Assembly: GCF_014841125.1 (NCBI RefSeq)
Contig: NZ_JACYTQ010000003.1
Coordinates: 1 to 64,000, forward strand
DNA: 64,000 nt
Origin: Echinicola arenosa
GTDB lineage: Bacteria; Bacteroidota; Bacteroidia; Cytophagales; Cyclobacteriaceae
Direction of reading: 5' to 3'
Part shown: positions 1 through 64,000 of the stretch, piece by piece
Position numbering within the stretch: the first letter of the stretch is position 1
How the letters are laid out: the number at the start of each line of letters is the position of its first letter
Position numbers and translations under genes: made by a program
Notes under the pieces: model-generated
Told to the model about the DNA's origin: nothing
Seen by the model: only the letters and a program-made list of their open reading frames with translations
The model's database searches: none

Positions 1-34
1 AAAAACCAGAGTCAAACTGACCTTGGGTCAGAAA

Positions 35-68
35 AATAGAGGCCGATTAATGAAAATCGGCCTCTATT
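35..68. terminator. Bidirectional intrinsic terminator
   Basis: A perfect 14-bp inverted repeat (arms 35-48 and 55-68, loop 49-54) with A-rich and T-rich flanks. It lies downstream of the minus-strand PqaA-like gene and would also stop a plus-strand gene entering from the left edge. Confidence 0.75.
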
Positions 69-121
69 GGCTAAAATCGACTGTCAAACTTTTTTAACTC
101 TTGTTTTGAGACAGCCTCTTT

Positions 122-1459
122 TTATTTGATTACACCATACTTGTCACATCTGATCATATTACTCGTGATGTAATAGGGTTTTCCATTTGTTGTGGTGTAA
201 TGATAGGCGAAATAAAAAGTTTTTTGCCCTTTGGAGGGTAAGGAAACAGATGTGTTGGGATCTTTGATTTTATGCTTTGACCATCGTTCATCCCTAAAAT
301 CCATATCTTCCTCGGAATAGGCTTCCCAAAGTTCAATTTTCTTCGGCTTTAGCACATCAAATTTAGTTGAAAGCTTGACAGATTGGCCTGTATTTTCCAA
401 TAGTTCGAGAGTAGGGGCGGGCAAGGGTTTTTCTCTGCATTGAAACTCTAGAAAGGCACTTAAATTTTGAAAAGCTGAGGTGCCATCGCCTAATCCATGG
501 CCTACATTAGGGATATAGATGAGGTTGTTTTTCCCAGGTAGGTCATTCCAATAGTTTTTTGCAGCATCAACCGGCCAGTAAGGGTCATTAGTACCTACAA
601 AGACTAATTTAGGGACAGTCAATTGATGCCTATAGGCATATGGATCTACCATTGAAATGGTAGTTTTCCCTTTTTCCGAATTGGATTGTTGGGGGATACC
701 GAGATTGACATAGTCTTGTATCTCAGGACTGTAGTCTTGCCACATCTCTATTTGATATTGCAAACTTACAGGCATGTTCAAAACGTCTATTACCATAGGA
801 GCAATGGCAATGACTCTTTCGTCCTGAGCGGCAGTTAGCCAAGTGGTCCAGCCTCTTTTGGACAGCCCTGTGAGAAGAAATCTGTCCACTTGATGACCTA
901 ATTGATTTTTTGTGAATAGGGTAACTACATCCATGGCCTTTTGTACAGATTTTACCATGGGAAATAATAAGGGCCATTCTTCATCTTCTGTCTCCTGATA
1001 CTGATGTAGGGTGTAGGAAATGATTTGGTCTTCCACTTTTCCATCAAAGAGCGGCTGGTTAGGAACTTGAAAAACAGCCGAAACAATAGTCTGATTTTCA
1101 ATGGAAAGTTTGGCCAGTTCATTGATCAGTTGATCATCCCGCTCTCTCATTTGTGGGATTTCCTGCTCTAGACTTCCTCCCCCGATATAAAGAAGCCCTT
1201 TTTGGTATTTGGTTTTATTGGGGGCGAGAATTACTAGTCTATGTTTCCACGTATAGTCTTTCCATTTTTGGGAAGTAAGGATAAACTCATATTGTGTGAC
1301 CTTATTTTTTTGTACGGTCTGAACACATTCTACATAAAATTCTGGATTGGGCTTTTCCAAATAATTTTTCAAAGCGGAATGGTTTTCCTGAGCGTTTGAA
1401 TAGTAAGGTTGAGCTATAGATGCACATAGCAAAAGGACCTTAAACAATACCTTTTTCAT
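122..1459 (-). CDS. PhoPQ-activated pathogenicity-related (PqaA-type) secreted alpha/beta hydrolase
   Basis: A 445-residue exported protein with a clear N-terminal signal peptide ending near SNAQ. It matches the PhoPQ-activated pathogenicity-related family, alpha/beta-hydrolase-fold proteins of unknown substrate. A nucleophile elbow is visible as GLSKRGW, followed by the family-typical segment with IAPMVIDVLNM. A later VGTNDPYWP supplies a candidate Asp and NVGHGLG a candidate His, so a Ser-Asp-His triad is plausible. The C-terminal 90 residues form a beta-rich domain containing KTFYFAYHYT. The start is the only Met in front of the signal peptide. It is a single-gene unit ending at a strong hairpin. 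Family assignment is confident; the reaction is not known. Confidence 0.88.
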   Translation of the reverse strand: MKKVLFKVLLLCASIAQPYYSNAQENHSALKNYLEKPNPEFYVECVQTVQKNKVTQYEFILTSQKWKDYTWKHRLVILAPNKTKYQKGLLYIGGGSLEQEIPQMRERDDQLINELAKLSIENQTIVSAVFQVPNQPLFDGKVEDQIISYTLHQYQETEDEEWPLLFPMVKSVQKAMDVVTLFTKNQLGHQVDRFLLTGLSKRGWTTWLTAAQDERVIAIAPMVIDVLNMPVSLQYQIEMWQDYSPEIQDYVNLGIPQQSNSEKGKTTISMVDPYAYRHQLTVPKLVFVGTNDPYWPVDAAKNYWNDLPGKNNLIYIPNVGHGLGDGTSAFQNLSAFLEFQCREKPLPAPTLELLENTGQSVKLSTKFDVLKPKKIELWEAYSEEDMDFRDERWSKHKIKDPNTSVSLPSKGQKTFYFAYHYTTTNGKPYYITSNMIRCDKYGVIK

Positions 1460-1659
1460 CGTAAAACAGATTAATATGAAACAAAAATTTTAAAGGGTGA
1501 CGGGTAGTTAAAAATTACTCTAATTATTAAAAGTACATATGAATAAATATAAAAAAAATCAGTTGAAATACAAATATCAAACTTTAAATGAACATCTGTT
1601 TTATGTAATTGAAGTAGGACTTAAAGGGTGTTTGTGTTTAGGGAGTAGAGGAGGGATAT

Positions 1660-1696
1660 AAAACAAAAAGCACTTTACTGAAGTGCTTTTTGTTTT
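1660..1696. terminator. Intrinsic terminator after the M56 peptidase gene
   Basis: A 16-bp perfect inverted repeat (1660-1675 and 1681-1696) with a 5-nt loop TACTG. The stem contains AAGCACTT/AAGTGCTT and ends in a T-run on both strands. It lies 40 bp past the stop of the minus-strand M56 gene. Confidence 0.75.
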
Positions 1697-1736
1697 AAGT
1701 TACATAACTTAATATTAGTTGATTTAAGCAATTTTT

Positions 1737-2966
1737 TTATTTCCTATAAGTTAGAATAATCTTTCCTTTTACTTCTCCTTGGGGAGTTGCCATTTGAACC
1801 TGATGGGCTGTGGTCATTTTGTCCCTTTCAAGGGTCAGTACCTGATAAATGGTTTTTTCACCGTTTTGATCAATAGTGGTAAAAGAATCGGAGCCTTTGG
1901 CCGTCCACTTCCCACTTCCATTGGTTTCTCCCGCAGGATTTTTGATGACATAGCTGAAGTCTTTGTTTAAGGTTAGTTTTCCATTAATGTGGAGATCCTT
2001 GCCGCCTTCTATCATGGCTTTGATATCAGGACCTGCTGATTGCTGAAACTCCAAGGAGGTGCCAGTCCAAGTTCCTGTCAGTTTTTTAGTTTGATCCATA
2101 TTGGAATCGAATGAAAACAGCATTGACATTACTGCCAAAACTGGAATCAATAAGAGAAATCGGGCTTTCTGCCACTGGTTTGATTTCGTTTTGTTCATCA
2201 TAATAATTCGGTTTTTAATTGGTGAATAATTGAAATTGTGCATTATTGCTAATGAGCTTTTTTGACTGGCCAGTTCCACCAAATGTCTAGCATATTGGCT
2301 GGTAGAATACTTTAGGGAGACCATTTTATCCGCTTCGAATTCATGTACTTCTTTGATGGACTTATCAAACAGATAGATCATAGGATGGAACCATAGAACA
2401 GCTTTGCATATGGCTAGAAACAGCACATCCCAACTATGGCGTTTTTGAACATGAACGGATTCATGTAAATAAGCTTGTTGATTTTCAATCGTTTTGTTCA
2501 AAGGTTCTGGAAAGAATATGTATCTAAAAAAAGAAGCATATTGATGTTTAGGGTGGACGGCCAGTGTAATTCCATTTTTTTTCTCCAATGATGATGCTTT
2601 GATTCTGTCAAATATCATTTTGAGTTGATAGCCGAGCTTAAAAAATGCCCAAATAGCTCCTGAAAGGTATATCATAGAAAACCAAAAAAGATAATTTGAA
2701 GTAGTTTCGAGCTTTCCATTCAAGGTTATTCTGTCAGATACAGTACTGGATAAATTCGTTTGGAGAAGGAAGGAGGTGTTGGTTGGAGCTGATTCATGAA
2801 AATCAAATGAGAGCAGTGGAGTGATGAGACTGGCAATTATCAGGAATAGAATACAAAGCCGATTAACATTAAAAAAGGTCAATTTTGAAAACGCCAAATA
2901 ATAAACAGGATAGGCTAATAACAGGCAAATACTTACTTCAAATAAATATATGAGCGTACTTTCCAT
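1737..2966 (-). CDS. M56 (BlaR1-like) membrane metallopeptidase with C-terminal lipocalin-like domain
   Basis: A 409-residue integral membrane protein. The N-terminal region has several membrane segments. The cytoplasmic zinc-peptidase signature HESVHVQKRHSWD has the HExxH form, followed by EVHEFEADK, which supplies the third ligand region of family M56. A further membrane segment (FLLLIPVLAVMSMLF) leads into about 115 C-terminal residues resembling a lipocalin-like domain (LTGTWTGTSLEF, GSGKWTAKGSD). That domain replaces the penicillin-binding sensor of true BlaR1. The gene starts one base after the stop of the BlaI-type repressor gene, so the two form one operon. Known pairs work by the peptidase cleaving the repressor after a signal. 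The signal sensed here is unknown, and no beta-lactamase gene is adjacent. Confidence 0.88.
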   Translation of the reverse strand: MESTLIYLFEVSICLLLAYPVYYLAFSKLTFFNVNRLCILFLIIASLITPLLSFDFHESAPTNTSFLLQTNLSSTVSDRITLNGKLETTSNYLFWFSMIYLSGAIWAFFKLGYQLKMIFDRIKASSLEKKNGITLAVHPKHQYASFFRYIFFPEPLNKTIENQQAYLHESVHVQKRHSWDVLFLAICKAVLWFHPMIYLFDKSIKEVHEFEADKMVSLKYSTSQYARHLVELASQKSSLAIMHNFNYSPIKNRIIMMNKTKSNQWQKARFLLLIPVLAVMSMLFSFDSNMDQTKKLTGTWTGTSLEFQQSAGPDIKAMIEGGKDLHINGKLTLNKDFSYVIKNPAGETNGSGKWTAKGSDSFTTIDQNGEKTIYQVLTLERDKMTTAHQVQMATPQGEVKGKIILTYRK

Positions 2967-2967
2967 C

Positions 2968-3336
2968 TTACTTTTCCTTATCGTAACTATTAATTAAACT
3001 CTTGAGGTCTTCAACTTCTTTCTCGCTTAGTTTTTTTTCTTTCACCATAAATGAAAGCACATTACTGGCTGACCCTTCAAAAAAGTGGTTGACCATTTTA
3101 TTAAAGCGGTATTTTTTATAGGCTGACTGGGAAATTAACGGAAAGTATTCATGGGTTTTGCCATAAGCTTTGTGGCCTATATAGCCTTTTTTCTCCAATA
3201 AACGGACTATTGAAGATACTGTAGTATATGGCGGTTTAGGTTCATCCATTTTTGCTAGAATATCCCGTACCAAGCCTTTCTCTAATTTCCAGAGAATACG
3301 CATGATCAATTCTTCATTGCTGTTTATTTCTTCCAT
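2968..3336 (-). CDS. BlaI/MecI/CopY-family transcriptional repressor
   Basis: A 122-residue winged-helix protein of the BlaI/MecI family. The recognition region PKPPYTTVSSIVRLLEKKGYIGHKAYGKTHEY is characteristic of the family, and the C-terminal helical part would dimerise. Length is normal for the family. It is the first gene of a two-gene unit with the M56 peptidase, with a gap of only one base. A dyad AACTAA-N3-TTAGTT sits 34-48 bp upstream of its start codon and is the likely autoregulatory operator. By analogy with BlaI/BlaR1, repression would be lifted by proteolysis of this protein. Confidence 0.93.
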   Translation of the reverse strand: MEEINSNEELIMRILWKLEKGLVRDILAKMDEPKPPYTTVSSIVRLLEKKGYIGHKAYGKTHEYFPLISQSAYKKYRFNKMVNHFFEGSASNVLSFMVKEKKLSEKEVEDLKSLINSYDKEK

Positions 3337-3350
3337 GTTCTGAATTTACT

Positions 3351-3384
3351 AACTAAATTTTAATAATACAACTAAAAATTAGTT
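3351..3384. promoter_or_regulatory. Probable BlaI-type operator
   Basis: AACTAA-AAA-TTAGTT (3370-3384) is an inverted repeat with perfect 6-bp arms. A second, imperfect dyad joins AACTAAATTTT (3351-3361) to AAAAATTAGTT (3374-3384). The site lies just upstream of the repressor start and has the TA-rich symmetric look of BlaI/MecI operators. Binding itself is inferred. Confidence 0.6.
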
Positions 3385-3425
3385 AATTAACTTCTATTAA
3401 GAAGAATCAGAGCGTGTAGTTTATG

Positions 3426-5942
3426 TTATTTGAGGGTCATACTTAAGGCCCAGCTATTGAGTTTGCCTATGTCCTTGCTAAAAGTATCTGCTACATGGAG
3501 CTTCCATTTTCCCTTGGCATTTTCATCCTTTAGGTTTTGAAGGATAGGAGTGTTGGTCATTGAGAAGTTCTTTATCAGGTTATTGCTGCTACCACCTGTT
3601 TTATTGTGCAAGATGATTTTAGTGCCATTGGGAGATGTCAGGGTGACTAATAAGTCACCAATATAGGTATGTGTGATATCTAGTTTGACCTCGATTTCCT
3701 GGATCAAACCAGTCTCATCAATATTTAATTCTCTAGATATTCCTATTGGATCACTATCGGGAATTTTAATGCCAGGTGACTCTGATACTTCTATGTTTTG
3801 CTGAGGCGTTGATTTTTGGATTCGGAGTTGCCAGCTGTTGACAGTACCTATGTCTTGAAGGGCATGGTCAGTGACTTGAAGTTTCCATTTCCCTTTGATT
3901 TCTTTTCCTTTAAAAGCTAGCAACGCAGGTAGACTTTGCTCATTATAAGCTACTTCCAGGTCATTGCTTCCTCCACCATTTCTATTATGAAGTAGAATAG
4001 TGGTTCCATCTGGGCTAGATAGTGCTACTTTTAAATCTCCTATATAGGTGTGGCTAATATCAATTTCAACGGATAAACCACCCACAGTCCCTGCTTCATT
4101 GATGGTGATCTCATCAAGGACGCCTGCTTCGTCACGATCAGGGATATTTAGGTTAGGAGAGGAGGATACATTCACCACTTCTTCTTGAGGGGAAGGTGCA
4201 GGAGGTAACATTCCTAAGGTTGCAATAACTGCCGCTTCTGCATCCACTTTCCCAAAGCCAAACCAAGGACTCCAAGTTCCGTCGGCATATCCCTGATCTG
4301 TAAAATCTCCCTGGTGAAATGGTGATACTGGAGAGATATCCCAGGAAGTGTCTGGGTCATAACTGGCTGGTGGAGTGCGGGCATAGGATGACATATTAAG
4401 ATCTTTGGAAGCGGTACTTTGTAATATTGAAATTACCTCATAAGCAGATAAGTTTGGGTTGGCAGAGATGACCAATCCAGCTATTCCGGCCACCAATGGA
4501 GTGGCACTTGAAGTGCCACCAAACTCATTGTCAATTAAACTGGAATCGCCAGAGGTGGTGGTGATTCCAATCCCGGGAACAGACATGCGGTAATATTTAT
4601 GGATGTTACTGGAAGGAGCAGTAATCGAAATATCAGGACCATAATTAGAGTAGTGACTTCTTTGGGCATTGCTGGCCAAGGCAGCCACAAACATAACTCC
4701 TGGTATTCCTCCCAAATTGTGACTAAAGGTTTTGGAAGTTTGAACACCTACCCATTGAACTGATCCTGTTGGACCATACCCATATCCGCTTGTATAGGGA
4801 ATATTTTGATTTCCCGTGAAGTTGATAGGACAGTTTTCATTGCCCGCTGCCCAAAGAAATACTATTCCTTTACCTCTTCTTCCCCCGTTCTGTGCAAGGG
4901 ATTTAATTTTGTTGACCACAAAAGATGCGTAATTGCCATGTGGAGAGCTTCCCCAGGAATTGGACAATATGTCTACTTTATCTTTGATATATTCCAAAAC
5001 GGTAAAAATCTTATCATCACTGATGTACAAACTACTTCCACTGGATTCCCATTTGATGGGCAAAAGCTTGCAGCCTGGAGCGGCCCCAACAGTAAGGTGG
5101 GCATCTACTTCAGCAGCAGCAACCCCACAGCAATTGGTTCCATGGTCAGCTCCAGTTTCATACATATTATCGGGATTGGCACTGACAGCATCACGGTGAA
5201 TTAAGTTGAGTCCTTGCATGTATCCCCAAGAGGCAAACTTTCCTGTTGAGTCAAAGTCTGGATGATTGAGCTTACAACCATCGTCAGTAACTCCTATAAC
5301 TACATTGTTGTCACCAAAATGTTCAAGGGCTTTCCAGGCATTTTCGCAATTGGCTGAAGATCTTATGTCAAACTCTTGGTCTGTTAACCTTTTGTGCAGG
5401 TGCCATTGAGAAATATAGTTGGGGTCAATAGGAATGGCGATATTACTTTTGGAAATGGTATGGTTGAGGTCATGCTCACACAATTCCACGAGATCTTTGT
5501 CTTTCTCTGTTATGGTAACTACAAGCTTGATGGGGTTCATTCCTGTCTCATCGGTAAGCTGAAAAAGATACTCCAAATCACTGTACTTTCTTTTAAGCAA
5601 CAAGGCATATTTTGCCATAAACTCACTTAGTTGATCATGTGTAATTGGTGCTTTGAAAGTAACGATTATCCTGTCAGTAATTAAAAAGCTACTGTCATCT
5701 TCTTCCCTAGTATAGGCATGGTGAGCCACAGCATTTTTTCGGATAATGCTCATTTCGTTTTCCAAATGCTCTGGATCCACATCTACTTTTGTTGAGGCGG
5801 AAGAAACCTGGTGAAGCGGTTTGTCCAATCCCATTCTGCTAAGCTGTTTTGGTGTAGCTCGTACTACATATTGGTCATCCTTTTTAAGTAAGAATTGTTT
5901 CTTTCCATTTCTATAGGTGTACAATTGATTTGACTTGGCCAT
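3426..5942 (-). CDS. S8 subtilisin-family serine peptidase with two C-terminal P domains
   Basis: An 838-residue subtilase. The catalytic triad is visible: Asp220 (VTDDG), His267 (DHGTN) and Ser478 (GGTSSATP), with Asn368 (AAGNEN) as oxyanion residue. Residues about 1-200 are a propeptide-like or adaptor region. Two homologous domains, about 590-715 and 722-838, each carry SHTYIGDL/THTYIGDL, a SPxGT motif and a GKWKLxVxD motif. These are proprotein-convertase P (P/Homo B) domains, usual beta-sandwich partners of subtilases. No hydrophobic signal peptide is visible at the N-terminus (MAKSNQLYTYRNGKKQF), which is odd for such an architecture. The start is supported by in-frame similarity of the whole N-terminus and by no better upstream codon. 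It stands alone upstream of the BlaI operator. Confidence 0.92.
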   Translation of the reverse strand: MAKSNQLYTYRNGKKQFLLKKDDQYVVRATPKQLSRMGLDKPLHQVSSASTKVDVDPEHLENEMSIIRKNAVAHHAYTREEDDSSFLITDRIIVTFKAPITHDQLSEFMAKYALLLKRKYSDLEYLFQLTDETGMNPIKLVVTITEKDKDLVELCEHDLNHTISKSNIAIPIDPNYISQWHLHKRLTDQEFDIRSSANCENAWKALEHFGDNNVVIGVTDDGCKLNHPDFDSTGKFASWGYMQGLNLIHRDAVSANPDNMYETGADHGTNCCGVAAAEVDAHLTVGAAPGCKLLPIKWESSGSSLYISDDKIFTVLEYIKDKVDILSNSWGSSPHGNYASFVVNKIKSLAQNGGRRGKGIVFLWAAGNENCPINFTGNQNIPYTSGYGYGPTGSVQWVGVQTSKTFSHNLGGIPGVMFVAALASNAQRSHYSNYGPDISITAPSSNIHKYYRMSVPGIGITTTSGDSSLIDNEFGGTSSATPLVAGIAGLVISANPNLSAYEVISILQSTASKDLNMSSYARTPPASYDPDTSWDISPVSPFHQGDFTDQGYADGTWSPWFGFGKVDAEAAVIATLGMLPPAPSPQEEVVNVSSSPNLNIPDRDEAGVLDEITINEAGTVGGLSVEIDISHTYIGDLKVALSSPDGTTILLHNRNGGGSNDLEVAYNEQSLPALLAFKGKEIKGKWKLQVTDHALQDIGTVNSWQLRIQKSTPQQNIEVSESPGIKIPDSDPIGISRELNIDETGLIQEIEVKLDITHTYIGDLLVTLTSPNGTKIILHNKTGGSSNNLIKNFSMTNTPILQNLKDENAKGKWKLHVADTFSKDIGKLNSWALSMTLK

Positions 5943-6164
5943 GATGTTTTCGTTTTAGTAAGTGGAATAATTAAAAAACGCCAGAAATAATGCTAACTAC
6001 ATAAAGTAGTGGGAGTAGTAGATAGAGAAATAGTTGGTGGTTTTCTTTCTCTAAACTTGTAAGAAAACAAGTGTATAAAAGCTACAAAATAGTAGACCGA
6101 CTTAATCTAAAAGTTGGTTGTCAAAGTTACTGAATTTCAGTCTTTTGAAAAAGTTTTGCGCTTC

Positions 6165-6665
6165 TTATTCCTGCTCGTTGACGGAAGGGTTTTTAAGATG
6201 GTTTTCTGGATAGTTGATCACCTTTTGTACCCTTACTCTATTTCGTTGATGCCAAAGAAAAGGATAGAAATTAAAGATAATATTGGTTATGAAAAGTCCA
6301 ATGATAAAGGTTGTAGTATAGCCTAAATAAATGTTGATTAAAATCAAGGAGTTTAAAGCAACAAAACCTATCAGATGACCGATTTCCAAGTCAAATCGGT
6401 CATCCTCTAATTCCTTAAGACTGTAATGCTTGATGCCGCTTTTATATTTGCCTTGATACTCCCAGTAATTTATCGTGGAAGAAGTAAGCAATTTTCCAAA
6501 TAACTTCACACCCAGCAGCTTTTCCCAACGGTTACTTTTGATTAGGGAAAATTGCTTAAACTTTTCTCTAAAAGATGTATTCTTGATATTTTCATTCACC
6601 ATTAGCCCCACAAGCCAAGAAAATGCAGTCATGCAGATTATTTGTAGCAAATAAATGAATATCAT
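6165..6665 (-). CDS. Small integral membrane protein, possibly related to CrtO-type acyltransferases
   Basis: A 166-residue protein with an N-terminal hydrophobic segment (IFIYLLQIICMTAFSWLVGLM) and two more near residues 95-145. It has an internal ELEDDRFDLEIGHLIGF stretch and a C-terminal NFYPFLWHQRNRVRVQ. The asparagine-x-Tyr-Pro followed by QRxRxR resembles the ending of glycosyl-4,4'-diaponeurosporenoate acyltransferase (CrtO) and relatives. That link is by eye only. No carotenoid genes are nearby. It may equally be an uncharacterised membrane protein. Confidence 0.6.
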   Translation of the reverse strand: MIFIYLLQIICMTAFSWLVGLMVNENIKNTSFREKFKQFSLIKSNRWEKLLGVKLFGKLLTSSTINYWEYQGKYKSGIKHYSLKELEDDRFDLEIGHLIGFVALNSLILINIYLGYTTTFIIGLFITNIIFNFYPFLWHQRNRVRVQKVINYPENHLKNPSVNEQE

Positions 6666-6916
6666 CGGTAATGAGATAAGTTGGTTACTTATTGTTTATA
6701 ACGTTAAAGATCAAATTTATTTATGAAAATGTTAGATTTATCTATTCCAAAAAACTAGAAAATCCTTCCAATGGTTCATTTACTGATTTAGATGGTATCC
6801 TTACGGGTGAGGTTTGGATTTGGCCCAAATTGTAAATTAGAGCGCTTAATTTTTCAGATAATATGTTGAGGTAACTTTTCATGATTAATTGTATTTATAG
6901 GTTGAATTTTAACTTT

Positions 6917-8521
6917 TTACCATTTATAGGCTGCTTTGAATGTAAACCAGTTGAATTTATAGCCTGTGCCTGTACTGGATGCTACGTTGCTGGTTTGATA
7001 GTTCAGAGAAGTTTCAACTGCCGGAAAACGGTATCCCAGTTCTATTTGGAACCTATAGGCTGCATCCCAACCTTGACTTTCGATATTCTGTGAACCAACT
7101 GCTCCTTGTGCAGATAGATATGTTTTACTGATTTGCGGCAGGGAAGTGCTGAAGTCAGCAAATACCTCTCCGCTCATATACTTATCAGGAGCAAAATAGT
7201 ATGGGTTTTCACTTTCTTTAAAATGAAGGGTGGAACTGTTCAAGCCCACTTTTAATGTTGGTTCGGTTCTCAATAGATGATACACGGAAGCGAATAGCTG
7301 CATTTTTTGGTTATTATCATTTAGAAAACCATAACCGCCTTGTGAATATATACCAGTCTTACCACTGAGCATGATATGTGTGACATACCCAATGTTATGA
7401 CTTCTGATGTCCTTATCGAGTATTTCGGCTGTAAAGTTTAAGATTTCAGAATCGTAATACAGCCCAATCATTCTTCTGTCATTAGGTTGGAATTTTACTG
7501 TTTGACGACCCGTGAGACCGCGATAAGTATTCCCATCGGAAGATTTCACTTGTTGAAAGTGTAATTCTGTCTGGCCTGTGAAAGCCAGGCCCCATCTTTC
7601 TTGAAGACTGAAATGGGCAAATTTTACCTGAGTTTTTTTTTCTTCAGGAGAGCTTACAGAGGCTGTACCTATTTTTGCTCCCAAGCGGTATTTGAGCTGA
7701 CTACTTTGTTGCCACCAGATGGCATTTTCAGTTCTGATGTTATTTCCAATATCTTTAAAATAAATAGTATTGGTACCTAACATTTGTTTATCACTTTGAA
7801 CAGCTTTATTGGTAAACGTCTGCTGTTCTTTTTTATTGAATAGGGCTTCATTTTCCTGCATAATATCCTTGGCTTTTTCAAACTCCTTTTTGCCCAAAAG
7901 GATATCAGCATATTCCATAACGTAGTGTTTATTCTCAAAGTTGTTGACCAAACTGTCATATAGTTTCAGACCATATTGATAGTCGCCGCTTGATGAAGCC
8001 AAACGGGCTTTTAGTACCAAGGATTGGTCATCTTGTAGCAAAGACTCATGTTCACTAAGAAAACTTTCGGCTTCTTTGGTTTTTTGGTTCCAAAGCATGG
8101 CGTTGAAGTAGTTGATGATTGCATTGGTATGTGATGAGTCATTTTCCCAAGCTGATTGAGCTATTTTTAGTGCTTTTTTGGGTTTATGACTCATAAAAAG
8201 TGCATAGGATAGATTTATCCTTGTAGTGGTCAATTCATATTCCAAAGGTAATATGGATTCATAAACAGTTACAGCATGGTTAAAATCCTTGTTTTGCAAT
8301 AGCAGGTCTCCTTTGTACAAAAGAATGGAAGCATCGTTGGGCAGAACGTCCAAGATTTTTTGCAATGAAACAATTGCCCCACTGTAATCTCCCTGGGCTC
8401 TATATTCATTGGCTTCTTCTATAATGGCCTGCTTGTGCACAGGATCAACTGTATTTTGAGCAAAGCTGTTTTCTGAAAGGAAAATCCATGAAACACCAAC
8501 TAATATTTTTAAATACTTCAT
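6917..8521 (-). CDS. TPR protein with C-terminal outer-membrane beta-barrel
   Basis: A 534-residue exported protein. A signal peptide ends near NSFAQ, and residues about 25-225 form tetratricopeptide repeats (EANEYRAQGDYSGAIVSLQK, DFNHAVTVYESILPLEYEL). Residues about 250-534 are rich in alternating amphipathic strands and end in an aromatic residue (FKAAYKW), as outer-membrane barrels do. This TPR-then-barrel order recalls YaiO and, more loosely, exopolysaccharide exporters such as PgaA or BcsC. The polysaccharide operon lies 7 kb away, so a role in export is only a guess. The gene is divergent from the STAS gene with just 32 bp between the two start codons. Confidence 0.8.
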   Translation of the reverse strand: MKYLKILVGVSWIFLSENSFAQNTVDPVHKQAIIEEANEYRAQGDYSGAIVSLQKILDVLPNDASILLYKGDLLLQNKDFNHAVTVYESILPLEYELTTTRINLSYALFMSHKPKKALKIAQSAWENDSSHTNAIINYFNAMLWNQKTKEAESFLSEHESLLQDDQSLVLKARLASSSGDYQYGLKLYDSLVNNFENKHYVMEYADILLGKKEFEKAKDIMQENEALFNKKEQQTFTNKAVQSDKQMLGTNTIYFKDIGNNIRTENAIWWQQSSQLKYRLGAKIGTASVSSPEEKKTQVKFAHFSLQERWGLAFTGQTELHFQQVKSSDGNTYRGLTGRQTVKFQPNDRRMIGLYYDSEILNFTAEILDKDIRSHNIGYVTHIMLSGKTGIYSQGGYGFLNDNNQKMQLFASVYHLLRTEPTLKVGLNSSTLHFKESENPYYFAPDKYMSGEVFADFSTSLPQISKTYLSAQGAVGSQNIESQGWDAAYRFQIELGYRFPAVETSLNYQTSNVASSTGTGYKFNWFTFKAAYKW

Positions 8522-8553
8522 TTTTGTTTTAACTTTTATTTAAACTTAAGCCA

Positions 8554-8886
8554 ATGAATATCACAAGAGAGATTTTTAAAATGAGTGGCAAACCAGGGGA
8601 TTGTCTCAAGTTTATTTTACCGGCTGCTTTTGTCGGAAATGATGTTGTCGAACTTAGAAACCATGTTTTTGACCTGTCCAATGCTGGGTTTGATCAAGTG
8701 TATGTGGATGCCACGAAAGTCGAAAAGGTAGACCTTTCCGGGATCAATGAAATTATTCATATACATCATCAACTTTATCATGCCAATAGAGAGCTTGTTT
8801 TTCTTTATAGAAAATCGTCTGCTATTGAAGAGTGGGTTGATAGCACTTCGATGGATAATTTTGTAGCTACGGCGATTATTCCCTAA
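8554..8886 (+). CDS. STAS-domain protein (anti-sigma-factor-antagonist-like)
   Basis: A 110-residue protein made of one STAS domain. The pattern is a beta strand LKFILPAAFVG, then helix and strand FDQVYVDATKVEKVDLSGINEIIHIH, where the VDLSG stretch is the usual phosphorylatable Ser/Thr loop. STAS proteins act as small partner-switching regulators or as part of anti-anti-sigma cascades. No serine kinase (RsbW type) partner is in the window. The gene is encoded opposite the 3' end of the DUF4184 gene: 270 of its 333 bases overlap antisense. It also starts 32 bp from the divergent TPR gene. Its own promoter must lie inside the TPR gene. Proximity to the H-NOX signalling genes is suggestive only. 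Confidence 0.8.
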   Translation: MNITREIFKMSGKPGDCLKFILPAAFVGNDVVELRNHVFDLSNAGFDQVYVDATKVEKVDLSGINEIIHIHHQLYHANRELVFLYRKSSAIEEWVDSTSMDNFVATAIIP

Positions 8887-9594
8887 GGAATAGAGTATTC
8901 CCACCAAAACCATACTATACACTAAGCTTCCTAATGTGGACATGACAATGTCCCAGAAATTAAGATGCTCAGGCAATACTATTGCCCGAACACCTAGGGT
9001 GATCACGCTTACTAATAATATTTGTGCAAAATAAGGTGATCGAGACGTTGGAGTGATAAACGTAGAAGGGAGCTTTTTATAAAAGACAAAAATACCTAAA
9101 AGACCTATTATGCTACTGATGATTTGTAAGAGGAAGTAACAAGGAACTGGTTTTCCAAATATTTTGACAGTTATACTTAATAATGGTATTTGAAGTACAG
9201 CCCAGCCATCATAATGGGTGAATGCATCCAAGAATAAATGGGAAGCGATACCTACCACTAAGGAGAATATGACCATTACAGAATGCTTTTTGAAATAGCT
9301 TAACCAGTCGAAATCTACATACCGGATCAATTTGCTTTTGGCTGTTTCAGGTAATGCTTTGATGAAAAGGTCTCGAACCAATAAATGGAATAATAGACAT
9401 AAAATAATTCCTAGTGGAATATCCAATAATAAAATTCCCCAAGGGTGGTGCCCAATATTTTCACCTGCTTTCATTTTCAAAAAAAACTCAAAGTCAGGTA
9501 CCATGCTGCCCACAATAAGTGCTGTTGCAGAGAGTGGCTTCAATGCTTTTTTAAAAGGTAGAAGATAAACTGGATGAGATAAAGTAAAGGGCAT
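8617..9594 (-). CDS. DUF4184 family membrane protein with extended antisense tail
   Basis: A 325-residue polytopic protein starting MPFTLSHPVYLLPFKK, the hallmark of DUF4184. Conserved polar motifs are VGSMVPDFEFFL, IASHLFLDAFTHYDGW and others, in the style of LexA-inducible YdjM-like or PlsC-independent membrane hydrolases. The function is unknown. Membrane segments end around residue 236-245 (MVLVGILYSLGNN). The remaining roughly 85 residues are basic, unlike the family, and are read from the strand opposite the STAS gene. A natural stop may therefore have been lost, giving a read-through tail. The gene starts 17 bp after the single-domain response regulator and probably shares its transcript. 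Confidence 0.82.
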   Translation of the reverse strand: MPFTLSHPVYLLPFKKALKPLSATALIVGSMVPDFEFFLKMKAGENIGHHPWGILLLDIPLGIILCLLFHLLVRDLFIKALPETAKSKLIRYVDFDWLSYFKKHSVMVIFSLVVGIASHLFLDAFTHYDGWAVLQIPLLSITVKIFGKPVPCYFLLQIISSIIGLLGIFVFYKKLPSTFITPTSRSPYFAQILLVSVITLGVRAIVLPEHLNFWDIVMSTLGSLVYSMVLVGILYSLGNNRRSYKIIHRSAINPLFNSRRFSIKKNKLSIGMIKLMMYMNNFIDPGKVYLFDFRGIHIHLIKPSIGQVKNMVSKFDNIISDKSSR

Positions 9595-9611
9595 AATAGG
9601 TTCTTTTTTGA

Positions 9612-9983
9612 TTAGTTCAAACTGGTTAGAATTCGCGTTACTTCTGTTTTAGTAGCCCTACTTTTAAGCAGGTATTCGTGTGATCCAGACTCCATTGCGC
9701 TAATGGCTACATTGAGGTCTTCAAAAGAAGTACAGAAAACCACATTGGTGTTTGAATTTTTGCTTTTGATATGGGGGAGTGCTTCCAGTCCATTTGTTTC
9801 ATCCATTTGGTAATCAAGAAATACCAATGAAGGGTTAAGGTGAAGGTTGTCCAAACAGTCTTTACCATTATTGAAAAGCTGAATGTTTTTGAACCCCATG
9901 TCAGATAATACTTGGGAAAGTACAGATTGCCAAAACGGATCGTCATCGACAATAAAGATGGTTTTTTCTAAATGTGTTTTCAT
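9612..9983 (-). CDS. Single-domain response regulator (CheY-like)
   Basis: A 123-residue receiver domain with no output domain. The acidic pocket is IVDDDP, the phospho-acceptor is Asp57 (FLDYQMDE) and Lys107 (LLKSRA) completes the site. A switch Thr/Ser lies at VVFCTSFED. Such regulators act by protein contact or as an intermediate in a phosphorelay. It follows the H-NOX/HNOBA-kinase genes on the same strand but is separated from the kinase by 219 bp holding its own regulatory region. That region has a strong sigma-54-type promoter 26-41 bp upstream of the start and a TTCC-N7-GGAA dyad further up. It is probably a receiver for the HPt domain of the neighbouring kinase. Confidence 0.92.
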   Translation of the reverse strand: MKTHLEKTIFIVDDDPFWQSVLSQVLSDMGFKNIQLFNNGKDCLDNLHLNPSLVFLDYQMDETNGLEALPHIKSKNSNTNVVFCTSFEDLNVAISAMESGSHEYLLKSRATKTEVTRILTSLN

Positions 9984-10008
9984 ACTATTCTGTTTTTAGA
10001 AAGGAGTA

Positions 10009-10024
10009 TGCTATACACGTGCCA
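10009..10024 (-). promoter_or_regulatory. Sigma-54 (RpoN) promoter for the single-domain response regulator
   Basis: Read on the minus strand the sequence is TGGCACGTGTATAGCA, with the invariant GG (10022-10023) and GC (10010-10011) separated by exactly 10 bases, matching TGGCAC-N5-TTGCA with one mismatch. A transcript would begin near 9998, 15 bases before the ATG. An NtrC-type activator carrying GAFTGA is encoded 4 kb away. Confidence 0.75.
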
Positions 10025-10078
10025 TATCAAGAAAATGTCGTTTATGAGCTGTTTATGTCGATTTTATAGGTGTTTATA

Positions 10079-10093
10079 TTCCAAATTTTGGAA
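10079..10093. promoter_or_regulatory. TTCC-N7-GGAA dyad, putative activator site 1
   Basis: TTCCAAATTTTGGAA has perfect 7-bp arms around one central base. It lies 56-70 bp upstream of the -24 element of the sigma-54 promoter, the position expected for an NtrC-family enhancer site. Two more sites with the same half-sites and spacing occur near the other genes of this island. Confidence 0.55.
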
Positions 10094-10202
10094 AATAATC
10101 TTGTTAGTGGAAAGGTTGTTGAATATTCAGGGAGATAAAAAAATATATAGGCAAACCGCGTCACCTACAAATTTAGATCAATAACCTAATAAGACTATCA
10201 AA

Positions 10203-13200
10203 TTACAACTGTATATGTTCTAATTCTTGGTTCACTTCCTCAATCACCTTATCAATTTTATTAATGGACTTTTGTATGTTTTCATCAGACATATTGCCTT
10301 CTTCTAATTTTCTAATGTCCTGTTGGATAGAAGTGATACCCAGGCTCGATATAGAGGGCTTCATCCTATGGGCTATTTTTTTGATTTGCTCTCGGTTACT
10401 ACTTTTATAAGCGTCTTTGATTTCCTGCATGGAGGAGGAGGAAAGCGTTTTGAAAAGATCAATCATTTTTTGTTGGAAAAGCTTATTTCCTGGAGATAAG
10501 GCTTTTAATTTTTCCAAATCATAGAGCTTTTCCGTCGAATCTGGAAGCTTTTTGTTTATACTTTCAGCTTTGTCTTTATCATTTCTTAGATCATTGTCTA
10601 GCCATTTACAAGTCGTTTCCAATAATTGGTATTCATCAAATGGTTTGGCCAGGTAATCATTCATTCCTTGATCCAAGAATTTGACATCATCACCCTTTAA
10701 AGCAAAGGCTGTCAAGGCAATGATGGGGATTTCTGTAATTTCTTTTTGTCGGATGATTTTAGTCGCTTTTAATCCATCCAGCATCGGCATTTGAATATCC
10801 ATAAGAATCAAATCAACTGGAAATTTCTCTACCTGATCAATGGCTTTTATCCCATTGTCTGCTTCTAATATTTTGGCGCCATAATTACTAAGGATAGTAG
10901 AGGCTACCAATCTGTTCATATCATTGTCATCAGTGACCAAAATTAACTTGTCCTTTAAAATGCTGGTGTCAACTGTGTTGGGTTTTGTTGTTGGTAAATT
11001 CTCCGCTTTTCCTTTGAGAAGTGGTAATAGGACAAAAACGGATGTTCCTTGGTTTTTGACACTCGATACTGTGATTTTACCGCCCATGAGTTCTACCAAT
11101 TCCTTACAAATACTCATGCCCAGACCAGTTCCTCCAAATTTTCTGGTGATTGAAGAATCTTCCTGGTGGAATTTTTTGAACAGGTTTTTAACAAATTCTT
11201 CTTCCATTCCTATGCCTGTATCCGAGATACCTATTTTGATGTTCTGAATATCATCTTGTTCAGATATCAATTCGAAGGTAATGTCTACATTTCCTTTTTC
11301 TGTGAACTTGATGGCATTGGAAATAAGGTTGAGAAGAATTTGATTGAGCCTGTAAGGATCGCCAATTAGGACATTGGAAATTTGGGAGTCAAATGTTGAG
11401 TTGGTGAATTTAATACCCTTTTCTTCAGCTTTATGTCCCATTACTTGCATGACCCTGGTCAGAACATGGTGAGGTTCGAAGCCGATTTCCTCAAGTGAGA
11501 GCTTACCGGCTTCGATTTTGGATAGGTCCAGTATGTCATTAATTATAATTAGCAAATTATCCGCAGCTGAATTAATAGTATTAAGATAAAAGGTTTGGTC
11601 TGAATCTAAAACTGTTTTGCGTAATTGATTGATCATTCCTGTTATTGCATTCATCGGAGTCCGAATTTCATGACTCATATTGGCAAGAAACAATTCTTTA
11701 GCTCTCGTTGATGCTTCAGCGTCTTCCTTTGCTTGGATCAGTTCTTTTTCTAATTCTTTTTGAGAGGTAATATCAAGGTGTATTCCCAAAGAACCAATCA
11801 ATTCCCCATCATCGTTATAATTAGGGGATCCGCTAACAAACCACCATTTCTTTTCTCCAGCTTTATTTTTAACGGAGATCTCAAAATTGTCCGAAATACC
11901 TTGATTTCTCAAGTTTCGCTTTTCTTCAAGTAATTGATGGCCCTTTTTTTCCAGCAGTAGATCAGTAGCTTTTCCTCCGTGAAGCTCTTTAAGAGAATAA
12001 CCCGCCATTTCACAAAAACGCTTGTTGGCATAAAGGATGTTTTCATGGTTATCCACTTCAAGAATGCCCAAGTTCATGTTGGTAATGATATTCCGATATT
12101 TCTCTTCCTGAATCTTTAGGTGTCTTTCTGAGTCTTTTCTTTCAGTAATATTTAAAATCATCTGTGTGAAAAGAAAGAGTAACTTCCTTTCTTTTTCTTC
12201 AAATTCATGAGTTTTTAAAACAGCATCAAAACCTATAAAACCTATCAGTTTATGGTTCCTGATCATGGGTAGTGTGATGAGACTTTTTACACCTTGTGGT
12301 TCAAGAATCCCTCTTAAACTATCGGGGCCTTCATCTGGAAGTAATGAGACATCGGGGATGTAAAAAGGTTCTCCTTTTGCATGCTTCTCTACCCATTGCG
12401 GAAAATAGGCAAGAGGAATCTGTTGTAGTTGGTCTATCTCGGGCCGAATACCTGCTCTGCACCACTCAAAAGTGTTTGAGGTTGTTTCATTACTGAAGTC
12501 GTAATCAAAGATATAAGCCCTATCTGCCTGCACAAACTCTCCGAGAGCTTCCAAAGATTTTTGGATGGCTTGATCCACATGCTCCAGTTCAATATTGATG
12601 TATTTTGAGGAAATATCGATCAGGATATTTTGAAGTTCAACTTCTTTTTTCAGCGCGAGGTCTGCATCTACGGAAGGAGTAATATCCCTGCCATAAATAT
12701 TGAAGTAATTGTTTTCTATTATTGGAATGACAATAAACGAATAGACTTTACCATCAGCTTCTATTTCAAAACTCTGTTTCTCCTCATTGAGTTGTAGTTC
12801 CTTGGATATTGTTTTCCAAAATTCCTTATGCGGATAATGCCTGTTTTTGTAGGTATAGGATATTAGCTTTGACGCAGATGGATTGGCCAGTAAGATGCTT
12901 CCATGGGTATCAATTCTTACTAATGGATCAGGGTTTTGCAAGGGAAACAAAGCTGTTTCTTCAATTTCTTTACTGGCCTTTTTGAGCTCATTCTTCTGTT
13001 TTTTTAATGTTTCAAGGACCTTTTTAAGGTCTTGGCTAATAGTTTCCTGATTTTTCAGGGAATGGAGTAAATCAAATGAGGGGTCGTGGTTTGCAAAATC
13101 GTGTATCGTAAGGGATTTTTCAGTAAGCTCTTCAATAGACTTAAACCATGGAGTCCCAATAAATAGTAATTGTTCTGAAGCGGAAATGACTTCAAATTGT

Positions 13201-13454
13201 CCTCTTAAATCAAACAGAGGATCCTCTGTATAATTAAGGATGACCATTTGATGGGTTAGCTTAAAAATATCGGCTGATTGCTCCTTAGCTGGAACAGGGA
13301 TTTTCACCTGAAATATTTCGGGAAAGGATTGGTGGAGAATTTCAGGATATAATTTTTTTAAGCTTTTGCCTAAAGCTGTAATTTTCAAGTCCTTTCCAAT
13401 GAGCATGTAAAAAGGAAAGATGTCGTTAAATTGCTCAAAATTAAATGAGATCAT
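10203..13454 (-). CDS. Hybrid sensor histidine kinase with H-NOX-associated (HNOBA) domain
   Basis: A 1083-residue soluble kinase without membrane segments. Residues 1-130 match HNOBA, the domain found in H-NOX partners and soluble guanylate cyclase: FNDIFPFYMLIGKDLKI, DLRGQFEVI, LLFIGTPWFKSIEELT. It is followed by the signalling coiled coil at about 135-165. Then come a PAS domain, a GAF domain (280-445), a second PAS (455-580), HisKA with MSHEIRTPMNA, HATPase (GTGLGMSICKE), a receiver (VTDDNDMNR, DIQMPMLDG) and a C-terminal HPt (IAHRMKPSISSLG). It begins 11 bp after the H-NOX stop codon, so both are made together. Known HNOBA kinases are inhibited by NO-bound H-NOX. The receiver and HPt suggest a phosphorelay to the downstream single-domain regulator. 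Confidence 0.93.
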   Translation of the reverse strand: MISFNFEQFNDIFPFYMLIGKDLKITALGKSLKKLYPEILHQSFPEIFQVKIPVPAKEQSADIFKLTHQMVILNYTEDPLFDLRGQFEVISASEQLLFIGTPWFKSIEELTEKSLTIHDFANHDPSFDLLHSLKNQETISQDLKKVLETLKKQKNELKKASKEIEETALFPLQNPDPLVRIDTHGSILLANPSASKLISYTYKNRHYPHKEFWKTISKELQLNEEKQSFEIEADGKVYSFIVIPIIENNYFNIYGRDITPSVDADLALKKEVELQNILIDISSKYINIELEHVDQAIQKSLEALGEFVQADRAYIFDYDFSNETTSNTFEWCRAGIRPEIDQLQQIPLAYFPQWVEKHAKGEPFYIPDVSLLPDEGPDSLRGILEPQGVKSLITLPMIRNHKLIGFIGFDAVLKTHEFEEKERKLLFLFTQMILNITERKDSERHLKIQEEKYRNIITNMNLGILEVDNHENILYANKRFCEMAGYSLKELHGGKATDLLLEKKGHQLLEEKRNLRNQGISDNFEISVKNKAGEKKWWFVSGSPNYNDDGELIGSLGIHLDITSQKELEKELIQAKEDAEASTRAKELFLANMSHEIRTPMNAITGMINQLRKTVLDSDQTFYLNTINSAADNLLIIINDILDLSKIEAGKLSLEEIGFEPHHVLTRVMQVMGHKAEEKGIKFTNSTFDSQISNVLIGDPYRLNQILLNLISNAIKFTEKGNVDITFELISEQDDIQNIKIGISDTGIGMEEEFVKNLFKKFHQEDSSITRKFGGTGLGMSICKELVELMGGKITVSSVKNQGTSVFVLLPLLKGKAENLPTTKPNTVDTSILKDKLILVTDDNDMNRLVASTILSNYGAKILEADNGIKAIDQVEKFPVDLILMDIQMPMLDGLKATKIIRQKEITEIPIIALTAFALKGDDVKFLDQGMNDYLAKPFDEYQLLETTCKWLDNDLRNDKDKAESINKKLPDSTEKLYDLEKLKALSPGNKLFQQKMIDLFKTLSSSSMQEIKDAYKSSNREQIKKIAHRMKPSISSLGITSIQQDIRKLEEGNMSDENIQKSINKIDKVIEEVNQELEHIQL

Positions 13455-13465
13455 ATTACATCAGT

Positions 13466-14011
13466 CTAAATCCATAATATGTCAAATAGGGCAGACCTTT
13501 CTGGGTGAAAAGGATCCGGGGTGATATTGATCTTCACTTGGCTACTAAATAACTTCGCAAGTCCTATCAGCATTCCATATACAAAATTCACCAATCCTGC
13601 TCTTTTGGATTTGTAGAGCAATTGAATATTGTTTCTTGAAATGGATGTAATGGCAAATTCAGGTGTTTGGATTTTCGGGTAAATCATCATTACCCTGGTA
13701 TGAAAAGCAGGGAGATTGATCAAAAACTCTCTTAGATCTTGTCCTCCAGTGGTCATTAAGGAGCCGTATCTTTCTTTAGAAAGTTTGACAATCCACCAAA
13801 TTCCAAGCTCTTTCAATAACTCATTTTGAGATTTTCCAATTACATTTCCCGCTGCTTCAATTAATTGAAAAGTAAGTTGGTCATCATAAACCTGGTTGAT
13901 CAAAAAGAAATCTATATCAAGATTAATCTGTTCCTTCGTATTGTCCCAACTCTCTTCACCATATTGGGTGATGATCAGGTCTTCGATTGCTTTATTAACT
14001 ATTCCGTACAT
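13466..14011 (-). CDS. H-NOX haem nitric-oxide/oxygen-binding sensor
   Basis: A 181-residue stand-alone H-NOX protein, the usual bacterial length. The start MYGIVNKAIEDLI is diagnostic. The proximal haem ligand is His104 (PAFHTRV), and the propionate-binding YxSxR motif is Tyr133-Ser135-Arg137. The conserved proximal Pro is at about 117. The distal position equivalent to the oxygen-stabilising Tyr140 of thermophilic H-NOX proteins is Asn142 here (GLVNFV), where NO sensors usually have Pro. A classic oxygen-binding tyrosine is therefore absent and NO is the likely ligand, with some doubt because Asn is polar. It is first in an operon with the HNOBA kinase. The upstream region carries dyads and a TTTTGGCAT that fits a -24 box, but the -12 box is poor. 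Confidence 0.95.
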   Translation of the reverse strand: MYGIVNKAIEDLIITQYGEESWDNTKEQINLDIDFFLINQVYDDQLTFQLIEAAGNVIGKSQNELLKELGIWWIVKLSKERYGSLMTTGGQDLREFLINLPAFHTRVMMIYPKIQTPEFAITSISRNNIQLLYKSKRAGLVNFVYGMLIGLAKLFSSQVKINITPDPFHPERSALFDILWI

Positions 14012-14121
14012 CGTATAATTGTCATTCTTTTGCTTAGAATAACATAAAACAATGCCAAAACTGTATTTGATGGCTAATAGAGGCTGAGGCCTTTTTAGGA
14101 GATACTGGCCTGAAGAGATTA

Positions 14122-14136
14122 TTCCGATTATTGGAA
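14122..14136. promoter_or_regulatory. TTCC-N7-GGAA dyad, putative activator site 2
   Basis: TTCCGATTATTGGAA, with the same half-sites and spacing as the site at 10079. It lies 111-125 bp upstream of the H-NOX start and about 65-80 bp above a TTTTGGCAT (-24-like) element at 14053-14060. Confidence 0.5.
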
Positions 14137-14146
14137 TTTATTCCAA
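14131..14146. promoter_or_regulatory. Perfect 16-bp palindrome overlapping site 2
   Basis: TTGGAATTTATTCCAA has 7-bp arms about a central TT and overlaps the TTCC-N7-GGAA dyad by six bases. The region lies between the H-NOX start and the end of the NtrC-type regulator gene. It could be a second operator half-overlapping the first, or part of the 3' end of the upstream transcript. Confidence 0.4.
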
Positions 14147-14156
14147 AAAGTAGAAG

Positions 14157-15506
14157 CTAAAGATCGCCTTCTTTGATCATTTTATAGATGGTGCTTTTAC
14201 CAATATCCAGTTGTTTGGCCGTGATCAAAACATCATTATCGTTCTTTTCCAAATAATATTTAATAATATCCTTGGTGTGTTCTTTTAGAGACTTTTGCTC
14301 CAATAAAAACATATCCTCCTTTGTGATATTATTAAAGGATATGTCATCTGCCATGATTTCTTTTTCATTTGACATGACTATTGCTAATTCAATGATGGCT
14401 TTGAGTTCACGGACATTTCCGGGATATTGGTACTTCAAAAGTTTTGCTTTGGCCTCTTTACTTAGACTGATCGGAGCCATTTGATTGTCTTTCGTAAACT
14501 CATCAATAAAGAATTTTGCCAAGATCAGTACGTCATTGTCTCTTTCACGCAGCGGAGGTAGGGAAATAGGTAAACCCATAATTCTGTAGAAAAGGTCTTC
14601 TCTAAATTCATTGCTTTTCACCTTTTCGGCTAGATTTTGATGGGTAGCCACTATGAGTCTTACATCAAGCTTTACTTTTTCATTTCCACCTACCCGAGTA
14701 ACTTCTCTTTCCTGAAGTACCCTGAGAAGTTTACTCTGGTTATTAAGGTCCAATTCGGCAATTTCATCCAAAAAGATAGTGCCACCCTCTGCTTCTTCAA
14801 ACTTGCCTATTTTGCGGGTAAGCGCTCCTGTAAAAGCACCTTTTTCGTGACCAAAAAGTTCACTTTCAATAAGCTCTTTGGGGATGGCTGCCATGTTCAC
14901 GGCTACGAAATTCTTTTTCTTTCTCTTGCTATTGTAATGGATAGCTTTGGCTACGACTTCTTTTCCGGTGCCTGTTTCTCCTGAAATGGAAACATTGATA
15001 TTTGTTTTGACAGCCTTTTCAATAAGAGTAAATACCTTTTGAAGTGAGGAGCTATTGCCGATGATGGATTTTTGAAAAGTAAATTTTTGCCCCAGTTCTT
15101 CCTTTAGACTTTCTACTTCCATTTTAAGGCTTTGATTTTCCCTGATTCTAATCACACTGTTCCAAAGCAGGTCTTTGGTGGAATCGTCTTTCAGTAAGTA
15201 ATCACTGGCCCCCATTTTTAACATTTTTACTGCAATAGCAATGTTCTCCTGTGAACTGATTACGATCACTGGCAAATCCGGTAGCACATCACGTATTTTT
15301 TTGAATAAATCATCTCCTTCCATGTCAGGCAATGAAAAGTCCAGTGTGATCAAGTCGGGTTTGAGGTGCAAATGCTTGATCAATTCTTTCCCGGTTTCGA
15401 ATCGCTTTACCTGATAGTCAGGATTAAGTCCTAAATGGTACTCTAAAATCTGTCCATACCAAGGGTCATCCTCGACTATAAAAATTTGAAATCCATTCAT
15501 TTTCAT
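14157..15506 (-). CDS. Sigma-54-dependent NtrC-family response regulator
   Basis: A 449-residue transcription activator. A receiver domain (Asp56 in ITLDFSLP) is followed by a short coiled linker and an AAA+ domain with Walker A GETGTGKE (176-183) and the sigma-54-contacting loop GAFTGA (223-228). Walker B is [13 protein letters not shown]. The last 40 residues hold a Fis-type helix-turn-helix ([22 protein letters not shown] region). All residues needed for remodelling sigma-54 holoenzyme are present. The cognate kinase is not adjacent unless it is the HNOBA kinase downstream. It lies 145 bp upstream of the H-NOX operon on the same strand and divergent from the polysaccharide operon. Its DNA target is plausibly the TTCC-N7-GGAA dyad found in three neighbouring control regions. 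Confidence 0.95.
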
Positions 15507-15595
15507 GTGGCAAAATAAAAGTTAATTACTGTGGCTATTCTGTCAACTAATATAGAAAAAATATAAATGAAGTGTTGTGCAAAAATGAGAATGTA

Positions 15596-15610
15596 TTCCA
15601 GAATATGGAA
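15596..15610. promoter_or_regulatory. TTCC-N7-GGAA dyad, putative activator site 3
   Basis: TTCCAGAATATGGAA lies in the divergent region between the NtrC-type regulator (90 bp) and the GT2 gene of the polysaccharide operon (145 bp). Half-sites and spacing equal sites 1 and 2. A TTTTGGCAT at 15686-15694 lies between it and the GT2 start, but a matching -12 GC is not seen, so the promoter served is uncertain. Confidence 0.5.
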
Positions 15611-15754
15611 AATTGGCAAGGTTAAAATATTTTAAAATACTGAAAATCAATATTTTAAAATTAGGCATTGCAATTGGGTAAAGGGTTTTGGCATCAGTGA
15701 TAAAACATTGACCTACATATTTAAAAGATTGATTTACAATTAAACCATTTAGTT

Positions 15755-16576
15755 ATGAACAACATTCTCAAGGAAGATTTTCAAAAGTTTGCGATTGTAG
15801 TCCCATGCTACAATGAAGAAGAAAGATTTCCATACCATCATTTTTTGACTTTTGCCAAAATGAACCCTGATGTGCTTTTGTGCTTTGTCAATGATGGCAG
15901 CAAGGACAACACTTCCGGAGTATTGAGAGGTATACAAGTACAGTCACCTGAAAATATTGTGGTGCTGAACCTAAAGCAAAATGGAGGTAAATCAGCAGCC
16001 GTTAGACATGGAATGCTTTATATGCATTCAAAACATAACGTGCAGTTGTTGGGCTTTTTGGATGCAGACTTGGCTACTACACCCGAAGAGTGGTTGCAGA
16101 TGGCTATGTACAAAGAAAACTATCCTAAGTTCGGAGCTATAGTGGGTAGTAGAATCCAACGTTTGGGAGCAGATATTAAAAGAGATGATAATAGATCTTT
16201 ACTGAGCAACATTGTAAAGAGAGCCATAAAAAGCATTTTGAAAACCAACTTTCAAGACACTCAATGTGGTGCAAAGATATTTCACAGAAGTCTAGTGCCT
16301 TATTTATTTTCAGAGCCCTTCAAGACTCCCTGGTTATTTGATGTGGAAATTTTCTTGAGATTACAGCAAAAATTCGGAAAGACCACCTTGCAAAGAGGTG
16401 TACTGGAATTTCCGTTGATGCAGTGGACTGAAATAGGAGGTTCTAAACTAAAGTTTAAAGACTCTTTTAAAATACCCTTTCAATTATTCCAACTCTATTA
16501 CACGTATCGCGTGTCGCCATCCATGGTTTCCAAATCAGATGCTGCACCACTAATGTCAAAAAAAGTTGCGAGTTGA
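15755..16576 (+). CDS. GT2 glycosyltransferase, dolichyl/undecaprenyl-phosphate hexosyltransferase type
   Basis: A 273-residue GT-A fold enzyme starting VVPCYNEEERFP, with the nucleotide-binding FVNDGSKDNT. The metal-binding motif is FLDADLATTPEEW, and FQDTQCGAKIF plus WLFDVEIFLRL are typical of the ALG5/dolichyl-phosphate-glucose synthase subgroup. It has no membrane segments, whereas many bacterial homologues have two, so it probably makes a lipid-linked or directly attached hexose at the inner membrane face. First gene of the polysaccharide operon, 180 bp before manC. Product identity is confident at family level; donor sugar unknown. Confidence 0.9.
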   Translation: MNNILKEDFQKFAIVVPCYNEEERFPYHHFLTFAKMNPDVLLCFVNDGSKDNTSGVLRGIQVQSPENIVVLNLKQNGGKSAAVRHGMLYMHSKHNVQLLGFLDADLATTPEEWLQMAMYKENYPKFGAIVGSRIQRLGADIKRDDNRSLLSNIVKRAIKSILKTNFQDTQCGAKIFHRSLVPYLFSEPFKTPWLFDVEIFLRLQQKFGKTTLQRGVLEFPLMQWTEIGGSKLKFKDSFKIPFQLFQLYYTYRVSPSMVSKSDAAPLMSKKVAS

Positions 16577-16681
16577 TCACCCTCAATTCTCTTGAGAATA
16601 AACACTTAAAGCTGTACGATGGAAAAGTTGACTTATCACCCAATAATTAACAATTCAATTACACTTTAAGCTGTGCTTTGA

Positions 16682-16699
16682 TCGGGGCTGCGGCCCCGA
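16682..16699. promoter_or_regulatory. GC-rich hairpin in front of manC
   Basis: TCGGGGC-TGCG-GCCCCGA is a 7-bp perfect stem with a 4-nt loop inside AT-rich DNA, 57 bp upstream of manC. No T-run follows, so it is not a good terminator; it may be an mRNA-stability or attenuation element. Confidence 0.35.
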
Positions 16700-16756
16700 C
16701 TAGAGCTTTCAATTAATGAATCCAAATTTACATAAGACCTTTTAAAAGATAAGATC

Positions 16757-17863
16757 ATGAAACATTCCAAACACTACAATAAATCCAATAGCTATGTGGC
16801 TATTATGGCTGGAGGGATAGGAAGTCGATTTTGGCCTATCAGCAGATCTAATTACCCAAAACAGTTTTTGGATATTTTGAATACAGGAGAAACCCTCATT
16901 CAGGCTACCTTAAGAAGGTTCAATGCATTTATCCCTTTGGAAAATATTTATGTGATCACGGCTGATGATTACCTTACTATCGTGGAGGATCAGCTTCCAG
17001 AACTGCCCAAAGAAAATATTTTAGGAGAGCCTGAGCGTAAAAATACGGCTGCCTGTATCGCTTATGTTTCTACGAAGCTACAAGCAATAAATCCAGAGGC
17101 AAATCTCATCATTGCGCCATCTGATCACCTGATCGGTGACGATGAGCTCTTTAGGAAACACTGTGAAACAGGTCTACATTTTACGTCCAAATATGATGTC
17201 TTCCTTACTTTGGGAATTCAGCCTACACATCCTAATACTGGTTATGGATATATTCATTACGGTCATGAAATGGTGGGGGATGAAGAAGTTCACGAAGTTT
17301 ATCAATTTACTGAAAAACCGAATAAGGAAACAGCTGAGCTGTTTTTAGAAGCAGGGAATTTCTTGTGGAATTCTGGAATATTCATCTGGAAAGCATCCGT
17401 TTTATTGAAAGCGTTGGAAGAATTTCAACCGGCTATGTTTAAGCTATTCAGTAAAGCAGCCAGACAATTAAATACCTCAAACGAGGTGGAGGCCATCAAG
17501 CAAGTGTATCAAAAATGTGCCGCTATTTCAATTGATTATGCTGTCATGGAGCATGCCCAAAATGTCTATGTGATTCCGTCTTCATTTAAATGGAATGATT
17601 TGGGAACGTGGAGTAGTGCCTATGAAAACTTTAATAAGGATGCCATGAATAATGCAGTCAATAATTTCAATACTATCACCAAAGATACTTCAGGATGCAT
17701 GATTCACTCCAATGACAAAAAGCTGATGGTAGTCGGAGGGGTGAAGGATTTGATCATTGTCAATACTCCAGATGCCATTCTTGTCTGCAGTAAGGACAAA
17801 GAACAGGAAATAAAAGATTATGTGAGCCTGGTAAAAGAAGTCAAAGGCAACACTTACTTATAA
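16757..17863 (+). CDS. manC: Mannose-1-phosphate guanylyltransferase
   Basis: A 368-residue nucleotidyltransferase that makes GDP-mannose from mannose 1-phosphate and GTP. The N-terminal pyrophosphorylase signature is MAGGIGSRFWPISRSNYPKQ. Further family motifs are IIAPSDHLI, FTEKPN and NFLWNSGIFIW. It is the short single-domain form without a phosphomannose isomerase extension. GDP-mannose feeds mannosyl transfer or GDP-fucose formation. It sits second in the polysaccharide operon, 34 bp before the large membrane protein. The start ATG has an AAGAT purine stretch upstream. Confidence 0.93.
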   Translation: MKHSKHYNKSNSYVAIMAGGIGSRFWPISRSNYPKQFLDILNTGETLIQATLRRFNAFIPLENIYVITADDYLTIVEDQLPELPKENILGEPERKNTAACIAYVSTKLQAINPEANLIIAPSDHLIGDDELFRKHCETGLHFTSKYDVFLTLGIQPTHPNTGYGYIHYGHEMVGDEEVHEVYQFTEKPNKETAELFLEAGNFLWNSGIFIWKASVLLKALEEFQPAMFKLFSKAARQLNTSNEVEAIKQVYQKCAAISIDYAVMEHAQNVYVIPSSFKWNDLGTWSSAYENFNKDAMNNAVNNFNTITKDTSGCMIHSNDKKLMVVGGVKDLIIVNTPDAILVCSKDKEQEIKDYVSLVKEVKGNTYL

Positions 17864-17897
17864 CATTCACCTAGCAGTAACTCAAACCAAGAAAACC

Positions 17898-20800
17898 TTG
17901 AGTAGGATAGAGCAAAACATATGGAATGACTATTTGGGTAAGAAATTACTCTTGATAGCCATGTCAATAGCATTGCTGACACATGGGGTAATTGGATATT
18001 TTACCTTGCCTCAGACTTATGATGCGTATGTGCATATGTTCTTTGCAGATCATTATTCAAGGTTTTGGTTTGAGCCTTGGGACTATCGCTGGTATACAGG
18101 CTTCTTAACCGTAAGCTATCCTCCACTGCTGCATCAAATGATAGCGTTGATCAGTAAGGTGTTTCCCTTAAAGGTGTCATTTTGTATTGCGGGGATTTTT
18201 ATCTTTGAGATTTTGGTGGTAGGTGTGTATCGTTTTTCAAAAATATTCTTCGATAAGACTACTGCAGGCGTGGCTGCTTTATTGGTCGTAGTATTGTCTT
18301 CTATAGTGGAAACTTTGCACGTTTATGGTCAGCTGCCCACATTGACAGGCTTGGCCTTCCTACTGAATGCATTGCCTTTTTTGTATCAGTTTATGATCAA
18401 AAACAAGCCGTTTTACCTGATTATGGCATTTTCTTTTTTGGCGGTGGTGATATGTTCTCATCATGTGACAGCCATTTTTGGGATGGTTTTTTTTATTGCT
18501 CCGTTGCTGTTTATGGGCATTGTGGATGGGTCATCAGCGCTGAGCAACACCAAGTTTTCTTGGGCTTTTGTCAAAATGGCTTTGAGAGCTATTTGGGCTA
18601 AGAAATGGCCCATTATCATATTTGCCACTTTGATGATCAGCATGGCCATTAGTTTGATATTTCCTTATTGGTATTGGAGCAAAACCGATCCAATTGCACA
18701 AGTATCGATTCCTCATGGATCTAGGGACAATTTCTTTGAGCAAACTTCCTCAGGATTGATTTTCTATGTCATTCCTCTGGCCTTGATCTTTGCTTTATTG
18801 CCAGCCATTTCCTACAGCATTTTCAAGAGGACCCGTTTTATCGGTTGGTTGCTTTCCTTTTATGGCTGTTTACTACTAGGGAGTGGAGGGACTACACCCT
18901 TGCCAAAAATGATGTTAGGAGAACATGCCTTCAATATCCTCACGTTGGACCGTTTTGGTTTTTGGGCTTCCATTATTGCCATTCCCTTTATGGCCAAATT
19001 CATATTGTCCTTTTTGGCAGGACCGGTGAGGGGTTTCTGGATCAAAAGACATAAAACAGCGGTCCACTTTGTGTTGTCAGGGTTAAACGGATTGGCTTAT
19101 ATCTTATTTATTATCTACATATTTCACTTGGCCAGCTTTAGGCCTTTACAGCCAAAGCCGGTAGATATTCAGCCAATGCTCAATTTTCTCAACCGAGATG
19201 AACACATGAGGTGGCGTTTTATGACTCTAGGTTTTGGAGACCAGATGGCTTGGTTAAGTTCCAATACCATGGCTGCCACAGTGGACGGAAATTATCATTC
19301 CGCAAGAAGACTTCCAGAAATGACTTCCCGGCCAGTAGAGCGTTTGGAAAATGCCAAATATCTAGGGGAGGAAGGATTAGCCACTTTGGAAGATTTCTTG
19401 ACCAAAGCTGAGAAGTACAATTTAAAGTATGTTTTCAGCAATGACCGCTTTTACGACCCTTTACTGTATTATACGGGTTGGAGCAGAAACATCCTATTGG
19501 AGAATGGCATCATGGTATGGGAAAAAGGTAATATCAGTACGATTAAGCCTATTACTCCCAAGGAACTGCACCCATTTCTAAAATACGCATGGGGTATCAT
19601 TCCAATCAGTAGTCTTATCCTGATGACATTGCTCACCACGCTTTATATGGTGAAATATAAAAAGCAGATGTACTTTGAAGTTGAAGGTCCCCTAGATGCA
19701 GATTATCCTAAATCTGTGATATATGCTACCTCTTTCATGCCGGTACTTTTCTTTACTGGGTTCTTGATCTATGTAACCTATGAATTACTATTGGTGGATC
19801 AACAAAAAGACCCAGAGACTACGATTGCCAATTTCTATAATGAACTGGATTTTCAACGATTTGAAAATGCACATGGTTTTTTTGAGCCCTCTTTGACTTT
19901 CACTCTGGATCAATACCTATTGGAAAAGTCGGTTCAAGATGGAGGGCTTTTACCTTCCTATGCAAAATTGGATAGTATTGCTGTGGTGGAGTTAAGGGCG
20001 GATGAAGACAATGTAAGTGTTGCTGTTCATACTCAGTGGAGAACTTCTTTAGGATACCAAAAGCAAATCGATTCATTGGATTTAGTTAGGCTAAATAAGC
20101 AATGGTACATTGTTCCACCAAAATTTGAATTGGAGATACCTGAAGAACAAGTACATAGCTATACCTATACTTTGTTCAAAAAGATGGGTAAGCGGGTGAT
20201 TTCCAGCTTTCCAACGGTTAAAGATGACCGGGTGAAAAAACCTTTTGCCGCTATTCTTCAGGCCAATTTGGTTCAGTATGGTGAATCCCAACACATCGCT
20301 GGTGAAATTCTAAACGCCGATGATGTTCCCATTAATGTAGCGCTGATGGCTACTGTTACCTTCGGGAACGGAACTAAAGAGAACTATTATCCAAGTACAT
20401 TAATGCATTATAACCTTTCTCCAAAAGCCAGTACTTATTTTCAAATAGGATTAGACAGTGCTTCCTCTTTGGATTCTTTGAAGATTGTGAATATAGACCT
20501 TCAAGCAGCCACGGACATCAGTGAAAGAGGATATATACACGGTGGTACTGTTGGCTATGAAGTAGAGGAGCAAGCACCTTTTGAAATGAAAGTAATTGCA
20601 GAAGTATACAATGAATTGACCACTGAAATCAATATTCCTGGGCTTTTAATTGCTGAGAAAGATAGCTTGGGAAGAATATGGAAAGTGGAATTGGCCATTC
20701 ACCAAAGATCAATTCGCACAGGATTAAAAAGGGAATTTACAGTGCCTTTTCAAAAGATTCAAGATCGGGCCAAATTGCTCGAAGAGGACCTGATCAAACT

Positions 20801-20921
20801 GTATGTGAATGGACAGAAAAGAAATTATTTCTCTATATCGCCTGATGAAATAGCTGTAAGACATCAAGGCATCAGCATCATGTCTCATGGCTTCTTGGCC
20901 AATGAAATTTATTTGCAATGA
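17898..20921 (+). CDS. Large multi-spanning membrane protein, GT-C-like, with exported C-terminal domains
   Basis: A 1007-residue protein. The first 430 residues hold about ten hydrophobic segments, with an early loop TYDAYVHMFFADHYSRFWFEPWDYRWYTG followed by YPPLLHQM. This Asp-x-x-x-His and Tyr-Pro-Pro arrangement recalls the 6-pyruvoyl-tetrahydropterin-synthase-related membrane family and GT-C glycosyltransferases. A further helix pair lies near 560-640. The next part is extracytoplasmic and contains an NTF2-like segment (about 645-740, ending KQWYIVPPKFE) and beta-rich domains. It starts with TTG; the next in-frame ATG lies inside the first membrane helix, so TTG is preferred. It overlaps the following gene by ATGA. 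Likely role: lipid-linked sugar transfer or polymer assembly at the outer face of the membrane. This is inference. Confidence 0.7.
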   Translation: MSRIEQNIWNDYLGKKLLLIAMSIALLTHGVIGYFTLPQTYDAYVHMFFADHYSRFWFEPWDYRWYTGFLTVSYPPLLHQMIALISKVFPLKVSFCIAGIFIFEILVVGVYRFSKIFFDKTTAGVAALLVVVLSSIVETLHVYGQLPTLTGLAFLLNALPFLYQFMIKNKPFYLIMAFSFLAVVICSHHVTAIFGMVFFIAPLLFMGIVDGSSALSNTKFSWAFVKMALRAIWAKKWPIIIFATLMISMAISLIFPYWYWSKTDPIAQVSIPHGSRDNFFEQTSSGLIFYVIPLALIFALLPAISYSIFKRTRFIGWLLSFYGCLLLGSGGTTPLPKMMLGEHAFNILTLDRFGFWASIIAIPFMAKFILSFLAGPVRGFWIKRHKTAVHFVLSGLNGLAYILFIIYIFHLASFRPLQPKPVDIQPMLNFLNRDEHMRWRFMTLGFGDQMAWLSSNTMAATVDGNYHSARRLPEMTSRPVERLENAKYLGEEGLATLEDFLTKAEKYNLKYVFSNDRFYDPLLYYTGWSRNILLENGIMVWEKGNISTIKPITPKELHPFLKYAWGIIPISSLILMTLLTTLYMVKYKKQMYFEVEGPLDADYPKSVIYATSFMPVLFFTGFLIYVTYELLLVDQQKDPETTIANFYNELDFQRFENAHGFFEPSLTFTLDQYLLEKSVQDGGLLPSYAKLDSIAVVELRADEDNVSVAVHTQWRTSLGYQKQIDSLDLVRLNKQWYIVPPKFELEIPEEQVHSYTYTLFKKMGKRVISSFPTVKDDRVKKPFAAILQANLVQYGESQHIAGEILNADDVPINVALMATVTFGNGTKENYYPSTLMHYNLSPKASTYFQIGLDSASSLDSLKIVNIDLQAATDISERGYIHGGTVGYEVEEQAPFEMKVIAEVYNELTTEINIPGLLIAEKDSLGRIWKVELAIHQRSIRTGLKREFTVPFQKIQDRAKLLEEDLIKLYVNGQKRNYFSISPDEIAVRHQGISIMSHGFLANEIYLQ

Positions 20922-21736
20922 GGAATCTCCTATTCATATTGTTTGGAGCGATTTTATGCGTTGCCTGTAATCGCTCAGCTATACCTGAACCCATTTGGCT
21001 TAATAAAAAAGAGATCTTCGGATTGTCTGACTTTACTGCCAACTTTTTGGTAGAAGGAGAAGAATGGGAAGGAATTCTTTTTACTTCCTCCCAACCGATC
21101 ATACTAGAAGGAAAGCAAGTATCGGGAAAATTGAGATTAAGCATTCCAATGGGTAAGAACTTAATTGGTGGACCCGCGAATCTTGAGCTACGTAACGGAA
21201 AGCACGCTTTTTATTATCCGCTATGGTTAAAGGTGGATACTGTAGAGGTGAAATGGATAGAGTTCAGGTCTCCCAAAACGGTCAATACTGATTCCGTATT
21301 AATGCATCAACAGTTGGTATATAAAACCGATGGGATTGGAAATATATTGAAGGTGGATTCCGACTTATGGTTTAAAGAACGAAGCATAACGCTTAGTGAA
21401 GAAGTTGGAGTCTATCCAACCAGCGATGATGAGCCCCTGAAGGCATTTTATGTGCAGCCTGGAAGTCCAACTGCAGTTCCCTTGATGCTAAAGGAGAAAG
21501 AAGGAAGTATAAACAATGATTTGATTGTTGGCCCCATGAAAGATAGATATGGGAATTTGCTTGCTGATGGTACTTTGGTCAAGATAATATTGAAAAACGA
21601 TACTAAGACTTGGTTAAAAGAAATTTATGCTAAAGACGGTATGGCCAATATGACCATTGAAAGAGGGGAGTTTGATGGGTATGAAGTTTTGGCCATGGTT
21701 TATCAAGTAAAATCTAATATCATTAAAATTTTATAA
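20918..21736 (+). CDS. Predicted lipoprotein of the polysaccharide operon
   Basis: A 272-residue protein with a lipoprotein signal (FILFGAILCVAC, lipid Cys near residue 17). The mature part is beta-rich. A segment NDLIVGPMKDRYGNLLADGTLVKII resembles an Ig-like or invasin-like domain used in surface proteins. I recognise no enzyme motif. It overlaps the preceding membrane protein gene by four bases (ATGA) and ends two bases before the next start, so translational coupling is likely. It may be a partner of the large membrane protein. Confidence 0.7.
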   Translation: MRNLLFILFGAILCVACNRSAIPEPIWLNKKEIFGLSDFTANFLVEGEEWEGILFTSSQPIILEGKQVSGKLRLSIPMGKNLIGGPANLELRNGKHAFYYPLWLKVDTVEVKWIEFRSPKTVNTDSVLMHQQLVYKTDGIGNILKVDSDLWFKERSITLSEEVGVYPTSDDEPLKAFYVQPGSPTAVPLMLKEKEGSINNDLIVGPMKDRYGNLLADGTLVKIILKNDTKTWLKEIYAKDGMANMTIERGEFDGYEVLAMVYQVKSNIIKIL

Positions 21737-21738
21737 TC

Positions 21739-22308
21739 ATGATGAAGACCTTATTCATTGGGTTGATTTGTCTAGTATGCAGCATCTTTTTCCTCATGGG
21801 AAATGGAAGATACAAGGAATCTATTCTACCAGTATTTCTTCAGCAAGATGAGATTGTTAAAGCGCATGAGACACAAGTTGAAATAACAGTCCATTCTCCC
21901 TATGTCCCTAACAGCTTTCAACTGGAACAGTTCAAAAAAGATTATTCAGGTGTCTGGGCCCATCTTAATCATTTGTATTCAACAAATGATGTAATCACCG
22001 GTAAAGAGTATTATTCAGAATCTTGGTTCAAGCAATTGGCCAATCAACATACAGGCAGCTTGGATAATGGCGTGAAAAGAAAAGATCTTTTTCATGATGT
22101 ACATCTGATGAACTGGTCAACTGATGGATTGGTCTGCACAGCGGTTGACAGTTCTGCTGTTTTGGAATATGATTTTCCAAAAAATGGAAAAAAGTTTACC
22201 CTGGCAACTGTGGCAATGGTCTTTTTGTACCAAGGGGACCATTGGAGAATAGATGGCATAAGATTTATAGAAGAAAAAGAAATTATTGCATCAAAAAAAT
22301 TGAAGTAA
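21739..22308 (+). CDS. Exported NTF2-like protein of the polysaccharide operon
   Basis: A 189-residue protein with an N-terminal hydrophobic anchor or signal (LFIGLICLVCSIFFLMG). The rest fits an NTF2-like cone: helices containing FKKDYSGVWAHLNHLYSTND and strands ending in VFLYQGDHWRIDGIRFIEE. The C-terminal Trp-Arg-Ile-Asp pattern is similar to the NTF2-like part of the 1007-residue membrane protein two genes upstream. No catalytic residues are evident. It is tightly packed between the lipoprotein and GT4 genes, with two-base gaps on both sides. Confidence 0.65.
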   Translation: MMKTLFIGLICLVCSIFFLMGNGRYKESILPVFLQQDEIVKAHETQVEITVHSPYVPNSFQLEQFKKDYSGVWAHLNHLYSTNDVITGKEYYSESWFKQLANQHTGSLDNGVKRKDLFHDVHLMNWSTDGLVCTAVDSSAVLEYDFPKNGKKFTLATVAMVFLYQGDHWRIDGIRFIEEKEIIASKKLK

Positions 22309-22310
22309 CC

Positions 22311-23495
22311 ATGAAACTTGCATTTGTATCACCTTACCCGCCAAGCCAAGTTACATTAAATGAATACGGCTATCACCTTATCAGAAGTTTTATTGGCAAA
22401 CCTGGTATCGATGAGATTTATGTTCTGACCAATCATCTTGACAATGATGCGGATTATGAAAGATATGCTTGCGCGGGTATAGAAATTATACCCTGTTGGA
22501 AATTCAATGATTGGAAAGCCACTTGGTCTATTCAAAAAAAACTGAAGGAACTAAAACCTGATGCTGTTGTGAGTAATCTGCAGTTTATGACCTTTGGGTC
22601 TGGTAAAATCCAAGCAGCCCTCGGCTTGTTTACTCCATGGATGTGCAGATTGATTGGAATTCCATCGGTAGTTATTTTGCACAATATTACGGAAACTGTC
22701 AAACTGGAAACCATTGGAATGGCAGATAAAAAATGGAAAGGTAAACTCTTCCTTTGGATAGGGGAGCAGCTGACCAAAATTATCCTTCAAGCGGACGTAG
22801 TAGGGGTGACCATTTCCCAATATGTCACCATTTTGAAGGAAAAGTATAAAGAAAACAATGTGGTATTGCTTCCACATGGCAATTTTGAATTGCCTGACCG
22901 AAAGCCATTACTTGAGCCATTGTCCAAAATAGAGTTGATGGCTTTTGGGAAGTTTGGCACTTATAAAAAAGTAGAGGTAATGCTTGATGCAGTAAAGTTA
23001 TTGGAAAAAAAGTACCCCTCACTCAATTTTTCCGCTACGGTAGCAGGAACTGACAACCCAAATGTGAAGGGCTATATTGATGGAGTAAAAGAACAATACA
23101 AGGAAATGCGAAATGTGAAATATACGGGATATGTGCCTGAAGAGGCGGTTTCTGATATTTTTCATGATAGTACCTTCGTGGTATTCCCATATACGACCAC
23201 CACAGGTAGTTCAGGGATCCTGCATCAGGCTGGATCCTACGGAAGGGCTTGTATTCTGCCAAAAATAGACGATCTGGAGCGAGTGGTGGAGGAAGAGGGG
23301 TATGATGGGGCCTTTTTCAATACAGATGATGCGGACAGTCTTGCAGAGGCTGTAGCCAGTTTGGTTGAGAATCCTGAAAAGAGAAGGCAAATAGAGGATA
23401 AAAACTATGCAGCTGCAAAGGGATTGCCTATGAGTGAGCTTGCGGAATGGTATCTAAGTCATATTTATCGTTTGACCAACTTTAGATTAAACTAA
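22311..23495 (+). CDS. GT4 family glycosyltransferase
   Basis: A 394-residue GT-B enzyme. The start is taken as the ATG of MKLAFVSPYPPSQ at 22311, not an upstream in-frame ATG at 22242 that lies inside the preceding gene. The N-terminal domain has NEYGYHLIRSF and the C-terminal domain has the donor-binding region AFGKFGTYKKVEVMLDAV, followed by YTGYVPEEAVSDIFHDS and PYTTTTGSSGILHQAGSYGRACI. The expected EX7E-type acidic motif is altered to the SSGILHQ form seen in some GT4 members. It probably adds a sugar from a nucleotide donor during polysaccharide or glycolipid assembly. The ATG is preceded by TGAAG. Confidence 0.88.
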   Translation: MKLAFVSPYPPSQVTLNEYGYHLIRSFIGKPGIDEIYVLTNHLDNDADYERYACAGIEIIPCWKFNDWKATWSIQKKLKELKPDAVVSNLQFMTFGSGKIQAALGLFTPWMCRLIGIPSVVILHNITETVKLETIGMADKKWKGKLFLWIGEQLTKIILQADVVGVTISQYVTILKEKYKENNVVLLPHGNFELPDRKPLLEPLSKIELMAFGKFGTYKKVEVMLDAVKLLEKKYPSLNFSATVAGTDNPNVKGYIDGVKEQYKEMRNVKYTGYVPEEAVSDIFHDSTFVVFPYTTTTGSSGILHQAGSYGRACILPKIDDLERVVEEEGYDGAFFNTDDADSLAEAVASLVENPEKRRQIEDKNYAAAKGLPMSELAEWYLSHIYRLTNFRLN

Positions 23496-23497
23496 CG

Positions 23498-23998
23498 ATG
23501 GATTTATATTTACGAACGGGAATTGAACGTTTCTTGGAATTGTGTTATCCTCTTTTCAAGAAGGTACTTCCTTTCCAAGTTTATGCTTATATGGCTGTAG
23601 GAGGTATCAATACTGCACTAAATATCCTATTGTTTATTATCTTCTTCCAATGGGGATTACCTATTGAGGGTTTTGTTGTTTTGGGATATTCATTGGCTTC
23701 TTATTCCGTGGCCTTAGTATTGGCATTTATGATTACGGTACCCACTGGTTTCTGGTTTAGCAAATGCTTTGCATTTAAAATAGCTGGAAATAATGGTACT
23801 AAAACTATAGCCCAATTAGGTAAATATTTTATTGTTGTACTGCAAGGTTTAGGAAGTGATTATGTGCTTCTTAAACTGTTGGTTGAATTTGGTGATGTCT
23901 ATCCTACCGTCGCCAAGGTGCTCTCTACTGCAATCGTATTAGTCGTTAACTATCTGCTTCAAAAACACTTCACTTTCAGGACAAATATACAACATTGA
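23498..23998 (+). CDS. GtrA family membrane protein
   Basis: A 166-residue protein with four hydrophobic segments and the family opening FQVYAYMAVGGINTALNILLF. A basic, aromatic-rich loop FWFSKCFAFK matches the GtrA consensus. The ending VNYLLQKHFTF is also typical. GtrA proteins are thought to flip or carry polyprenyl-phosphate-linked sugars. It is the last gene of the polysaccharide operon, two bases after the GT4 gene, and converges with the 1311-residue kinase gene with a 24-bp gap and no obvious terminator. Confidence 0.92.
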   Translation: MDLYLRTGIERFLELCYPLFKKVLPFQVYAYMAVGGINTALNILLFIIFFQWGLPIEGFVVLGYSLASYSVALVLAFMITVPTGFWFSKCFAFKIAGNNGTKTIAQLGKYFIVVLQGLGSDYVLLKLLVEFGDVYPTVAKVLSTAIVLVVNYLLQKHFTFRTNIQH

Positions 23999-24022
23999 CG
24001 CAGCCGGGTAAATTTAGGGGGG

Positions 24023-27000
24023 TTAGTCTTTAATATATTGATCTAATGCAGTGATAGCCTGCTGAATTTCTTTTAAAATAGCGTCGATGTCGTTTAGTAA
24101 ATTCTGATCATCAAAGTTATATTCTTTTCTAGTTTCAATTTTTGCGGATAGTTCTGCTAGTCTGTCCATTCTCATGGTGCATGCAGATCCATAAAGTTTG
24201 TGAGCGGCTAGACTCAAACCTGTGCTTTTAGTTTTGTGAATTTTAATGATGTCTTCACGGGAGTTGATCAATTCTTTTTTACCTGATTTTAAAATGATTT
24301 GAAACATCTCGCTCTCTACATCTGGAAAACCTAAAATTTCCTTTAAATTTTCTATGTCGAAAGCAGCTAGTGAAGGCAATTCTTTAAAATTCTGTACTAA
24401 ATCATGTGATTGTTTAAGCTCCCATTTCTCTAATAACTTAATCAAATCCTCTTCAACAAATGGTTTTGCAATAAAATCATTCATCCCGGCATTCATGCAC
24501 TTTTCCCTTTCTCCTTTGATATTTCCTGCTGTGAGGGCTATGATCAGGATGTTGTGTTTATTGTAAAGTTGGCGAATTTCTTTGGTCGCCTCATAACCAT
24601 TCATCTCTGGCATTTGTATGTCCATAAAAATGATGTCAGGCAGATCCTTTTTGCATAACTCCAAGGCTTCAATACCATTTTGAGCCTCCAATATTTTAGT
24701 GGAAGGGGAGAGGTTGTTTACTACTGTTTTTGCCAAAAGCATATTGATGCTGTTGTCTTCCACAATCATGATCTTGGTGTCTTTCGGAAAGATAGACTTC
24801 TTTTCAGCTTTTTGAGATTTTGATTTTTTATGGTCTTGCTTCCTATTGATGGTCATCAAAGCGTCATACATTTCTTGTATTTTGATGGGCTTAACCAGCT
24901 TCATATTGATATTGAGCTCTTTACAGGCTTTAAGTATATTTTCATCATCTGAAGAGCTATGTAGGAATATGATGGGTTGATGCTCAAAACTCTCTCTGAT
25001 TTTTCGAATGGTTTCAATGCCATTCATATAAGGCATATGATAGTCCATAAGGATGACATCATATTTATTGCCATCGATTAATTTTTGAATGGCTTCAAAT
25101 CCATTTTTGGCCTGATCTGTTGCTATTCCTCTCAGAGCGAGCATTCTATCTAGGATGATTCGGTTATTGTCATTATCATCCACAATCAGGACATGATTGA
25201 TGCCCAATTCAGTTTGCCATACTTCTGGATCACCATATTCACATTTTACTTTGAGGTCAAAAAAGAACTTGCTCCCTTTTCCAGGGACACTTTCCAGTTG
25301 AAGTTTACTGTCCATTAGTTTCAACAAACTATTGGAAATGGTCAATCCAAGACCAGTTCCTCCGTATTTTTTGGTAGTGCTGATATCCTCTTGGGAAAAT
25401 GCCTCAAATATTTTAATTTGTTTTTCAGGTTTGATCCCGATACCTGTATCACTTACAGAGAATCGAATCTTCATTTCGTTGTTCTCGTTGATTTTTCCCA
25501 ATGGCTTTAGCATCAGCTCAATTTCTCCTTCTTCTGTAAATTTGGAGGCATTTCCAAGGAGATTAACCATGACCTGCTTCAATCTTACACTGTCCACCCA
25601 AATGTATCTTGGAATGTCCGGATGGATGTTGAGCAGCATTTCTAGACCTTTTTTATGAATTTCATAAGTGATGATATCACTGGCTTGATCACTCAATTCA
25701 TAAAGGTCACATTTATCCGTATCTAGGTCCAGTTTCCCAGCCTCAATCTTAGAGAAATCAAGGATATCATTGATGATGTTTAGTAATGCATTGCCAGATT
25801 GGTTGACAATGGAAAGGTACTGTGCTTGAGTATCTGTTAGCTCCGTTTTTAAAACCAAGTCGGTAAATCCTATTACTCCGTTTAGAGGGGTTCGAATTTC
25901 ATGACTCATATTGGCCAGAAATTCTGATTTGGCAATACTGGCTTGCTCAGCCATTATTTTTGCCTTTTTGAGTTCATCCCGTTGAAGACAAGCTTCTGTA
26001 ATGTCTTGGGTCAGCATCATGATTCCACCGATCGTACCGTCAAACTGATGCCATGGTCTTACTTCCCATCGCAGGTATTGATCGTGATCCCATCCATCAG
26101 GTCTCCAAACGTCCTCTTCGTTACTGATTACTTCACCTTTGAGACACCTTGCATGGATGGCTTTCCATTCATCTGAAATGCTTTCAAAAACTTCATAATG
26201 GGATTTGTTTTTTATGTCTTGTCCTTGGAGTTGATATTCTTCCAACCAGCGATTACTATATGCGATGTATTTGATATCAGTATCAAACATAGCTACTGCT
26301 GCAGGGGCGTGGGTGACAAAAGCATTGAGCCTCGCCTTTTCAATAAATAGGGCATTTTCTGCCTTCTTTCTTTCAGTGATATCGGTGGCCATTCCCAAAT
26401 AACCTGTGATTTCGCCATGTGTATTTCTCATGGTGGTTACTGCCAAACTGACGAAAAGTTTGGTGCCGTCTTTTCTGATATAGGACCATTCTCTTTCTTC
26501 GGCCCCATAGATCTCAGATTTATATACAAAAACCTTAAAGCCAGTGATGCTTTGATTGTATTTGGAACTGAGTTCTTTCCCTCTTTCTTCTATTTCAGTA
26601 GGATCATGGATGATGGCTGGACTTTGCTGGCCTATCATTTCTTCTGCTGAATATCCTAACATTTTTTCAGCACCCTTATTGAATAAGGTGATGATACCTT
26701 CTGTGTTTGTGGAGATGATGCTGACTTCGGATGAAGCATTTTGCACATCTTCCAGCAGCTTTTTTGATCTTATTATTTCTAGCTCGGCCTGTTTCTTTTC
26801 ATCCACATCCTGGAAAGTCCCAAAAAGCCTAACACATTTACCATCTTTAAATTGGGGCTTCCCAATCGCCCTGACCCATATTTCTTTCCCCTTTGCCGTG
26901 ATCAACTCCAATTCCAGATCATAGGATTCCCCTTTGGTAATGGCATTCTCAAAGGCTCTTTTTATAGCTTCTTGATTCTTTCCTTCTTTGTAAAAACTAA

Positions 27001-27958
27001 TGGCATTTTCGGAGTCTGGAATGAAATCATCGGAAACTTCATGAATCTCTCTTGTCACATCTGACCAATAGAGAGTATTATTGATAAAGTCAGCTTCCCA
27101 GCCTCCTACACGGGCTACACTGTTGGTTTGCTCTAACATTTCCTTTAATCTATTGTACTCGTATTCTAATTTGTACCTTTCGGAAATATCCAGTGCGTTA
27201 CCTAGAATAAATTTATCTCCATGGATGTTTTTTTGTAGAACGTTGGTATACAGCCACATTCTTTCAGAACCATCTTTATGGAGGGTTTTCATGGTTCCAC
27301 TGCTATGGCCTTTTTGAAGAATTTCATCCAAATAATGTTTGATACCTCCAACATGATGCTTAGGAATGATGTCAAACAATGACTTTCCCAAAAGCTCGTT
27401 CTTTTCATAGCCCAAACTTCTGGCACTGGCATTATTGATCAATAGGAGTTTTCCTTTAAGATCATGTGTGCACATCAGCCCCATTGATTCTTCGAAAAAA
27501 TTCCTAAACTGATTTTCGGAATAGTTGATGTTTTCCAGTTCTAGTTTATTGATATACTTTGAGTTGATTTCCTCAGTCAGCAAAGCGATTGAAGAAAGTG
27601 TTTCTTGACTTACTTTTTCGGAAGGTTCAATCAAGATCAAAAAACCTTTGGACTCCTTGAAACCATTAATAAAGGGTGAAATTATCAGAGATTGTATTGA
27701 CTGACCTTGAAAGTCAATGTTTAGTTTTAGTTGGGTGATCTCTTTGATTTCATGGGTTTTGTTTATAAAGAAATCGTTGTTTTTGCTAATTGATACTTCG
27801 TCAAATCCAATTTCAGATAATAAATGAAATTGCCCTTCTTGACAAACAGCAACAAAAGCGAATTTAGCTTTTGCCATCATCAAAGCCACATTGAGTAATC
27901 TGTCGTAATTCCCACTTAGTGCTGTCTCGAAATCTTGAGGTGTCTTTTTTTGAGGCAT
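24023..27958 (-). CDS. Orphan PAS-rich hybrid histidine kinase with two receivers and HPt
   Basis: A 1311-residue cytoplasmic sensor kinase with no membrane helices. Order: GAF-like N-terminal domain (about 20-140); four PAS/PAC domains (about 145-265, 270-390, 395-525, 530-650; PAC endings NALDISERYK, TFQDVDEKKQ, MATDITERKK, LTQDITEAC); HisKA with MSHEIRTPLNG; HATPase with GTGLGLTISNSLL; receiver 1 (IVDDNDNNR, LMDYHMPYM); receiver 2 (IVEDNSINML, FMDIQMPEM); HPt (AAHKLYGSACTM). The tandem receivers plus HPt form a complete internal phosphorelay. No response regulator gene is adjacent. It is transcribed towards the GtrA gene. The signal is unknown; a flavin or haem PAS cannot be judged by eye. 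Confidence 0.92.
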   Translation of the reverse strand: MPQKKTPQDFETALSGNYDRLLNVALMMAKAKFAFVAVCQEGQFHLLSEIGFDEVSISKNNDFFINKTHEIKEITQLKLNIDFQGQSIQSLIISPFINGFKESKGFLILIEPSEKVSQETLSSIALLTEEINSKYINKLELENINYSENQFRNFFEESMGLMCTHDLKGKLLLINNASARSLGYEKNELLGKSLFDIIPKHHVGGIKHYLDEILQKGHSSGTMKTLHKDGSERMWLYTNVLQKNIHGDKFILGNALDISERYKLEYEYNRLKEMLEQTNSVARVGGWEADFINNTLYWSDVTREIHEVSDDFIPDSENAISFYKEGKNQEAIKRAFENAITKGESYDLELELITAKGKEIWVRAIGKPQFKDGKCVRLFGTFQDVDEKKQAELEIIRSKKLLEDVQNASSEVSIISTNTEGIITLFNKGAEKMLGYSAEEMIGQQSPAIIHDPTEIEERGKELSSKYNQSITGFKVFVYKSEIYGAEEREWSYIRKDGTKLFVSLAVTTMRNTHGEITGYLGMATDITERKKAENALFIEKARLNAFVTHAPAAVAMFDTDIKYIAYSNRWLEEYQLQGQDIKNKSHYEVFESISDEWKAIHARCLKGEVISNEEDVWRPDGWDHDQYLRWEVRPWHQFDGTIGGIMMLTQDITEACLQRDELKKAKIMAEQASIAKSEFLANMSHEIRTPLNGVIGFTDLVLKTELTDTQAQYLSIVNQSGNALLNIINDILDFSKIEAGKLDLDTDKCDLYELSDQASDIITYEIHKKGLEMLLNIHPDIPRYIWVDSVRLKQVMVNLLGNASKFTEEGEIELMLKPLGKINENNEMKIRFSVSDTGIGIKPEKQIKIFEAFSQEDISTTKKYGGTGLGLTISNSLLKLMDSKLQLESVPGKGSKFFFDLKVKCEYGDPEVWQTELGINHVLIVDDNDNNRIILDRMLALRGIATDQAKNGFEAIQKLIDGNKYDVILMDYHMPYMNGIETIRKIRESFEHQPIIFLHSSSDDENILKACKELNINMKLVKPIKIQEMYDALMTINRKQDHKKSKSQKAEKKSIFPKDTKIMIVEDNSINMLLAKTVVNNLSPSTKILEAQNGIEALELCKKDLPDIIFMDIQMPEMNGYEATKEIRQLYNKHNILIIALTAGNIKGEREKCMNAGMNDFIAKPFVEEDLIKLLEKWELKQSHDLVQNFKELPSLAAFDIENLKEILGFPDVESEMFQIILKSGKKELINSREDIIKIHKTKSTGLSLAAHKLYGSACTMRMDRLAELSAKIETRKEYNFDDQNLLNDIDAILKEIQQAITALDQYIKD

Positions 27959-28334
27959 TTGATTGAACTTTATAATCTGTTTGTATCTGAAGTTTAGTTA
28001 TTTGTAAACTTTAATTAACTATATTTTTTCTTTAAAAAAAAGAAGGTGGCTGCGACTATGATAACTTACTTTTTGATAGGTTTTAATTACTTTTTTGTGC
28101 TTTTAAGGCTGGAAGGATTTCGGAGGTACCTGTTTAAATATGAGGTAAAGTTTGATGAAATAACTAGAATACCTTTTCTAAATTTTAAGATTGACCAAAA
28201 ACAGAAATAATACTAAACTGTATAGTAGGGGATTTTTCACAGGAGGTTTCAAGAAAAATAAAGATACTGGACACTCACACTTATGAAATGGATACTTTAA
28301 AAGTATATAAGTCTACAGAAAGGCCTAATAAATT
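27959..28334. other. Intergenic region upstream of the PAS kinase and the GH43 relic
   Basis: 376 bp of AT-rich DNA between the kinase start and the relic of a glycosidase gene. I see no intact gene, RNA or convincing promoter in it. Confidence 0.5.
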
Positions 28335-28910
28335 GATACCAGCCCTTCTCTGTTATTTATGAGCACTGGGCTTGAAAGCTCAAAATCAACCTGATTATAG
28401 AAGGGGCTGAATCTGGCAGAAACTACAGTTTTTTATCATGAAGGGATCTATTATTTATATGGAACATATCGTGCAGATGAAGGTTTGCAGGTATAAAGAT
28501 CTACTAACTTGAAGGAATGGAAAGTTTTCTCAGTGAAGCTATCTGAGGGATTTTATTTGAGTAAGGAGGATGTTATGGAGATTGGGGTTTTTGGGCTCCT
28601 CAATTTTTCCAAAAGTGCGTGATGATCAATATGGCCTATACAGCCATTGAGTACATTTCGATTGTATAAAGCAAAAGTCCTTTGGGTCCATTTGAGCAAG
28701 AAAGTCAACTACATTATAGGAAAGTAAGCTGACCGAGAAATTGATCCTTTATTTTCGATGAGCCCAAAGGAAAAACATATTTGTACCATGCCAATGTGGC
28801 CAATGGAGTAAATAGAATTTATGTTTCAGAATTGACTCCTGCTTTAAAAAGCCTATAGGAAAGAAGTACCAATTTTTGCATAGAAGCTACAGAATTGTGG
28901 GAAAATTATA
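28335..28910 (+). pseudogene. Decayed GH43-family glycoside hydrolase (N-terminal relic)
   Basis: No open frame is present, but consecutive frames spell a GH43 N-terminus. They read a signal-like LGLKAQNQPDY, then LAETTVFYHEGIYYLYGTYR, STNLKEWKVF, WGFWAPQFF, AYTA, SKSPLGPFEQ, IFDEPKGKTYLYHANVA, IYVSEL and IEATELWE. These correspond in order to the usual GH43 motifs: WAPQ, SPLGPF, and D-x-D-GK-x-YLY. Breaks include in-frame stops in the signal region, a lost base near 28493 (VYRS becomes a stop), a shift just before the WGFWAPQ segment, a stop in the strand before SKSPLG and another shift near 28756. The remaining two thirds of the enzyme are missing; the relic runs directly into the next gene. 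It probably belonged with the neighbouring GH127 gene for arabinan or similar glycans. Confidence 0.85.
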
Positions 28911-29289
28911 AAAGCGACAAGGATAGTATGGATAAAGTCAATAGCATAGCTCCATAAAACATGCTATTGATTGATGAAAATATAGCTAGTAGCCCAGTCC
29001 TTAATTCTGTAAAAATACTCTTTGGTGAAAGCATGAGCTCGGAGTAGAAATTACCAAGTGATTGGTCAGGGAATTGCCTGTATATTTTTTCACGATAAAC
29101 AAAGTAACTGTCCATTAACCAAAATAATAGAGTAGGGACAAATGCAAAGAGTAAATAATGCAAGTTTGTAGTAGATGCTGCCAGTACTAATACAATAGAA
29201 ATGTTGGTAATTGCAATAATTTTCACAATGATGGAATTCTTTTCCATAATAAGAATACAATTCTTTGAAGAATTTAGATTTTTTTTCAT
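28906..29289 (-). CDS. Small two-to-four-helix membrane protein of unknown function
   Basis: A 127-residue protein with hydrophobic segments at about 24-40, 44-60 and 100-125. Between them lies the polar stretch WLMDSYFVYREKIYRQ. A WxxDxYxxxxExxxR pattern of this kind recurs in small Bacteroidota membrane proteins of unknown role; I cannot place it further. An internal Met (MEKNSIIVKII, residue 15) is an alternative start. Its 3' end abuts the GH43 relic on the opposite strand. Confidence 0.55.
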   Translation of the reverse strand: MKKNLNSSKNCILIMEKNSIIVKIIAITNISIVLVLAASTTNLHYLLFAFVPTLLFWLMDSYFVYREKIYRQFPDQSLGNFYSELMLSPKSIFTELRTGLLAIFSSINSMFYGAMLLTLSILSLSLL

Positions 29290-29702
29290 ATCCTAAAAGT
29301 TTAAAAATGGGAGATTATGTGTGGTAACCTTAATCCCTTAATTACTAGTTGGTTAATCTGTGTTGATAAATCTAATAGTGGCAATTCATAGTACAAGTGC
29401 CATTACCCTTATTCCTTGCGGATCATAAAGGTACCAGTTTAGTAATTATTATAAAATACCATGAATACGGTATTTATCTACAATAAAATGTTGATCAGTA
29501 AATTTTAAGGAGAATAAAAATAGGTTAAAAAAGATAAATATCAAACAAATTTTAATAAGTGTTTTTTTTACATTTTTATTTGAACAAAAGTTTATAAAGG
29601 GTAATTTAGAACAGTGATAGTTACAGGTAATCAGGCTTTAAAAGAAAATAGCCTCCATAAAGCCTAATAAAGAAGATTTATAGTCAACCCAAAATAATAA
29701 AC
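29290..29702. other. 413-bp intergenic region upstream of the GH127 unit
   Basis: AT-rich. It contains a small hairpin, AAATACC-N8-GGTATTT (29456-29477), and purine-rich tracts. I see no gene or defined promoter; it presumably holds the control region for the GH127 transcript. Confidence 0.4.
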
Positions 29703-29852
29703 ATGAAAAAGGAGAAGAAGTACGACATGCTAGCATTATATTTTTTTGCTGAAAAAATATTTACAAAGGTGTTATCGGATAACCTTAATTTTAAAGACCT
29801 ATTAGAGCAGTTTGAATGTAATTTGATTTTGAATCCGATCAAGGACAAATAA
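29703..29852 (+). CDS. Possible 49-residue small protein upstream of GH127
   Basis: An ATG-started frame of 49 codons, MKKEKKYDMLALYFFAEKIF at the start and LILNPIKDK at the end. Composition looks coding (acidic and basic residues, regular hydrophobic pattern), and it ends 24 bp before the GH127 ATG. I recognise no family. It may be a leader peptide, a small soluble protein or chance. Confidence 0.3.
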   Translation: MKKEKKYDMLALYFFAEKIFTKVLSDNLNFKDLLEQFECNLILNPIKDK

Positions 29853-29876
29853 GAAACCCCGTATAACCAATCTTTC

Positions 29877-32243
29877 ATGAAACAATTATTGATTTTATTG
29901 CTTTTGTCACTGATCATCTGCTGTAGTGAGCCTGATCAGCATATTGGGCCACTGATAGGTTTTTCACTGGATGATGTACAATTATTAGATGGGCCATTCA
30001 AAAAAGCCCAGCTCACTGATATGCACTACATATTATCCATGGATCCGGATAGACTTTTGTCCCCCTACCTTAGAGAAGCAGGCCTGCAACCTAAAGCAAA
30101 GAGTTATCCTAACTGGGAAAATACAGGCCTTGATGGCCACATTGGAGGGCATTACCTTACAGCTCTATCTTTAATGTATGCCGCTACCGGCAATGAAAAA
30201 CTCAAAGAGCGGCTGGATTATATGGTGGATGAGTTGGCTCGATGCCAGAAAAAAAACGGCAATGGCTATATAGGAGGAATTCCTGGAGGAAAGTCTATGT
30301 GGGAGGAAATTGCTGAGGGAAATATTAGGGCAGGTCGATTTTCGTTGAACGATAAATGGGTGCCATTATACAATATCCATAAGATTTATGCAGGACTTTA
30401 TGATGCACATACGATAGGAGGAAATGCCAAGGCCAAAAAACTATTGATCCAATTGATGGATTGGATGCTTGATATAACCTCTAATCTATCGGATGAGCAG
30501 ATTCAAGAGATGCTTTATAGTGAACATGGTGGACTTAATGAGGTATTTGCAAAAACATCAGAATTAACTGGAAACAAAGCGTATTTGGATTTGGCAGTTA
30601 AATTCTCCGATCATGAGATCTTGGATCCTTTGTTGGAGAAAAAGGACATGTTGACAGGTATGCATGCCAACACCCAGATTCCAAAAGTGATAGGTTTTGA
30701 ACAGGTAGCTAGGCTAAATGGAGATGAGAGCTGGCTTGCAGCATCAGACTTTTTTTGGGACAATGTTGTCAATCAAAGAAGTATTTCCATTGGAGGAAAT
30801 AGCGTTTCAGAACACTTTAACCCAATCGATGATTTTAATGGAATGGTCGAATCGGTTGAGGGAGTTGAAACTTGCAACAGTTACAATATGCTCAAATTGA
30901 GTAAGGATTTATTCTATGAAAAGCAGGATGCTGCTTATATGGATTTTGTGGAGCGGGTACTTTATAACCATATCCTTTCATCCCAGCATCCTGATGGAGG
31001 TTTCGTTTACTTTACCAGTATGCGTCCCAGACATTATCGGGTGTATTCGCAAGCGCATGATGGTTTTTGGTGTTGTGTAGGTTCTGGCTTGGAAAATCAT
31101 GGCAAATATGGAGAGTTTATTTATGCTCATGATCATCAAAATATTTTTGTGAATTTATTTATTGCTTCCAAACTTTCATGGAAAGAAAAGGGACTTGAAT
31201 TGATCCAGCAAACCACTTTTCCTGAAAGTAATGAAACAGAATTTACATTAAACCTAGAAAATCCCATTGATTTAGGGTTAAAGATCAGGTATCCGGGATG
31301 GGCCAGCGCAGGAGAGATTGCCATATGGGTTAATGATCAAAAGCAAGAAATAGAGGAAGGGCCTTCTAATTACATTTTGTTGGATCGAAAGTGGCAGAAT
31401 GGTGATAAAGTTCGTGTTCAACTGCCTTTGCAATTAGGGGTGGAATACCTTCCTGCTGACAGTAGTTGGGTTTCTTTTAAATATGGACCAATAGTTTTGG
31501 GAGCCGAGACAGATACCACTGATTTAGAGGGGGTATGGGCTGGCGATAGTCGCATGGGACATGTGGCCAGAGGACCATTATACCCTTTAGATAAAGCTCC
31601 TTGGCTGGTTGCCAATAATGATCAGGAGTTGTTGGGGAAAGTAAAACCTATTAATGAAGAGGCACTTTTATTTGATCCTAATGAATTGTTGTATACATCG
31701 GCATATCAAGGTGTGAGGCTTAAGCCATTTTACCAAATCCACGAAGCAAGATATATGGTGTATTGGCCTGTAGTCAGTGAGAAGGAAGTTGAAGGAAAAC
31801 TTGAAAAGCTACGAGTTGAAGAAGAAAAGATGTTGGTCTTAGAGGCTAAAACAGTGGATAAGGTAAAGACTGGTCAGCAACAGCCAGAATCAGACCATTT
31901 TATTGCCAGTGAAGCGTCATGGACTGGGATCAGTCATGGAGATCACTGGAGAGAGGCGAGGGACTGGTTCAGTTATCAGTTTACCGATAGGAACAAGGTA
32001 GCAAAGAACTTGAGGATTACTTATCACGCCAAGGATGGAAATCATCAATTTGACTTACTGCTCAATGGAAAGTTGCTCGTCAGGGTGAAGGAAGAAGGCA
32101 ATGGAAATGATGGGTTTTATGATGTAGATTATGAAATTCCTAATAAATTCATTTCAAATTCTGACGGGAAATACGAAATAAAACTTCAGGCTTTAGAAGG
32201 AGAAAGTACAGGAAGAATTTACCATTTAAGGTTGATCAAATAA
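29877..32243 (+). CDS. GH127 (DUF1680) beta-L-arabinofuranosidase-like lipoprotein
   Basis: A 788-residue glycoside hydrolase. The N-terminus is a lipoprotein signal (LLSLIICCSE, lipid Cys at residue 18 or 19), suggesting surface or periplasmic anchoring. The DUF1680 core has LDGHIGGHYLTALS, HANTQIPKVIGFE and GGNSVSEHF. The zinc and catalytic site residues known from HypBA1 are visible as Glu331-x-Cys333 (GVETCNSY) and the Cys399-Cys400 pair (GFWCCVGSG). The last 140 residues form an extra beta domain (KNLRITYHAKD). The family removes beta-L-arabinofuranosyl groups, though some members act on other sugars. A GH43 relic lies 1 kb upstream, so this may be what is left of a larger arabinose-glycan locus. 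Confidence 0.92.
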   Translation: MKQLLILLLLSLIICCSEPDQHIGPLIGFSLDDVQLLDGPFKKAQLTDMHYILSMDPDRLLSPYLREAGLQPKAKSYPNWENTGLDGHIGGHYLTALSLMYAATGNEKLKERLDYMVDELARCQKKNGNGYIGGIPGGKSMWEEIAEGNIRAGRFSLNDKWVPLYNIHKIYAGLYDAHTIGGNAKAKKLLIQLMDWMLDITSNLSDEQIQEMLYSEHGGLNEVFAKTSELTGNKAYLDLAVKFSDHEILDPLLEKKDMLTGMHANTQIPKVIGFEQVARLNGDESWLAASDFFWDNVVNQRSISIGGNSVSEHFNPIDDFNGMVESVEGVETCNSYNMLKLSKDLFYEKQDAAYMDFVERVLYNHILSSQHPDGGFVYFTSMRPRHYRVYSQAHDGFWCCVGSGLENHGKYGEFIYAHDHQNIFVNLFIASKLSWKEKGLELIQQTTFPESNETEFTLNLENPIDLGLKIRYPGWASAGEIAIWVNDQKQEIEEGPSNYILLDRKWQNGDKVRVQLPLQLGVEYLPADSSWVSFKYGPIVLGAETDTTDLEGVWAGDSRMGHVARGPLYPLDKAPWLVANNDQELLGKVKPINEEALLFDPNELLYTSAYQGVRLKPFYQIHEARYMVYWPVVSEKEVEGKLEKLRVEEEKMLVLEAKTVDKVKTGQQQPESDHFIASEASWTGISHGDHWREARDWFSYQFTDRNKVAKNLRITYHAKDGNHQFDLLLNGKLLVRVKEEGNGNDGFYDVDYEIPNKFISNSDGKYEIKLQALEGESTGRIYHLRLIK

Positions 32244-32261
32244 GGTGACGAAAACTAGAAA

Positions 32262-33719
32262 TTAGAGCAAAGCATTTTTAATGATTGTTTCTTGGTCTGT
32301 ATTTTCAAGCATAATCATTAAAGTGTCACCAGCTTCTATTTCAGTTTGCCCGTTCGGGGTAATAAATTGACTGTTCCTATTGATAAGCACAATCAGGCAA
32401 GTACTGGGCAGATCCAGTTCCAGAATTTTTTTGCCTGTAGCGGGTGATTCATCAGGAATATCCAATTCAATCAGGGCATTCTTAAACTCATCAGACAGCT
32501 CGAGATCCAAAAGAGATTTTCTTTTTAAGGAAGCAGGAAGCGCAAGGTCAAGTAGTTTGGCTGCCAAAGGAAGGGTAGTGGCTTGTAAGGCAACTGATGT
32601 GAGGACAATAAAGAAAACGATATGGAATATCACTCCAGAACTTGGTAGTCCAGCAATCATGGGAATGGTCGCAAAGACTATAGGTACCGCTCCTCTAAGA
32701 CCTACCCAACTGAGAAATGTTTTTTCTCTCAGTGATAATTTGAATGGAGTTAGGGCTAAAAATACTCCGAGCGGTCTGGCTACCAAGATCAGAAATAATG
32801 CTGCTGTCAATGAAATGCCAATAATTGGTAGCATCTGAGTAGGGAAAACCAATAAGCCAAGGGTGATAAACATCACCACTTGCATTAGCCAAGCCACACC
32901 ATCAAAAAACTTCATCATGCTCTTCTTGTGGACCATTTTTCCATTACCCACTGTCAAGGCACAAATGTAAACAGCCAGAAAGCCGTTTCCGCTAAATAGA
33001 TCAGTCAATGTGTATGTAAGCATTACCAAAGCAAGCATTAATACTGGGTAGAGTCCTTCAAAGTCCAAATTGATTTTATTCATTAAGAGGACACACATTC
33101 TTCCCATCAACCAACCAACTAGTGCACCCACTGCCATTTGAACGAAGAAAAATGGAATGACTTCCCAAATATTGTAATGGGGAGACACGATAATACTTGT
33201 AAGGGCAATAGTCAGAAAATAAGCCATGGGATCATTGCTACCACTTTCCAATTCCAAAAGCGGTCTGAGATTTCCCTTCAGGCCAATACTTTTTGCCCTG
33301 AGAATAGAAAAAACAGCGGCAGCATCTGTTGAGGAAACAATGGCCCCCAAGAGCCAACTTTCCATAAAGTCTAGATCAGAAACCCAATAAACAAATGCTC
33401 CCAAAGTAATACTTGTCAATAATACTCCAACTGTGGAAAGAGAAACCCCTTGCCAAAGCACAGGCTTTATACTTGGCCACTTGGTATCCAACCCACCAGA
33501 AAAGAGAATAAAGGTAAGCGAGATGATACCTAGGAACTGGGTCAAGTTAGGATCGTCAAACATTATTCCTCCAAGTCCATCAGATCCGGCAAGCATTCCT
33601 ACACCCAAAAAGATCAACAAAGCTGGAATACCTGTTTTTCCTGATGTCTTACTGGCAATAACTCCTGCAAAGAGTAAGAGAGAACTAATCAATAAAATGT
33701 TTTCAGTGGTTAAGGTCAT
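32262..33719 (-). CDS. CPA1 cation/proton antiporter with RCK-C domain (NhaP2/CvrA type)
   Basis: A 485-residue protein from the ATG at 33719. A TTG 57 bases upstream would add 19 residues (LFKIACLLFFIYQTTD), but lacks advantage. Twelve or so membrane segments include the family motifs FILFSGGLDTKW, GAIVSSTDAAAVFSILR (transport-site Asp) and LESGSNDPMAYFL, plus the WVGLRGAVPIVFAT helix. The C-terminal 75 residues form a TrkA-C/RCK-C ligand domain (LDIPDESPATGKKILELDLP, IEAGDTLMIM). This matches K+/H+ antiporters used for cytoplasmic K+ and pH control. It converges with the GH127 gene at an 18-bp gap. Confidence 0.92.
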   Translation of the reverse strand: MTLTTENILLISSLLLFAGVIASKTSGKTGIPALLIFLGVGMLAGSDGLGGIMFDDPNLTQFLGIISLTFILFSGGLDTKWPSIKPVLWQGVSLSTVGVLLTSITLGAFVYWVSDLDFMESWLLGAIVSSTDAAAVFSILRAKSIGLKGNLRPLLELESGSNDPMAYFLTIALTSIIVSPHYNIWEVIPFFFVQMAVGALVGWLMGRMCVLLMNKINLDFEGLYPVLMLALVMLTYTLTDLFSGNGFLAVYICALTVGNGKMVHKKSMMKFFDGVAWLMQVVMFITLGLLVFPTQMLPIIGISLTAALFLILVARPLGVFLALTPFKLSLREKTFLSWVGLRGAVPIVFATIPMIAGLPSSGVIFHIVFFIVLTSVALQATTLPLAAKLLDLALPASLKRKSLLDLELSDEFKNALIELDIPDESPATGKKILELDLPSTCLIVLINRNSQFITPNGQTEIEAGDTLMIMLENTDQETIIKNALL

Positions 33720-33815
33720 ATCGGTTGTTTGGTAGATAAAAAATAATAGACATGCAATCTTAAACAATAGTTTCAATTTGTTGAACTAATTGAAGTTATT
33801 TGGCGTATTGACTGT

Positions 33816-34187
33816 ATGAAAATTAAGTCCGTATCAGCCGTGCTATTTTATATTTTGCTCTGGGTATTCCTTCCAGGGATATATTCAGGGCAGGCTGAGT
33901 GGTCATCGAAGGAGATTTCTTTATTGGAGGATACTGTCCAATGGAACTCTAAAGCTTACCAAGCTTGCCATGGACAAGTTAGCAGTTATGATTTTTATTT
34001 TAAGGAGCCCTCCATTGAGTTTACCGAAAATGATTTTAAAGGTTTAAGTCATTTTTTCTACGGTATTCCTCGAAATTTCCATTTATTTGATGGTTCCACA
34101 GAATTGTTTGGAAATGGGTTTCTAAAGCCCATTGAAGGAGCATTCGTTTCCACCATGATTATATTTCCCTTTCATTATTTCTGGTAG
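33816..34187 (+). CDS. Exported protein of unknown function
   Basis: A 123-residue protein with a signal peptide (VLFYILLWVFLPGIYSGQA). The mature part has a single Cys and a FFYGIPRNFHLFDGSTELFGNGFL stretch rich in aromatic residues and Gly. I do not recognise a family. It is divergent from the antiporter gene (97 bp) and 89 bp upstream of the next membrane-anchored unknown. Confidence 0.5.
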   Translation: MKIKSVSAVLFYILLWVFLPGIYSGQAEWSSKEISLLEDTVQWNSKAYQACHGQVSSYDFYFKEPSIEFTENDFKGLSHFFYGIPRNFHLFDGSTELFGNGFLKPIEGAFVSTMIIFPFHYFW

Positions 34188-34276
34188 ACAACACCGTTTT
34201 CTGTTTGAGTTTTAAGCTACACCCCAAAGTTTGAGTTACTTCGGAGTGCTTATGTCTGTACCATATTGTATAAAAA

Positions 34277-34789
34277 ATGAAAGAAACAACAATTATCATT
34301 ACAGTGGTAGGATCTTTATTGGTGTTTTTCCTACCCCTATACCTGAATAGTAGAAAGCATTCAAGAGTGAATAAAAAGCTCAAAGAAGAGCTGTTGAAAG
34401 CTGGAAGTAAGGAAAATTTGAATTTAAATAAGTTAAACGTTTGGCGAAGTTTGTATGGGTTGGCCATGGATAAAGATAAATCCATTTTGGTTTATGGGAA
34501 ATCAAGTCAAGAAAAGGTTAATTGCAGCATTGTTGAGTTGGAACATTATAAACTTTGCAAGCCTGCAAAAGTGCTTAGAGATGTTGGAGCTGGTAAAGAG
34601 AGACACAAAGTAGTAAGTAAAATTAACTTGGTGTTACTGCCAATGGATGATAAATTTCATCCAATTAACTTTGAAATGTTTAATGAAGATCACCATTCCA
34701 ATATTATTATGGAATGGGAATTGGCTCAAGAATGGGCCAAAGAGATCAACAATCATCTTATTAGGACAAAGGAAAAGTATGTAGCGTAG
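34277..34789 (+). CDS. Membrane-anchored protein of unknown function
   Basis: A 170-residue protein with one N-terminal membrane helix (TIIITVVGSLLVFFLPLYL) and a cytoplasmic domain. The domain has strands DKSILVYG, VNCSIVELEHYKLC and KINLVLLPM, and ends in an amphipathic helix WELAQEWAKEINNHL. It looks like a PH-like or similar small beta fold. No enzyme motif is seen. A strong terminator follows. Confidence 0.6.
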   Translation: MKETTIIITVVGSLLVFFLPLYLNSRKHSRVNKKLKEELLKAGSKENLNLNKLNVWRSLYGLAMDKDKSILVYGKSSQEKVNCSIVELEHYKLCKPAKVLRDVGAGKERHKVVSKINLVLLPMDDKFHPINFEMFNEDHHSNIIMEWELAQEWAKEINNHLIRTKEKYVA

Positions 34790-34810
34790 CACTGAAAGCC
34801 CGTTAAAGTG

Positions 34811-34839
34811 AACAGGGAAGGTTTTTTGCCTTCCCTGTT
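34811..34839. terminator. Bidirectional terminator
   Basis: AACAGGGAAGG and CCTTCCCTGTT form an 11-bp stem around a T-rich loop, followed by a T-run. It separates the plus-strand membrane-anchored unknown from the minus-strand dienelactone-hydrolase-like gene, which converge here. Confidence 0.8.
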
Positions 34840-34846
34840 TTTTTGA

Positions 34847-35734
34847 CTAGGCCAAGTGTTTATGGAAGAAACCGATAGTTCTTTTCCATGCTAATTTTGC
34901 GGCTTCTTCATCATACCTTGGTGTCGTATCGTTATGAAATCCGTGGTTGGCATTGGGGTAGATATAGGCCTCATATACCTTGTCGTTTTCTTTTAAGGCT
35001 TTTTCATAAGCAGGCCAACCGGCATTGACACGCTCATCCAGCTCTCCATAATGAAGAAGCAAAGGGGCATTGATTTGGGGAACCATTTCAGCAGTGGGTT
35101 GGCTACCATAAAATGGTACTGCGGCTTTTAGGTCAGGAATTTTTACCGCCATCATATTGGAAATCCATCCACCAAAACAGAACCCTACCACTCCAATATT
35201 ACCAGAGCATTCAGGATGGTTTTTGAGGTAAGTAAATGCTGCAATGAAATCCTCCAACATTTCGTCCCGATCTCTTTGGCGCTGCATAGCCCTTCCATCA
35301 TCATCATTTCCCGGGTAGCCACCTAAGGGGCTTAGGGCATCAGGAGCAATGGAGATAAAACCTTCTAATGCCGCTCTTCTGCCCACATCAGCAATATATG
35401 GATTTAAGCCTCTGTTTTCGTGAACCACTACAATGCCGGGCAGTTTTTTATTTGCATCTGCTGGGCGCGAAAGTTGTGCTTTGATTTCTCCTCCACCCTT
35501 GGGTGAAGGATAGGAAATGGTTTCGGTTTTTAGATCTTGATGATCAATAGGAACTTGAATATTGTCCTTGTAATTGGGCATGATAAAGCTCAAAAGTGAG
35601 GATACAGTCAAGCCTCCCACAGCAAAGGTGGATAGCTTTTCCATAAATTCCCTTCGTTCCAATTTGTTATGGGCATAGGCATCATAAAGGTCAAAAATTT
35701 CTTGCTTGATGTCTGCTTTGCTAAGTTTTTTCAT
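34847..35734 (-). CDS. Dienelactone hydrolase-family protein with Tat-like signal
   Basis: A 295-residue alpha/beta hydrolase. The nucleophile is the Cys of GFCFGGW, as in dienelactone hydrolases. The Asp comes from [10 protein letters not shown] and the His from [24 protein letters not shown] loop matches the family. Residues about 26-55 contain [21 protein letters not shown], which resembles a twin-arginine signal placed after a 25-residue cytoplasmic leader; this form is common in Cytophagales paralogues. It is likely exported and acts on an ester or lactone. It stands alone, converging with the preceding unknown gene at a terminator. Confidence 0.88.
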
Positions 35735-36017
35735 GGGGATGGTTTTAGGTTATTGAAGAGGTGGAAAAAGGATAGTTAATACATTCATATAATTTACAAT
35801 TTAATCCTTTGAATTAGAAAAGCAGGTTGATTTCTTTGAACGTTAAGATTTTAAATTATCTGATCCCCCAACAATTCGAAAAATCAAATCAGCCGTTCAG
35901 CTCCTTAATAGTTGGAAAAATATTGGCTTATCGCGATGAGGGACAGAAGGATTTCTGAGGTTCTTATAACCAAAACATTGAAAGGGATGTTCCCAGGTTT
36001 TTCCATGACTTAAGGTG

Positions 36018-36029
36018 TAGGCTAGCCTA
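36018..36029. repeat. Perfect 12-bp palindrome
   Basis: TAGGCTAGCCTA, fully symmetric, 15 bp before the 11-bp tandem array. It could be a protein-binding site; nothing else supports this. Confidence 0.35.
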
Positions 36030-36044
36030 AATTGCCGATAAGAG

Positions 36045-36110
36045 AAACACGGGATAAACACGGGATAAACACGGCTTAACTAGGGGTTAAATACGGGTTA
36101 AAGAGGCAAT
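36045..36110. repeat. Six-unit 11-bp tandem repeat
   Basis: Units in order: AAACACGGGAT, AAACACGGGAT, AAACACGGCTT, AACTAGGGGTT, AAATACGGGTT, AAAGAGGCAAT. The first two are identical and the array decays to the right. The period is close to one helical turn, so identical faces would be presented to a binding protein. Confidence 0.75.
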
Positions 36111-36196
36111 GTTAAAAATGTTACATTCATTAATATGGACCATTTTCATTCTTGATTCAGTTGTTTTCTTTTTGGCTTGTTCCTAAAAAAATCTAA

Positions 36197-36350
36197 ATGT
36201 ATATCCGCAATTGCACCAGTAAAGGTTAAAAGCGAGTCGAAATGTTCGTTTTGATTAAAATATCAACTGCTTCGTTCTTCAGGCTTCAAATTTCTGATCA
36301 CTTTAAGCAAAGGATTTAAGGTTACTGGCATCATTGCGGATAATCAGAAA
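36197..36350 (+). repeat. Dispersed non-coding repeat, copy A
   Basis: This segment matches the reverse complement of 62591-62728 along its whole length. Shared blocks include ATGTATATCC, TTAAAAGCGAGT, TATCAACTGCTTCG, AGCAAAGGAT, GGTTACTGGCATCAT and GCGGATAATCAG. About four in five aligned bases agree by eye, with one gap of roughly 15 bases in the other copy. No open frame is shared. Confidence 0.8.
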
Positions 36351-36468
36351 AATCTATAATGTTTGATTGATTTCTTTTGTTCTAAGACTAAAAAATAACA
36401 TCATTGCGGAGCTTTTTTGTGCAATTTTGCATACAATTAAATTAACATTAACCTAATTACTACATTTC

Positions 36469-38145
36469 ATGGAATTTGCCATTTGGGACAAAATCATCTT
36501 TATCTGTTATGGACTGATCATAATAGGCATTGGTCTATGGGTGTCCAAGGGAAAAGGCGGGACTTCAGAAGATTATTTCCTTGCCAGTAAATCACTGCCA
36601 TGGTGGGCCATTGGAGCTTCGCTAATTGCAGCAAATATTTCAGCAGAACAATTTATAGGCATGTCAGGCTCCGGTTTTGCTGTTGGATTGGCCATTGCTT
36701 CTTATGAATGGATGGCGGCATTGACATTATTGATTGTGGGGAAGTATTTCTTGCCTGTGTTTATTGAGAAAAAACTCTACACCATACCGGAATTTGTAGA
36801 GGTAAGGTATAGTACTACATTGAAAAGTATTTTGGCGGTATTCTGGATATGCCTATTTGTTTTTGTGAACCTGACTTCAGTGCTTTATTTAGGAGCTACA
36901 GCCTTGGATACGATTATCGGTGATGGCAGTGGTTCTATTTTTACCTATTGTATTTTTGGTTTGGCCTTATTTGCTGCAGCCTATTCTTTGTATGGCGGTC
37001 TTTCAGCTGTAGCATGGACAGATGTTGTTCAGGTAGTTTTGTTGGTAGCAGGTGGATTTATTACTACGATTATTGCGCTGTCCCATGTAACAGAAGGAGG
37101 TGGTGTAATAGATGGCTTGGTGACGATTTATGAACAAGTACCAGAAAAGTTTTCTATGATTTTGGAAAAAGGTGAAATCATTACACCGAATGGCAAAGAT
37201 GCTTGGTGGGATTTACCTGGCTTGGCAGTGTTGATTGGAGGATTATGGGTAGCCAATTTGTACTATTGGGGTTTTAACCAATATATTATCCAAAGGACCT
37301 TGGCCGCAAAGAGCCTTCAGGAATCCCAAAAAGGGATTGTATTGGCGGCCTTTTTGAAATTGCTGATTCCTTTGATTGTAGTTGTTCCAGGAATCGTGGC
37401 CTTTGTCATGAATTCAGGACCTGATGGAGCAGTGGGAGAGATGTACACGGATCCTTCTTTTATTGCGGAAGGTGGAAGAATTATCAATGACAACGCAGCT
37501 CCTTGGTTGATCAAAGAATTTGTCCCTACTGGATTAAAAGGACTGGTTTTGGCAGCTTTGGCAGCAGCGATTGTTTCGTCTTTGGCCTCCATGTTAAACT
37601 CTACTGCTACCATTTTTACAATGGACATTTTCAAGCCTTATTTTGGAAAAGAAGCTTCTGAACAAAAGTTGGTGAATGTAGGGAGGTTATCTGCCACTTT
37701 GGCCTTGATAATTGCAGTAATACTGGCTCCACAGCTGAAAAATTTAGGACAGGTTTTTCAATATATCCAAGAGTATACAGGGATTGTCAGCCCTGGAATA
37801 TTAGCAGTGTTTATGCTTGGCCTTTTCTGGAAAAGCACCACAAATAGGGCAGCCATTTTAGGAGTATTGGTATCCGTTCCTATTGCTTTTTATTTTAAAG
37901 TAGCACCAAATGGTTGGTCGGAAAATAGCATTTTCCTTAACCTTCCTTTTATGGATCAAATGTTCTATACTTGGATTTTGACCATGTTGTTTATGATCTT
38001 GATCAGTTATTTGGAAACCAAAGGAAGAGCTCACCCCAAAGCCATTATTATTGGAAAAAGCTTGTACAAGACAGAGCCAGTTTTCAATATTTGTAGTTTT
38101 GCTATTATTTTGATATTAGTTATGTTATATGCGCTATTTTGGTAA
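36469..38145 (+). CDS. SLC5-family sodium/solute symporter
   Basis: A 558-residue membrane protein with about 14 helices. The sodium:solute symporter signature is evident: SEDYFLASKSLPWWAIGASLIAANISAEQFIG, then GSGFAVGLAIASYEW and, later, AALAAAIVSSLASMLNSTATIFTMDI, which carries the conserved Ser pair of the sodium site. It resembles sugar (SGLT/vSGLT) transporters of marine and freshwater Bacteroidota. The substrate is not decided by sequence. Nearby NagB and GH20 make an amino sugar or other hexose possible. It is monocistronic, ending at a 46-bp palindromic terminator. Confidence 0.92.
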   Translation: MEFAIWDKIIFICYGLIIIGIGLWVSKGKGGTSEDYFLASKSLPWWAIGASLIAANISAEQFIGMSGSGFAVGLAIASYEWMAALTLLIVGKYFLPVFIEKKLYTIPEFVEVRYSTTLKSILAVFWICLFVFVNLTSVLYLGATALDTIIGDGSGSIFTYCIFGLALFAAAYSLYGGLSAVAWTDVVQVVLLVAGGFITTIIALSHVTEGGGVIDGLVTIYEQVPEKFSMILEKGEIITPNGKDAWWDLPGLAVLIGGLWVANLYYWGFNQYIIQRTLAAKSLQESQKGIVLAAFLKLLIPLIVVVPGIVAFVMNSGPDGAVGEMYTDPSFIAEGGRIINDNAAPWLIKEFVPTGLKGLVLAALAAAIVSSLASMLNSTATIFTMDIFKPYFGKEASEQKLVNVGRLSATLALIIAVILAPQLKNLGQVFQYIQEYTGIVSPGILAVFMLGLFWKSTTNRAAILGVLVSVPIAFYFKVAPNGWSENSIFLNLPFMDQMFYTWILTMLFMILISYLETKGRAHPKAIIIGKSLYKTEPVFNICSFAIILILVMLYALFW

Positions 38146-38154
38146 GAAATTACC

Positions 38155-38200
38155 ATAAAAATTAAAGGCCGAAAATTAATTTTCGGCCTTTAATTTTTAT
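38155..38200. terminator. 46-bp perfect palindromic terminator
   Basis: Two 23-base arms (38155-38177 and 38178-38200) are exact reverse complements, with core AGGCCGAAAATT/AATTTTCGGCCT and a terminal T-run. It lies 9 bp after the SLC5 stop codon and would form a very stable hairpin on either strand. Confidence 0.88.
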
Positions 38201-38394
38201 GGGCTTTTTGTTAATCGGCTAGTTGGTAATACAGTGTTAGGATTTAATAATCCTGTATGACTGCCTCAGTGAATACTTACTTAATTTGATTGTTTAAAAT
38301 CCATTGAGTGGATATATAAGATTAACAATTATTGGGATAGGTTTCTTTTGCTAAAAATGAAACTGATTTGAATCTAACTTTTAACTTGATTACA

Positions 38395-40626
38395 ATGAAC
38401 ATAAAAAATGGTTTTGTTTACGTATTGTTTGCACTGATTAGTATTGGAGCTAAGGCGCAAGGGGAATTAGTAGATTACCAAAGAGCTGATTCCATTAAAC
38501 AAGCTTTTGCCAAAGTATATCATTCCCCAAGTAGCTTTAACTGGATCAAGGATACTGAAAAATTTTGGTATCAGATGAAAACAGAAAAAGGAGAGGAGTA
38601 CATGCAGGTCATCGTTTCGGAACGCCACAAGCAGTCACTATTTGATCAGGAAAGACTTGCTCTTCTACTTTCCAATGAAACATATGATACTATTAAAGCC
38701 TATCAACTACCCATCAGCAGAGTTCAACTGGAAGAAAAAGGCAAACTGATGAAATTTCAAGCCAAAGGGTATCATTGGGAGTATGATTTGGAGGATGAAA
38801 TGCTTGTTAAGAAAGAAAAGGTGGAAACCAGAGGTGGTTATTGGGGGACGCGATGGAGCGATAGGGAAGGGGAACCAGTGGTTTCACCTGATAAAACAAA
38901 AGAAGCCTATATTCGTGAGCACAATGTTTGGGTTAAAGACTTAAGCAGCAAGGAAAGCACCCAATTAAGCTTTGATGGTTCGCCTGGGAATTATTATGCT
39001 GCAGATATCCAATGGTCGCCAGATAGTAAAAAACTGGCTACCTATAGCGTCAGGCCTGCTGAGGTGAGGAAACTGACATTGCTTGAGTCTTCTCCTGAAG
39101 ATCAACTGCAACCGAAGCTACAAACCAGAGATTATGTAAAGCCGGGTGATGCCTTACCAGTAAAAAGACCTGTTCTCTTCCATGTTATTGAAAGGAAAAT
39201 TGTACCCATAAGTGATGAACTCATTCAAAACCATTTTAGCCTTAGTCGAATAATTTGGAGAGAAGATAGTAGGGCATTTACCTTTGAATACAACCAAAGG
39301 GGACACCAGGTATACAGGGTGTTGGAAGTGAATGCAGCTTCCGGTTCTATCCGTCCACTGATTGAAGAGCAAAGTGAAACATTTATCGATTATAGTGGTA
39401 AGAAGTTTAGAATGGACCTGGAGGATGGTAAAGAAATTATTTGGGCTTCAGAGAGAGATGGTTGGAGGCATTTGTACCTGTATGATGGGGAATCTGGAAC
39501 CGTTAAAAACCAAATAACCAAAGGTAATTGGGTGGTCAGGGAAGTGATGCATGTGGATAAGGAAAAACGTCAAATCTATTTTTTGGCCAGCGGAATGGAC
39601 AAAAAAGAAGACCCTTACCATCTACACCTCTGTAAAGTGGGACTGGATGGAAAAGGATTCCAGCAAATTACAACAGAAGAAGCCAATCATAGCATTTCGT
39701 TTTCAGACAATTTGACTTATTTTATTGATGTTTTTTCGACTCAGGACATGGCTCCTGTAGCCCAATTGAAAGAAGTGTCCTCTGGCAAGGTGTTGATGGA
39801 AATTGAGGAAGCAGACATCACTCAACTTGAGACTGCAGGCTGGAAAGCTCCTGAGATTTTTTCGGCCAAGGGCAGAGATGGGAAGACAAACATTTGGGGG
39901 CTGATCATCAAACCAAGCAATTTTGACCCCGAAAAAAGCTACCCAGTGATAGAATATATTTATGCAGGTCCTCACAGTTCATTTGTTCCAAAGTCTTTTG
40001 CTCCAAATTATAGAGGACTGAATGAACTGGCAGAATTGGGCTTTATTGTAGTTCAAATTGATGGAATGGGAACCTCCAATCGCTCTAAAGCTTTTCATGA
40101 TGTTTGTTGGAAGAACCTTAAGGATGCTGGTTTTCCAGATCGGATTTTATGGATGCAGGAAGCCGCTAAGACCAGACCTTATATGGATTTGGATCGGGTG
40201 GGGATATTTGGCACTTCTGCAGGTGGTCAAAGTTCAACAGGAGCTTTGTTGTTTCATCCAGAGTTTTATAAGGTTGCTGTATCTTCCTGCGGTTGTCATG
40301 ATAACAGAATGGATAAAATTTGGTGGAATGAACAGTGGATGGGCTATCCTATTGGAAAGCATTATGAAGAATGTTCCAATGTGGTCAATGCCAAAAACCT
40401 GGAAGGAAAGTTGATGTTAATCGTTGGAGAAGTTGATGATAATGTTGATCCTTCCTCTACTTATCAACTGGTAAACCAGCTGATCAAACACGATAAAAAT
40501 TTCGATTTTCTAATGGTGCCTGGCATGGGGCATAGTTCTGGTGGAGAATATGGAGAACATAAAAGGAGGGATTTCTTCGTTAAGAATTTGATCGGAATAG
40601 ATCCTCCGGCTTGGGAGGATTTTTAA
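38395..40626 (+). CDS. S9 family (DPP IV-like) exported peptidase
   Basis: A 743-residue serine peptidase from the ATG at 38395. A TTG 27 bases upstream is also in frame but is not needed. A signal peptide ends near AKAQG. Residues about 80-480 form the beta-propeller (DPP IV N-terminal domain; SPDKTKEAYIREHNVWVKD, QWSPDSKKLATYS). The C-terminal alpha/beta hydrolase has Ser608 (GTSAGGQS), Asp681 (GEVDDNVDP) and His713 (GMGHSSGG). The nucleophile elbow is GTSAGG in place of the GWSYGG of DPP IV, a change seen in related Bacteroidota paralogues. It would cleave peptides in the periplasm. Ends at a hairpin terminator. Confidence 0.92.
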   Translation: MNIKNGFVYVLFALISIGAKAQGELVDYQRADSIKQAFAKVYHSPSSFNWIKDTEKFWYQMKTEKGEEYMQVIVSERHKQSLFDQERLALLLSNETYDTIKAYQLPISRVQLEEKGKLMKFQAKGYHWEYDLEDEMLVKKEKVETRGGYWGTRWSDREGEPVVSPDKTKEAYIREHNVWVKDLSSKESTQLSFDGSPGNYYAADIQWSPDSKKLATYSVRPAEVRKLTLLESSPEDQLQPKLQTRDYVKPGDALPVKRPVLFHVIERKIVPISDELIQNHFSLSRIIWREDSRAFTFEYNQRGHQVYRVLEVNAASGSIRPLIEEQSETFIDYSGKKFRMDLEDGKEIIWASERDGWRHLYLYDGESGTVKNQITKGNWVVREVMHVDKEKRQIYFLASGMDKKEDPYHLHLCKVGLDGKGFQQITTEEANHSISFSDNLTYFIDVFSTQDMAPVAQLKEVSSGKVLMEIEEADITQLETAGWKAPEIFSAKGRDGKTNIWGLIIKPSNFDPEKSYPVIEYIYAGPHSSFVPKSFAPNYRGLNELAELGFIVVQIDGMGTSNRSKAFHDVCWKNLKDAGFPDRILWMQEAAKTRPYMDLDRVGIFGTSAGGQSSTGALLFHPEFYKVAVSSCGCHDNRMDKIWWNEQWMGYPIGKHYEECSNVVNAKNLEGKLMLIVGEVDDNVDPSSTYQLVNQLIKHDKNFDFLMVPGMGHSSGGEYGEHKRRDFFVKNLIGIDPPAWEDF

Positions 40627-40671
40627 CGGATTATCGACCTTATAAAGATCAGTTATAAGACTGAAGAAGAA

Positions 40672-40705
40672 TAAGCCCTTACAGCAAAATAATGCGTAAG
40701 GGCTT
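40672..40705 (+). terminator. Intrinsic terminator after the S9 peptidase
   Basis: AAGCCCTTAC and GTAAGGGCTT form a 10-bp stem with a 13-nt loop, followed by TTTATTTTTT. It lies 46 bp past the stop codon. Confidence 0.8.
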
Positions 40706-40897
40706 TTATTTTTTCAAAATAGGAGATCAGTATGACTTATTTTACATTTCATTTTTTCGAAAGAAATTGAAATGGTCATCTTGAATATTTTTGTATATTT
40801 AGATTCAAATAGGTAAAATATTTAATTAATGATTTATATTAATTAGGTAATTAAGTAAGAAAAAAAATAAGCTTTTTGGCATCTAAATACTAAATCA

Positions 40898-41728
40898 ATG
40901 AGGCTTCTAATCCAGAATAACTATGATTTGCTCTCTAAATGGGTGGCGGATTATATTGCAGACAAAATCAAAAAACATCAGGAAAAGCATTCGAGGCCAT
41001 TTGTCTTGGGCCTACCCACTGGCTCTTCACCAATAGGGACTTATCGGGAGTTAATAGCGCTTCATAAAAATGGACAATTGTCTTTTAATAATGTCATTAC
41101 TTTCAATATGGATGAATATGTTGATTTAGAAGAAACCCATCCGGAAAGTTATCATTCATTTATGTACCATCATTTCTTTGATCATATTGATATCCCTCGG
41201 GAAAATATCAATATCCTAGATGGTAACTGTGAAGATTTGGCCCTGGAGTGCAGTCAATATGAAGAAAAGATTAAAGCTGTTGGAGGAATAGACTTGTTCT
41301 TGGGTGGAATTGGGACAGATGGGCACATTGCATTTAACGAACCAGGTTCCTCGCTTAGCTCTAGGACAAGAGTGAAAACCTTGAATACTGAAACCCGCCA
41401 AGTGAATTCCAGGTTTTTTGACAATGATATCAATAAAGTACCTAAGTTGGCCTTGACGGTTGGGGTTGGCACCGTGATGGATGCAAAAGAAGTGGTTGTG
41501 ATTGTCAGTGGTCATCAAAAGGCCAGAGCATTGCATAAAGCAGTTGAGGGAGGTGTTTCCCATATGTGGACTTTAAGCGCTTTACAGCTACACAATAAGG
41601 CCATGATCGTATGTGATGAAGATGCGACCATTGATCTCAAAGTGGGAACTTACAAATACTTTAAGGATATTGAAAGAAACAATATTGAGCCAGAGAAAGG
41701 TAAGGAATTGGATAAATATTTACATTAA
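40898..41728 (+). CDS. nagB: Glucosamine-6-phosphate deaminase
   Basis: A 276-residue enzyme that converts glucosamine 6-phosphate to fructose 6-phosphate and ammonia. Motifs: phosphate loop [21 protein letters not shown] (catalytic Asp equivalent to Asp72), and [17 protein letters not shown] holding the Asp, His and Glu of the active site. Length equals that of hexameric NagB proteins. It has its own transcript: a TTG-N16-TATTTTTG element (40767-40793) upstream is a weak match to the Bacteroidota promoter, and a hairpin follows the stop. It would process amino sugar released by the nearby GH20 enzymes. No NagA is in the window. Confidence 0.96.
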
Positions 41729-41756
41729 AGTAAATCCTGAAAAATTAAATAAAATG

Positions 41757-41785
41757 GGGAGGTGACCAGATTTCGGCTACCTCCC
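41757..41785. terminator. Terminator between nagB and the DUF885 gene
   Basis: GGGAGGT and ACCTCCC form a 7-bp stem with a 15-nt loop that itself may pair further. It lies between two convergent genes and has T-rich sequence on the right and A-rich sequence on the left. Confidence 0.65.
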
Positions 41786-41804
41786 TTATTGTTTTCTCTA
41801 ATTT

Positions 41805-43490
41805 TTAATCTTTTAAAAACTTCCAGCTGGTTTGATGATTTTTAGATAAAGTCTCATCAGTGATTCTTGCCCTGATCAGTTCAATGGGAATAGCATTTTG
41901 GGTCAGGATAAAATCATGGAACTGTTTCTCTGTCATTTTTCCAGTGTCTACCATTTCGGCTTTTAGGGCATAGAACTGAAAACCACCAATCATATAAGCT
42001 ATTTGATAAAGTGGGCCATAATTTCCTTCAAATGATCTTCTTACTTCAGCTTCCGCATTGGCATACTCATGGCCGACTTTTTCAACCAAGAAGTCGATAC
42101 ATTCTTGCGGGGTCATGTTGCCCAAATGGTAATTGAGCGAGAAGATGATTCTTGCACAGCGGTGCATTCTCCAAAAAAGCATTCCAACCCTGTCTTCTGC
42201 ATTGCGAGGGAAATTTTTGTCCCACAGGTTCAATTCCCAGTACAATGCCCATCCTTCCATCCAAAAAGGCGTATAGAACATTCTCCGGTAAGGTTTGTGC
42301 CTTTGCATCATAAAATTTTGTAGGTGGTGTCCGGGAATGAGTTCATGCTGTACTGTGGCACGGGAAAAATGGGGATTGTTTCCTCTCATGCTCATCATTT
42401 TGTCCTCTTGGTTCATTTCAGAAGTTGGGTACGAGATGATAATGGTTTCCCCACCCAGAAAGAATGGGCTTACTTTCTGGCGTTCGGCTGACATCATCTT
42501 GGTTCTCCAAGCTTCTTTGGCCAATTCCGGGATGGTGATCAGGTCATGTTTTTCTAAATAATCTGTCGCCTCATTGGCCAACTCCACCACATCACCTGGC
42601 CATTCGCCCTCTGGTACATAAGTATTCTTGACATACTCTAAGGCTGCTTTCCAATCATTTCCATAACCCAATTCGTTGGAAGCTTTGAGCATTTCCTTTT
42701 CGCACCAAGCAAACTGCTTATTGGCTTCATCAATCAATTCTTGGGCTGAATAAGGGATGAGTTCAAACTTCAATTGTTTTTTGATGGCTTCAGCACCAAT
42801 TGGTTTTCCGATAATACCGCTACCATCGTCTTTGACAATGTCATTTTGGAAATGGCTCAATAAAGATGTACTATATTCATTAAGGGTTTTTTCCAGTTCT
42901 TTCCAAGGTTGCTGAACCCACCAGGTGAAATCTGGATCATAATCATAATAAAAATCATAGGCTTCCTTCAAAGTTTCCTTAAGCTCCTTAATGGTACTGG
43001 AAGCTAATTCAGCTTTTTGCCAGCTGTCAAAAGGAGTTTCATTGATGCTTTCCCATTTTAGCTGGATGGTTTTATTGGCTTCTGTAAATGATTTTGCGAT
43101 GGCTTTGGCATCAGGTTTCTCAGCGGTTCTTCTGAAGATGTAAAAAGCTTCCAGTTCTTTTGCAAAACTTTTTACATCCATTACCTCCTTAAATTCTTTG
43201 AACTCTTGCTGGTGGAAGTAAAGGTTTTTTTCTAAATAGTTTTTGAAAGCTAGGTAGTCTATTTTTCCATCAGCACTCAGCTTTTGATAGTCCATGGCCT
43301 TTAGCTTTTCCAACCAGTTTTGGTATAAAAGTTCGATGCGATCAAAATATTCAGAAGAGAGATGGTTGCTGTACTTTCTATTTAAAGCGGACCGATCGGC
43401 TTGAAAACTTTCAATAGGCTCATACAGCTCACTGGCTTCCAGGAAAAAAGGCAAAAAAAGTATGATTAATGCAATTAGCGGTTTTTTCAT
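41805..43490 (-). CDS. DUF885 family putative metallopeptidase
   Basis: A 561-residue exported protein with a signal peptide (LIALIILFLPFFLEAS). The zinc motif HELIPGHHLQ (HExxH type) is preceded by ATVQ, and a downstream FWMEGWALYWELNLWD supplies the Glu typical of the family. DUF885 proteins are related to M32/M3-like gluzincins and some are dipeptidases or act on small esters. Here the substrate is unknown. It converges with nagB. Confidence 0.9.
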   Translation of the reverse strand: MKKPLIALIILFLPFFLEASELYEPIESFQADRSALNRKYSNHLSSEYFDRIELLYQNWLEKLKAMDYQKLSADGKIDYLAFKNYLEKNLYFHQQEFKEFKEVMDVKSFAKELEAFYIFRRTAEKPDAKAIAKSFTEANKTIQLKWESINETPFDSWQKAELASSTIKELKETLKEAYDFYYDYDPDFTWWVQQPWKELEKTLNEYSTSLLSHFQNDIVKDDGSGIIGKPIGAEAIKKQLKFELIPYSAQELIDEANKQFAWCEKEMLKASNELGYGNDWKAALEYVKNTYVPEGEWPGDVVELANEATDYLEKHDLITIPELAKEAWRTKMMSAERQKVSPFFLGGETIIISYPTSEMNQEDKMMSMRGNNPHFSRATVQHELIPGHHLQNFMMQRHKPYRRMFYTPFWMEGWALYWELNLWDKNFPRNAEDRVGMLFWRMHRCARIIFSLNYHLGNMTPQECIDFLVEKVGHEYANAEAEVRRSFEGNYGPLYQIAYMIGGFQFYALKAEMVDTGKMTEKQFHDFILTQNAIPIELIRARITDETLSKNHQTSWKFLKD

Positions 43491-43808
43491 TTTAAGATTA
43501 GACTTTTTAGAAGTAATTTTTTGTATGGGGTATATTTCAAAAGGTTACTAAACATATGATTATTTTTGTGTCCATACAAATACTCCCATTATGAGCGGTC
43601 AGTCAAGAAAAAGCTCGGGCGCAAATGATGCTAAAATTAGTTCTGATTGCTATAAAGGACTGTTGGACTGTTTATAGATCGAAAAAAGGATGGAGCAATT
43701 TTAAATGAATAGCCAGAAATCAATATTTCTAAAATTTAAACGAAAATTTTTGAATAAAATGAAAACAAAATTAGTGTATTAGCGCTTACTATAGGAAACG
43801 AAACTAAT
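43491..43808. other. 318-bp intergenic region
   Basis: AT-rich, between the divergent DUF885 and small-exported-protein genes. A 28-codon ATG frame at 43591 (MSGQSRKSSGAND...) may be a relic or chance. Nothing else is supported. Confidence 0.35.
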
Positions 43809-44111
43809 ATGATCAAAGGAACTTTTTTATTTTATGTGTTTTTAAGTTTTCTAATTGGGACAATGGCATGGAATCTTTTTGATATCAATCAAGAGGAAGC
43901 ATGGGAGAATGTTGTAAAATCTTATGATGTTTATGAAGGAATGGACAAGGCTAGCGCTTTAGCAATCATGGGAATTCCTGAAAGCAAATTGCCTAATGAA
44001 AACGCTGATACTACTTACCATTATGCGACTCCAATACAAGCTAAAAAGGGAATAGATATCTGTTTTGATTCTTTAGGTAGGGTGTTCAGAGTTGTTTATT
44101 ATGAGAATTAG
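43809..44111 (+). CDS. Small exported BamE/SmpA-like protein
   Basis: A 100-residue protein with an N-terminal hydrophobic segment (GTFLFYVFLSFLIGTMAWNLF). The mature part contains VYEGMDKASALAIMGIPESK and later [30 protein letters not shown]. The Gly-Met-x-Lys...Met-Gly-x-Pro pattern followed by a strand ending in Val-Tyr resembles the SmpA/BamE-like fold. The function is unknown. Confidence 0.6.
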   Translation: MIKGTFLFYVFLSFLIGTMAWNLFDINQEEAWENVVKSYDVYEGMDKASALAIMGIPESKLPNENADTTYHYATPIQAKKGIDICFDSLGRVFRVVYYEN

Positions 44112-44133
44112 GACGAAGTACCAGTGTAAAAAT

Positions 44134-44157
44134 ACTGGGAAACCACTGTTTCCCAGT
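44134..44157. terminator. Bidirectional terminator
   Basis: ACTGGGAAAC-CACT-GTTTCCCAGT, a 10-bp stem, sits between two convergent small genes. Confidence 0.75.
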
Positions 44158-44166
44158 TTGAGTGTT

Positions 44167-44541
44167 TTACAGTAAAAAGCCTACTAGCTTGGCTTTTCGT
44201 TTGAAAGGTTTGAGCTTCTTTTTGACAGTTTTTTTGTACTTTTTAAAATCATCTTCACCCAAAATGTCTTTAAAGATTTTTGCATTATCCTCTTTAGCCA
44301 TTTTGAATTTCATGGTCTTTTCTTCAGGAGTATCATTTCCTTTGGCAATATCAAAAAGATTGTCAACTGCACTTTTGTTACTTTCCTTGAGTTTGTCCTT
44401 TTTATCGGCACTGATGTCCAAATCATCAAAACTATTCATGGCGTTTAAAATTTCGCTTTTTTCTACTTCTTGAGCCAGTAATTCTGGAACCCCAATAAAC
44501 ATTGCTAATAAAAAAGGAATTAATATTGCAGCTTTTTTCAT
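44167..44541 (-). CDS. Small exported Lys/Glu-rich protein of unknown function
   Basis: A 124-residue protein with a signal peptide (ILIPFLLAMFIGVPELLAQ). The mature part is highly charged and helical, with repeated Lys-rich runs at the C-terminus (KKYKKTVKKKLKPFKRKAK). It resembles small periplasmic proteins of unknown role that are common in this phylum. No domain is recognised. Confidence 0.6.
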   Translation of the reverse strand: MKKAAILIPFLLAMFIGVPELLAQEVEKSEILNAMNSFDDLDISADKKDKLKESNKSAVDNLFDIAKGNDTPEEKTMKFKMAKEDNAKIFKDILGEDDFKKYKKTVKKKLKPFKRKAKLVGFLL

Positions 44542-44897
44542 GGTAAATATAGTTTGTTGGTGAGTTATTATTGTAATTTAAATAATAATTTGAATTAATT
44601 AAACATGTTTAAGCTTAAAAATGCAACCTATATTAGCTAAATCGAATTTTATTGAAAAGGAACCTTTAATGAAAAGATGACTGATTATTCAGTTAGGGAT
44701 CTATAAAATGAAATAATTGTCAAGTCAGAAATTGGTGAACAGACATACATAAAATTGATGAAGCATTAGAAAAAGTAAACAGTTTTTTCGTATTTATTTT
44801 AAGCTGATGTGACGAAAATCCCCCTAAAGCTGTATTAAAACAAGCAAGGTAATACTGACTTTACCTTGCTTTAAAGCATCAATCAACTTACTAGCTT
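44542..44897. other. 356-bp intergenic region
   Basis: AT-rich, containing the GH20 terminator at 44843-44870 and no other supported feature. Confidence 0.4.
44843..44870. terminator. Terminator after the GH20 gene
   Basis: AGCAAGGTAA and TTACCTTGCT form a 10-bp perfect stem with an 8-nt loop, 28 bp beyond the GH20 stop on the minus strand. Confidence 0.75.
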
Positions 44898-46532
44898 TTA
44901 CTCTTTACCCAGTACAGGTGCATAATTAATCCCCGAATTGTCCCAATGTTTTTGAATTCGCTGGAGTGACTTTTTAAAAGACGCAAAATCCTTTTTTTCT
45001 GGCATGGTCCAATCAACCTCTGCAAAAGCTGCAATTCTAGGAAAGGTTTGATACTCTACCACTTCGTTGGTCGGTGCCCATTCTGTCCACATTTGACAGC
45101 CAGAACCATATACATTTTGGTGATATTCTGGAGATAATCCCTCGGGAATAGGATCAAAATTATAAGCTTTCTGCAAAGAGATGCTTTTATAGCTGTAATC
45201 CAAATAGGTATTGCTATGTAGCGAGTTAACAATTCCATATCCTTTTTCTGCCGCCTCAGTGGCCAGCTCCAGATTACCTTTCCAGAAGTGAACCACTACA
45301 TTTTTGGCCAAAGCTGTTTCAGCTTCTTTATCATCCTTTTTTTCTCCAAAATCTTGATGGATGTTGCTTCCCATGATTTCATTCCACCCCATCATGCGTC
45401 TCCCGTTCTCTTCGATAAACTGTGAAATCTTATTGGTAAAGTTAATCTGTAGATCTGCAGGAGTTTTAATCCCTTGCGTTTTCATATACTCCTGGACATG
45501 GGGGGATTCTTCCCATACTTTATAGCCTACTTCATCTCCACCTATATGGATTACTTCCGAAGGAAAAAGCTCAAATAGTTCGCTGAGGACATCTTTGGTA
45601 AACCCAATGACTTCTGGCTTGGTGACATCATAATTATCATAGTGCCTGCCAAATTTGACAGGAACATCAATGTCCTTTCCAGCCGTACCAAGCCAAGTGT
45701 AGGCAGCTATGGCCGCACTGGAATGCCCTGGCATTTCGAATTCAGGTACAATGGTAATATTCCTAGCTGCAGCATAGGCTACGATATCTTTGATCTGATC
45801 TTGGGTGTAAAATCCTCCATGGGCTTCTCCAGAAGTTTTCCCACTTTTCCAAGTGCCTATTTCCGAATCATTTCTTTGTGAACCTATTTGTGTGAGTAGC
45901 GGATACTTTTTGATTTCAATTCGCCAGCCTGCATCATCAGTCAAGTGCCAGTGAAAGACATTCATTTTCAAAAGCGCCATTTGATCTAAAATGGTTTTGA
46001 CAAATTCTTCTCCTTGAAAATACCTGGCCTCATCAAGCATATACGCTCGCCAGGAAAATCGCGGCTGGTCATCAATGATTACACCGGGTACTAGCCATTG
46101 CGTTTTAGAAGAAGACGCTGTTGAGTCTTGGGTAATTAACTGTCTTAGAGTCTGGGTGCCATAAAACCAGCCTGCTTTTCCGGATGCCTTGATCACAATT
46201 TGCTCAGGACTAACCTCCAACTGATAGGCTTCATTGGGAAGATTTTCATTGGTTTCAAAACGAATTAGGGCATTTCCTGTTTCAGCAATCTCCAATGCTA
46301 GCCCTGTTTCTTTCTGAATGTTTGAAGAGAAAAGTGTGGCAATTTCTTTTTGGGTACTATCTTTTACAATTATTTTTACTCCATCTTCAAGCACCATTGA
46401 AGCATGATTTACAATGACTTTGTTGGGTTTGGGAATAATGGTTAATTCCTGCTCAGTAAAAGTTCGGCCACTTTTCGTACTACAAGCAAAAGTCGAAAGT
46501 ATTAAAATAAAAAAGAGTAGTTTATCTTTCAT
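44898..46532 (-). CDS. GH20 beta-N-acetylhexosaminidase lipoprotein
   Basis: A 544-residue enzyme with a lipoprotein signal (FILILSTFACST). The GH20b N-terminal domain (about 25-150) is followed by the TIM barrel starting RFSWRAYMLDEARYF. The catalytic pair is Asp333-Glu334 (HIGGDEVGYKVW), where the Asp orients the substrate acetamido group and Glu is the acid. The barrel also shows HWHLTDDAGWRIEIKKYP and EFEMPGHSSAAIAAY. It releases terminal GlcNAc or GalNAc in the periplasm. Its products would feed the nagB gene 3 kb away. It is divergent neither with nor next to a sus pair, and is separately transcribed. Confidence 0.95.
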   Translation of the reverse strand: MKDKLLFFILILSTFACSTKSGRTFTEQELTIIPKPNKVIVNHASMVLEDGVKIIVKDSTQKEIATLFSSNIQKETGLALEIAETGNALIRFETNENLPNEAYQLEVSPEQIVIKASGKAGWFYGTQTLRQLITQDSTASSSKTQWLVPGVIIDDQPRFSWRAYMLDEARYFQGEEFVKTILDQMALLKMNVFHWHLTDDAGWRIEIKKYPLLTQIGSQRNDSEIGTWKSGKTSGEAHGGFYTQDQIKDIVAYAAARNITIVPEFEMPGHSSAAIAAYTWLGTAGKDIDVPVKFGRHYDNYDVTKPEVIGFTKDVLSELFELFPSEVIHIGGDEVGYKVWEESPHVQEYMKTQGIKTPADLQINFTNKISQFIEENGRRMMGWNEIMGSNIHQDFGEKKDDKEAETALAKNVVVHFWKGNLELATEAAEKGYGIVNSLHSNTYLDYSYKSISLQKAYNFDPIPEGLSPEYHQNVYGSGCQMWTEWAPTNEVVEYQTFPRIAAFAEVDWTMPEKKDFASFKKSLQRIQKHWDNSGINYAPVLGKE

Positions 46533-46734
46533 GGATGAATGATGTTTGTAATGTTTTGTAATATATGTAATATAAAATAGAAATAAAACGAAATTGATAT
46601 GTTACTTTTTGTTGCTATTTTATGTGGTGTCAGAATGTTTAGCCTGGACTTAAGTTGGCAAAGGTGGTTGTGTCAGTGGGTTGTTTATCAGGAGAAAAGA
46701 GTGGATGGGACTCCTCAATTACTTTGGGATCTAA

Positions 46735-49700
46735 CTAAGGCTTAACCGTTTCTTCGTTACTTGGTATTTCAGATGGTAAATAGCCAAATTCTTCCTTAAA
46801 AAGTTTTCTAAAGTACTTGGGACTGCTAAAGCCCACTTCATAAGCCGCCTGGGCTACGCCAAGATTTTCAGTTTTGATTAAGTAGGCCGCCCGTTTTATT
46901 TTGACACTTCGGACATATTGGTTGATGTTTTTTCCGGTTAGGGCTTTCAGTTTACGGAAGAGAGAGGTACGGCTCATGCCCATCAGTTGCGAGAGGGTGT
47001 CCACATCAGTTTGTTGTTCTGTCAACTGATCTAAGATATGGCTTTCCAAGCTTTTGAGAAATGCCTTTTCTTTGGATATGGCAAGTTTTTGAACTTCGTT
47101 GAGCTCTTCCAGATTTTCTTGTTTACCTAGGTAGTAATCCCTTAAACGAGCTTTTGCATCCAATAGATTCATGATTCTTGACCTGAGAATCTGACCGTTG
47201 AAAGGTTTGGTGAGGTATTCATCGGCCCCTTTCCCAAAACCACTGGTGATGCTTTCCACACTGTCTTTGGCAGAAAGCAGGATTACAGGAATATGGGTTG
47301 TTGCTTTTTGCCTTTTGAGGATTCCACAAAGGTCGATTCCATTTTTGACAGGCATCATTATATCAGAAATTATAATGTCAGGAATATATTGAAGCGCTTT
47401 TTCCAAGCCCTTCTGTCCATCTGCGGCATGAATAAGATCGTATTCTTGTTCCAGCAAATGATCAAGGTAAGACAAAATTTGAGGGTTGTCATCGATCAAC
47501 AAGACCACCTGCTTTTCCTCTTTCAAATCTAAATTGGATTTAGGAGTAGTCATTTCCTGTTTGTCCAGTTGGGGAGACCAAATAGTAGAGTTGATCAAGG
47601 CAGAGTCTTCTTCTTTTTCGACATTGGCCTCCAATTTTTGCAAAGGAAGCATCACAGAGAAAATGCAGCCCATATTTGCCTGACTGACCAAAGATATTCT
47701 TCCTTGATGATCTTCAACCAATCTTTTCGTGAGGGCCAGCCCAATACCTGTCCCTTGTTGGGTATTGGTTGAGCCACTTTTATAGTACCAGTTGAATATT
47801 CGTTGTTGGTTTTCGAGAGGAATACCGGGCCCATTATCCAGAACAGTTATTTCATAATGTTCTGGGTGTGTTTGAATACTAATATTGACTTTGTCGTTTG
47901 GCCTACAGTACTTCAAGGCATTGGAAAGAAGGTTATTGACAATGATATGAAGCTTTTCCAAGTCAATAGCAGCTACAAAGTCTTCATCAGGAAATTGGGT
48001 TTTTAGTTCGATCTTTCTATGCTGAGCTAGCGGCTGGTATTCCTCTACCCATTGTTTGAGAGGGCTTAGGATATAATGGTTTTTCAGTTGAAGTCTATTG
48101 AGATCCAACTCTGATTTTCTGAATTCCAATAGCTTGTTGATCATTTCCAGAAGATACTGTGCATTTTTTTGGACCAATAACAATTCTTTTCGGTACGGGG
48201 CATTTTTAACCTCTAACAGCAAGTCTTCTATTGGAGCCATAATTAGGGTAAGTGGGGTTTTCAGCTCATGGGAAAAGCCTGTAAAGAAGCGTGCCCTTTC
48301 CTCATTGAGTTCATGTTCCAGTGACCGTTGTTTCTTCTCAAATAGCAGTGAGTTTTTTAATTTCAAACGGTCAGCATAGTATTTCATTCCACCTACAACA
48401 AGCCCCGTTGCTACGACCAGGTAAATCAGGTAGGCAGGCCAAGTTTTCCAAAATGGTGGAGCAATGACAATGGCCATCTGGTTCTCTGCATAATGGTTAG
48501 CATTGCTACTGGCTTGAACTTTTAGGGTATAGTTACCCGGAGGAATATTGCTGAGATTAGCTGTCCCAATTTGACTGGTTTCGATCCATTGATTATGATA
48601 AGGCTCCAGTTTATAGGCATAATTGATGTCATTGCCAGAAGGATATTTTAAAGCTACAAAATCCAATGAAACCAAAGATTGGTCATAATTTAAATTCAAT
48701 TGCTTTAAAAAGGGGATGTTCTCAGTGATCAAAATTCCCGATTCTTGATTGTCAATGACCACATCTTTATTCATTAATCGAAGGTCTGTAAAGATCAGCG
48801 GGTAATCACTAGTCTGCTGGTGTAAGGCATCAGGAGACAACACATTGATGCCTTTGTTGCCACCTAAATAGATTTTACCGTTTTTATCAGTGAGTGCTGC
48901 TCCAATGTTAAATTCACTTTGTTGAATATTATTATAGGCATTCAGGTTTCCTATCTCATTGGTAGTGGGGTCATAAAAACTAATCCCACGAAAAGTGCCT
49001 AGCCAGATTTTACCGTCTTTACCTTTAGTAATACTGTTAATGGTATTGTTGCTGAGCCCATTTTCTTGGGAAAATACTGCCACAGTTTTATTTTTTGGAT
49101 CAAGCCTGATCAATCCCTCATATCTACTTCCTGCGAGTATTTCTCCGTTCTCCAATCTTTCAATGCTAAAAATTATATCTCCAGGAAAGCCAAAAACGGT
49201 AGATTCATTATACTGTTCCTGTTCTCCCGTAAGGTAATTATAGCGGATGATACCATTGCCGAAAGTGGCAAGCCAAAGGTTCCCCAGATCATCATCTACA
49301 ATATCACGAATGTCTATTTTTCCAAGTTGTTTGACATAATCAAAATCATCAATAGGAGGGTGGTAACGATAGAGGCCTCCCCGGTTAGTACCCACCCAAA
49401 TTTGACCTCTTTGGTCTTCGAAAATTACCCTTACATCGTTCCCTTTTTCCTGGCTTCCCTGTAAGTAATGTCTGAAATTACCTTGGGGTTCAATCATACG
49501 GTTTAGCCCACCTTGATAGGTGCCAGCCCACACCCTGCCTTGACTGTCTTCGAGTATGGAAATGATATAATTATTGGAGAGGCTTTTAGGGACATCCATT
49601 CGATGTTCATAGTGTGTGATTTGACCAGAGGAGGGGAAATATTGGTCCAATCCTCCTCCATCAGTACCTACCCAAATGCTTCCATTTCGACCAGAAGCCA

Positions 49701-50829
49701 AAGACCCAATACGGTCATGGGAAATGGTTTCTTTGATGGATAGATTTCGTTGAATCAACTGTATGGGATCCCCATTCGGGTTGACCACATTCACCCCCGT
49801 GCTGGTACCCACCCACATATTGCCATCCCGAGCCAGCTTCAAGCAAGCAACGGTACGGTTAAAAACGCTGGTACCATCATTTCTTGGCAGAAACCATTGG
49901 ATGGAAAGTTGATGATTGTTCAAAAGCCGCTTTGGGTTAATGATATTCAGACCACCATTTCGTGTACCTACCCAAAGCTGTCCAAGCTGGTCTTTTTCAA
50001 AGCAAAGAATATTGTCATCTGAAAGCCCTTTCTGTGGTGTAGCAGCAGCCGAAACGTTCAAAGTGTCACCTTTGCTGCTGATGATTTGGATTCCTTTATT
50101 GCCACCTACCCATAGGTTACCGTCTTCATCAGTGTATAGACTATTTATATTGGAGGCTATGGTATTTGATTTTACCGGTCGAAGACTTTTATTTTTGTAA
50201 TTGAGTTTATTTAAACCTTTGTCAAAAGTGCCCACCCAAAGAATGGAGTCGCCTTGAAAAGCCAGAGAAGTCACTTGGTTTGAGGATAATGACAGCGAAT
50301 CATTTGGATGATGGGAGTAGGAGAATAGTACTTTGTTTTGATTGATAATCTGCAATCCTCCCCAATAGATTCCCAATGCAGTATTCCCGTCTGGAGTGCT
50401 TGCAGTGCAGTTGACATTGTTTTCTATAAGTCCAAATTCCTTTCCTTTAAGTTCAAACAAATCTGTTTTGGGATGGTAAATATTGAGCCCGCCACCGGTA
50501 GACAAGAGTAATTGGTTATCCTTGGTCAGTTGGATGTTTTGGATATAGTTATTTGCCGGTCCACTATTAGGCAATCGGTTATTTTTTCTGTAGTTGGTGA
50601 ATTTTTGTCCATCATATCTGTTCAGGCCTTCCAAAGTGGCGATCCATATGAAACCCAAGGAATCTTGCTCAATACTGTTGATATAATTATGTGACAATCC
50701 AGCTTCCACATCCAGCAAATAAAAAGTAAGTTGGTTTGAGCTAGGCAAAAGTGTTTCTGCTCGATCTTCTTGAGCGAAAACTATGGAAACAAAGTTAAAA
50801 ATAATTAGGGCTATTAGGGGTAGTCTCAT
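46735..50829 (-). CDS. Hybrid two-component system sensor/regulator (HTCS)
   Basis: A 1364-residue single-chain regulator. A signal peptide is followed by two seven-bladed propellers made of Reg_prop repeats (NYINSIEQDSLGFIWIATLEGLNRYDG and many similar DxxGxxWvGT units, about 40-710) and a Y_Y_Y domain (KLEPYHNQWIE). A membrane helix follows at about 795-815. The cytoplasmic part has HisKA (FTGFSHELKTPLT), HATPase (GTGIGLALTKRLV), a receiver (LLIDDNPQ, IISDIMMPVKNG) and a C-terminal AraC helix-turn-helix (GVAQAAYEVGFSSPKYFRKLF). HTCS proteins sense glycan fragments in the periplasm and activate the neighbouring PUL. It is divergent from the susC-like gene with 206 bp between them. Confidence 0.96.
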   Translation of the reverse strand: MRLPLIALIIFNFVSIVFAQEDRAETLLPSSNQLTFYLLDVEAGLSHNYINSIEQDSLGFIWIATLEGLNRYDGQKFTNYRKNNRLPNSGPANNYIQNIQLTKDNQLLLSTGGGLNIYHPKTDLFELKGKEFGLIENNVNCTASTPDGNTALGIYWGGLQIINQNKVLFSYSHHPNDSLSLSSNQVTSLAFQGDSILWVGTFDKGLNKLNYKNKSLRPVKSNTIASNINSLYTDEDGNLWVGGNKGIQIISSKGDTLNVSAAATPQKGLSDDNILCFEKDQLGQLWVGTRNGGLNIINPKRLLNNHQLSIQWFLPRNDGTSVFNRTVACLKLARDGNMWVGTSTGVNVVNPNGDPIQLIQRNLSIKETISHDRIGSLASGRNGSIWVGTDGGGLDQYFPSSGQITHYEHRMDVPKSLSNNYIISILEDSQGRVWAGTYQGGLNRMIEPQGNFRHYLQGSQEKGNDVRVIFEDQRGQIWVGTNRGGLYRYHPPIDDFDYVKQLGKIDIRDIVDDDLGNLWLATFGNGIIRYNYLTGEQEQYNESTVFGFPGDIIFSIERLENGEILAGSRYEGLIRLDPKNKTVAVFSQENGLSNNTINSITKGKDGKIWLGTFRGISFYDPTTNEIGNLNAYNNIQQSEFNIGAALTDKNGKIYLGGNKGINVLSPDALHQQTSDYPLIFTDLRLMNKDVVIDNQESGILITENIPFLKQLNLNYDQSLVSLDFVALKYPSGNDINYAYKLEPYHNQWIETSQIGTANLSNIPPGNYTLKVQASSNANHYAENQMAIVIAPPFWKTWPAYLIYLVVATGLVVGGMKYYADRLKLKNSLLFEKKQRSLEHELNEERARFFTGFSHELKTPLTLIMAPIEDLLLEVKNAPYRKELLLVQKNAQYLLEMINKLLEFRKSELDLNRLQLKNHYILSPLKQWVEEYQPLAQHRKIELKTQFPDEDFVAAIDLEKLHIIVNNLLSNALKYCRPNDKVNISIQTHPEHYEITVLDNGPGIPLENQQRIFNWYYKSGSTNTQQGTGIGLALTKRLVEDHQGRISLVSQANMGCIFSVMLPLQKLEANVEKEEDSALINSTIWSPQLDKQEMTTPKSNLDLKEEKQVVLLIDDNPQILSYLDHLLEQEYDLIHAADGQKGLEKALQYIPDIIISDIMMPVKNGIDLCGILKRQKATTHIPVILLSAKDSVESITSGFGKGADEYLTKPFNGQILRSRIMNLLDAKARLRDYYLGKQENLEELNEVQKLAISKEKAFLKSLESHILDQLTEQQTDVDTLSQLMGMSRTSLFRKLKALTGKNINQYVRSVKIKRAAYLIKTENLGVAQAAYEVGFSSPKYFRKLFKEEFGYLPSEIPSNEETVKP

Positions 50830-51035
50830 TGATCACAATCACGGTAATTGTTTTCAAAAATGCCAATAAAATCCAAAATAAACATCTTTTGGACGTTTTG
50901 TACCCCATGATTTGCTGATTAGTACCCCTGATGAAACAGCAATTCTTTCGAAAATTGTCTTAAGCTTTTTCATAATAGTATGGTGCTGTTATGAAATCTT
51001 TTAAAATAAATTAAAAACAATAAACCTAAAAAAAC

Positions 51036-54000
51036 ATGCCAACACAATTACAAGCCAGGGCATGGCTTTTTTGCATGTCATTAGTATTTCTGATGCTGTG
51101 CACAGTGCCCGATGTTTTTGGTCAACAACAAATCAATGGCCAAGTATTGGATGAAAATGGTAAGGGACTTCCGGGCGCTTCAGTGCTCGTAATAGGAACT
51201 TCCAATGGAACCGTTACAGATCTTGACGGTAATTTTAAACTCACTGTTTCATCTGAAAATCCCGTTTTAAAAGTATCATTTATTGGATACGAATCTCAGG
51301 AAATCACTGTAAATGGGCGAAGTACCATTGAAGTAAATCTTCAGCCTGATATGCAGGCTTTGAATGAAGTGGTTGTAGTAGGTTATGGTGAGCAGAAGAA
51401 AGCCACACTCACAGGGTCTATATCCCAAGTGGAAGGCAGGGATTTGCAAAACAGTCCCCAACCCAATGTTTCCAATTCACTGGCAGGCAGATTTTCTGGT
51501 ATCATCGCCAATAACAGAGGTGGAGAACCAGGTTATGATGGTTCCAGTTTTAGCATTCGTGGTTTAGCCACTACAGGAAACAACGATGTATTGGTGGTGA
51601 TAGATGGAGTGCCAGGACAAATTGGTGGTCTAGAGCGCTTGAACCCAAATGATATAGAAAGCGTATCTGTCCTGAAAGACGCCTCAGCAGCGATTTACGG
51701 CTCAAGAGCGGCAAATGGAGTGATTTTGGTGACCACTAAAAGAGGTGAATTTGGTAAACCTGTTATTTCATACAGTTTCAACCAAGGTTTTTCTTCACCC
51801 ACTAGGTTACCAGAAATGGCTGATGCTGCAACTTATGGACAAATCAGGAATGAAATTGCCTATTACAACAATCCTGACGGAGGGATGAACCAGGTATATT
51901 CCGAATCAGATTTGGCTCTCTTCGGAAATGGATCCGACCCCTTGAATTACCCGAATACAGATTGGGCTGCAGCGTCGCTGAATAACGTGGCATTGCAAAA
52001 TCAGCATAATTTGAGTGTGAGAGGTGGTTCTGAGTCAATGAGTTATTTTATGTCTTTGGGCAAAACAGGCCAAGATGGCCTTTACAAGGATGGAGCAACC
52101 CGATACGACCAGTATAGCTTCCGGGCCAATATTGATGCTGATATCACAGAACGTTTGAAAGTGGGGCTTTCCTTGGCAGGGCGAAAAGAAGATCGTCAGT
52201 ACCCAACCCAAAGTGCAGGGACTATTTTTAGATCGATTTACAGGGCTTACCCAACTGTAGCAGCTGTTTATCCAAATGGCTTACCTTCTACAGGGATTGA
52301 AAACAACAACCCCGTTATAATGGCAACGGATGCTGGCGGACTGACTCATAATCCAAAATATGTTTTTAATGGGATATTAAGAGGTAGTTATCAGCTGCCA
52401 TTTTTGGAAGGCTTATCCGTAGATGGTTTCTTCTCTATTGATGAAAGCTCCAATAGAAACAGGACTTTCAGTACACCTTACACATTGTATAATTATGATT
52501 CTGGAAGTGATTCCTATAACCCGGTAGTAGTAGGAGGTGGTCCTGACCAGCAAGCCACACTCTCTGAAGAGCACTATACCCAGTCCATGATGGTATCCAA
52601 TATCAAGCTGAACTTTAAGCAATATTTTGGAGATCATTTTGTGGATGCTTTTGTAGGTTATGAGCAAAGTGAGAATAGGACCCATACCATGGGAGCCTCA
52701 AGGCTTCACTTCCCAACTACCGAGACACCTGAATTGTCCCAAGGTGGAGCAGCTGCTTCAGATTATGACAACTGGGGAAGTAGTTATAACTACACCAGAA
52801 AAAGTTACATAGGTCGGGTAGCCTATAACTTTCAGGAAAAGTATTTGGCAGAAGTGCAGATGCGTGTAGATGGATCCTCTAATTTTCCTACTGGTGAAAG
52901 GTATGGATTCTTCCCATCTGTATCTGCAGGTTACCGTATCTCCGAAGAAGATTGGTTCCGTGAAAACGTTGGTTTCTTCGATGACTTAAAGTTTAGGGCC
53001 TCTTATGGTAAATTAGGAAACGATAATGTAGGCCAGTTCCAGTATTATGATAATTATTCCTTTAACAACCGCTATGTAATCGGTGATGAAGTAGTGACGG
53101 GAATTGATTTGACCAGACTGGGTAATCCGAATATTACTTGGGAAGTGGCCACAAAGACAGATATTGGTTTCAATGCGGTTTGGTTGCAGAAGTTTACAAC
53201 TGAATTCATTTATTTCCAGCAGGACAGGACCAAGATTTTGACCACTAGAAATGCTTCCATTCCAGGAACATCGGGAATCGTGAACCCTTATGATGGAGAG
53301 ACATTGGTGCCGGCAGAGAATATTGGTGAGGTGAAAAGCCATGGGGTGGAGGCAACCTTAGGTTACCAGCATAAAGGAGATTTTAGCTATGGTGTGTCAG
53401 GTAATTTTACCTATGCCAAAAATGAATTGGTGTTTGTGGATGAAGCCCCAGGCGTTTTGGATTATCAGCGTCAAACTGGTCGTCCCCTGAATACTTATTT
53501 ACTTTATAATGCCATTGGTATTTTCAGAACGCAAGAGGATTTGGACAATTACCCTCACGTGCCAGGTGCTCAGCTCGGTGATCTAATTTATGAGGATTAT
53601 GATGGCAATGGGGAGATTACTGCGGATGATATGATCAGAACTCAATATGGTAATATTCCTCAGATCACATTTGGCCTTACTTTAAATGCAGCCTATAAAA
53701 ACTTTGATTTCTCCGCTGTGATTTCTGGACAAAGCCAAGTGAGCCAATATGTTTTGCCGGAATCAGGAACTGTGGGTAACTTCTATAGCAGCTGGGCAGA
53801 TAATAGATGGAGCCCTAACAATCCAAATGGAAGCTACCCAAGAGTAAGTGAAAGAGCTTCTTCAGCTGTTAGCGGAGGGCTTTACCGCAATAACTTTTGG
53901 TTGAACGATGCGACTTTTGCAAGACTTAAGAACATACAGATTGGGTATAATGTACCTCAGAGCTTCTTGGACAAGTATTCTATTGGAAGCTTAAGAATTT

Positions 54001-54128
54001 ATGCCAATGCTTTCAACTTACTGACAGTTACAGGTGTGAAAGATTATGATCCCGAGGGATCCAGCGAAAGTGGTCAGTTTTATCCACAGCAGAAGATCAT
54101 CAACCTTGGTCTAAATATTCAATTTTAA
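51036..54128 (+). CDS. SusC/RagA-family TonB-dependent outer-membrane transporter
   Basis: A 1030-residue outer-membrane barrel. After the signal peptide comes a carboxypeptidase-regulatory-like domain (INGQVLDENGKGLPGASVLV, to about 110), then the TonB-box-like LNEVVVVGYGEQKKATLTGS and a plug with VLVVIDGVPG and VLKDASAAIYGSRAANGVI. The rest is a 22-strand barrel ending in the expected aromatic (IINLGLNIQF). It imports oligosaccharides captured by the SusD partner. It is the first gene of the PUL operon, 11 bp before susD-like. Spelling of the N-terminal Met (MPTQLQARAWLFCMS) gives an unusually long signal n-region. Confidence 0.96.
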   Translation: MPTQLQARAWLFCMSLVFLMLCTVPDVFGQQQINGQVLDENGKGLPGASVLVIGTSNGTVTDLDGNFKLTVSSENPVLKVSFIGYESQEITVNGRSTIEVNLQPDMQALNEVVVVGYGEQKKATLTGSISQVEGRDLQNSPQPNVSNSLAGRFSGIIANNRGGEPGYDGSSFSIRGLATTGNNDVLVVIDGVPGQIGGLERLNPNDIESVSVLKDASAAIYGSRAANGVILVTTKRGEFGKPVISYSFNQGFSSPTRLPEMADAATYGQIRNEIAYYNNPDGGMNQVYSESDLALFGNGSDPLNYPNTDWAAASLNNVALQNQHNLSVRGGSESMSYFMSLGKTGQDGLYKDGATRYDQYSFRANIDADITERLKVGLSLAGRKEDRQYPTQSAGTIFRSIYRAYPTVAAVYPNGLPSTGIENNNPVIMATDAGGLTHNPKYVFNGILRGSYQLPFLEGLSVDGFFSIDESSNRNRTFSTPYTLYNYDSGSDSYNPVVVGGGPDQQATLSEEHYTQSMMVSNIKLNFKQYFGDHFVDAFVGYEQSENRTHTMGASRLHFPTTETPELSQGGAAASDYDNWGSSYNYTRKSYIGRVAYNFQEKYLAEVQMRVDGSSNFPTGERYGFFPSVSAGYRISEEDWFRENVGFFDDLKFRASYGKLGNDNVGQFQYYDNYSFNNRYVIGDEVVTGIDLTRLGNPNITWEVATKTDIGFNAVWLQKFTTEFIYFQQDRTKILTTRNASIPGTSGIVNPYDGETLVPAENIGEVKSHGVEATLGYQHKGDFSYGVSGNFTYAKNELVFVDEAPGVLDYQRQTGRPLNTYLLYNAIGIFRTQEDLDNYPHVPGAQLGDLIYEDYDGNGEITADDMIRTQYGNIPQITFGLTLNAAYKNFDFSAVISGQSQVSQYVLPESGTVGNFYSSWADNRWSPNNPNGSYPRVSERASSAVSGGLYRNNFWLNDATFARLKNIQIGYNVPQSFLDKYSIGSLRIYANAFNLLTVTGVKDYDPEGSSESGQFYPQQKIINLGLNIQF

Positions 54129-54139
54129 AATCGGTCGAC

Positions 54140-55840
54140 ATGAAAAGTAACTATATCATCAAACCATTTATGGTCATAGCACTGATCGGTTCATTGCTGG
54201 TCGGTTGTAAAGAAGATTTCTTGGATATTGTCCCAACAGACAGGGTATCCGATGCATCTATATTATCAGATTCTACATTATTTGAAGCCTATGTAATCAA
54301 CCGTTATTTAGGAGCAAGGCTAACCAACAAAGAAGGTGATGCTTACCAACCAGGCTTTGGTCGTGGCTTTGAGTATGCCTTCTGGAGTTCATTGACTGAT
54401 GAGTCCATTTACAACAACGACGACAACACCTGGTTTATCCAGCAAGGTCAACTTTCTCCCGAAAACACAGGGATTGCAGGTACTTTTTGGGGTCGTTCTT
54501 ACAGAAGTATCAGAGAGTGTAATTATGCACTTACCAACATTGGTGAGCTGGATATGAGTCAAAGCGGTAAAGATCGTTTGATTGCTGAACTGAAATTTAT
54601 CCGGGCTTTCCGTTATCATGATTTGATCCGTAACTATGGTGATGTGGTGATGATGGGAGATAGAGTGCCAGAACTGGGAGAGGATTTTACTGATCCATCA
54701 TTCTATGAAAAAACGGACAAGCAGGCAGTGATTGAATATGTAGCAAATGAGTTGGATGCGGCCGCCGCAGGTCTACCATTGGCTAATGATGGAACTTGGA
54801 AAGAAGGGAGGGCAACAAGAGGAGCAGCACTGGCCTTAAAAGCAAGGTTATTGCTGTATGCTGCCAGCCCATTGTATACAAATGGTTCAAATGATATTCA
54901 GAAATGGCAAACTGCTGCCAATGCTGCTAAAGCTGTGATGGATTTGCAACAATATAACCTTTATCAGGGTGGATATAGTCAGTTGTTCTTGACTTCCAAC
55001 AGCAATGAAGAAATCATTTTTGCCCGCTATTATAATATCAATGCCCGTCACACAGCACTTGAAATTGCCAATGGTCCAAATGGCTATGATGGATGGGGAG
55101 GTAATGTACCTTTGCAAAATTTAGTGGATGATTATGAAATGATGGATGGGACATCTTTTAGCTGGGATAATGAGGAGCAGGCCAGTGCCCCATATGAGAA
55201 TAGAGACCCTCGATTCTATGAGACTATTTTATACAATGGTGCTCCTTACCGAGACCGTGAAGTGGAAACTTTCCTTCCGGGAGGCAGAGACAGCCAAGAT
55301 GGTCCATCTAATTGGAATACCACCAAAAGTGGCTACTATTTGAGGAAGTTTATCAATGAGGAATTGCCTATAAGAAACCCTTGGGAAGTGGCAGGAACGC
55401 AAAACTGGATTTATTTCCGTTATGCTGAAGTATTGTTGAACTATGCAGAAGCGCAAAATGAGGCCGTAGGGCCAGATGCGACCGTCTACGATGCTATCAA
55501 TACCGTCAGAAGCCGTACAGGTGTAGAAATGCCGGCATTACCAACAGGCTTGAGCCAAGACGAAATGAGGGAGAGAATTCGTCATGAAAGAAGAATTGAG
55601 TTGGCTTTCGAAGAACATCGTTTTTATGATGTGAGAAGGTGGTTGATTGCTGATGAGACAGAAAACGAACCAGCTTATGGCATCACGGTAACAAAAGCAG
55701 GAGATGGTTCTTTGACTTATGAAAGAAAGATTGCCTTGGAAGGAAAAAGCTTCTTGGATAGACATTATTGGTTGCCTATCCCACGAGCTGAGATCCTCGC
55801 ATCCGATAACCAGTTGGATCAAAACCCAGGCTATAATTAA
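54140..55840 (+). CDS. SusD/RagB-family glycan-binding lipoprotein
   Basis: A 566-residue surface lipoprotein with signal IALIGSLLVGCKEDFLD, lipid Cys near residue 23. The TPR-type helical fold is shown by the N-terminal RSIRECNYALTNI, LKFIRAFRYHDLIRNYGDV and C-terminal EVLLNYAEAQNEA, RIRHERRIELAFEEHRFYDVRRW. It covers the SusC barrel and binds the polysaccharide. The stop is followed within 12 bp by a hairpin terminator that probably lowers expression of the downstream hydrolases. Confidence 0.96.
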   Translation: MKSNYIIKPFMVIALIGSLLVGCKEDFLDIVPTDRVSDASILSDSTLFEAYVINRYLGARLTNKEGDAYQPGFGRGFEYAFWSSLTDESIYNNDDNTWFIQQGQLSPENTGIAGTFWGRSYRSIRECNYALTNIGELDMSQSGKDRLIAELKFIRAFRYHDLIRNYGDVVMMGDRVPELGEDFTDPSFYEKTDKQAVIEYVANELDAAAAGLPLANDGTWKEGRATRGAALALKARLLLYAASPLYTNGSNDIQKWQTAANAAKAVMDLQQYNLYQGGYSQLFLTSNSNEEIIFARYYNINARHTALEIANGPNGYDGWGGNVPLQNLVDDYEMMDGTSFSWDNEEQASAPYENRDPRFYETILYNGAPYRDREVETFLPGGRDSQDGPSNWNTTKSGYYLRKFINEELPIRNPWEVAGTQNWIYFRYAEVLLNYAEAQNEAVGPDATVYDAINTVRSRTGVEMPALPTGLSQDEMRERIRHERRIELAFEEHRFYDVRRWLIADETENEPAYGITVTKAGDGSLTYERKIALEGKSFLDRHYWLPIPRAEILASDNQLDQNPGYN

Positions 55841-55851
55841 TTTGAAACAAT

Positions 55852-55882
55852 AAAAAGGGAATCCAAAAGGGTTTCCCTTTTT
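55852..55882 (+). terminator. Intra-operon terminator after the SusD gene
   Basis: AAAAAGGGAA and TTTCCCTTTTT form a stem, extended by two G-C pairs around a loop, with a T-run. It lies between the SusD gene (stop 55840) and the GH30 gene (start 55916) and may set a higher level of SusCD than of the enzymes. Confidence 0.7.
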
Positions 55883-55915
55883 ATAATATTATCTTAATGA
55901 AGAAAAGATTGTAAC

Positions 55916-57484
55916 GTGGGAAAATTGAAGAGAAGTTTTTATGCTTGGACAGGGTTACTTTGTTTAGTAGCGTTTTCTTGCAATTCAGAAAGAAAGGAAA
56001 AACAGCCTGACGAAGTGCATGAACAGGTCACCCAGGTCAACGCACTAACCAGTACAAGCTATCAGACCATAGAACACTTTGGGGCTTCAGATGCTTGGTC
56101 TTGTCAGTTTGTAGGTTTATGGCCCGAGCAGAAGAAAAGGGCAATTGCTGAGTTGCTGTTCAGCCAACAGAATGATTCAAATGGAAAGCCTGATGGAATT
56201 GGTTTGTCCCTATGGCGCTTTAATATTGGTGCAGGAAGTGCTGAGCAGGGAGAACAAAGTGGAATCAATGATGAATGGAGAAGGGCGGAATCTTTCTTGA
56301 ACAGCGATGGAACGTATGATTGGGATAAGCAAGCAGGTCAAGTTTGGTTTGCGCAGACAGCACAAGAGTTTGGAGTGGAGAAACTATTGGTGTTTCCTAA
56401 TAGCCCTCCAGTATCCATGACCAGAACAGGAAAAGCCTATGCTGAAAATGGCCAGTCCAATTTGTCCTTTGAGAAATACGATGCATTTGGAGTCTATTTA
56501 GCCCAAGTCATCAAAGGCCTACAAAGTAAAGGACTAGAGGTGGATTATATCAGTCCTGTCAATGAACCTCAATGGGATTGGTCTGATGGAGGTCAAGAAG
56601 GCACTCCTTATTGGAACAATGAAATTTCAGGAATAGTGAAGGCTTTGGATAAAGCACTGACGGCTGAGGGTATGGATACCAAAATTGATATTGCTGAAGC
56701 AGGCAAAATTAATTACCTGTACGAGCAAGCGGATAAAGAGGGTAGAGGCAATCAAATTACGGATTTCTTTAATGAGTCATCTAATAATTACATTGGTGAT
56801 TTAACCCACGTGGGAAATGCCATTTCTGCCCATAGTTATTTTACCACTTCTCCTCATGAGGCAGCTGTGAAGCGAAGAGCTCAAGTCAAATCTGCTATGA
56901 ATTCTCTGGAGGGGAGAAATTTTTGGATGAGTGAATACTGCATTTTAGGTGACAATGCTGGAGAGATCAATGGTTCAGGTAGGGATTTGGGAATTGACCC
57001 AGCACTCTATATGGCCAGGGTAATTCATAATGACCTCACCGTAGCTCAGGCCACAGCATGGCACTGGTGGCTGGGAGTCTCTCCTTATGACTATAAAGAT
57101 GGTCTGGTGTATATTGATTATCAGAAAGCAGATGGCAACTATTACGAAAGTAAAATGCTATGGGCTCTTGGTAATTATAGCCGATTTATAAGGCCTGGAT
57201 ATAAGCGCGTAGGAGTGACCATAGATGGCAAAGAAGGTCAATCCCCAGAACTTTTGGTATCTGCTTATCAGCATCCCGAAGGAGAAGATGTGGTTTATGT
57301 AATGATCAATTCAGCCAATAAGGAAGTAGAAGTAAATTTATCATTGGATGGATCTGAAATTTCTAATACCACCTTATACCTTACCAGCAAAGACAAGGAT
57401 TTGACCCCAGTAGATCAAGTCGATAATAGCTCAGCGCTTATTATCCCCGCTAGGTCAATCCTCACAGTGATTACAAAACCATAA
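55916..57484 (+). CDS. GH30-family glycoside hydrolase, PUL-encoded lipoprotein
   Basis: A 522-residue clan GH-A enzyme. It starts with GTG; no in-frame ATG precedes the signal peptide, and AGAAAAG lies upstream. The lipoprotein signal is LLCLVAFSCNS. The barrel opens IEHFGASDAWSCQFVGLWP and contains LSLWRFNIGAG. The acid/base is Glu217 (SPVNEPQWDW) and the nucleophile Glu340 (WMSEYC), both in the expected places. A C-terminal beta-sandwich follows (about 440-522). The subfamily cannot be fixed by eye; GH30 members with this opening include endo-beta-1,6-galactanases. With the adjacent GH2 this hints at a galactan-type target. Confidence 0.88.
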   Translation: MGKLKRSFYAWTGLLCLVAFSCNSERKEKQPDEVHEQVTQVNALTSTSYQTIEHFGASDAWSCQFVGLWPEQKKRAIAELLFSQQNDSNGKPDGIGLSLWRFNIGAGSAEQGEQSGINDEWRRAESFLNSDGTYDWDKQAGQVWFAQTAQEFGVEKLLVFPNSPPVSMTRTGKAYAENGQSNLSFEKYDAFGVYLAQVIKGLQSKGLEVDYISPVNEPQWDWSDGGQEGTPYWNNEISGIVKALDKALTAEGMDTKIDIAEAGKINYLYEQADKEGRGNQITDFFNESSNNYIGDLTHVGNAISAHSYFTTSPHEAAVKRRAQVKSAMNSLEGRNFWMSEYCILGDNAGEINGSGRDLGIDPALYMARVIHNDLTVAQATAWHWWLGVSPYDYKDGLVYIDYQKADGNYYESKMLWALGNYSRFIRPGYKRVGVTIDGKEGQSPELLVSAYQHPEGEDVVYVMINSANKEVEVNLSLDGSEISNTTLYLTSKDKDLTPVDQVDNSSALIIPARSILTVITKP

Positions 57485-57500
57485 AATTCCAATATAAACC

Positions 57501-59909
57501 GTGATAACCTATACTAAAATTTTAACCTTTTTATGTGGGCTGATGCTTTTGTGCATAAGCCATCAGATGTTTGGACAGGAACAGGGCAAAACGCTATTTA
57601 ATGAGCACTGGCAATTTATCAAAGCTGATGAAATTACTTCTTTGGAAGACTTAAGATCAACAGAAAACCTTGATTGGAGAGCCATAACCTTACCGCATGA
57701 TTGGTCAGTGGAAGGTCCATTTAGTCCTGAATGGGCAAGTGGTACAGGTTTTTTGCCTGGTGGGGTAGGTTGGTACAAAAAGCAGTTCGATCTTATAGAT
57801 TGGGATAACTCTAAGGAATATCAACTGTATTTTGATGGGGTTTATAAGAACAGTGAAGTATGGATCAATGGACATTATTTGGGAAAGCGTCCCAATGGGT
57901 TTATTGCATTTTATTATGAAATAGGAAAATACCTCAATGCAGAAAAAAATGAGGTGATTGTAAAGGTGGATCATCGTCAATATGCAGATTCAAGGTATTA
58001 TACTGGTTCAGGGATTTATAGAAATGTATACTTGATCACCAAAGAACCAGTACATTTCAAAACTTGGGGAGTTTTCTTTAGTACTCCTGAGATAAATAAT
58101 GATCAAGCACTGGCGAAAGTAGAGGTTGAAATCATAAATACTTTCGATAGAACCTCAAATGTAAGCATCAAAGCCCGTTTATTAGATGGTTCAAGTGAAG
58201 TGGCAAATAGTGAATTAGTCTCTTTTGTACCTTCAAAAGGTAAAAATCATGAGACCCTGTATATGTCAGTGGAGCAACCCAACTTATGGTCACCAGACTC
58301 TCCTCAGTTGTACCAACTTGAAGTAAGTTTGTGGACCGATGGCGAACAAGTGGATAGTTATATTGATCAGGTAGGTTTTAGAAGCATTCGTTTTGATGCC
58401 AATGAAGGGTTTTTTCTCAACGGGGAAAACATGTTGATCAAGGGAGTTTGCATTCACCATGATGCAGGATCCTTTGGAGCTGCTGTTCCCAAAGAGGTAT
58501 GGGCCAAGCGCTTGGAAACGTTAAAGGATTTGGGGTGTAATGCCATTAGGATGAGCCATTATCCGCATCAGGACTATTTGTATGACTTATGTGATGAAAT
58601 GGGCTTCTTGGTTCAGGATGAAGCTTTTGATGAATGGGAGAGAGGAAAGAATAAATGGATTGAAGGTTGGAATGTGGGAACGCCTGGCAATGATGGGTCC
58701 TACGATGCTTTTGCGGAGTGGGGACACCAAGACGTTAAAGATATGGTCCTTCGCTCAAGAAACCATCCTTCCATATTTATGTGGAGTATTGGCAATGAGA
58801 TAGATTACCCGAATGATCCTTACAGCCACCCAGTATTGGATGAGGGAAGAAATCCCCAAATATATGGAAGAGGTTATCAGAAAGATAATCCAGCTGCATC
58901 TCAACTGGGGCCATTGGCAGAAGGTTTAGTGGCCGCTGTTAAAACGGTAGATACATCCCGTCCTGTAACTGCAGCATTAGCAGGGGTAACCATGTCCAAT
59001 CACACCAGTTATCCTGAGGCCTTGGATATTGTAGGGTATAATTATCAAGAATATCGGTACCAAGAAGACCATAAAGCCTACCCTGATAGGGTAATTTATG
59101 GTAGTGAAAATGGAGACGCTTTGGAAGCTTGGCAGGCGGTTACTGAAAACAAACATATTGCTTCACAGTTTTTGTGGACAGCCTTTGACTTTTTAGGAGA
59201 GGCTCGGCCCTGGCCAGTTAGAAGTAGCGGAGCAGGCATCATTGATATGGCAGGCTATCCCAAGCCAGACTTCTATTTTAGAAAGAGTCTTTGGAACGAT
59301 ACTCCAATGGTTTATATCGGTATCACCAATAGTGAAGAGAATGTCAATCATAGAAGAAGAATCCAAGATACTTGGATTGGTGAGAAAGGGCAAGAGAAGT
59401 GGGTGGCCGTTTACGCCAATGTGGAAGAAGTAGAACTGATGCTAAATGATCGGTCATTGGGTAAAAAGAAAATCAATTATTCTTCTGAATCCATGCCCGG
59501 TTGGTCTGTTCCTTTTGAGGAAGGAACTCTGAAAGCAATAGCTTATAATGATGATAAGCAAGTAGCTTCTTATGCACTAAGCAGTCCTGGGAAGATCGAT
59601 CATATTGAAGCTACCATTTGTGAGGGATTAAAAGCTGATGAAAAAGATGTTGTTCACTTGGATATAGAGCTTAAAGATAAAGCTGGTAACAGAATTATTT
59701 CTGATGACAGGGAGATTCAAATAGACCTTGATGGACAGTTGAAATTACTTGGTTTAGAGAGTGGTGATTTGAGTAGTCACGAGGATTATCAAAGCAAGCA
59801 CAGAAAAACTTACCACGGAAGATTAAGAGCATATGTGAGGATAGATGGCGAAGGAGGAATTAAAATCAGCACAAAAGGGCTTAAACCAATTAAGGTAAAA
59901 ATGAAATAA
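57501..59909 (+). CDS. GH2 family glycoside hydrolase (beta-galactosidase-like)
   Basis: An 802-residue exported enzyme starting with GTG, then a signal peptide (LTFLCGLMLLCISHQMFGQ). Domain order is the classic GH2: jelly-roll (LPHDWSVEGPF, GGVGWYKKQF), Ig-like linker, TIM barrel with KGVCIHHDAGSFGAAV and RMSHYPHQDYLYDLCDEMGFLVQDE. Acid/base is Glu433 (SIGNEIDYP) and the nucleophile Glu536 (YGSENGD). A DUF4982-like and a further Ig-like domain form the C-terminus. It follows the GH30 gene by 16 bp, so both are on one transcript. The most probable activity is beta-galactosidase, although GH2 also includes glucuronidases and mannosidases. Confidence 0.93.
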   Translation: MITYTKILTFLCGLMLLCISHQMFGQEQGKTLFNEHWQFIKADEITSLEDLRSTENLDWRAITLPHDWSVEGPFSPEWASGTGFLPGGVGWYKKQFDLIDWDNSKEYQLYFDGVYKNSEVWINGHYLGKRPNGFIAFYYEIGKYLNAEKNEVIVKVDHRQYADSRYYTGSGIYRNVYLITKEPVHFKTWGVFFSTPEINNDQALAKVEVEIINTFDRTSNVSIKARLLDGSSEVANSELVSFVPSKGKNHETLYMSVEQPNLWSPDSPQLYQLEVSLWTDGEQVDSYIDQVGFRSIRFDANEGFFLNGENMLIKGVCIHHDAGSFGAAVPKEVWAKRLETLKDLGCNAIRMSHYPHQDYLYDLCDEMGFLVQDEAFDEWERGKNKWIEGWNVGTPGNDGSYDAFAEWGHQDVKDMVLRSRNHPSIFMWSIGNEIDYPNDPYSHPVLDEGRNPQIYGRGYQKDNPAASQLGPLAEGLVAAVKTVDTSRPVTAALAGVTMSNHTSYPEALDIVGYNYQEYRYQEDHKAYPDRVIYGSENGDALEAWQAVTENKHIASQFLWTAFDFLGEARPWPVRSSGAGIIDMAGYPKPDFYFRKSLWNDTPMVYIGITNSEENVNHRRRIQDTWIGEKGQEKWVAVYANVEEVELMLNDRSLGKKKINYSSESMPGWSVPFEEGTLKAIAYNDDKQVASYALSSPGKIDHIEATICEGLKADEKDVVHLDIELKDKAGNRIISDDREIQIDLDGQLKLLGLESGDLSSHEDYQSKHRKTYHGRLRAYVRIDGEGGIKISTKGLKPIKVKMK

Positions 59910-60256
59910 TTGTAAAAAGGGTTTGCTTAAAGAAGCTGCCAAGTTGAAAGCAGTTTTTATTGGATGAAGTTCAATATTCGGGTTAAAAAAGTGAAGTGAA
60001 TCTGGAATCTATTTATGTGAAAATTATTTTGTGATTACTTATTGTTTTGACTGTTAAGTAATTAATGGATTATAAGGGAAAGGTAAGTTTTATATATAAC
60101 TTGCCTTTCGTTTCTTTATAGGGTAGCTATTGTTGAAAATGCTACTTTATTTGTTTTATGTCCGTCTCTTACTTCCTAATCTACGATTAAGGTTTTCAAA
60201 ATATCGGGATTAGGAATCTAAATTGGACAAAAATTAATCTTAAAAAGTTAAATTTT
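59910..60256. other. 347-bp intergenic region after GH2
   Basis: AT-rich, with a hairpin at 60078-60109 that ends the GH2 transcript and otherwise no clear feature. The gene downstream presumably has its own promoter here. Confidence 0.4.
60078..60109 (+). terminator. Terminator downstream of the GH2 gene
   Basis: GAAAGGTAAGTT and AACTTGCCTTTC pair over 12 bp (one G-T pair) with a short loop, followed by GTTTCTTT. Confidence 0.6.
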
Positions 60257-61903
60257 ATGAGGTTGGGTAGTTTTGATAAAGTGTTGGTATTCAGTTTTTT
60301 GATTTTCGTTTGGTCATGTGAGGGTATGGCTCAAGTGGTTCACCGAGAACGACCAGAAAAATGGAACGAACTGGTTTTGGGCGGAAGATTTTTGGATCGT
60401 TTTGATAAGATATCTCCTATTGGAGAATTAGTAGATAGCGTTTGGGGAGCCGCGAATGTAATTCCTCGTTATATGGAAAACGGTATTGAAGATAAGGAGT
60501 GGTCTTATTGGGGAGGAAACATTGTTTATGGAAAAGATCAAAAGTATCATTTGTTTATATGCCGGTGGCCAGAGTCCTCTAGCAAAGGTCATATGGAATG
60601 GCCCAATTCAACAGTGGTACACGCGGTTTGTGACAATTCAGAAGGTCCTTTTGAAGTTGTAGAAGAGATAGGAAAAGGGCACAACCCAGAAATATTTCAA
60701 TTGCAGGATGGAAGGTTTATCATTTATGTAATTGACGGCTATTATATTTCAGAAAATTTAGGTGGTCCATGGGAATATGGTCAGTTTGAGTTTGATCCCC
60801 GTGACCGGCCTATTATAGAGGGACTATCCAATTTGTCTTTTGCAAGACGTGAGGATGGCTCTTATTTGATGGTTTGTAGGGGAGGAGGAATTTGGTTGAG
60901 TAAGGACGGACTTTCCTCTTATCAACAATTGACAAATGAAAGGGTTTACCCTCCTGTAGATGGTCGCTTCGAGGACCCTGTAATTTGGAAAGACCATATT
61001 CAATACCATATGATTGTCAATGACTGGCTTGGGAGAATAGCTTTTTATTTGAGGTCTAAGGATGGGGTTCATTGGAAGACTGATCCGGGAGAAGCTTATC
61101 AGCCTGGAATAACTGTCTATAAAGATGGTGTAGAAGAAGATTGGTTTAAATATGAGCGATTAAAGATTTTTCAAGATGGATTAGGGAGGGCTGTACAAGC
61201 CAATTTTGCTGTCATTGATACTTTAAAACATGAGGATAAACCTGGTGACAATCACAGCTCCAAGAATATTGGAATTCCTCTGACTGTAGGAAGGCAAATT
61301 GAGTTGTTGAACAAGAAGATTACAGAAAATACCCGTGAGATTTTAGTGATAGTAAAGGCTGAGCCAGGTTTTGATCCTAAAACTGATATGGACTTCAGTT
61401 CCTTGAGGTTTGGAGCGTCTGAGGTAATAAATTTTGGTGGTGGTAGTGTTTTGCTAGATACCAAAGAAAGAGGAGAAGATTTGATTTTGATTTTTGAGGC
61501 GGAGGGACATGCTTTTAATGAGGATAATTTTGCTGGGAAGCTATTGGGAAAAGATGCTCAAGGCAAGTTACTTTTTGGATATTCTAGATTGCCCTGGGTT
61601 AATTATTTAGAACCAATGTTATCAACAACCAGGCCTCGTCAAATTGATCAGGAAAATAAATGGGAGATAGAAGTCATGAACTTTGGTCAAGTAAGTTCCG
61701 AGAAAACCAGTCTAAAATTAGAGGTAAAGATAAAAGATGAGTGGCAGCTTTTTGGAGATGCACAGGTAAGGACACTTAATCCTTTTGAAAAGGAAACCGT
61801 GATTATAATGGGCAACAATGGAAAGTCCATAAAATTGGGAGACACCTGTAGGGTGGTTATTAACAACAATACCAAAAGTCAAGAGTTATTTGTAATGGAA
61901 TAG
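60257..61903 (+). CDS. Five-bladed beta-propeller protein, putative glycoside hydrolase (GH43/GH117-like)
   Basis: A 548-residue protein with an N-terminal lipoprotein-like signal (VFSFLIFVWSCEG). Residues about 60-340 show propeller blades: EWSYWGGNIVYGKDQKYHLFICRW, GKGHNPEIFQLQDGRFIIYVID, LSNLSFARREDGSYLMVCRG and GRFEDPVIWKDHIQYHMIVN. The Asp/Glu-rich, Trp-bearing blades resemble GH43, GH117 and related families. I cannot assign one family. The C-terminal 170 residues are beta-rich and include a region like an Ig-fold module. Its place next to the GH30/GH2 PUL suggests an oligosaccharide-processing role. It is separated from GH2 by 347 bp and a terminator, so it may be regulated independently. 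Confidence 0.7.
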   Translation: MRLGSFDKVLVFSFLIFVWSCEGMAQVVHRERPEKWNELVLGGRFLDRFDKISPIGELVDSVWGAANVIPRYMENGIEDKEWSYWGGNIVYGKDQKYHLFICRWPESSSKGHMEWPNSTVVHAVCDNSEGPFEVVEEIGKGHNPEIFQLQDGRFIIYVIDGYYISENLGGPWEYGQFEFDPRDRPIIEGLSNLSFARREDGSYLMVCRGGGIWLSKDGLSSYQQLTNERVYPPVDGRFEDPVIWKDHIQYHMIVNDWLGRIAFYLRSKDGVHWKTDPGEAYQPGITVYKDGVEEDWFKYERLKIFQDGLGRAVQANFAVIDTLKHEDKPGDNHSSKNIGIPLTVGRQIELLNKKITENTREILVIVKAEPGFDPKTDMDFSSLRFGASEVINFGGGSVLLDTKERGEDLILIFEAEGHAFNEDNFAGKLLGKDAQGKLLFGYSRLPWVNYLEPMLSTTRPRQIDQENKWEIEVMNFGQVSSEKTSLKLEVKIKDEWQLFGDAQVRTLNPFEKETVIIMGNNGKSIKLGDTCRVVINNNTKSQELFVME

Positions 61904-61962
61904 GTTAGTTTGGGTGTTTTGGAGTATTGCCTGTTTTTTGGTAGGCTAATTTGATAAGTAGA

Positions 61963-62220
61963 TTATTGTTCCATGCCAATATCGTTTAGGTCGCAGAAAG
62001 ATTTTATTCCTCTGTATTTTATCAGTATCTCTTCTAACTCTCCCTGGAATTGAATTTTTATAAAGTTTGTAGCATCAACTTTGGGAACGGCAGTGATTGG
62101 ATTTTCCAAAATACTTGCATCAAAAGCTTCGCAAAGCTGTTTGATTTTATTCAATCGGGATTTAACTCCTTTACTCTTGAAATTACTTTTAATAGTCAGT
62201 TTTAGTTCCATTTCTTCCAT
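61963..62220 (-). CDS. Small protein of unknown function
   Basis: An 85-residue frame, MEEMELKLTIKSNFKSKG at the start, with alternating hydrophobic/charged residues and a plausible alpha/beta pattern. No family is recognised. It converges with the propeller gene and has no clear promoter. It could be real or chance. Confidence 0.4.
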   Translation of the reverse strand: MEEMELKLTIKSNFKSKGVKSRLNKIKQLCEAFDASILENPITAVPKVDATNFIKIQFQGELEEILIKYRGIKSFCDLNDIGMEQ

Positions 62221-62590
62221 AACTGGTAAATGATTAAAAATTTACGATTTAACTACTTTTTATAGTTTTTTAATGTATTAAAAATGTATTTCGTATCAAA
62301 TATAATTGAAACAGTGATCCTTTCCAAATTGATGATTAAAAGCCTTATTACCATTTATAAATTTTAAAAAGGGTTGTTATTTGAAGTGTTTTTTTTATTC
62401 TATTTATCACTTTTGATCTATTTCTACGTCTAGTGGAATGGAGCCTGATTGCTAAAGTCAAAGAAATTATTAAACTAATGTTGGCATTTGTCTTATTGTA
62501 TTTCAAAAAAGTGAAGAATTGATAATAACCTTTATGGATCCGAAAAACCATCTAATTCCTTTAAGAAATTTAACTCCTGATTATAATTTA
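62221..62590. other. Intergenic region upstream of repeat copy B
   Basis: 370 bp of AT-rich DNA with no convincing gene; short ORFs on the minus strand here lack coding character. Confidence 0.4.
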
Positions 62591-62728
62591 ATCTGATTAT
62601 CCGCTATGATGCCAGTAACCAAACATCCTTTGCTCAAGTGGTCTGAAGACCGAAGCAGTTGATACCATAATCAAAAGGGTAGTTTCTACTCGCTTTTAAT
62701 CTTTACTGGTAAAATTGTGGATATACAT
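62591..62728 (-). repeat. Dispersed non-coding repeat, copy B (inverted relative to copy A)
   Basis: The reverse complement matches 36197-36350 (copy A) along its length, about 26 kb away and in opposite orientation. It has a gap of about 15 bases where copy A carries GCTTCAAATTTCTG. No ORF spans it. Function unknown. Confidence 0.8.
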
Positions 62729-62868
62729 ATAATTTAAATATTTAGGAAATATCATATAAAATAAAGCGGAAAGAGCTTTCATAAATACAAGGTCAGAAAA
62801 ATATTTGAGTGAGCAGAATAACTTTTATAAACTTGGTAGTTTTTAGTGCATTAAACCTATAACGAGGA

Positions 62869-62897
62869 TTGAGAAGCAATTTTTCTGTATAAATTTG
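62869..62897 (+). promoter_or_regulatory. Bacteroidota-type promoter for the second GH20 gene
   Basis: TTG (62869-62871), then 18 bases, then TAAATTTG (62890-62897), a good fit to the phylum consensus TTTG-N19-TAnnTTTG. Transcription would start about 18 bases before the TTG start codon. Confidence 0.4.
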
Positions 62898-62921
62898 TGG
62901 TTTCACATAACCTATTTGATT

Positions 62922-64000
62922 TTGAAGTATTTTCAAAAAGCCCTTATTGCCATCTGCATCCTTTCTGCCTGCAGCAAGCCAGAACCCATTGATTTTTCTA
63001 TTGTCCCTTATCCTAGTGAATTGAAAGTGGAGCAGGGGCAGTTTGAGCTGAGTCCAAATACACAACTTTTGTTACAGGATGAAGCAGCTTTTACTGAAGA
63101 AGTTGCATTTTTTCAATCCTTGATGAAGCAAATTTTGGGCTCGGAACTTTCTACCCAAAAAGGGGAGAATAGTATTGAAATCCGGAAATCAGCGGAGCAT
63201 TCAAACCCTGAGTCTTATAGTTTAGAAATAAGCTCGGACAAAATCATTCTGGAAGCGGGCCATGCTCAAGGGATTTTCTATGGAATGACCACATTGCGGC
63301 AGCTACTTCCGGCAACAGTGGAAAGTGGCAATTTATCAGACCAACTTTTGCTCCCGGCTTTGAGTATTCAAGACAGTCCAAAATACAAATGGCGGGCGAT
63401 GCATCTAGATGTATCCAGACATTTCTTTTCAATGGATTATCTCCATCGCTATGTAGATTTGCTTTCACTGTATAAACTGAATAAGCTTCATCTCCATCTC
63501 ACCGATGACCAAGGGTGGAGAATGGAAATCAAGCAGTACCCGGAGCTTACCGGGCAGGGCGCTTGGCGAGAATTCAACAAACATGACTCGATTTGCATTG
63601 ATCGCTCCAAAGAAGATGCTCGTTTTGCTTTGGATCCTAAACATATCAAAATGCATGGAGAAACACCGGTTTATGGAGGATATTACACACAGGATGAGCT
63701 AAGGGAATTTGTCGCTTATGCACAGTCAAAGCATGTGGAAATAGTGCCGGAGATCGATATGCCAGGTCATATGATGGCTGCGATTAAGGTTTACCCTGAG
63801 CTGACTTGTGGTACTCCAGGTTGGGGCAGGGTGTTTTCCACGCCATTATGCCCAGTGAAAGAGGAAGTTTACACCTTTGTGGAAAATGTGCTGACTGAAG
63901 TGATGGATGTTTTTCCTTCCCCGTACATTCATATTGGTGCCGATGAAGTGGACAAGGGCCGATGGGAGGAGTCTGCCGCTTGCCAGCAGTTTATGAAAGC
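62922..64000 (+). CDS. GH20 beta-N-acetylhexosaminidase, 3' end beyond the window
   Basis: An open frame of at least 359 residues running off the right edge. It begins with TTG; an in-frame stop lies 78 bases upstream and no ATG occurs between. A lipoprotein signal (LIAICILSACSK) confirms the start. The N-terminal GH20b domain (IVPYPSELKVEQGQFELS) precedes the barrel: YKWRAMHLDVSRHFF, HLHLTDDQGWRMEIKQYP, VPEIDMPGHMMAAIKVYP. The catalytic pair is Asp341-Glu342 (HIGADEVDKGRWEE). It is a different paralogue from the GH20 at 44898. Expected full length is about 550-760 residues. Confidence 0.93.
   Translation, partial: MKYFQKALIAICILSACSKPEPIDFSIVPYPSELKVEQGQFELSPNTQLLLQDEAAFTEEVAFFQSLMKQILGSELSTQKGENSIEIRKSAEHSNPESYSLEISSDKIILEAGHAQGIFYGMTTLRQLLPATVESGNLSDQLLLPALSIQDSPKYKWRAMHLDVSRHFFSMDYLHRYVDLLSLYKLNKLHLHLTDDQGWRMEIKQYPELTGQGAWREFNKHDSICIDRSKEDARFALDPKHIKMHGETPVYGGYYTQDELREFVAYAQSKHVEIVPEIDMPGHMMAAIKVYPELTCGTPGWGRVFSTPLCPVKEEVYTFVENVLTEVMDVFPSPYIHIGADEVDKGRWEESAACQQFMK

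Follow-up and report, generated by a model that had tools for sequence, protein, structure and literature searches.

TTCC-N7-GGAA dyads in an Echinicola H-NOX island are probable upstream activating sequences of an NtrC-type regulator

Introduction

A 64,000-nucleotide stretch of the Echinicola arenosa genome (contig NZ_JACYTQ010000003.1, positions 1 to 64,000; here called the window) contains an H-NOX island in which three copies of the dyad TTCC-N7-GGAA lie around the gene for an NtrC-type response regulator. The question is whether the dyads are sites at which this regulator acts and, if they are, which genes they serve. An earlier note had taken them for enhancer sites of the regulator, making a small regulon of a lone receiver, the H-NOX/kinase operon and either the regulator itself or a polysaccharide operon. 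NtrC-family enhancer-binding proteins consist of a receiver, an AAA+ domain with a GAFTGA motif and a helix-turn-helix (HTH) domain. Their sites are dyads, commonly paired, that precede a -24/-12 promoter, and a dyad is found at the regulator's own gene.

Results

The island and its three dyads

The features of the island are listed in Table 1. The HNOB protein adjoins a kinase carrying an HNOBA domain, forming an H-NOX signalling pair. In the regulator, GAFTGA is present and intact in both the translation and the alignment; the C-terminus appeared HTH-like by eye, with no Pfam HTH match, and the genome contained one match to rpoN (PF04552, 197.5 bits). When the genome contigs were scanned with H-NOX, 14 stretches were returned, none of which was confirmed, and a receiver scan found 11 remote loci.

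The dyads begin at 10079, 14122 and 15596, as previously reported, and all are intergenic. They were described as lying about 90–145 bp before the genes they face, and the measured distances are 95 bp to the receiver ORF (start 9983) for dyad 1, 110 bp to the H-NOX ORF (start 14011) for dyad 2, and 89 and 144 bp to the ntrC-type ORF (start 15506) and the glycosyltransferase family 2 (GT2) ORF (start 15755), respectively, for dyad 3. The fuller consensus of the site is TTCCA-N5-TGGAA, often doubled 19–20 bp further on. The sequence TTGGAATTTATTCCAA (14131–14146) had been called a perfect 16-bp palindrome; instead, it has 7-bp arms around a non-palindromic TT and is the junction of dyad 2 with the degenerate second dyad next to it. 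Both members of this tandem are complete in G008, and the stretch next to dyad 3 is conserved in G002, G005, G006, G009 and G010.

Table 1. Features of the H-NOX island, in window coordinates
Feature	Position	Strand	Details
DUF4184 ORF	8617..9594	-	in 2/11 genomes of the genus (G000, G008)
Candidate small RNA 1	8956..9080	-	three hairpins, the last terminator-like; sense, inside DUF4184 ORF
Lone receiver (Response_reg)	9612..9983	-	123 aa; Pfam 78.7 bits
Sigma-54-like box TGGCACGTGTATAGCA	10009..10024	-	54 bp from dyad 1; shuffle p 0.003
Dyad 1 TTCCAAATTTTGGAA	10079..10093		proposed enhancer of lone-receiver unit
Hybrid kinase	10203..13454	-	HNOBA, GAF, PAS, HisKA, HATPase, receiver, Hpt (Pfam)
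H-NOX (HNOB)	13466..14011	-	181 aa; Pfam 153.7 bits
Weak sigma-54-like box TGGCATTGTTTTATGT	14042..14057	-	before H-NOX; 64 bp from dyad 2; shuffle p 0.63
Dyad 2 TTCCGATTATTGGAA	14122..14136		proposed enhancer of H-NOX/kinase operon
Degenerate second dyad TTCCAAAAAGTAGAA	14141..14155		19-bp tandem with dyad 2
NtrC-type response regulator	14157..15506	-	receiver and sigma-54-interaction AAA+ domain; Pfam 237 bits
TATATTAG in ntrC leader	15547..15554	-	in 7/8 same-genus leaders; TATATTGA in G003
Degenerate second dyad	15577..15591		ntrC side of dyad 3; TTCTAAATTCTGTA-like stretch
Dyad 3 TTCCAGAATATGGAA	15596..15610		between ntrC and GT2
Sigma-54-like box AGGCATTGCAATTGGG	15663..15678	+	faces GT2; 52 bp from dyad 3
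GT2	15755..16576	+	first gene of polysaccharide side; Pfam 63.7 bits
Candidate small RNA 2	16601..16715	+	after GT2; closing stem, near-invariant GTTGAYTKATCACCC stretch, terminator-like hairpin

Frequency and conservation of the dyad

TTCC-N7-GGAA was found six times in the window against 1.94 expected, a number reached in one of 100 shuffles. Across the 5.39-Mb genome there were 207 matches to this loose pattern and 155 to a reversed control, and it is therefore only weakly specific when used alone. The tighter TTCCA-N5-TGGAA had 23 sites compared with 17 for its control; dyad 2, having G in place of A, falls outside this set. Comparison of sites inside and upstream of genes, the check put forward in the earlier note, went against the motif, with 18 of the 23 tight sites in long open frames and five outside (two in the island, and C12:482894, C12:548403 and C19:66729). 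A genome-wide regulon defined by either pattern alone was rejected, as both are too common. The 207 loose matches and the 18 sites in open frames are what might be cited for the three dyads being chance matches in A+T-rich DNA, an explanation to which we give a negligible probability as it is contradicted by the conservation of the dyad and its fixed spacing, described below.

Among 5,376 palindromic dyads tested in 39 stretches chosen from H-NOX/ntrC islands in seven genera, TTCC-N7-GGAA ranked first and was present in 32, against 12 for the best unrelated dyad. The 39 regions are distinct from the neighbourhoods in G068, G016, G168 and G205, a receiver site in G258 (L112:10342), and the LVIVD and other unlinked sites. 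No TTCC-N7-GGAA was found in those four neighbourhoods, which are remoter ones with H-NOX proteins 28–37% identical. Relatives carry the dyads in front of the same genes, including the receiver in G008, G006, G010, G184 and G151, which is consistent with the membership proposed for the regulon. Two dyads (L102:6656 and L023:11178) were flagged as lying in an ORF because the mechanically called ORF starts upstream of the homology-based start, and in G184 and G218, which each have two dyads, the first one overlaps the ntrC frame at its 3′ end. A dyad precedes ntrC in all eight same-genus genomes that have this gene, five of which are without H-NOX; within the genus, judged from these sequences, the dyads track the regulator gene and not H-NOX.

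Spacing to sigma-54-like boxes

Co-occurrence with sigma-54 boxes had been suggested as a further check, and a sigma-54-like box was found to start 51–54 bp from the dyad in all 20 receiver, stand-alone-RNA or GT2 flanks, where the box pattern was loose and set after the data were seen, the sequences compared share ancestry, and a second or degenerate dyad served as the hand-set anchor in two receiver flanks (G151 and G218), the distance from the full dyad in G151 being 71 bp. Compared like for like, 18 of the 20 flanks had a box at 53±1 bp, and control offsets gave at most 2 of 20. A -24/-12 pattern, GG and GC 12 bp apart, was supported in six receiver flanks (Fisher p 2e-6) and four RNA flanks (p 0.005); the -12 element is often GT, GA or GG in place of GC. 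Under the loose definition, nine of nine GT2 flanks had a box at 52–54 bp, with AG for GG in G003 and G009, and divergent flanks without GT2 had one in three of three cases. By its conservation together with this fixed distance, the dyad stands above chance, and the three dyads are, on these comparisons, real and functional sites.

The sigma-54 score was not significant in nine H-NOX flanks (Fisher p 0.25). In all five H-NOX flanks of the window type with a full dyad, TGGC was found at 61–64 bp, and in G006, where the dyad is mismatched, TAGC was found at 59 bp.

Upstream of ntrC there was no sigma-54 signal (p 0.51, 11 flanks), and the leader contains TATATTAG, which we take to be a housekeeping-type -7 element (Table 1). 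Lack of a sigma-54 box and presence of this element beside the dyads suggest that ntrC is probably autoregulated. The earlier note had dyad 3 serving either the regulator or the polysaccharide genes. Each target held up, and the choice between them did not: dyad 3 appears to face both, given TATATTAG on the ntrC side, the sigma-54-like box on the GT2 side, and the G006 dyad retained before GT2 though no ntrC adjoins it.

The housekeeping-type element adjoining the ntrC-side dyads would also suit a regulator that binds mainly to repress, with the sigma-54-like boxes incidental, and the available excerpt of PMC8738867 describes the Shewanella H-NOX-linked regulator HnoC as a repressor relieved by phosphorylation. 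We think this improbable, as the GAFTGA motif is intact and boxes stand at 51–54 bp in 20 of 20 flanks, including those that have no downstream protein gene.

Sites beyond the island

A tandem dyad pattern derived from the island sites was used to search 11 genomes, eight with ntrC and three without, and matched 19 places compared with one for the reversed control. Eighteen of the matches, all outside genes, came from ntrC-bearing genomes (seven of the eight), and the remaining one was inside an ORF of G007, which has no ntrC. A tandem dyad is conserved upstream of an LVIVD-repeat gene in G000, G008, G009 and G010, with no sigma-54-like box at the usual distance, and the gene was not accepted as a further member of the regulon. 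No counterpart was found for the match G005:C4:73803.

The LVIVD-repeat dyads are among the observations that would fit the dyads being operators of a different DNA-binding protein, such as a repressor of nitric oxide or polysaccharide genes, with ntrC merely one of its targets. Likewise, G264 and G276, from another genus, retain the dyad before H-NOX and have no close ntrC ortholog (the best regulator in them shares 57% identity and differs at its HTH end, IGKSSLYRY versus IGKSTIYKM), the ntrC genes of G198, G011, G073 and G166, all four from other genera, have no upstream dyad, and a repressor would fit a dyad placed over a housekeeping promoter, such as the one proposed at ntrC. This explanation is unlikely, though slightly less so than repression by the NtrC-type regulator: a distance of 51–54 bp to sigma-54-like boxes is enhancer geometry, the 18 tandem matches in ntrC-bearing genomes stand against a single one, in an ORF, in genomes without it, and in an unsystematic look no other regulator gene was noticed beside all of the sites.

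Two candidate small RNAs

Two candidate RNAs at the ends of these units go beyond what the earlier note had proposed. Candidate RNA 1 was matched at 8958–9087 (E 8e-12) by model R1, built without the window sequence, and at 8956–9080 by model R2, which included it. A model from four genomes recovered three copies beyond those used to build it (E 7e-13 to 8e-12; next match 0.0035), all downstream of the receiver gene. The fold z was -5.0 and, in a structure mapped from the folds of the members, 7 of 30 pairs were changed on both sides, with the covariation score reached by none of 500 shuffles; the count of pair types, 18, did not exceed that of the shuffles (mean 19.7). A first hand-drawn structure was out of register, had no support and was discarded. 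Three weak matches outside the genus (E 0.002–0.005 among 295 genomes) were taken as chance.

The model of candidate RNA 2, from nine copies with the near-invariant stretch GTTG..ATCACCC, recovered two further copies (E 3e-9 and 5e-6), which lie near the unlinked dyads G005:C17 and G006:C32, at distances of 125 and 261 bp. The tandem search had already given these dyads before the RNA 2 matches, and a sigma-54-like box stands 54 or 53 bp from each. Eight of 19 pairs were changed on both sides, and none of 500 shuffles reached the covariation score. Further weak matches had E values of 6e-4 to 0.05, including E 0.003 in each of the ntrC-less G001 and G004. Neither RNA had an Rfam match reaching the gathering score, and by this measure neither is a Qrr, as in SypG/LuxO–Qrr systems, or another known small RNA family.

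The final hairpin of each RNA is terminator-like, and the window copies are placed at the ends of protein-coding units, so they may simply be conserved terminators or 3′ UTR elements of their mRNAs and not trans regulators, a possibility we hold as a serious one, if the lesser. Against it, in several genomes the box is followed directly by the RNA with no protein gene between (RNA 1 in G002, G005, G006 and G009; RNA 2 in G002, G005 and G006), and a terminator has no need of the GTTG..ATCACCC stretch of RNA 2. It is, in our assessment, about as likely as not that two new families of trans-acting small RNAs make up the most conserved outputs of the regulon, located at the ends of the receiver and GT2 units and kept with enhancer and promoter after loss of the protein genes; the window copy of RNA 1 would also be read as the C-terminal part of the DUF4184 protein.

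Discussion

Most of the comparative tests fit the proposal that the dyads are enhancer sites of the adjacent NtrC-type regulator. We consider it likely that they are upstream activating sequences of the regulator encoded at 14157–15506, with sigma-54 output to the receiver, GT2, the two RNAs and probably the H-NOX/kinase operon. Domains, conservation, spacing, co-occurrence and RNA covariation are read from the sequences themselves; binding, direction of control, transcripts and ligand in the following model are what we infer from them. Nitric oxide or another ligand on H-NOX would change the activity of the hybrid kinase (HNOBA to receiver-Hpt), which would determine the regulator's phosphorylation state. 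Once activated, the regulator would bind TTCCA-N5-TGGAA, often as a tandem pair 19–20 bp apart, and drive sigma-54 polymerase at -24/-12 boxes 51–54 bp away, the H-NOX box being about one helical turn further from its dyad. The predicted outputs are the lone receiver with RNA 1 downstream, GT2 with RNA 2 after it, and probably the H-NOX/kinase operon.

The island appears to share the NtrC-family layout and differs in its site sequence, its H-NOX setting in Bacteroidota and its RNA outputs. The closest parallel may be Vibrio fischeri, where, in the excerpts available of PMC12369376 and PMC10162802, HnoX-HahK, SypF and SypG drive syp genes and qrr1. As there, the island would have an H-NOX-controlled kinase acting on a receiver-AAA+ sigma-54 activator, with upstream sites leading to polysaccharide genes and a small RNA. 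Unlike V. fischeri, the island belongs to a different phylum, its site is TTCCA-N5-TGGAA and not the TTCTCANNNTGMDWN given for the SypG circuit in the excerpt of PMC10162802, its Hpt is fused to the HNOBA kinase, and its two RNA families are without an Rfam match and lie at the ends of protein-coding units. The H-NOX-HqsK-LuxU/Qrr path of Vibrio parahaemolyticus, as excerpted from PMC8738867, similarly has a nitric oxide sensor, hybrid kinase, phosphorelay and RNA output, but its quorum-sensing relay is shared with other kinases, whereas the island's regulator is encoded beside H-NOX. In the same excerpt, Shewanella oneidensis HnoC is a response regulator linked to H-NOX that controls the hno genes to which it belongs, as is proposed here, but it is a reported repressor, whereas the island's geometry is that of a sigma-54 activator. 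Among the literature matches listed, none named an H-NOX regulon or a sigma-54-driven small RNA in Bacteroidota.

As coordinates are given for site, box and RNA, the proposal is directly testable. If it is true, the Vibrio arrangement of nitric oxide sensor, sigma-54 activator, polysaccharide genes and small RNA would be present in a distant phylum, where its sites and RNAs are different ones, and the relatives would show RNA outputs outliving the protein genes to which they were attached.

Conservation of the dyad

The genome containing the window (G000, 5.39 Mb in 20 contigs; the window spans C14:1-64000) has one rpoN match, and the NtrC-type regulator of the H-NOX island contains GAFTGA, as seen in its sequence and in alignment. 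The three dyads (TTCC-N7-GGAA) lie where the earlier note had placed them, at 10079, 14122 and 15596. The perfect palindrome it claimed at 14131 was found to have only 7-bp arms around a TT centre, and is where dyad 2 joins a second, degenerate dyad offset by 19 bp; the relative G008 has both members of this tandem complete (TTCCATTATTTGGAA and TTCCAGATAGTGGAA). Genome-wide, the motif was weakly enriched over its reversed control in both the loose form (207 vs 155) and the tight form TTCCA-N5-TGGAA (23 vs 17). Contrary to the expectation that it would be commoner upstream of genes than inside them, 18 of the 23 tight matches fell within long open frames, and motif frequency on its own is too weak to have saved the finding. 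A further tight match inside an ORF (window 22175-22189), roughly kept in G008 (L023:17745), was taken as coding.

H-NOX matches were found in three of the 11 genomes of the genus and, at E <= 0.001, in 35 of 295 genomes of the family, many of them remote. Neighbourhoods were fetched as 2, 14 and 13 stretches, four of the last set being single sites of G000. From seven genera, 39 regions between island genes were chosen, with edges at ORFs or homology starts (give or take about 20 bp) or, in four, at the start of RNA 1, a candidate structured RNA. When all palindromic dyads with 4-base arms and spacers of 0-20 were compared across these regions, which are related sequences and hence not independent draws, TTCC-N7-GGAA ranked first (32/39, six genera), followed by TCCA-N5-TGGA, which is the same site (31/39), and the next dyad reached 12/39. 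The seven misses were the G218 receiver (degenerate dyad), the G006 H-NOX (one mismatch), a 6-base gap in G198, and ntrC of G198, G011, G073 and G166. No dyad was found in the remote H-NOX neighbourhoods of G068, G016, G168 and G205, which were excluded from the 39.

Eight of the 11 same-genus genomes have a match to the regulator at E <= 1e-100 (three carry H-NOX, five do not), and a dyad lies upstream of ntrC in all eight. A tandem pattern drawn up from the island sites (dyad, 4 bases, TTCY) matched 19 places in the 11 genomes, vs one match for the reversed control. Eighteen are outside genes, in seven genomes that carry ntrC (G003 contributes no match; one G008 tandem is counted twice), and the other is inside an ORF of G007, which lacks ntrC. 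Within the genus, the site goes with the regulator. Counter-evidence comes from G264 and G276, where a dyad still precedes H-NOX and the best regulator has 57% identity and a different HTH end.

Where ntrC lies away from H-NOX in this genus (five genomes that lack H-NOX, plus a separate ntrC locus in G006), it is followed by a kinase remnant matching only residues ~634-1083 of the window kinase, the part that, by domain coordinates, holds HATPase, receiver and Hpt. The G003 remnant covers only residues 976-1067, the Hpt.

Features of the window and of related loci (G, genome; C, contig; L, fetched stretch; unprefixed positions are in the window)
Feature	Location	Strand
RNA 1	8958-9087 (model R1) or 8956-9080 (later model)	-
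Lone receiver	9612-9983	-
Hybrid kinase (HNOBA, GAF, PAS, HisKA, HATPase, receiver, Hpt)	10203-13454	-
H-NOX protein	13466-14011	-
NtrC-type response regulator with sigma-54-interaction domain	14157-15506	-
GT2 glycosyltransferase	15755-16576	+
RNA 2, after GT2	16601-16715	+
New RNA 2 copies	G005:C17:154257 (E 3e-9); G006:C32:64464 (E 5e-6)	
Kinase remnants after ntrC	L102:8192-9490; L103:7521-8843; L104:7868-9163; L105:7541-8845; L106:7699-9018; L107:8241-8573	
Dyads before large secreted-looking protein (1,425-1,463 codons within fetched stretches)	L055:11650; L057:11726; L060:4391	
LVIVD tandem dyads	G000:C12:482894-482908 (L146); L151; L163; L153	

Sigma-54-like boxes

The sigma-54 consensus is TGGCAC-N5-TTGCW. 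Scored against it and compared with shuffles, the flanks facing the receiver (6; Fisher p 2e-6) and the RNAs (4; p 0.005, the top-scoring site in G006 being another one) stood out; values for the H-NOX (9) and ntrC (11) flanks were p 0.25 and p 0.51. A more permissive box (R-G, 10 bases, G, T at -12), defined after part of the data had been viewed, starts 51-54 bp from the dyad end in 20/20 receiver, RNA and GT2 flanks, the G151 and G218 receiver flanks being anchored manually, on a second dyad or a degenerate one. Like for like, 18/20 flanks have the box at 53±1, vs a mean of 0.29 and a maximum of 2/20 outside 48-58.

The box is present in all three divergent flanks without GT2 (G002, G005, G006), and on the receiver-like side in genus g65 TGG...TTTGC was found at 62 in 3/3. 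H-NOX flanks with a full dyad have TGGC at 61-64 (5/5) with poor -12 parts; the ntrC side carries TATATTAG, presumably a housekeeping-type element, in seven of eight same-genus leaders. In G006, H-NOX and GT2 lie away from ntrC and dyad and box still precede GT2, so GT2 is probably a target in its own right.

In G198, G011 and G073, the place of the receiver is taken by a large secreted-looking protein, with a dyad and, at 66-67 bp, a box upstream of it. A tandem dyad lies ~250-280 bp upstream of an LVIVD-repeat gene, which we take to be lipoprotein-like, in G000, G008, G009 and G010 (in G009 the neighbour differs); no sigma-54-like box was found at the usual distance from these four.

Two conserved candidate RNAs

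In G002, G005, G006 and G009, the kinase remnant is followed by dyad and box and then by ~125 conserved nt with no gene, ending in a terminator-like hairpin. A covariance model of these four sequences (R1), searched in the 11 genomes, picked up three further copies, in G008, G010 and the window genome, each lying downstream of the receiver gene (E 7e-13 to 8e-12, against 0.0035 for the next match). RNA 1 is found in seven of the eight ntrC-bearing genomes (absent from G003) and 0/3 without ntrC. Each of the seven copies folds more stably than shuffled sequences do on average (z -2.2 to -8.2). In an alignment of the seven, with a structure derived from folds of its members, both sides were changed in 7/30 pairs. 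The paired fraction and covariation score were reached by 0/500 shuffles and the count of pairs was reached by 19/500; the number of pair types was not above the 500 shuffles.

A second conserved candidate RNA (RNA 2) lies beyond the divergent box in G002, G005 and G006; it follows immediately in G005, and after a gap of ~100 nt in G002 and G006. Homologs of RNA 2 lie behind GT2 in the window, G008, G006, G003, G009 and G010. The nine aligned copies share a near-invariant GTTG..ATCACCC stretch; both sides were changed in 8/19 pairs, with a covariation score exceeding 500/500 shuffles and a count of pairs reached by 21 of 500. Searched over 295 genomes, its model (R3) recovered all nine sequences it was built from (E <= 6e-13) and added two copies, 125 bp (G005) and 261 bp (G006) from unlinked tandem dyads that had been listed earlier by pattern alone; on the RNA side, these dyads have a box 54 or 53 bp away. 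No other single observation speaks as strongly for a link between dyad, sigma-54 box and RNA as this match between two separate searches.

RNA 1 and the window copy of RNA 2 matched no Rfam family at gathering score. TTATCAC is common to the window's RNA 1 (9053-9059, -) and RNA 2 (16633-16639, +); it occurs 10 times in the window on both strands and may reflect chance or a shared seed.

In G000 and G008, RNA 1 overlaps in sense codons ~169-212 of a DUF4184 ORF, which was not found in the other nine of the 11 genomes. Between these two, identical codons for the same amino acid (30/37 in the overlap vs 67/111 before; p 0.027) and conserved third positions (36/44 vs 94/168; p 0.0016) are enriched. 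Third positions are conserved past codon 236 as well (67/84), probably because of an overlapping opposite-strand frame: this tail (8617-8886) is antisense to a 110-aa ORF (8554-8886, +) that resembles STAS_2 weakly (E 0.007), and codon-position conservation there suits the plus-strand frame better. The protein from ~codon 167 on, taken alone, has no DUF4184 match, and therefore the frame may have extended into the RNA gene; a fragment beginning 15 residues earlier scores 18.6 bits, under the cut-off, and the whole protein aligns through to the end of the profile.

Relation to known systems

In Vibrio fischeri, the activity of SypG is set by SypF and by HahK, itself under HnoX control (PMC12369376); SypG is a sigma-54 activator acting from upstream sites on syp and the small RNA Qrr1 (PMC10162802). 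In V. parahaemolyticus, H-NOX works through HqsK and LuxU upstream of the Qrr RNAs, and repression by HnoC of Shewanella oneidensis is lifted on phosphorylation (PMC8738867). The window system was likened to that of V. fischeri, but its sites and RNAs differ and we do not place it in the Qrr family. A literature search for a Bacteroidota counterpart gave none among the matches listed, and the available text of PMC12316311, on sigma-54 in Bacteroidota, contains neither 'H-NOX' nor 'small RNA'.

Conservation and geometry support the earlier reading of the dyads as putative enhancer sites of the adjacent NtrC-type regulator, and we infer binding at the dyads, NO dependence and a function for the RNAs. 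The regulon proposed then (the receiver, the H-NOX/kinase operon, and the regulator or the polysaccharide operon) is supported but was drawn too narrowly, and the regulon would be wider than that.
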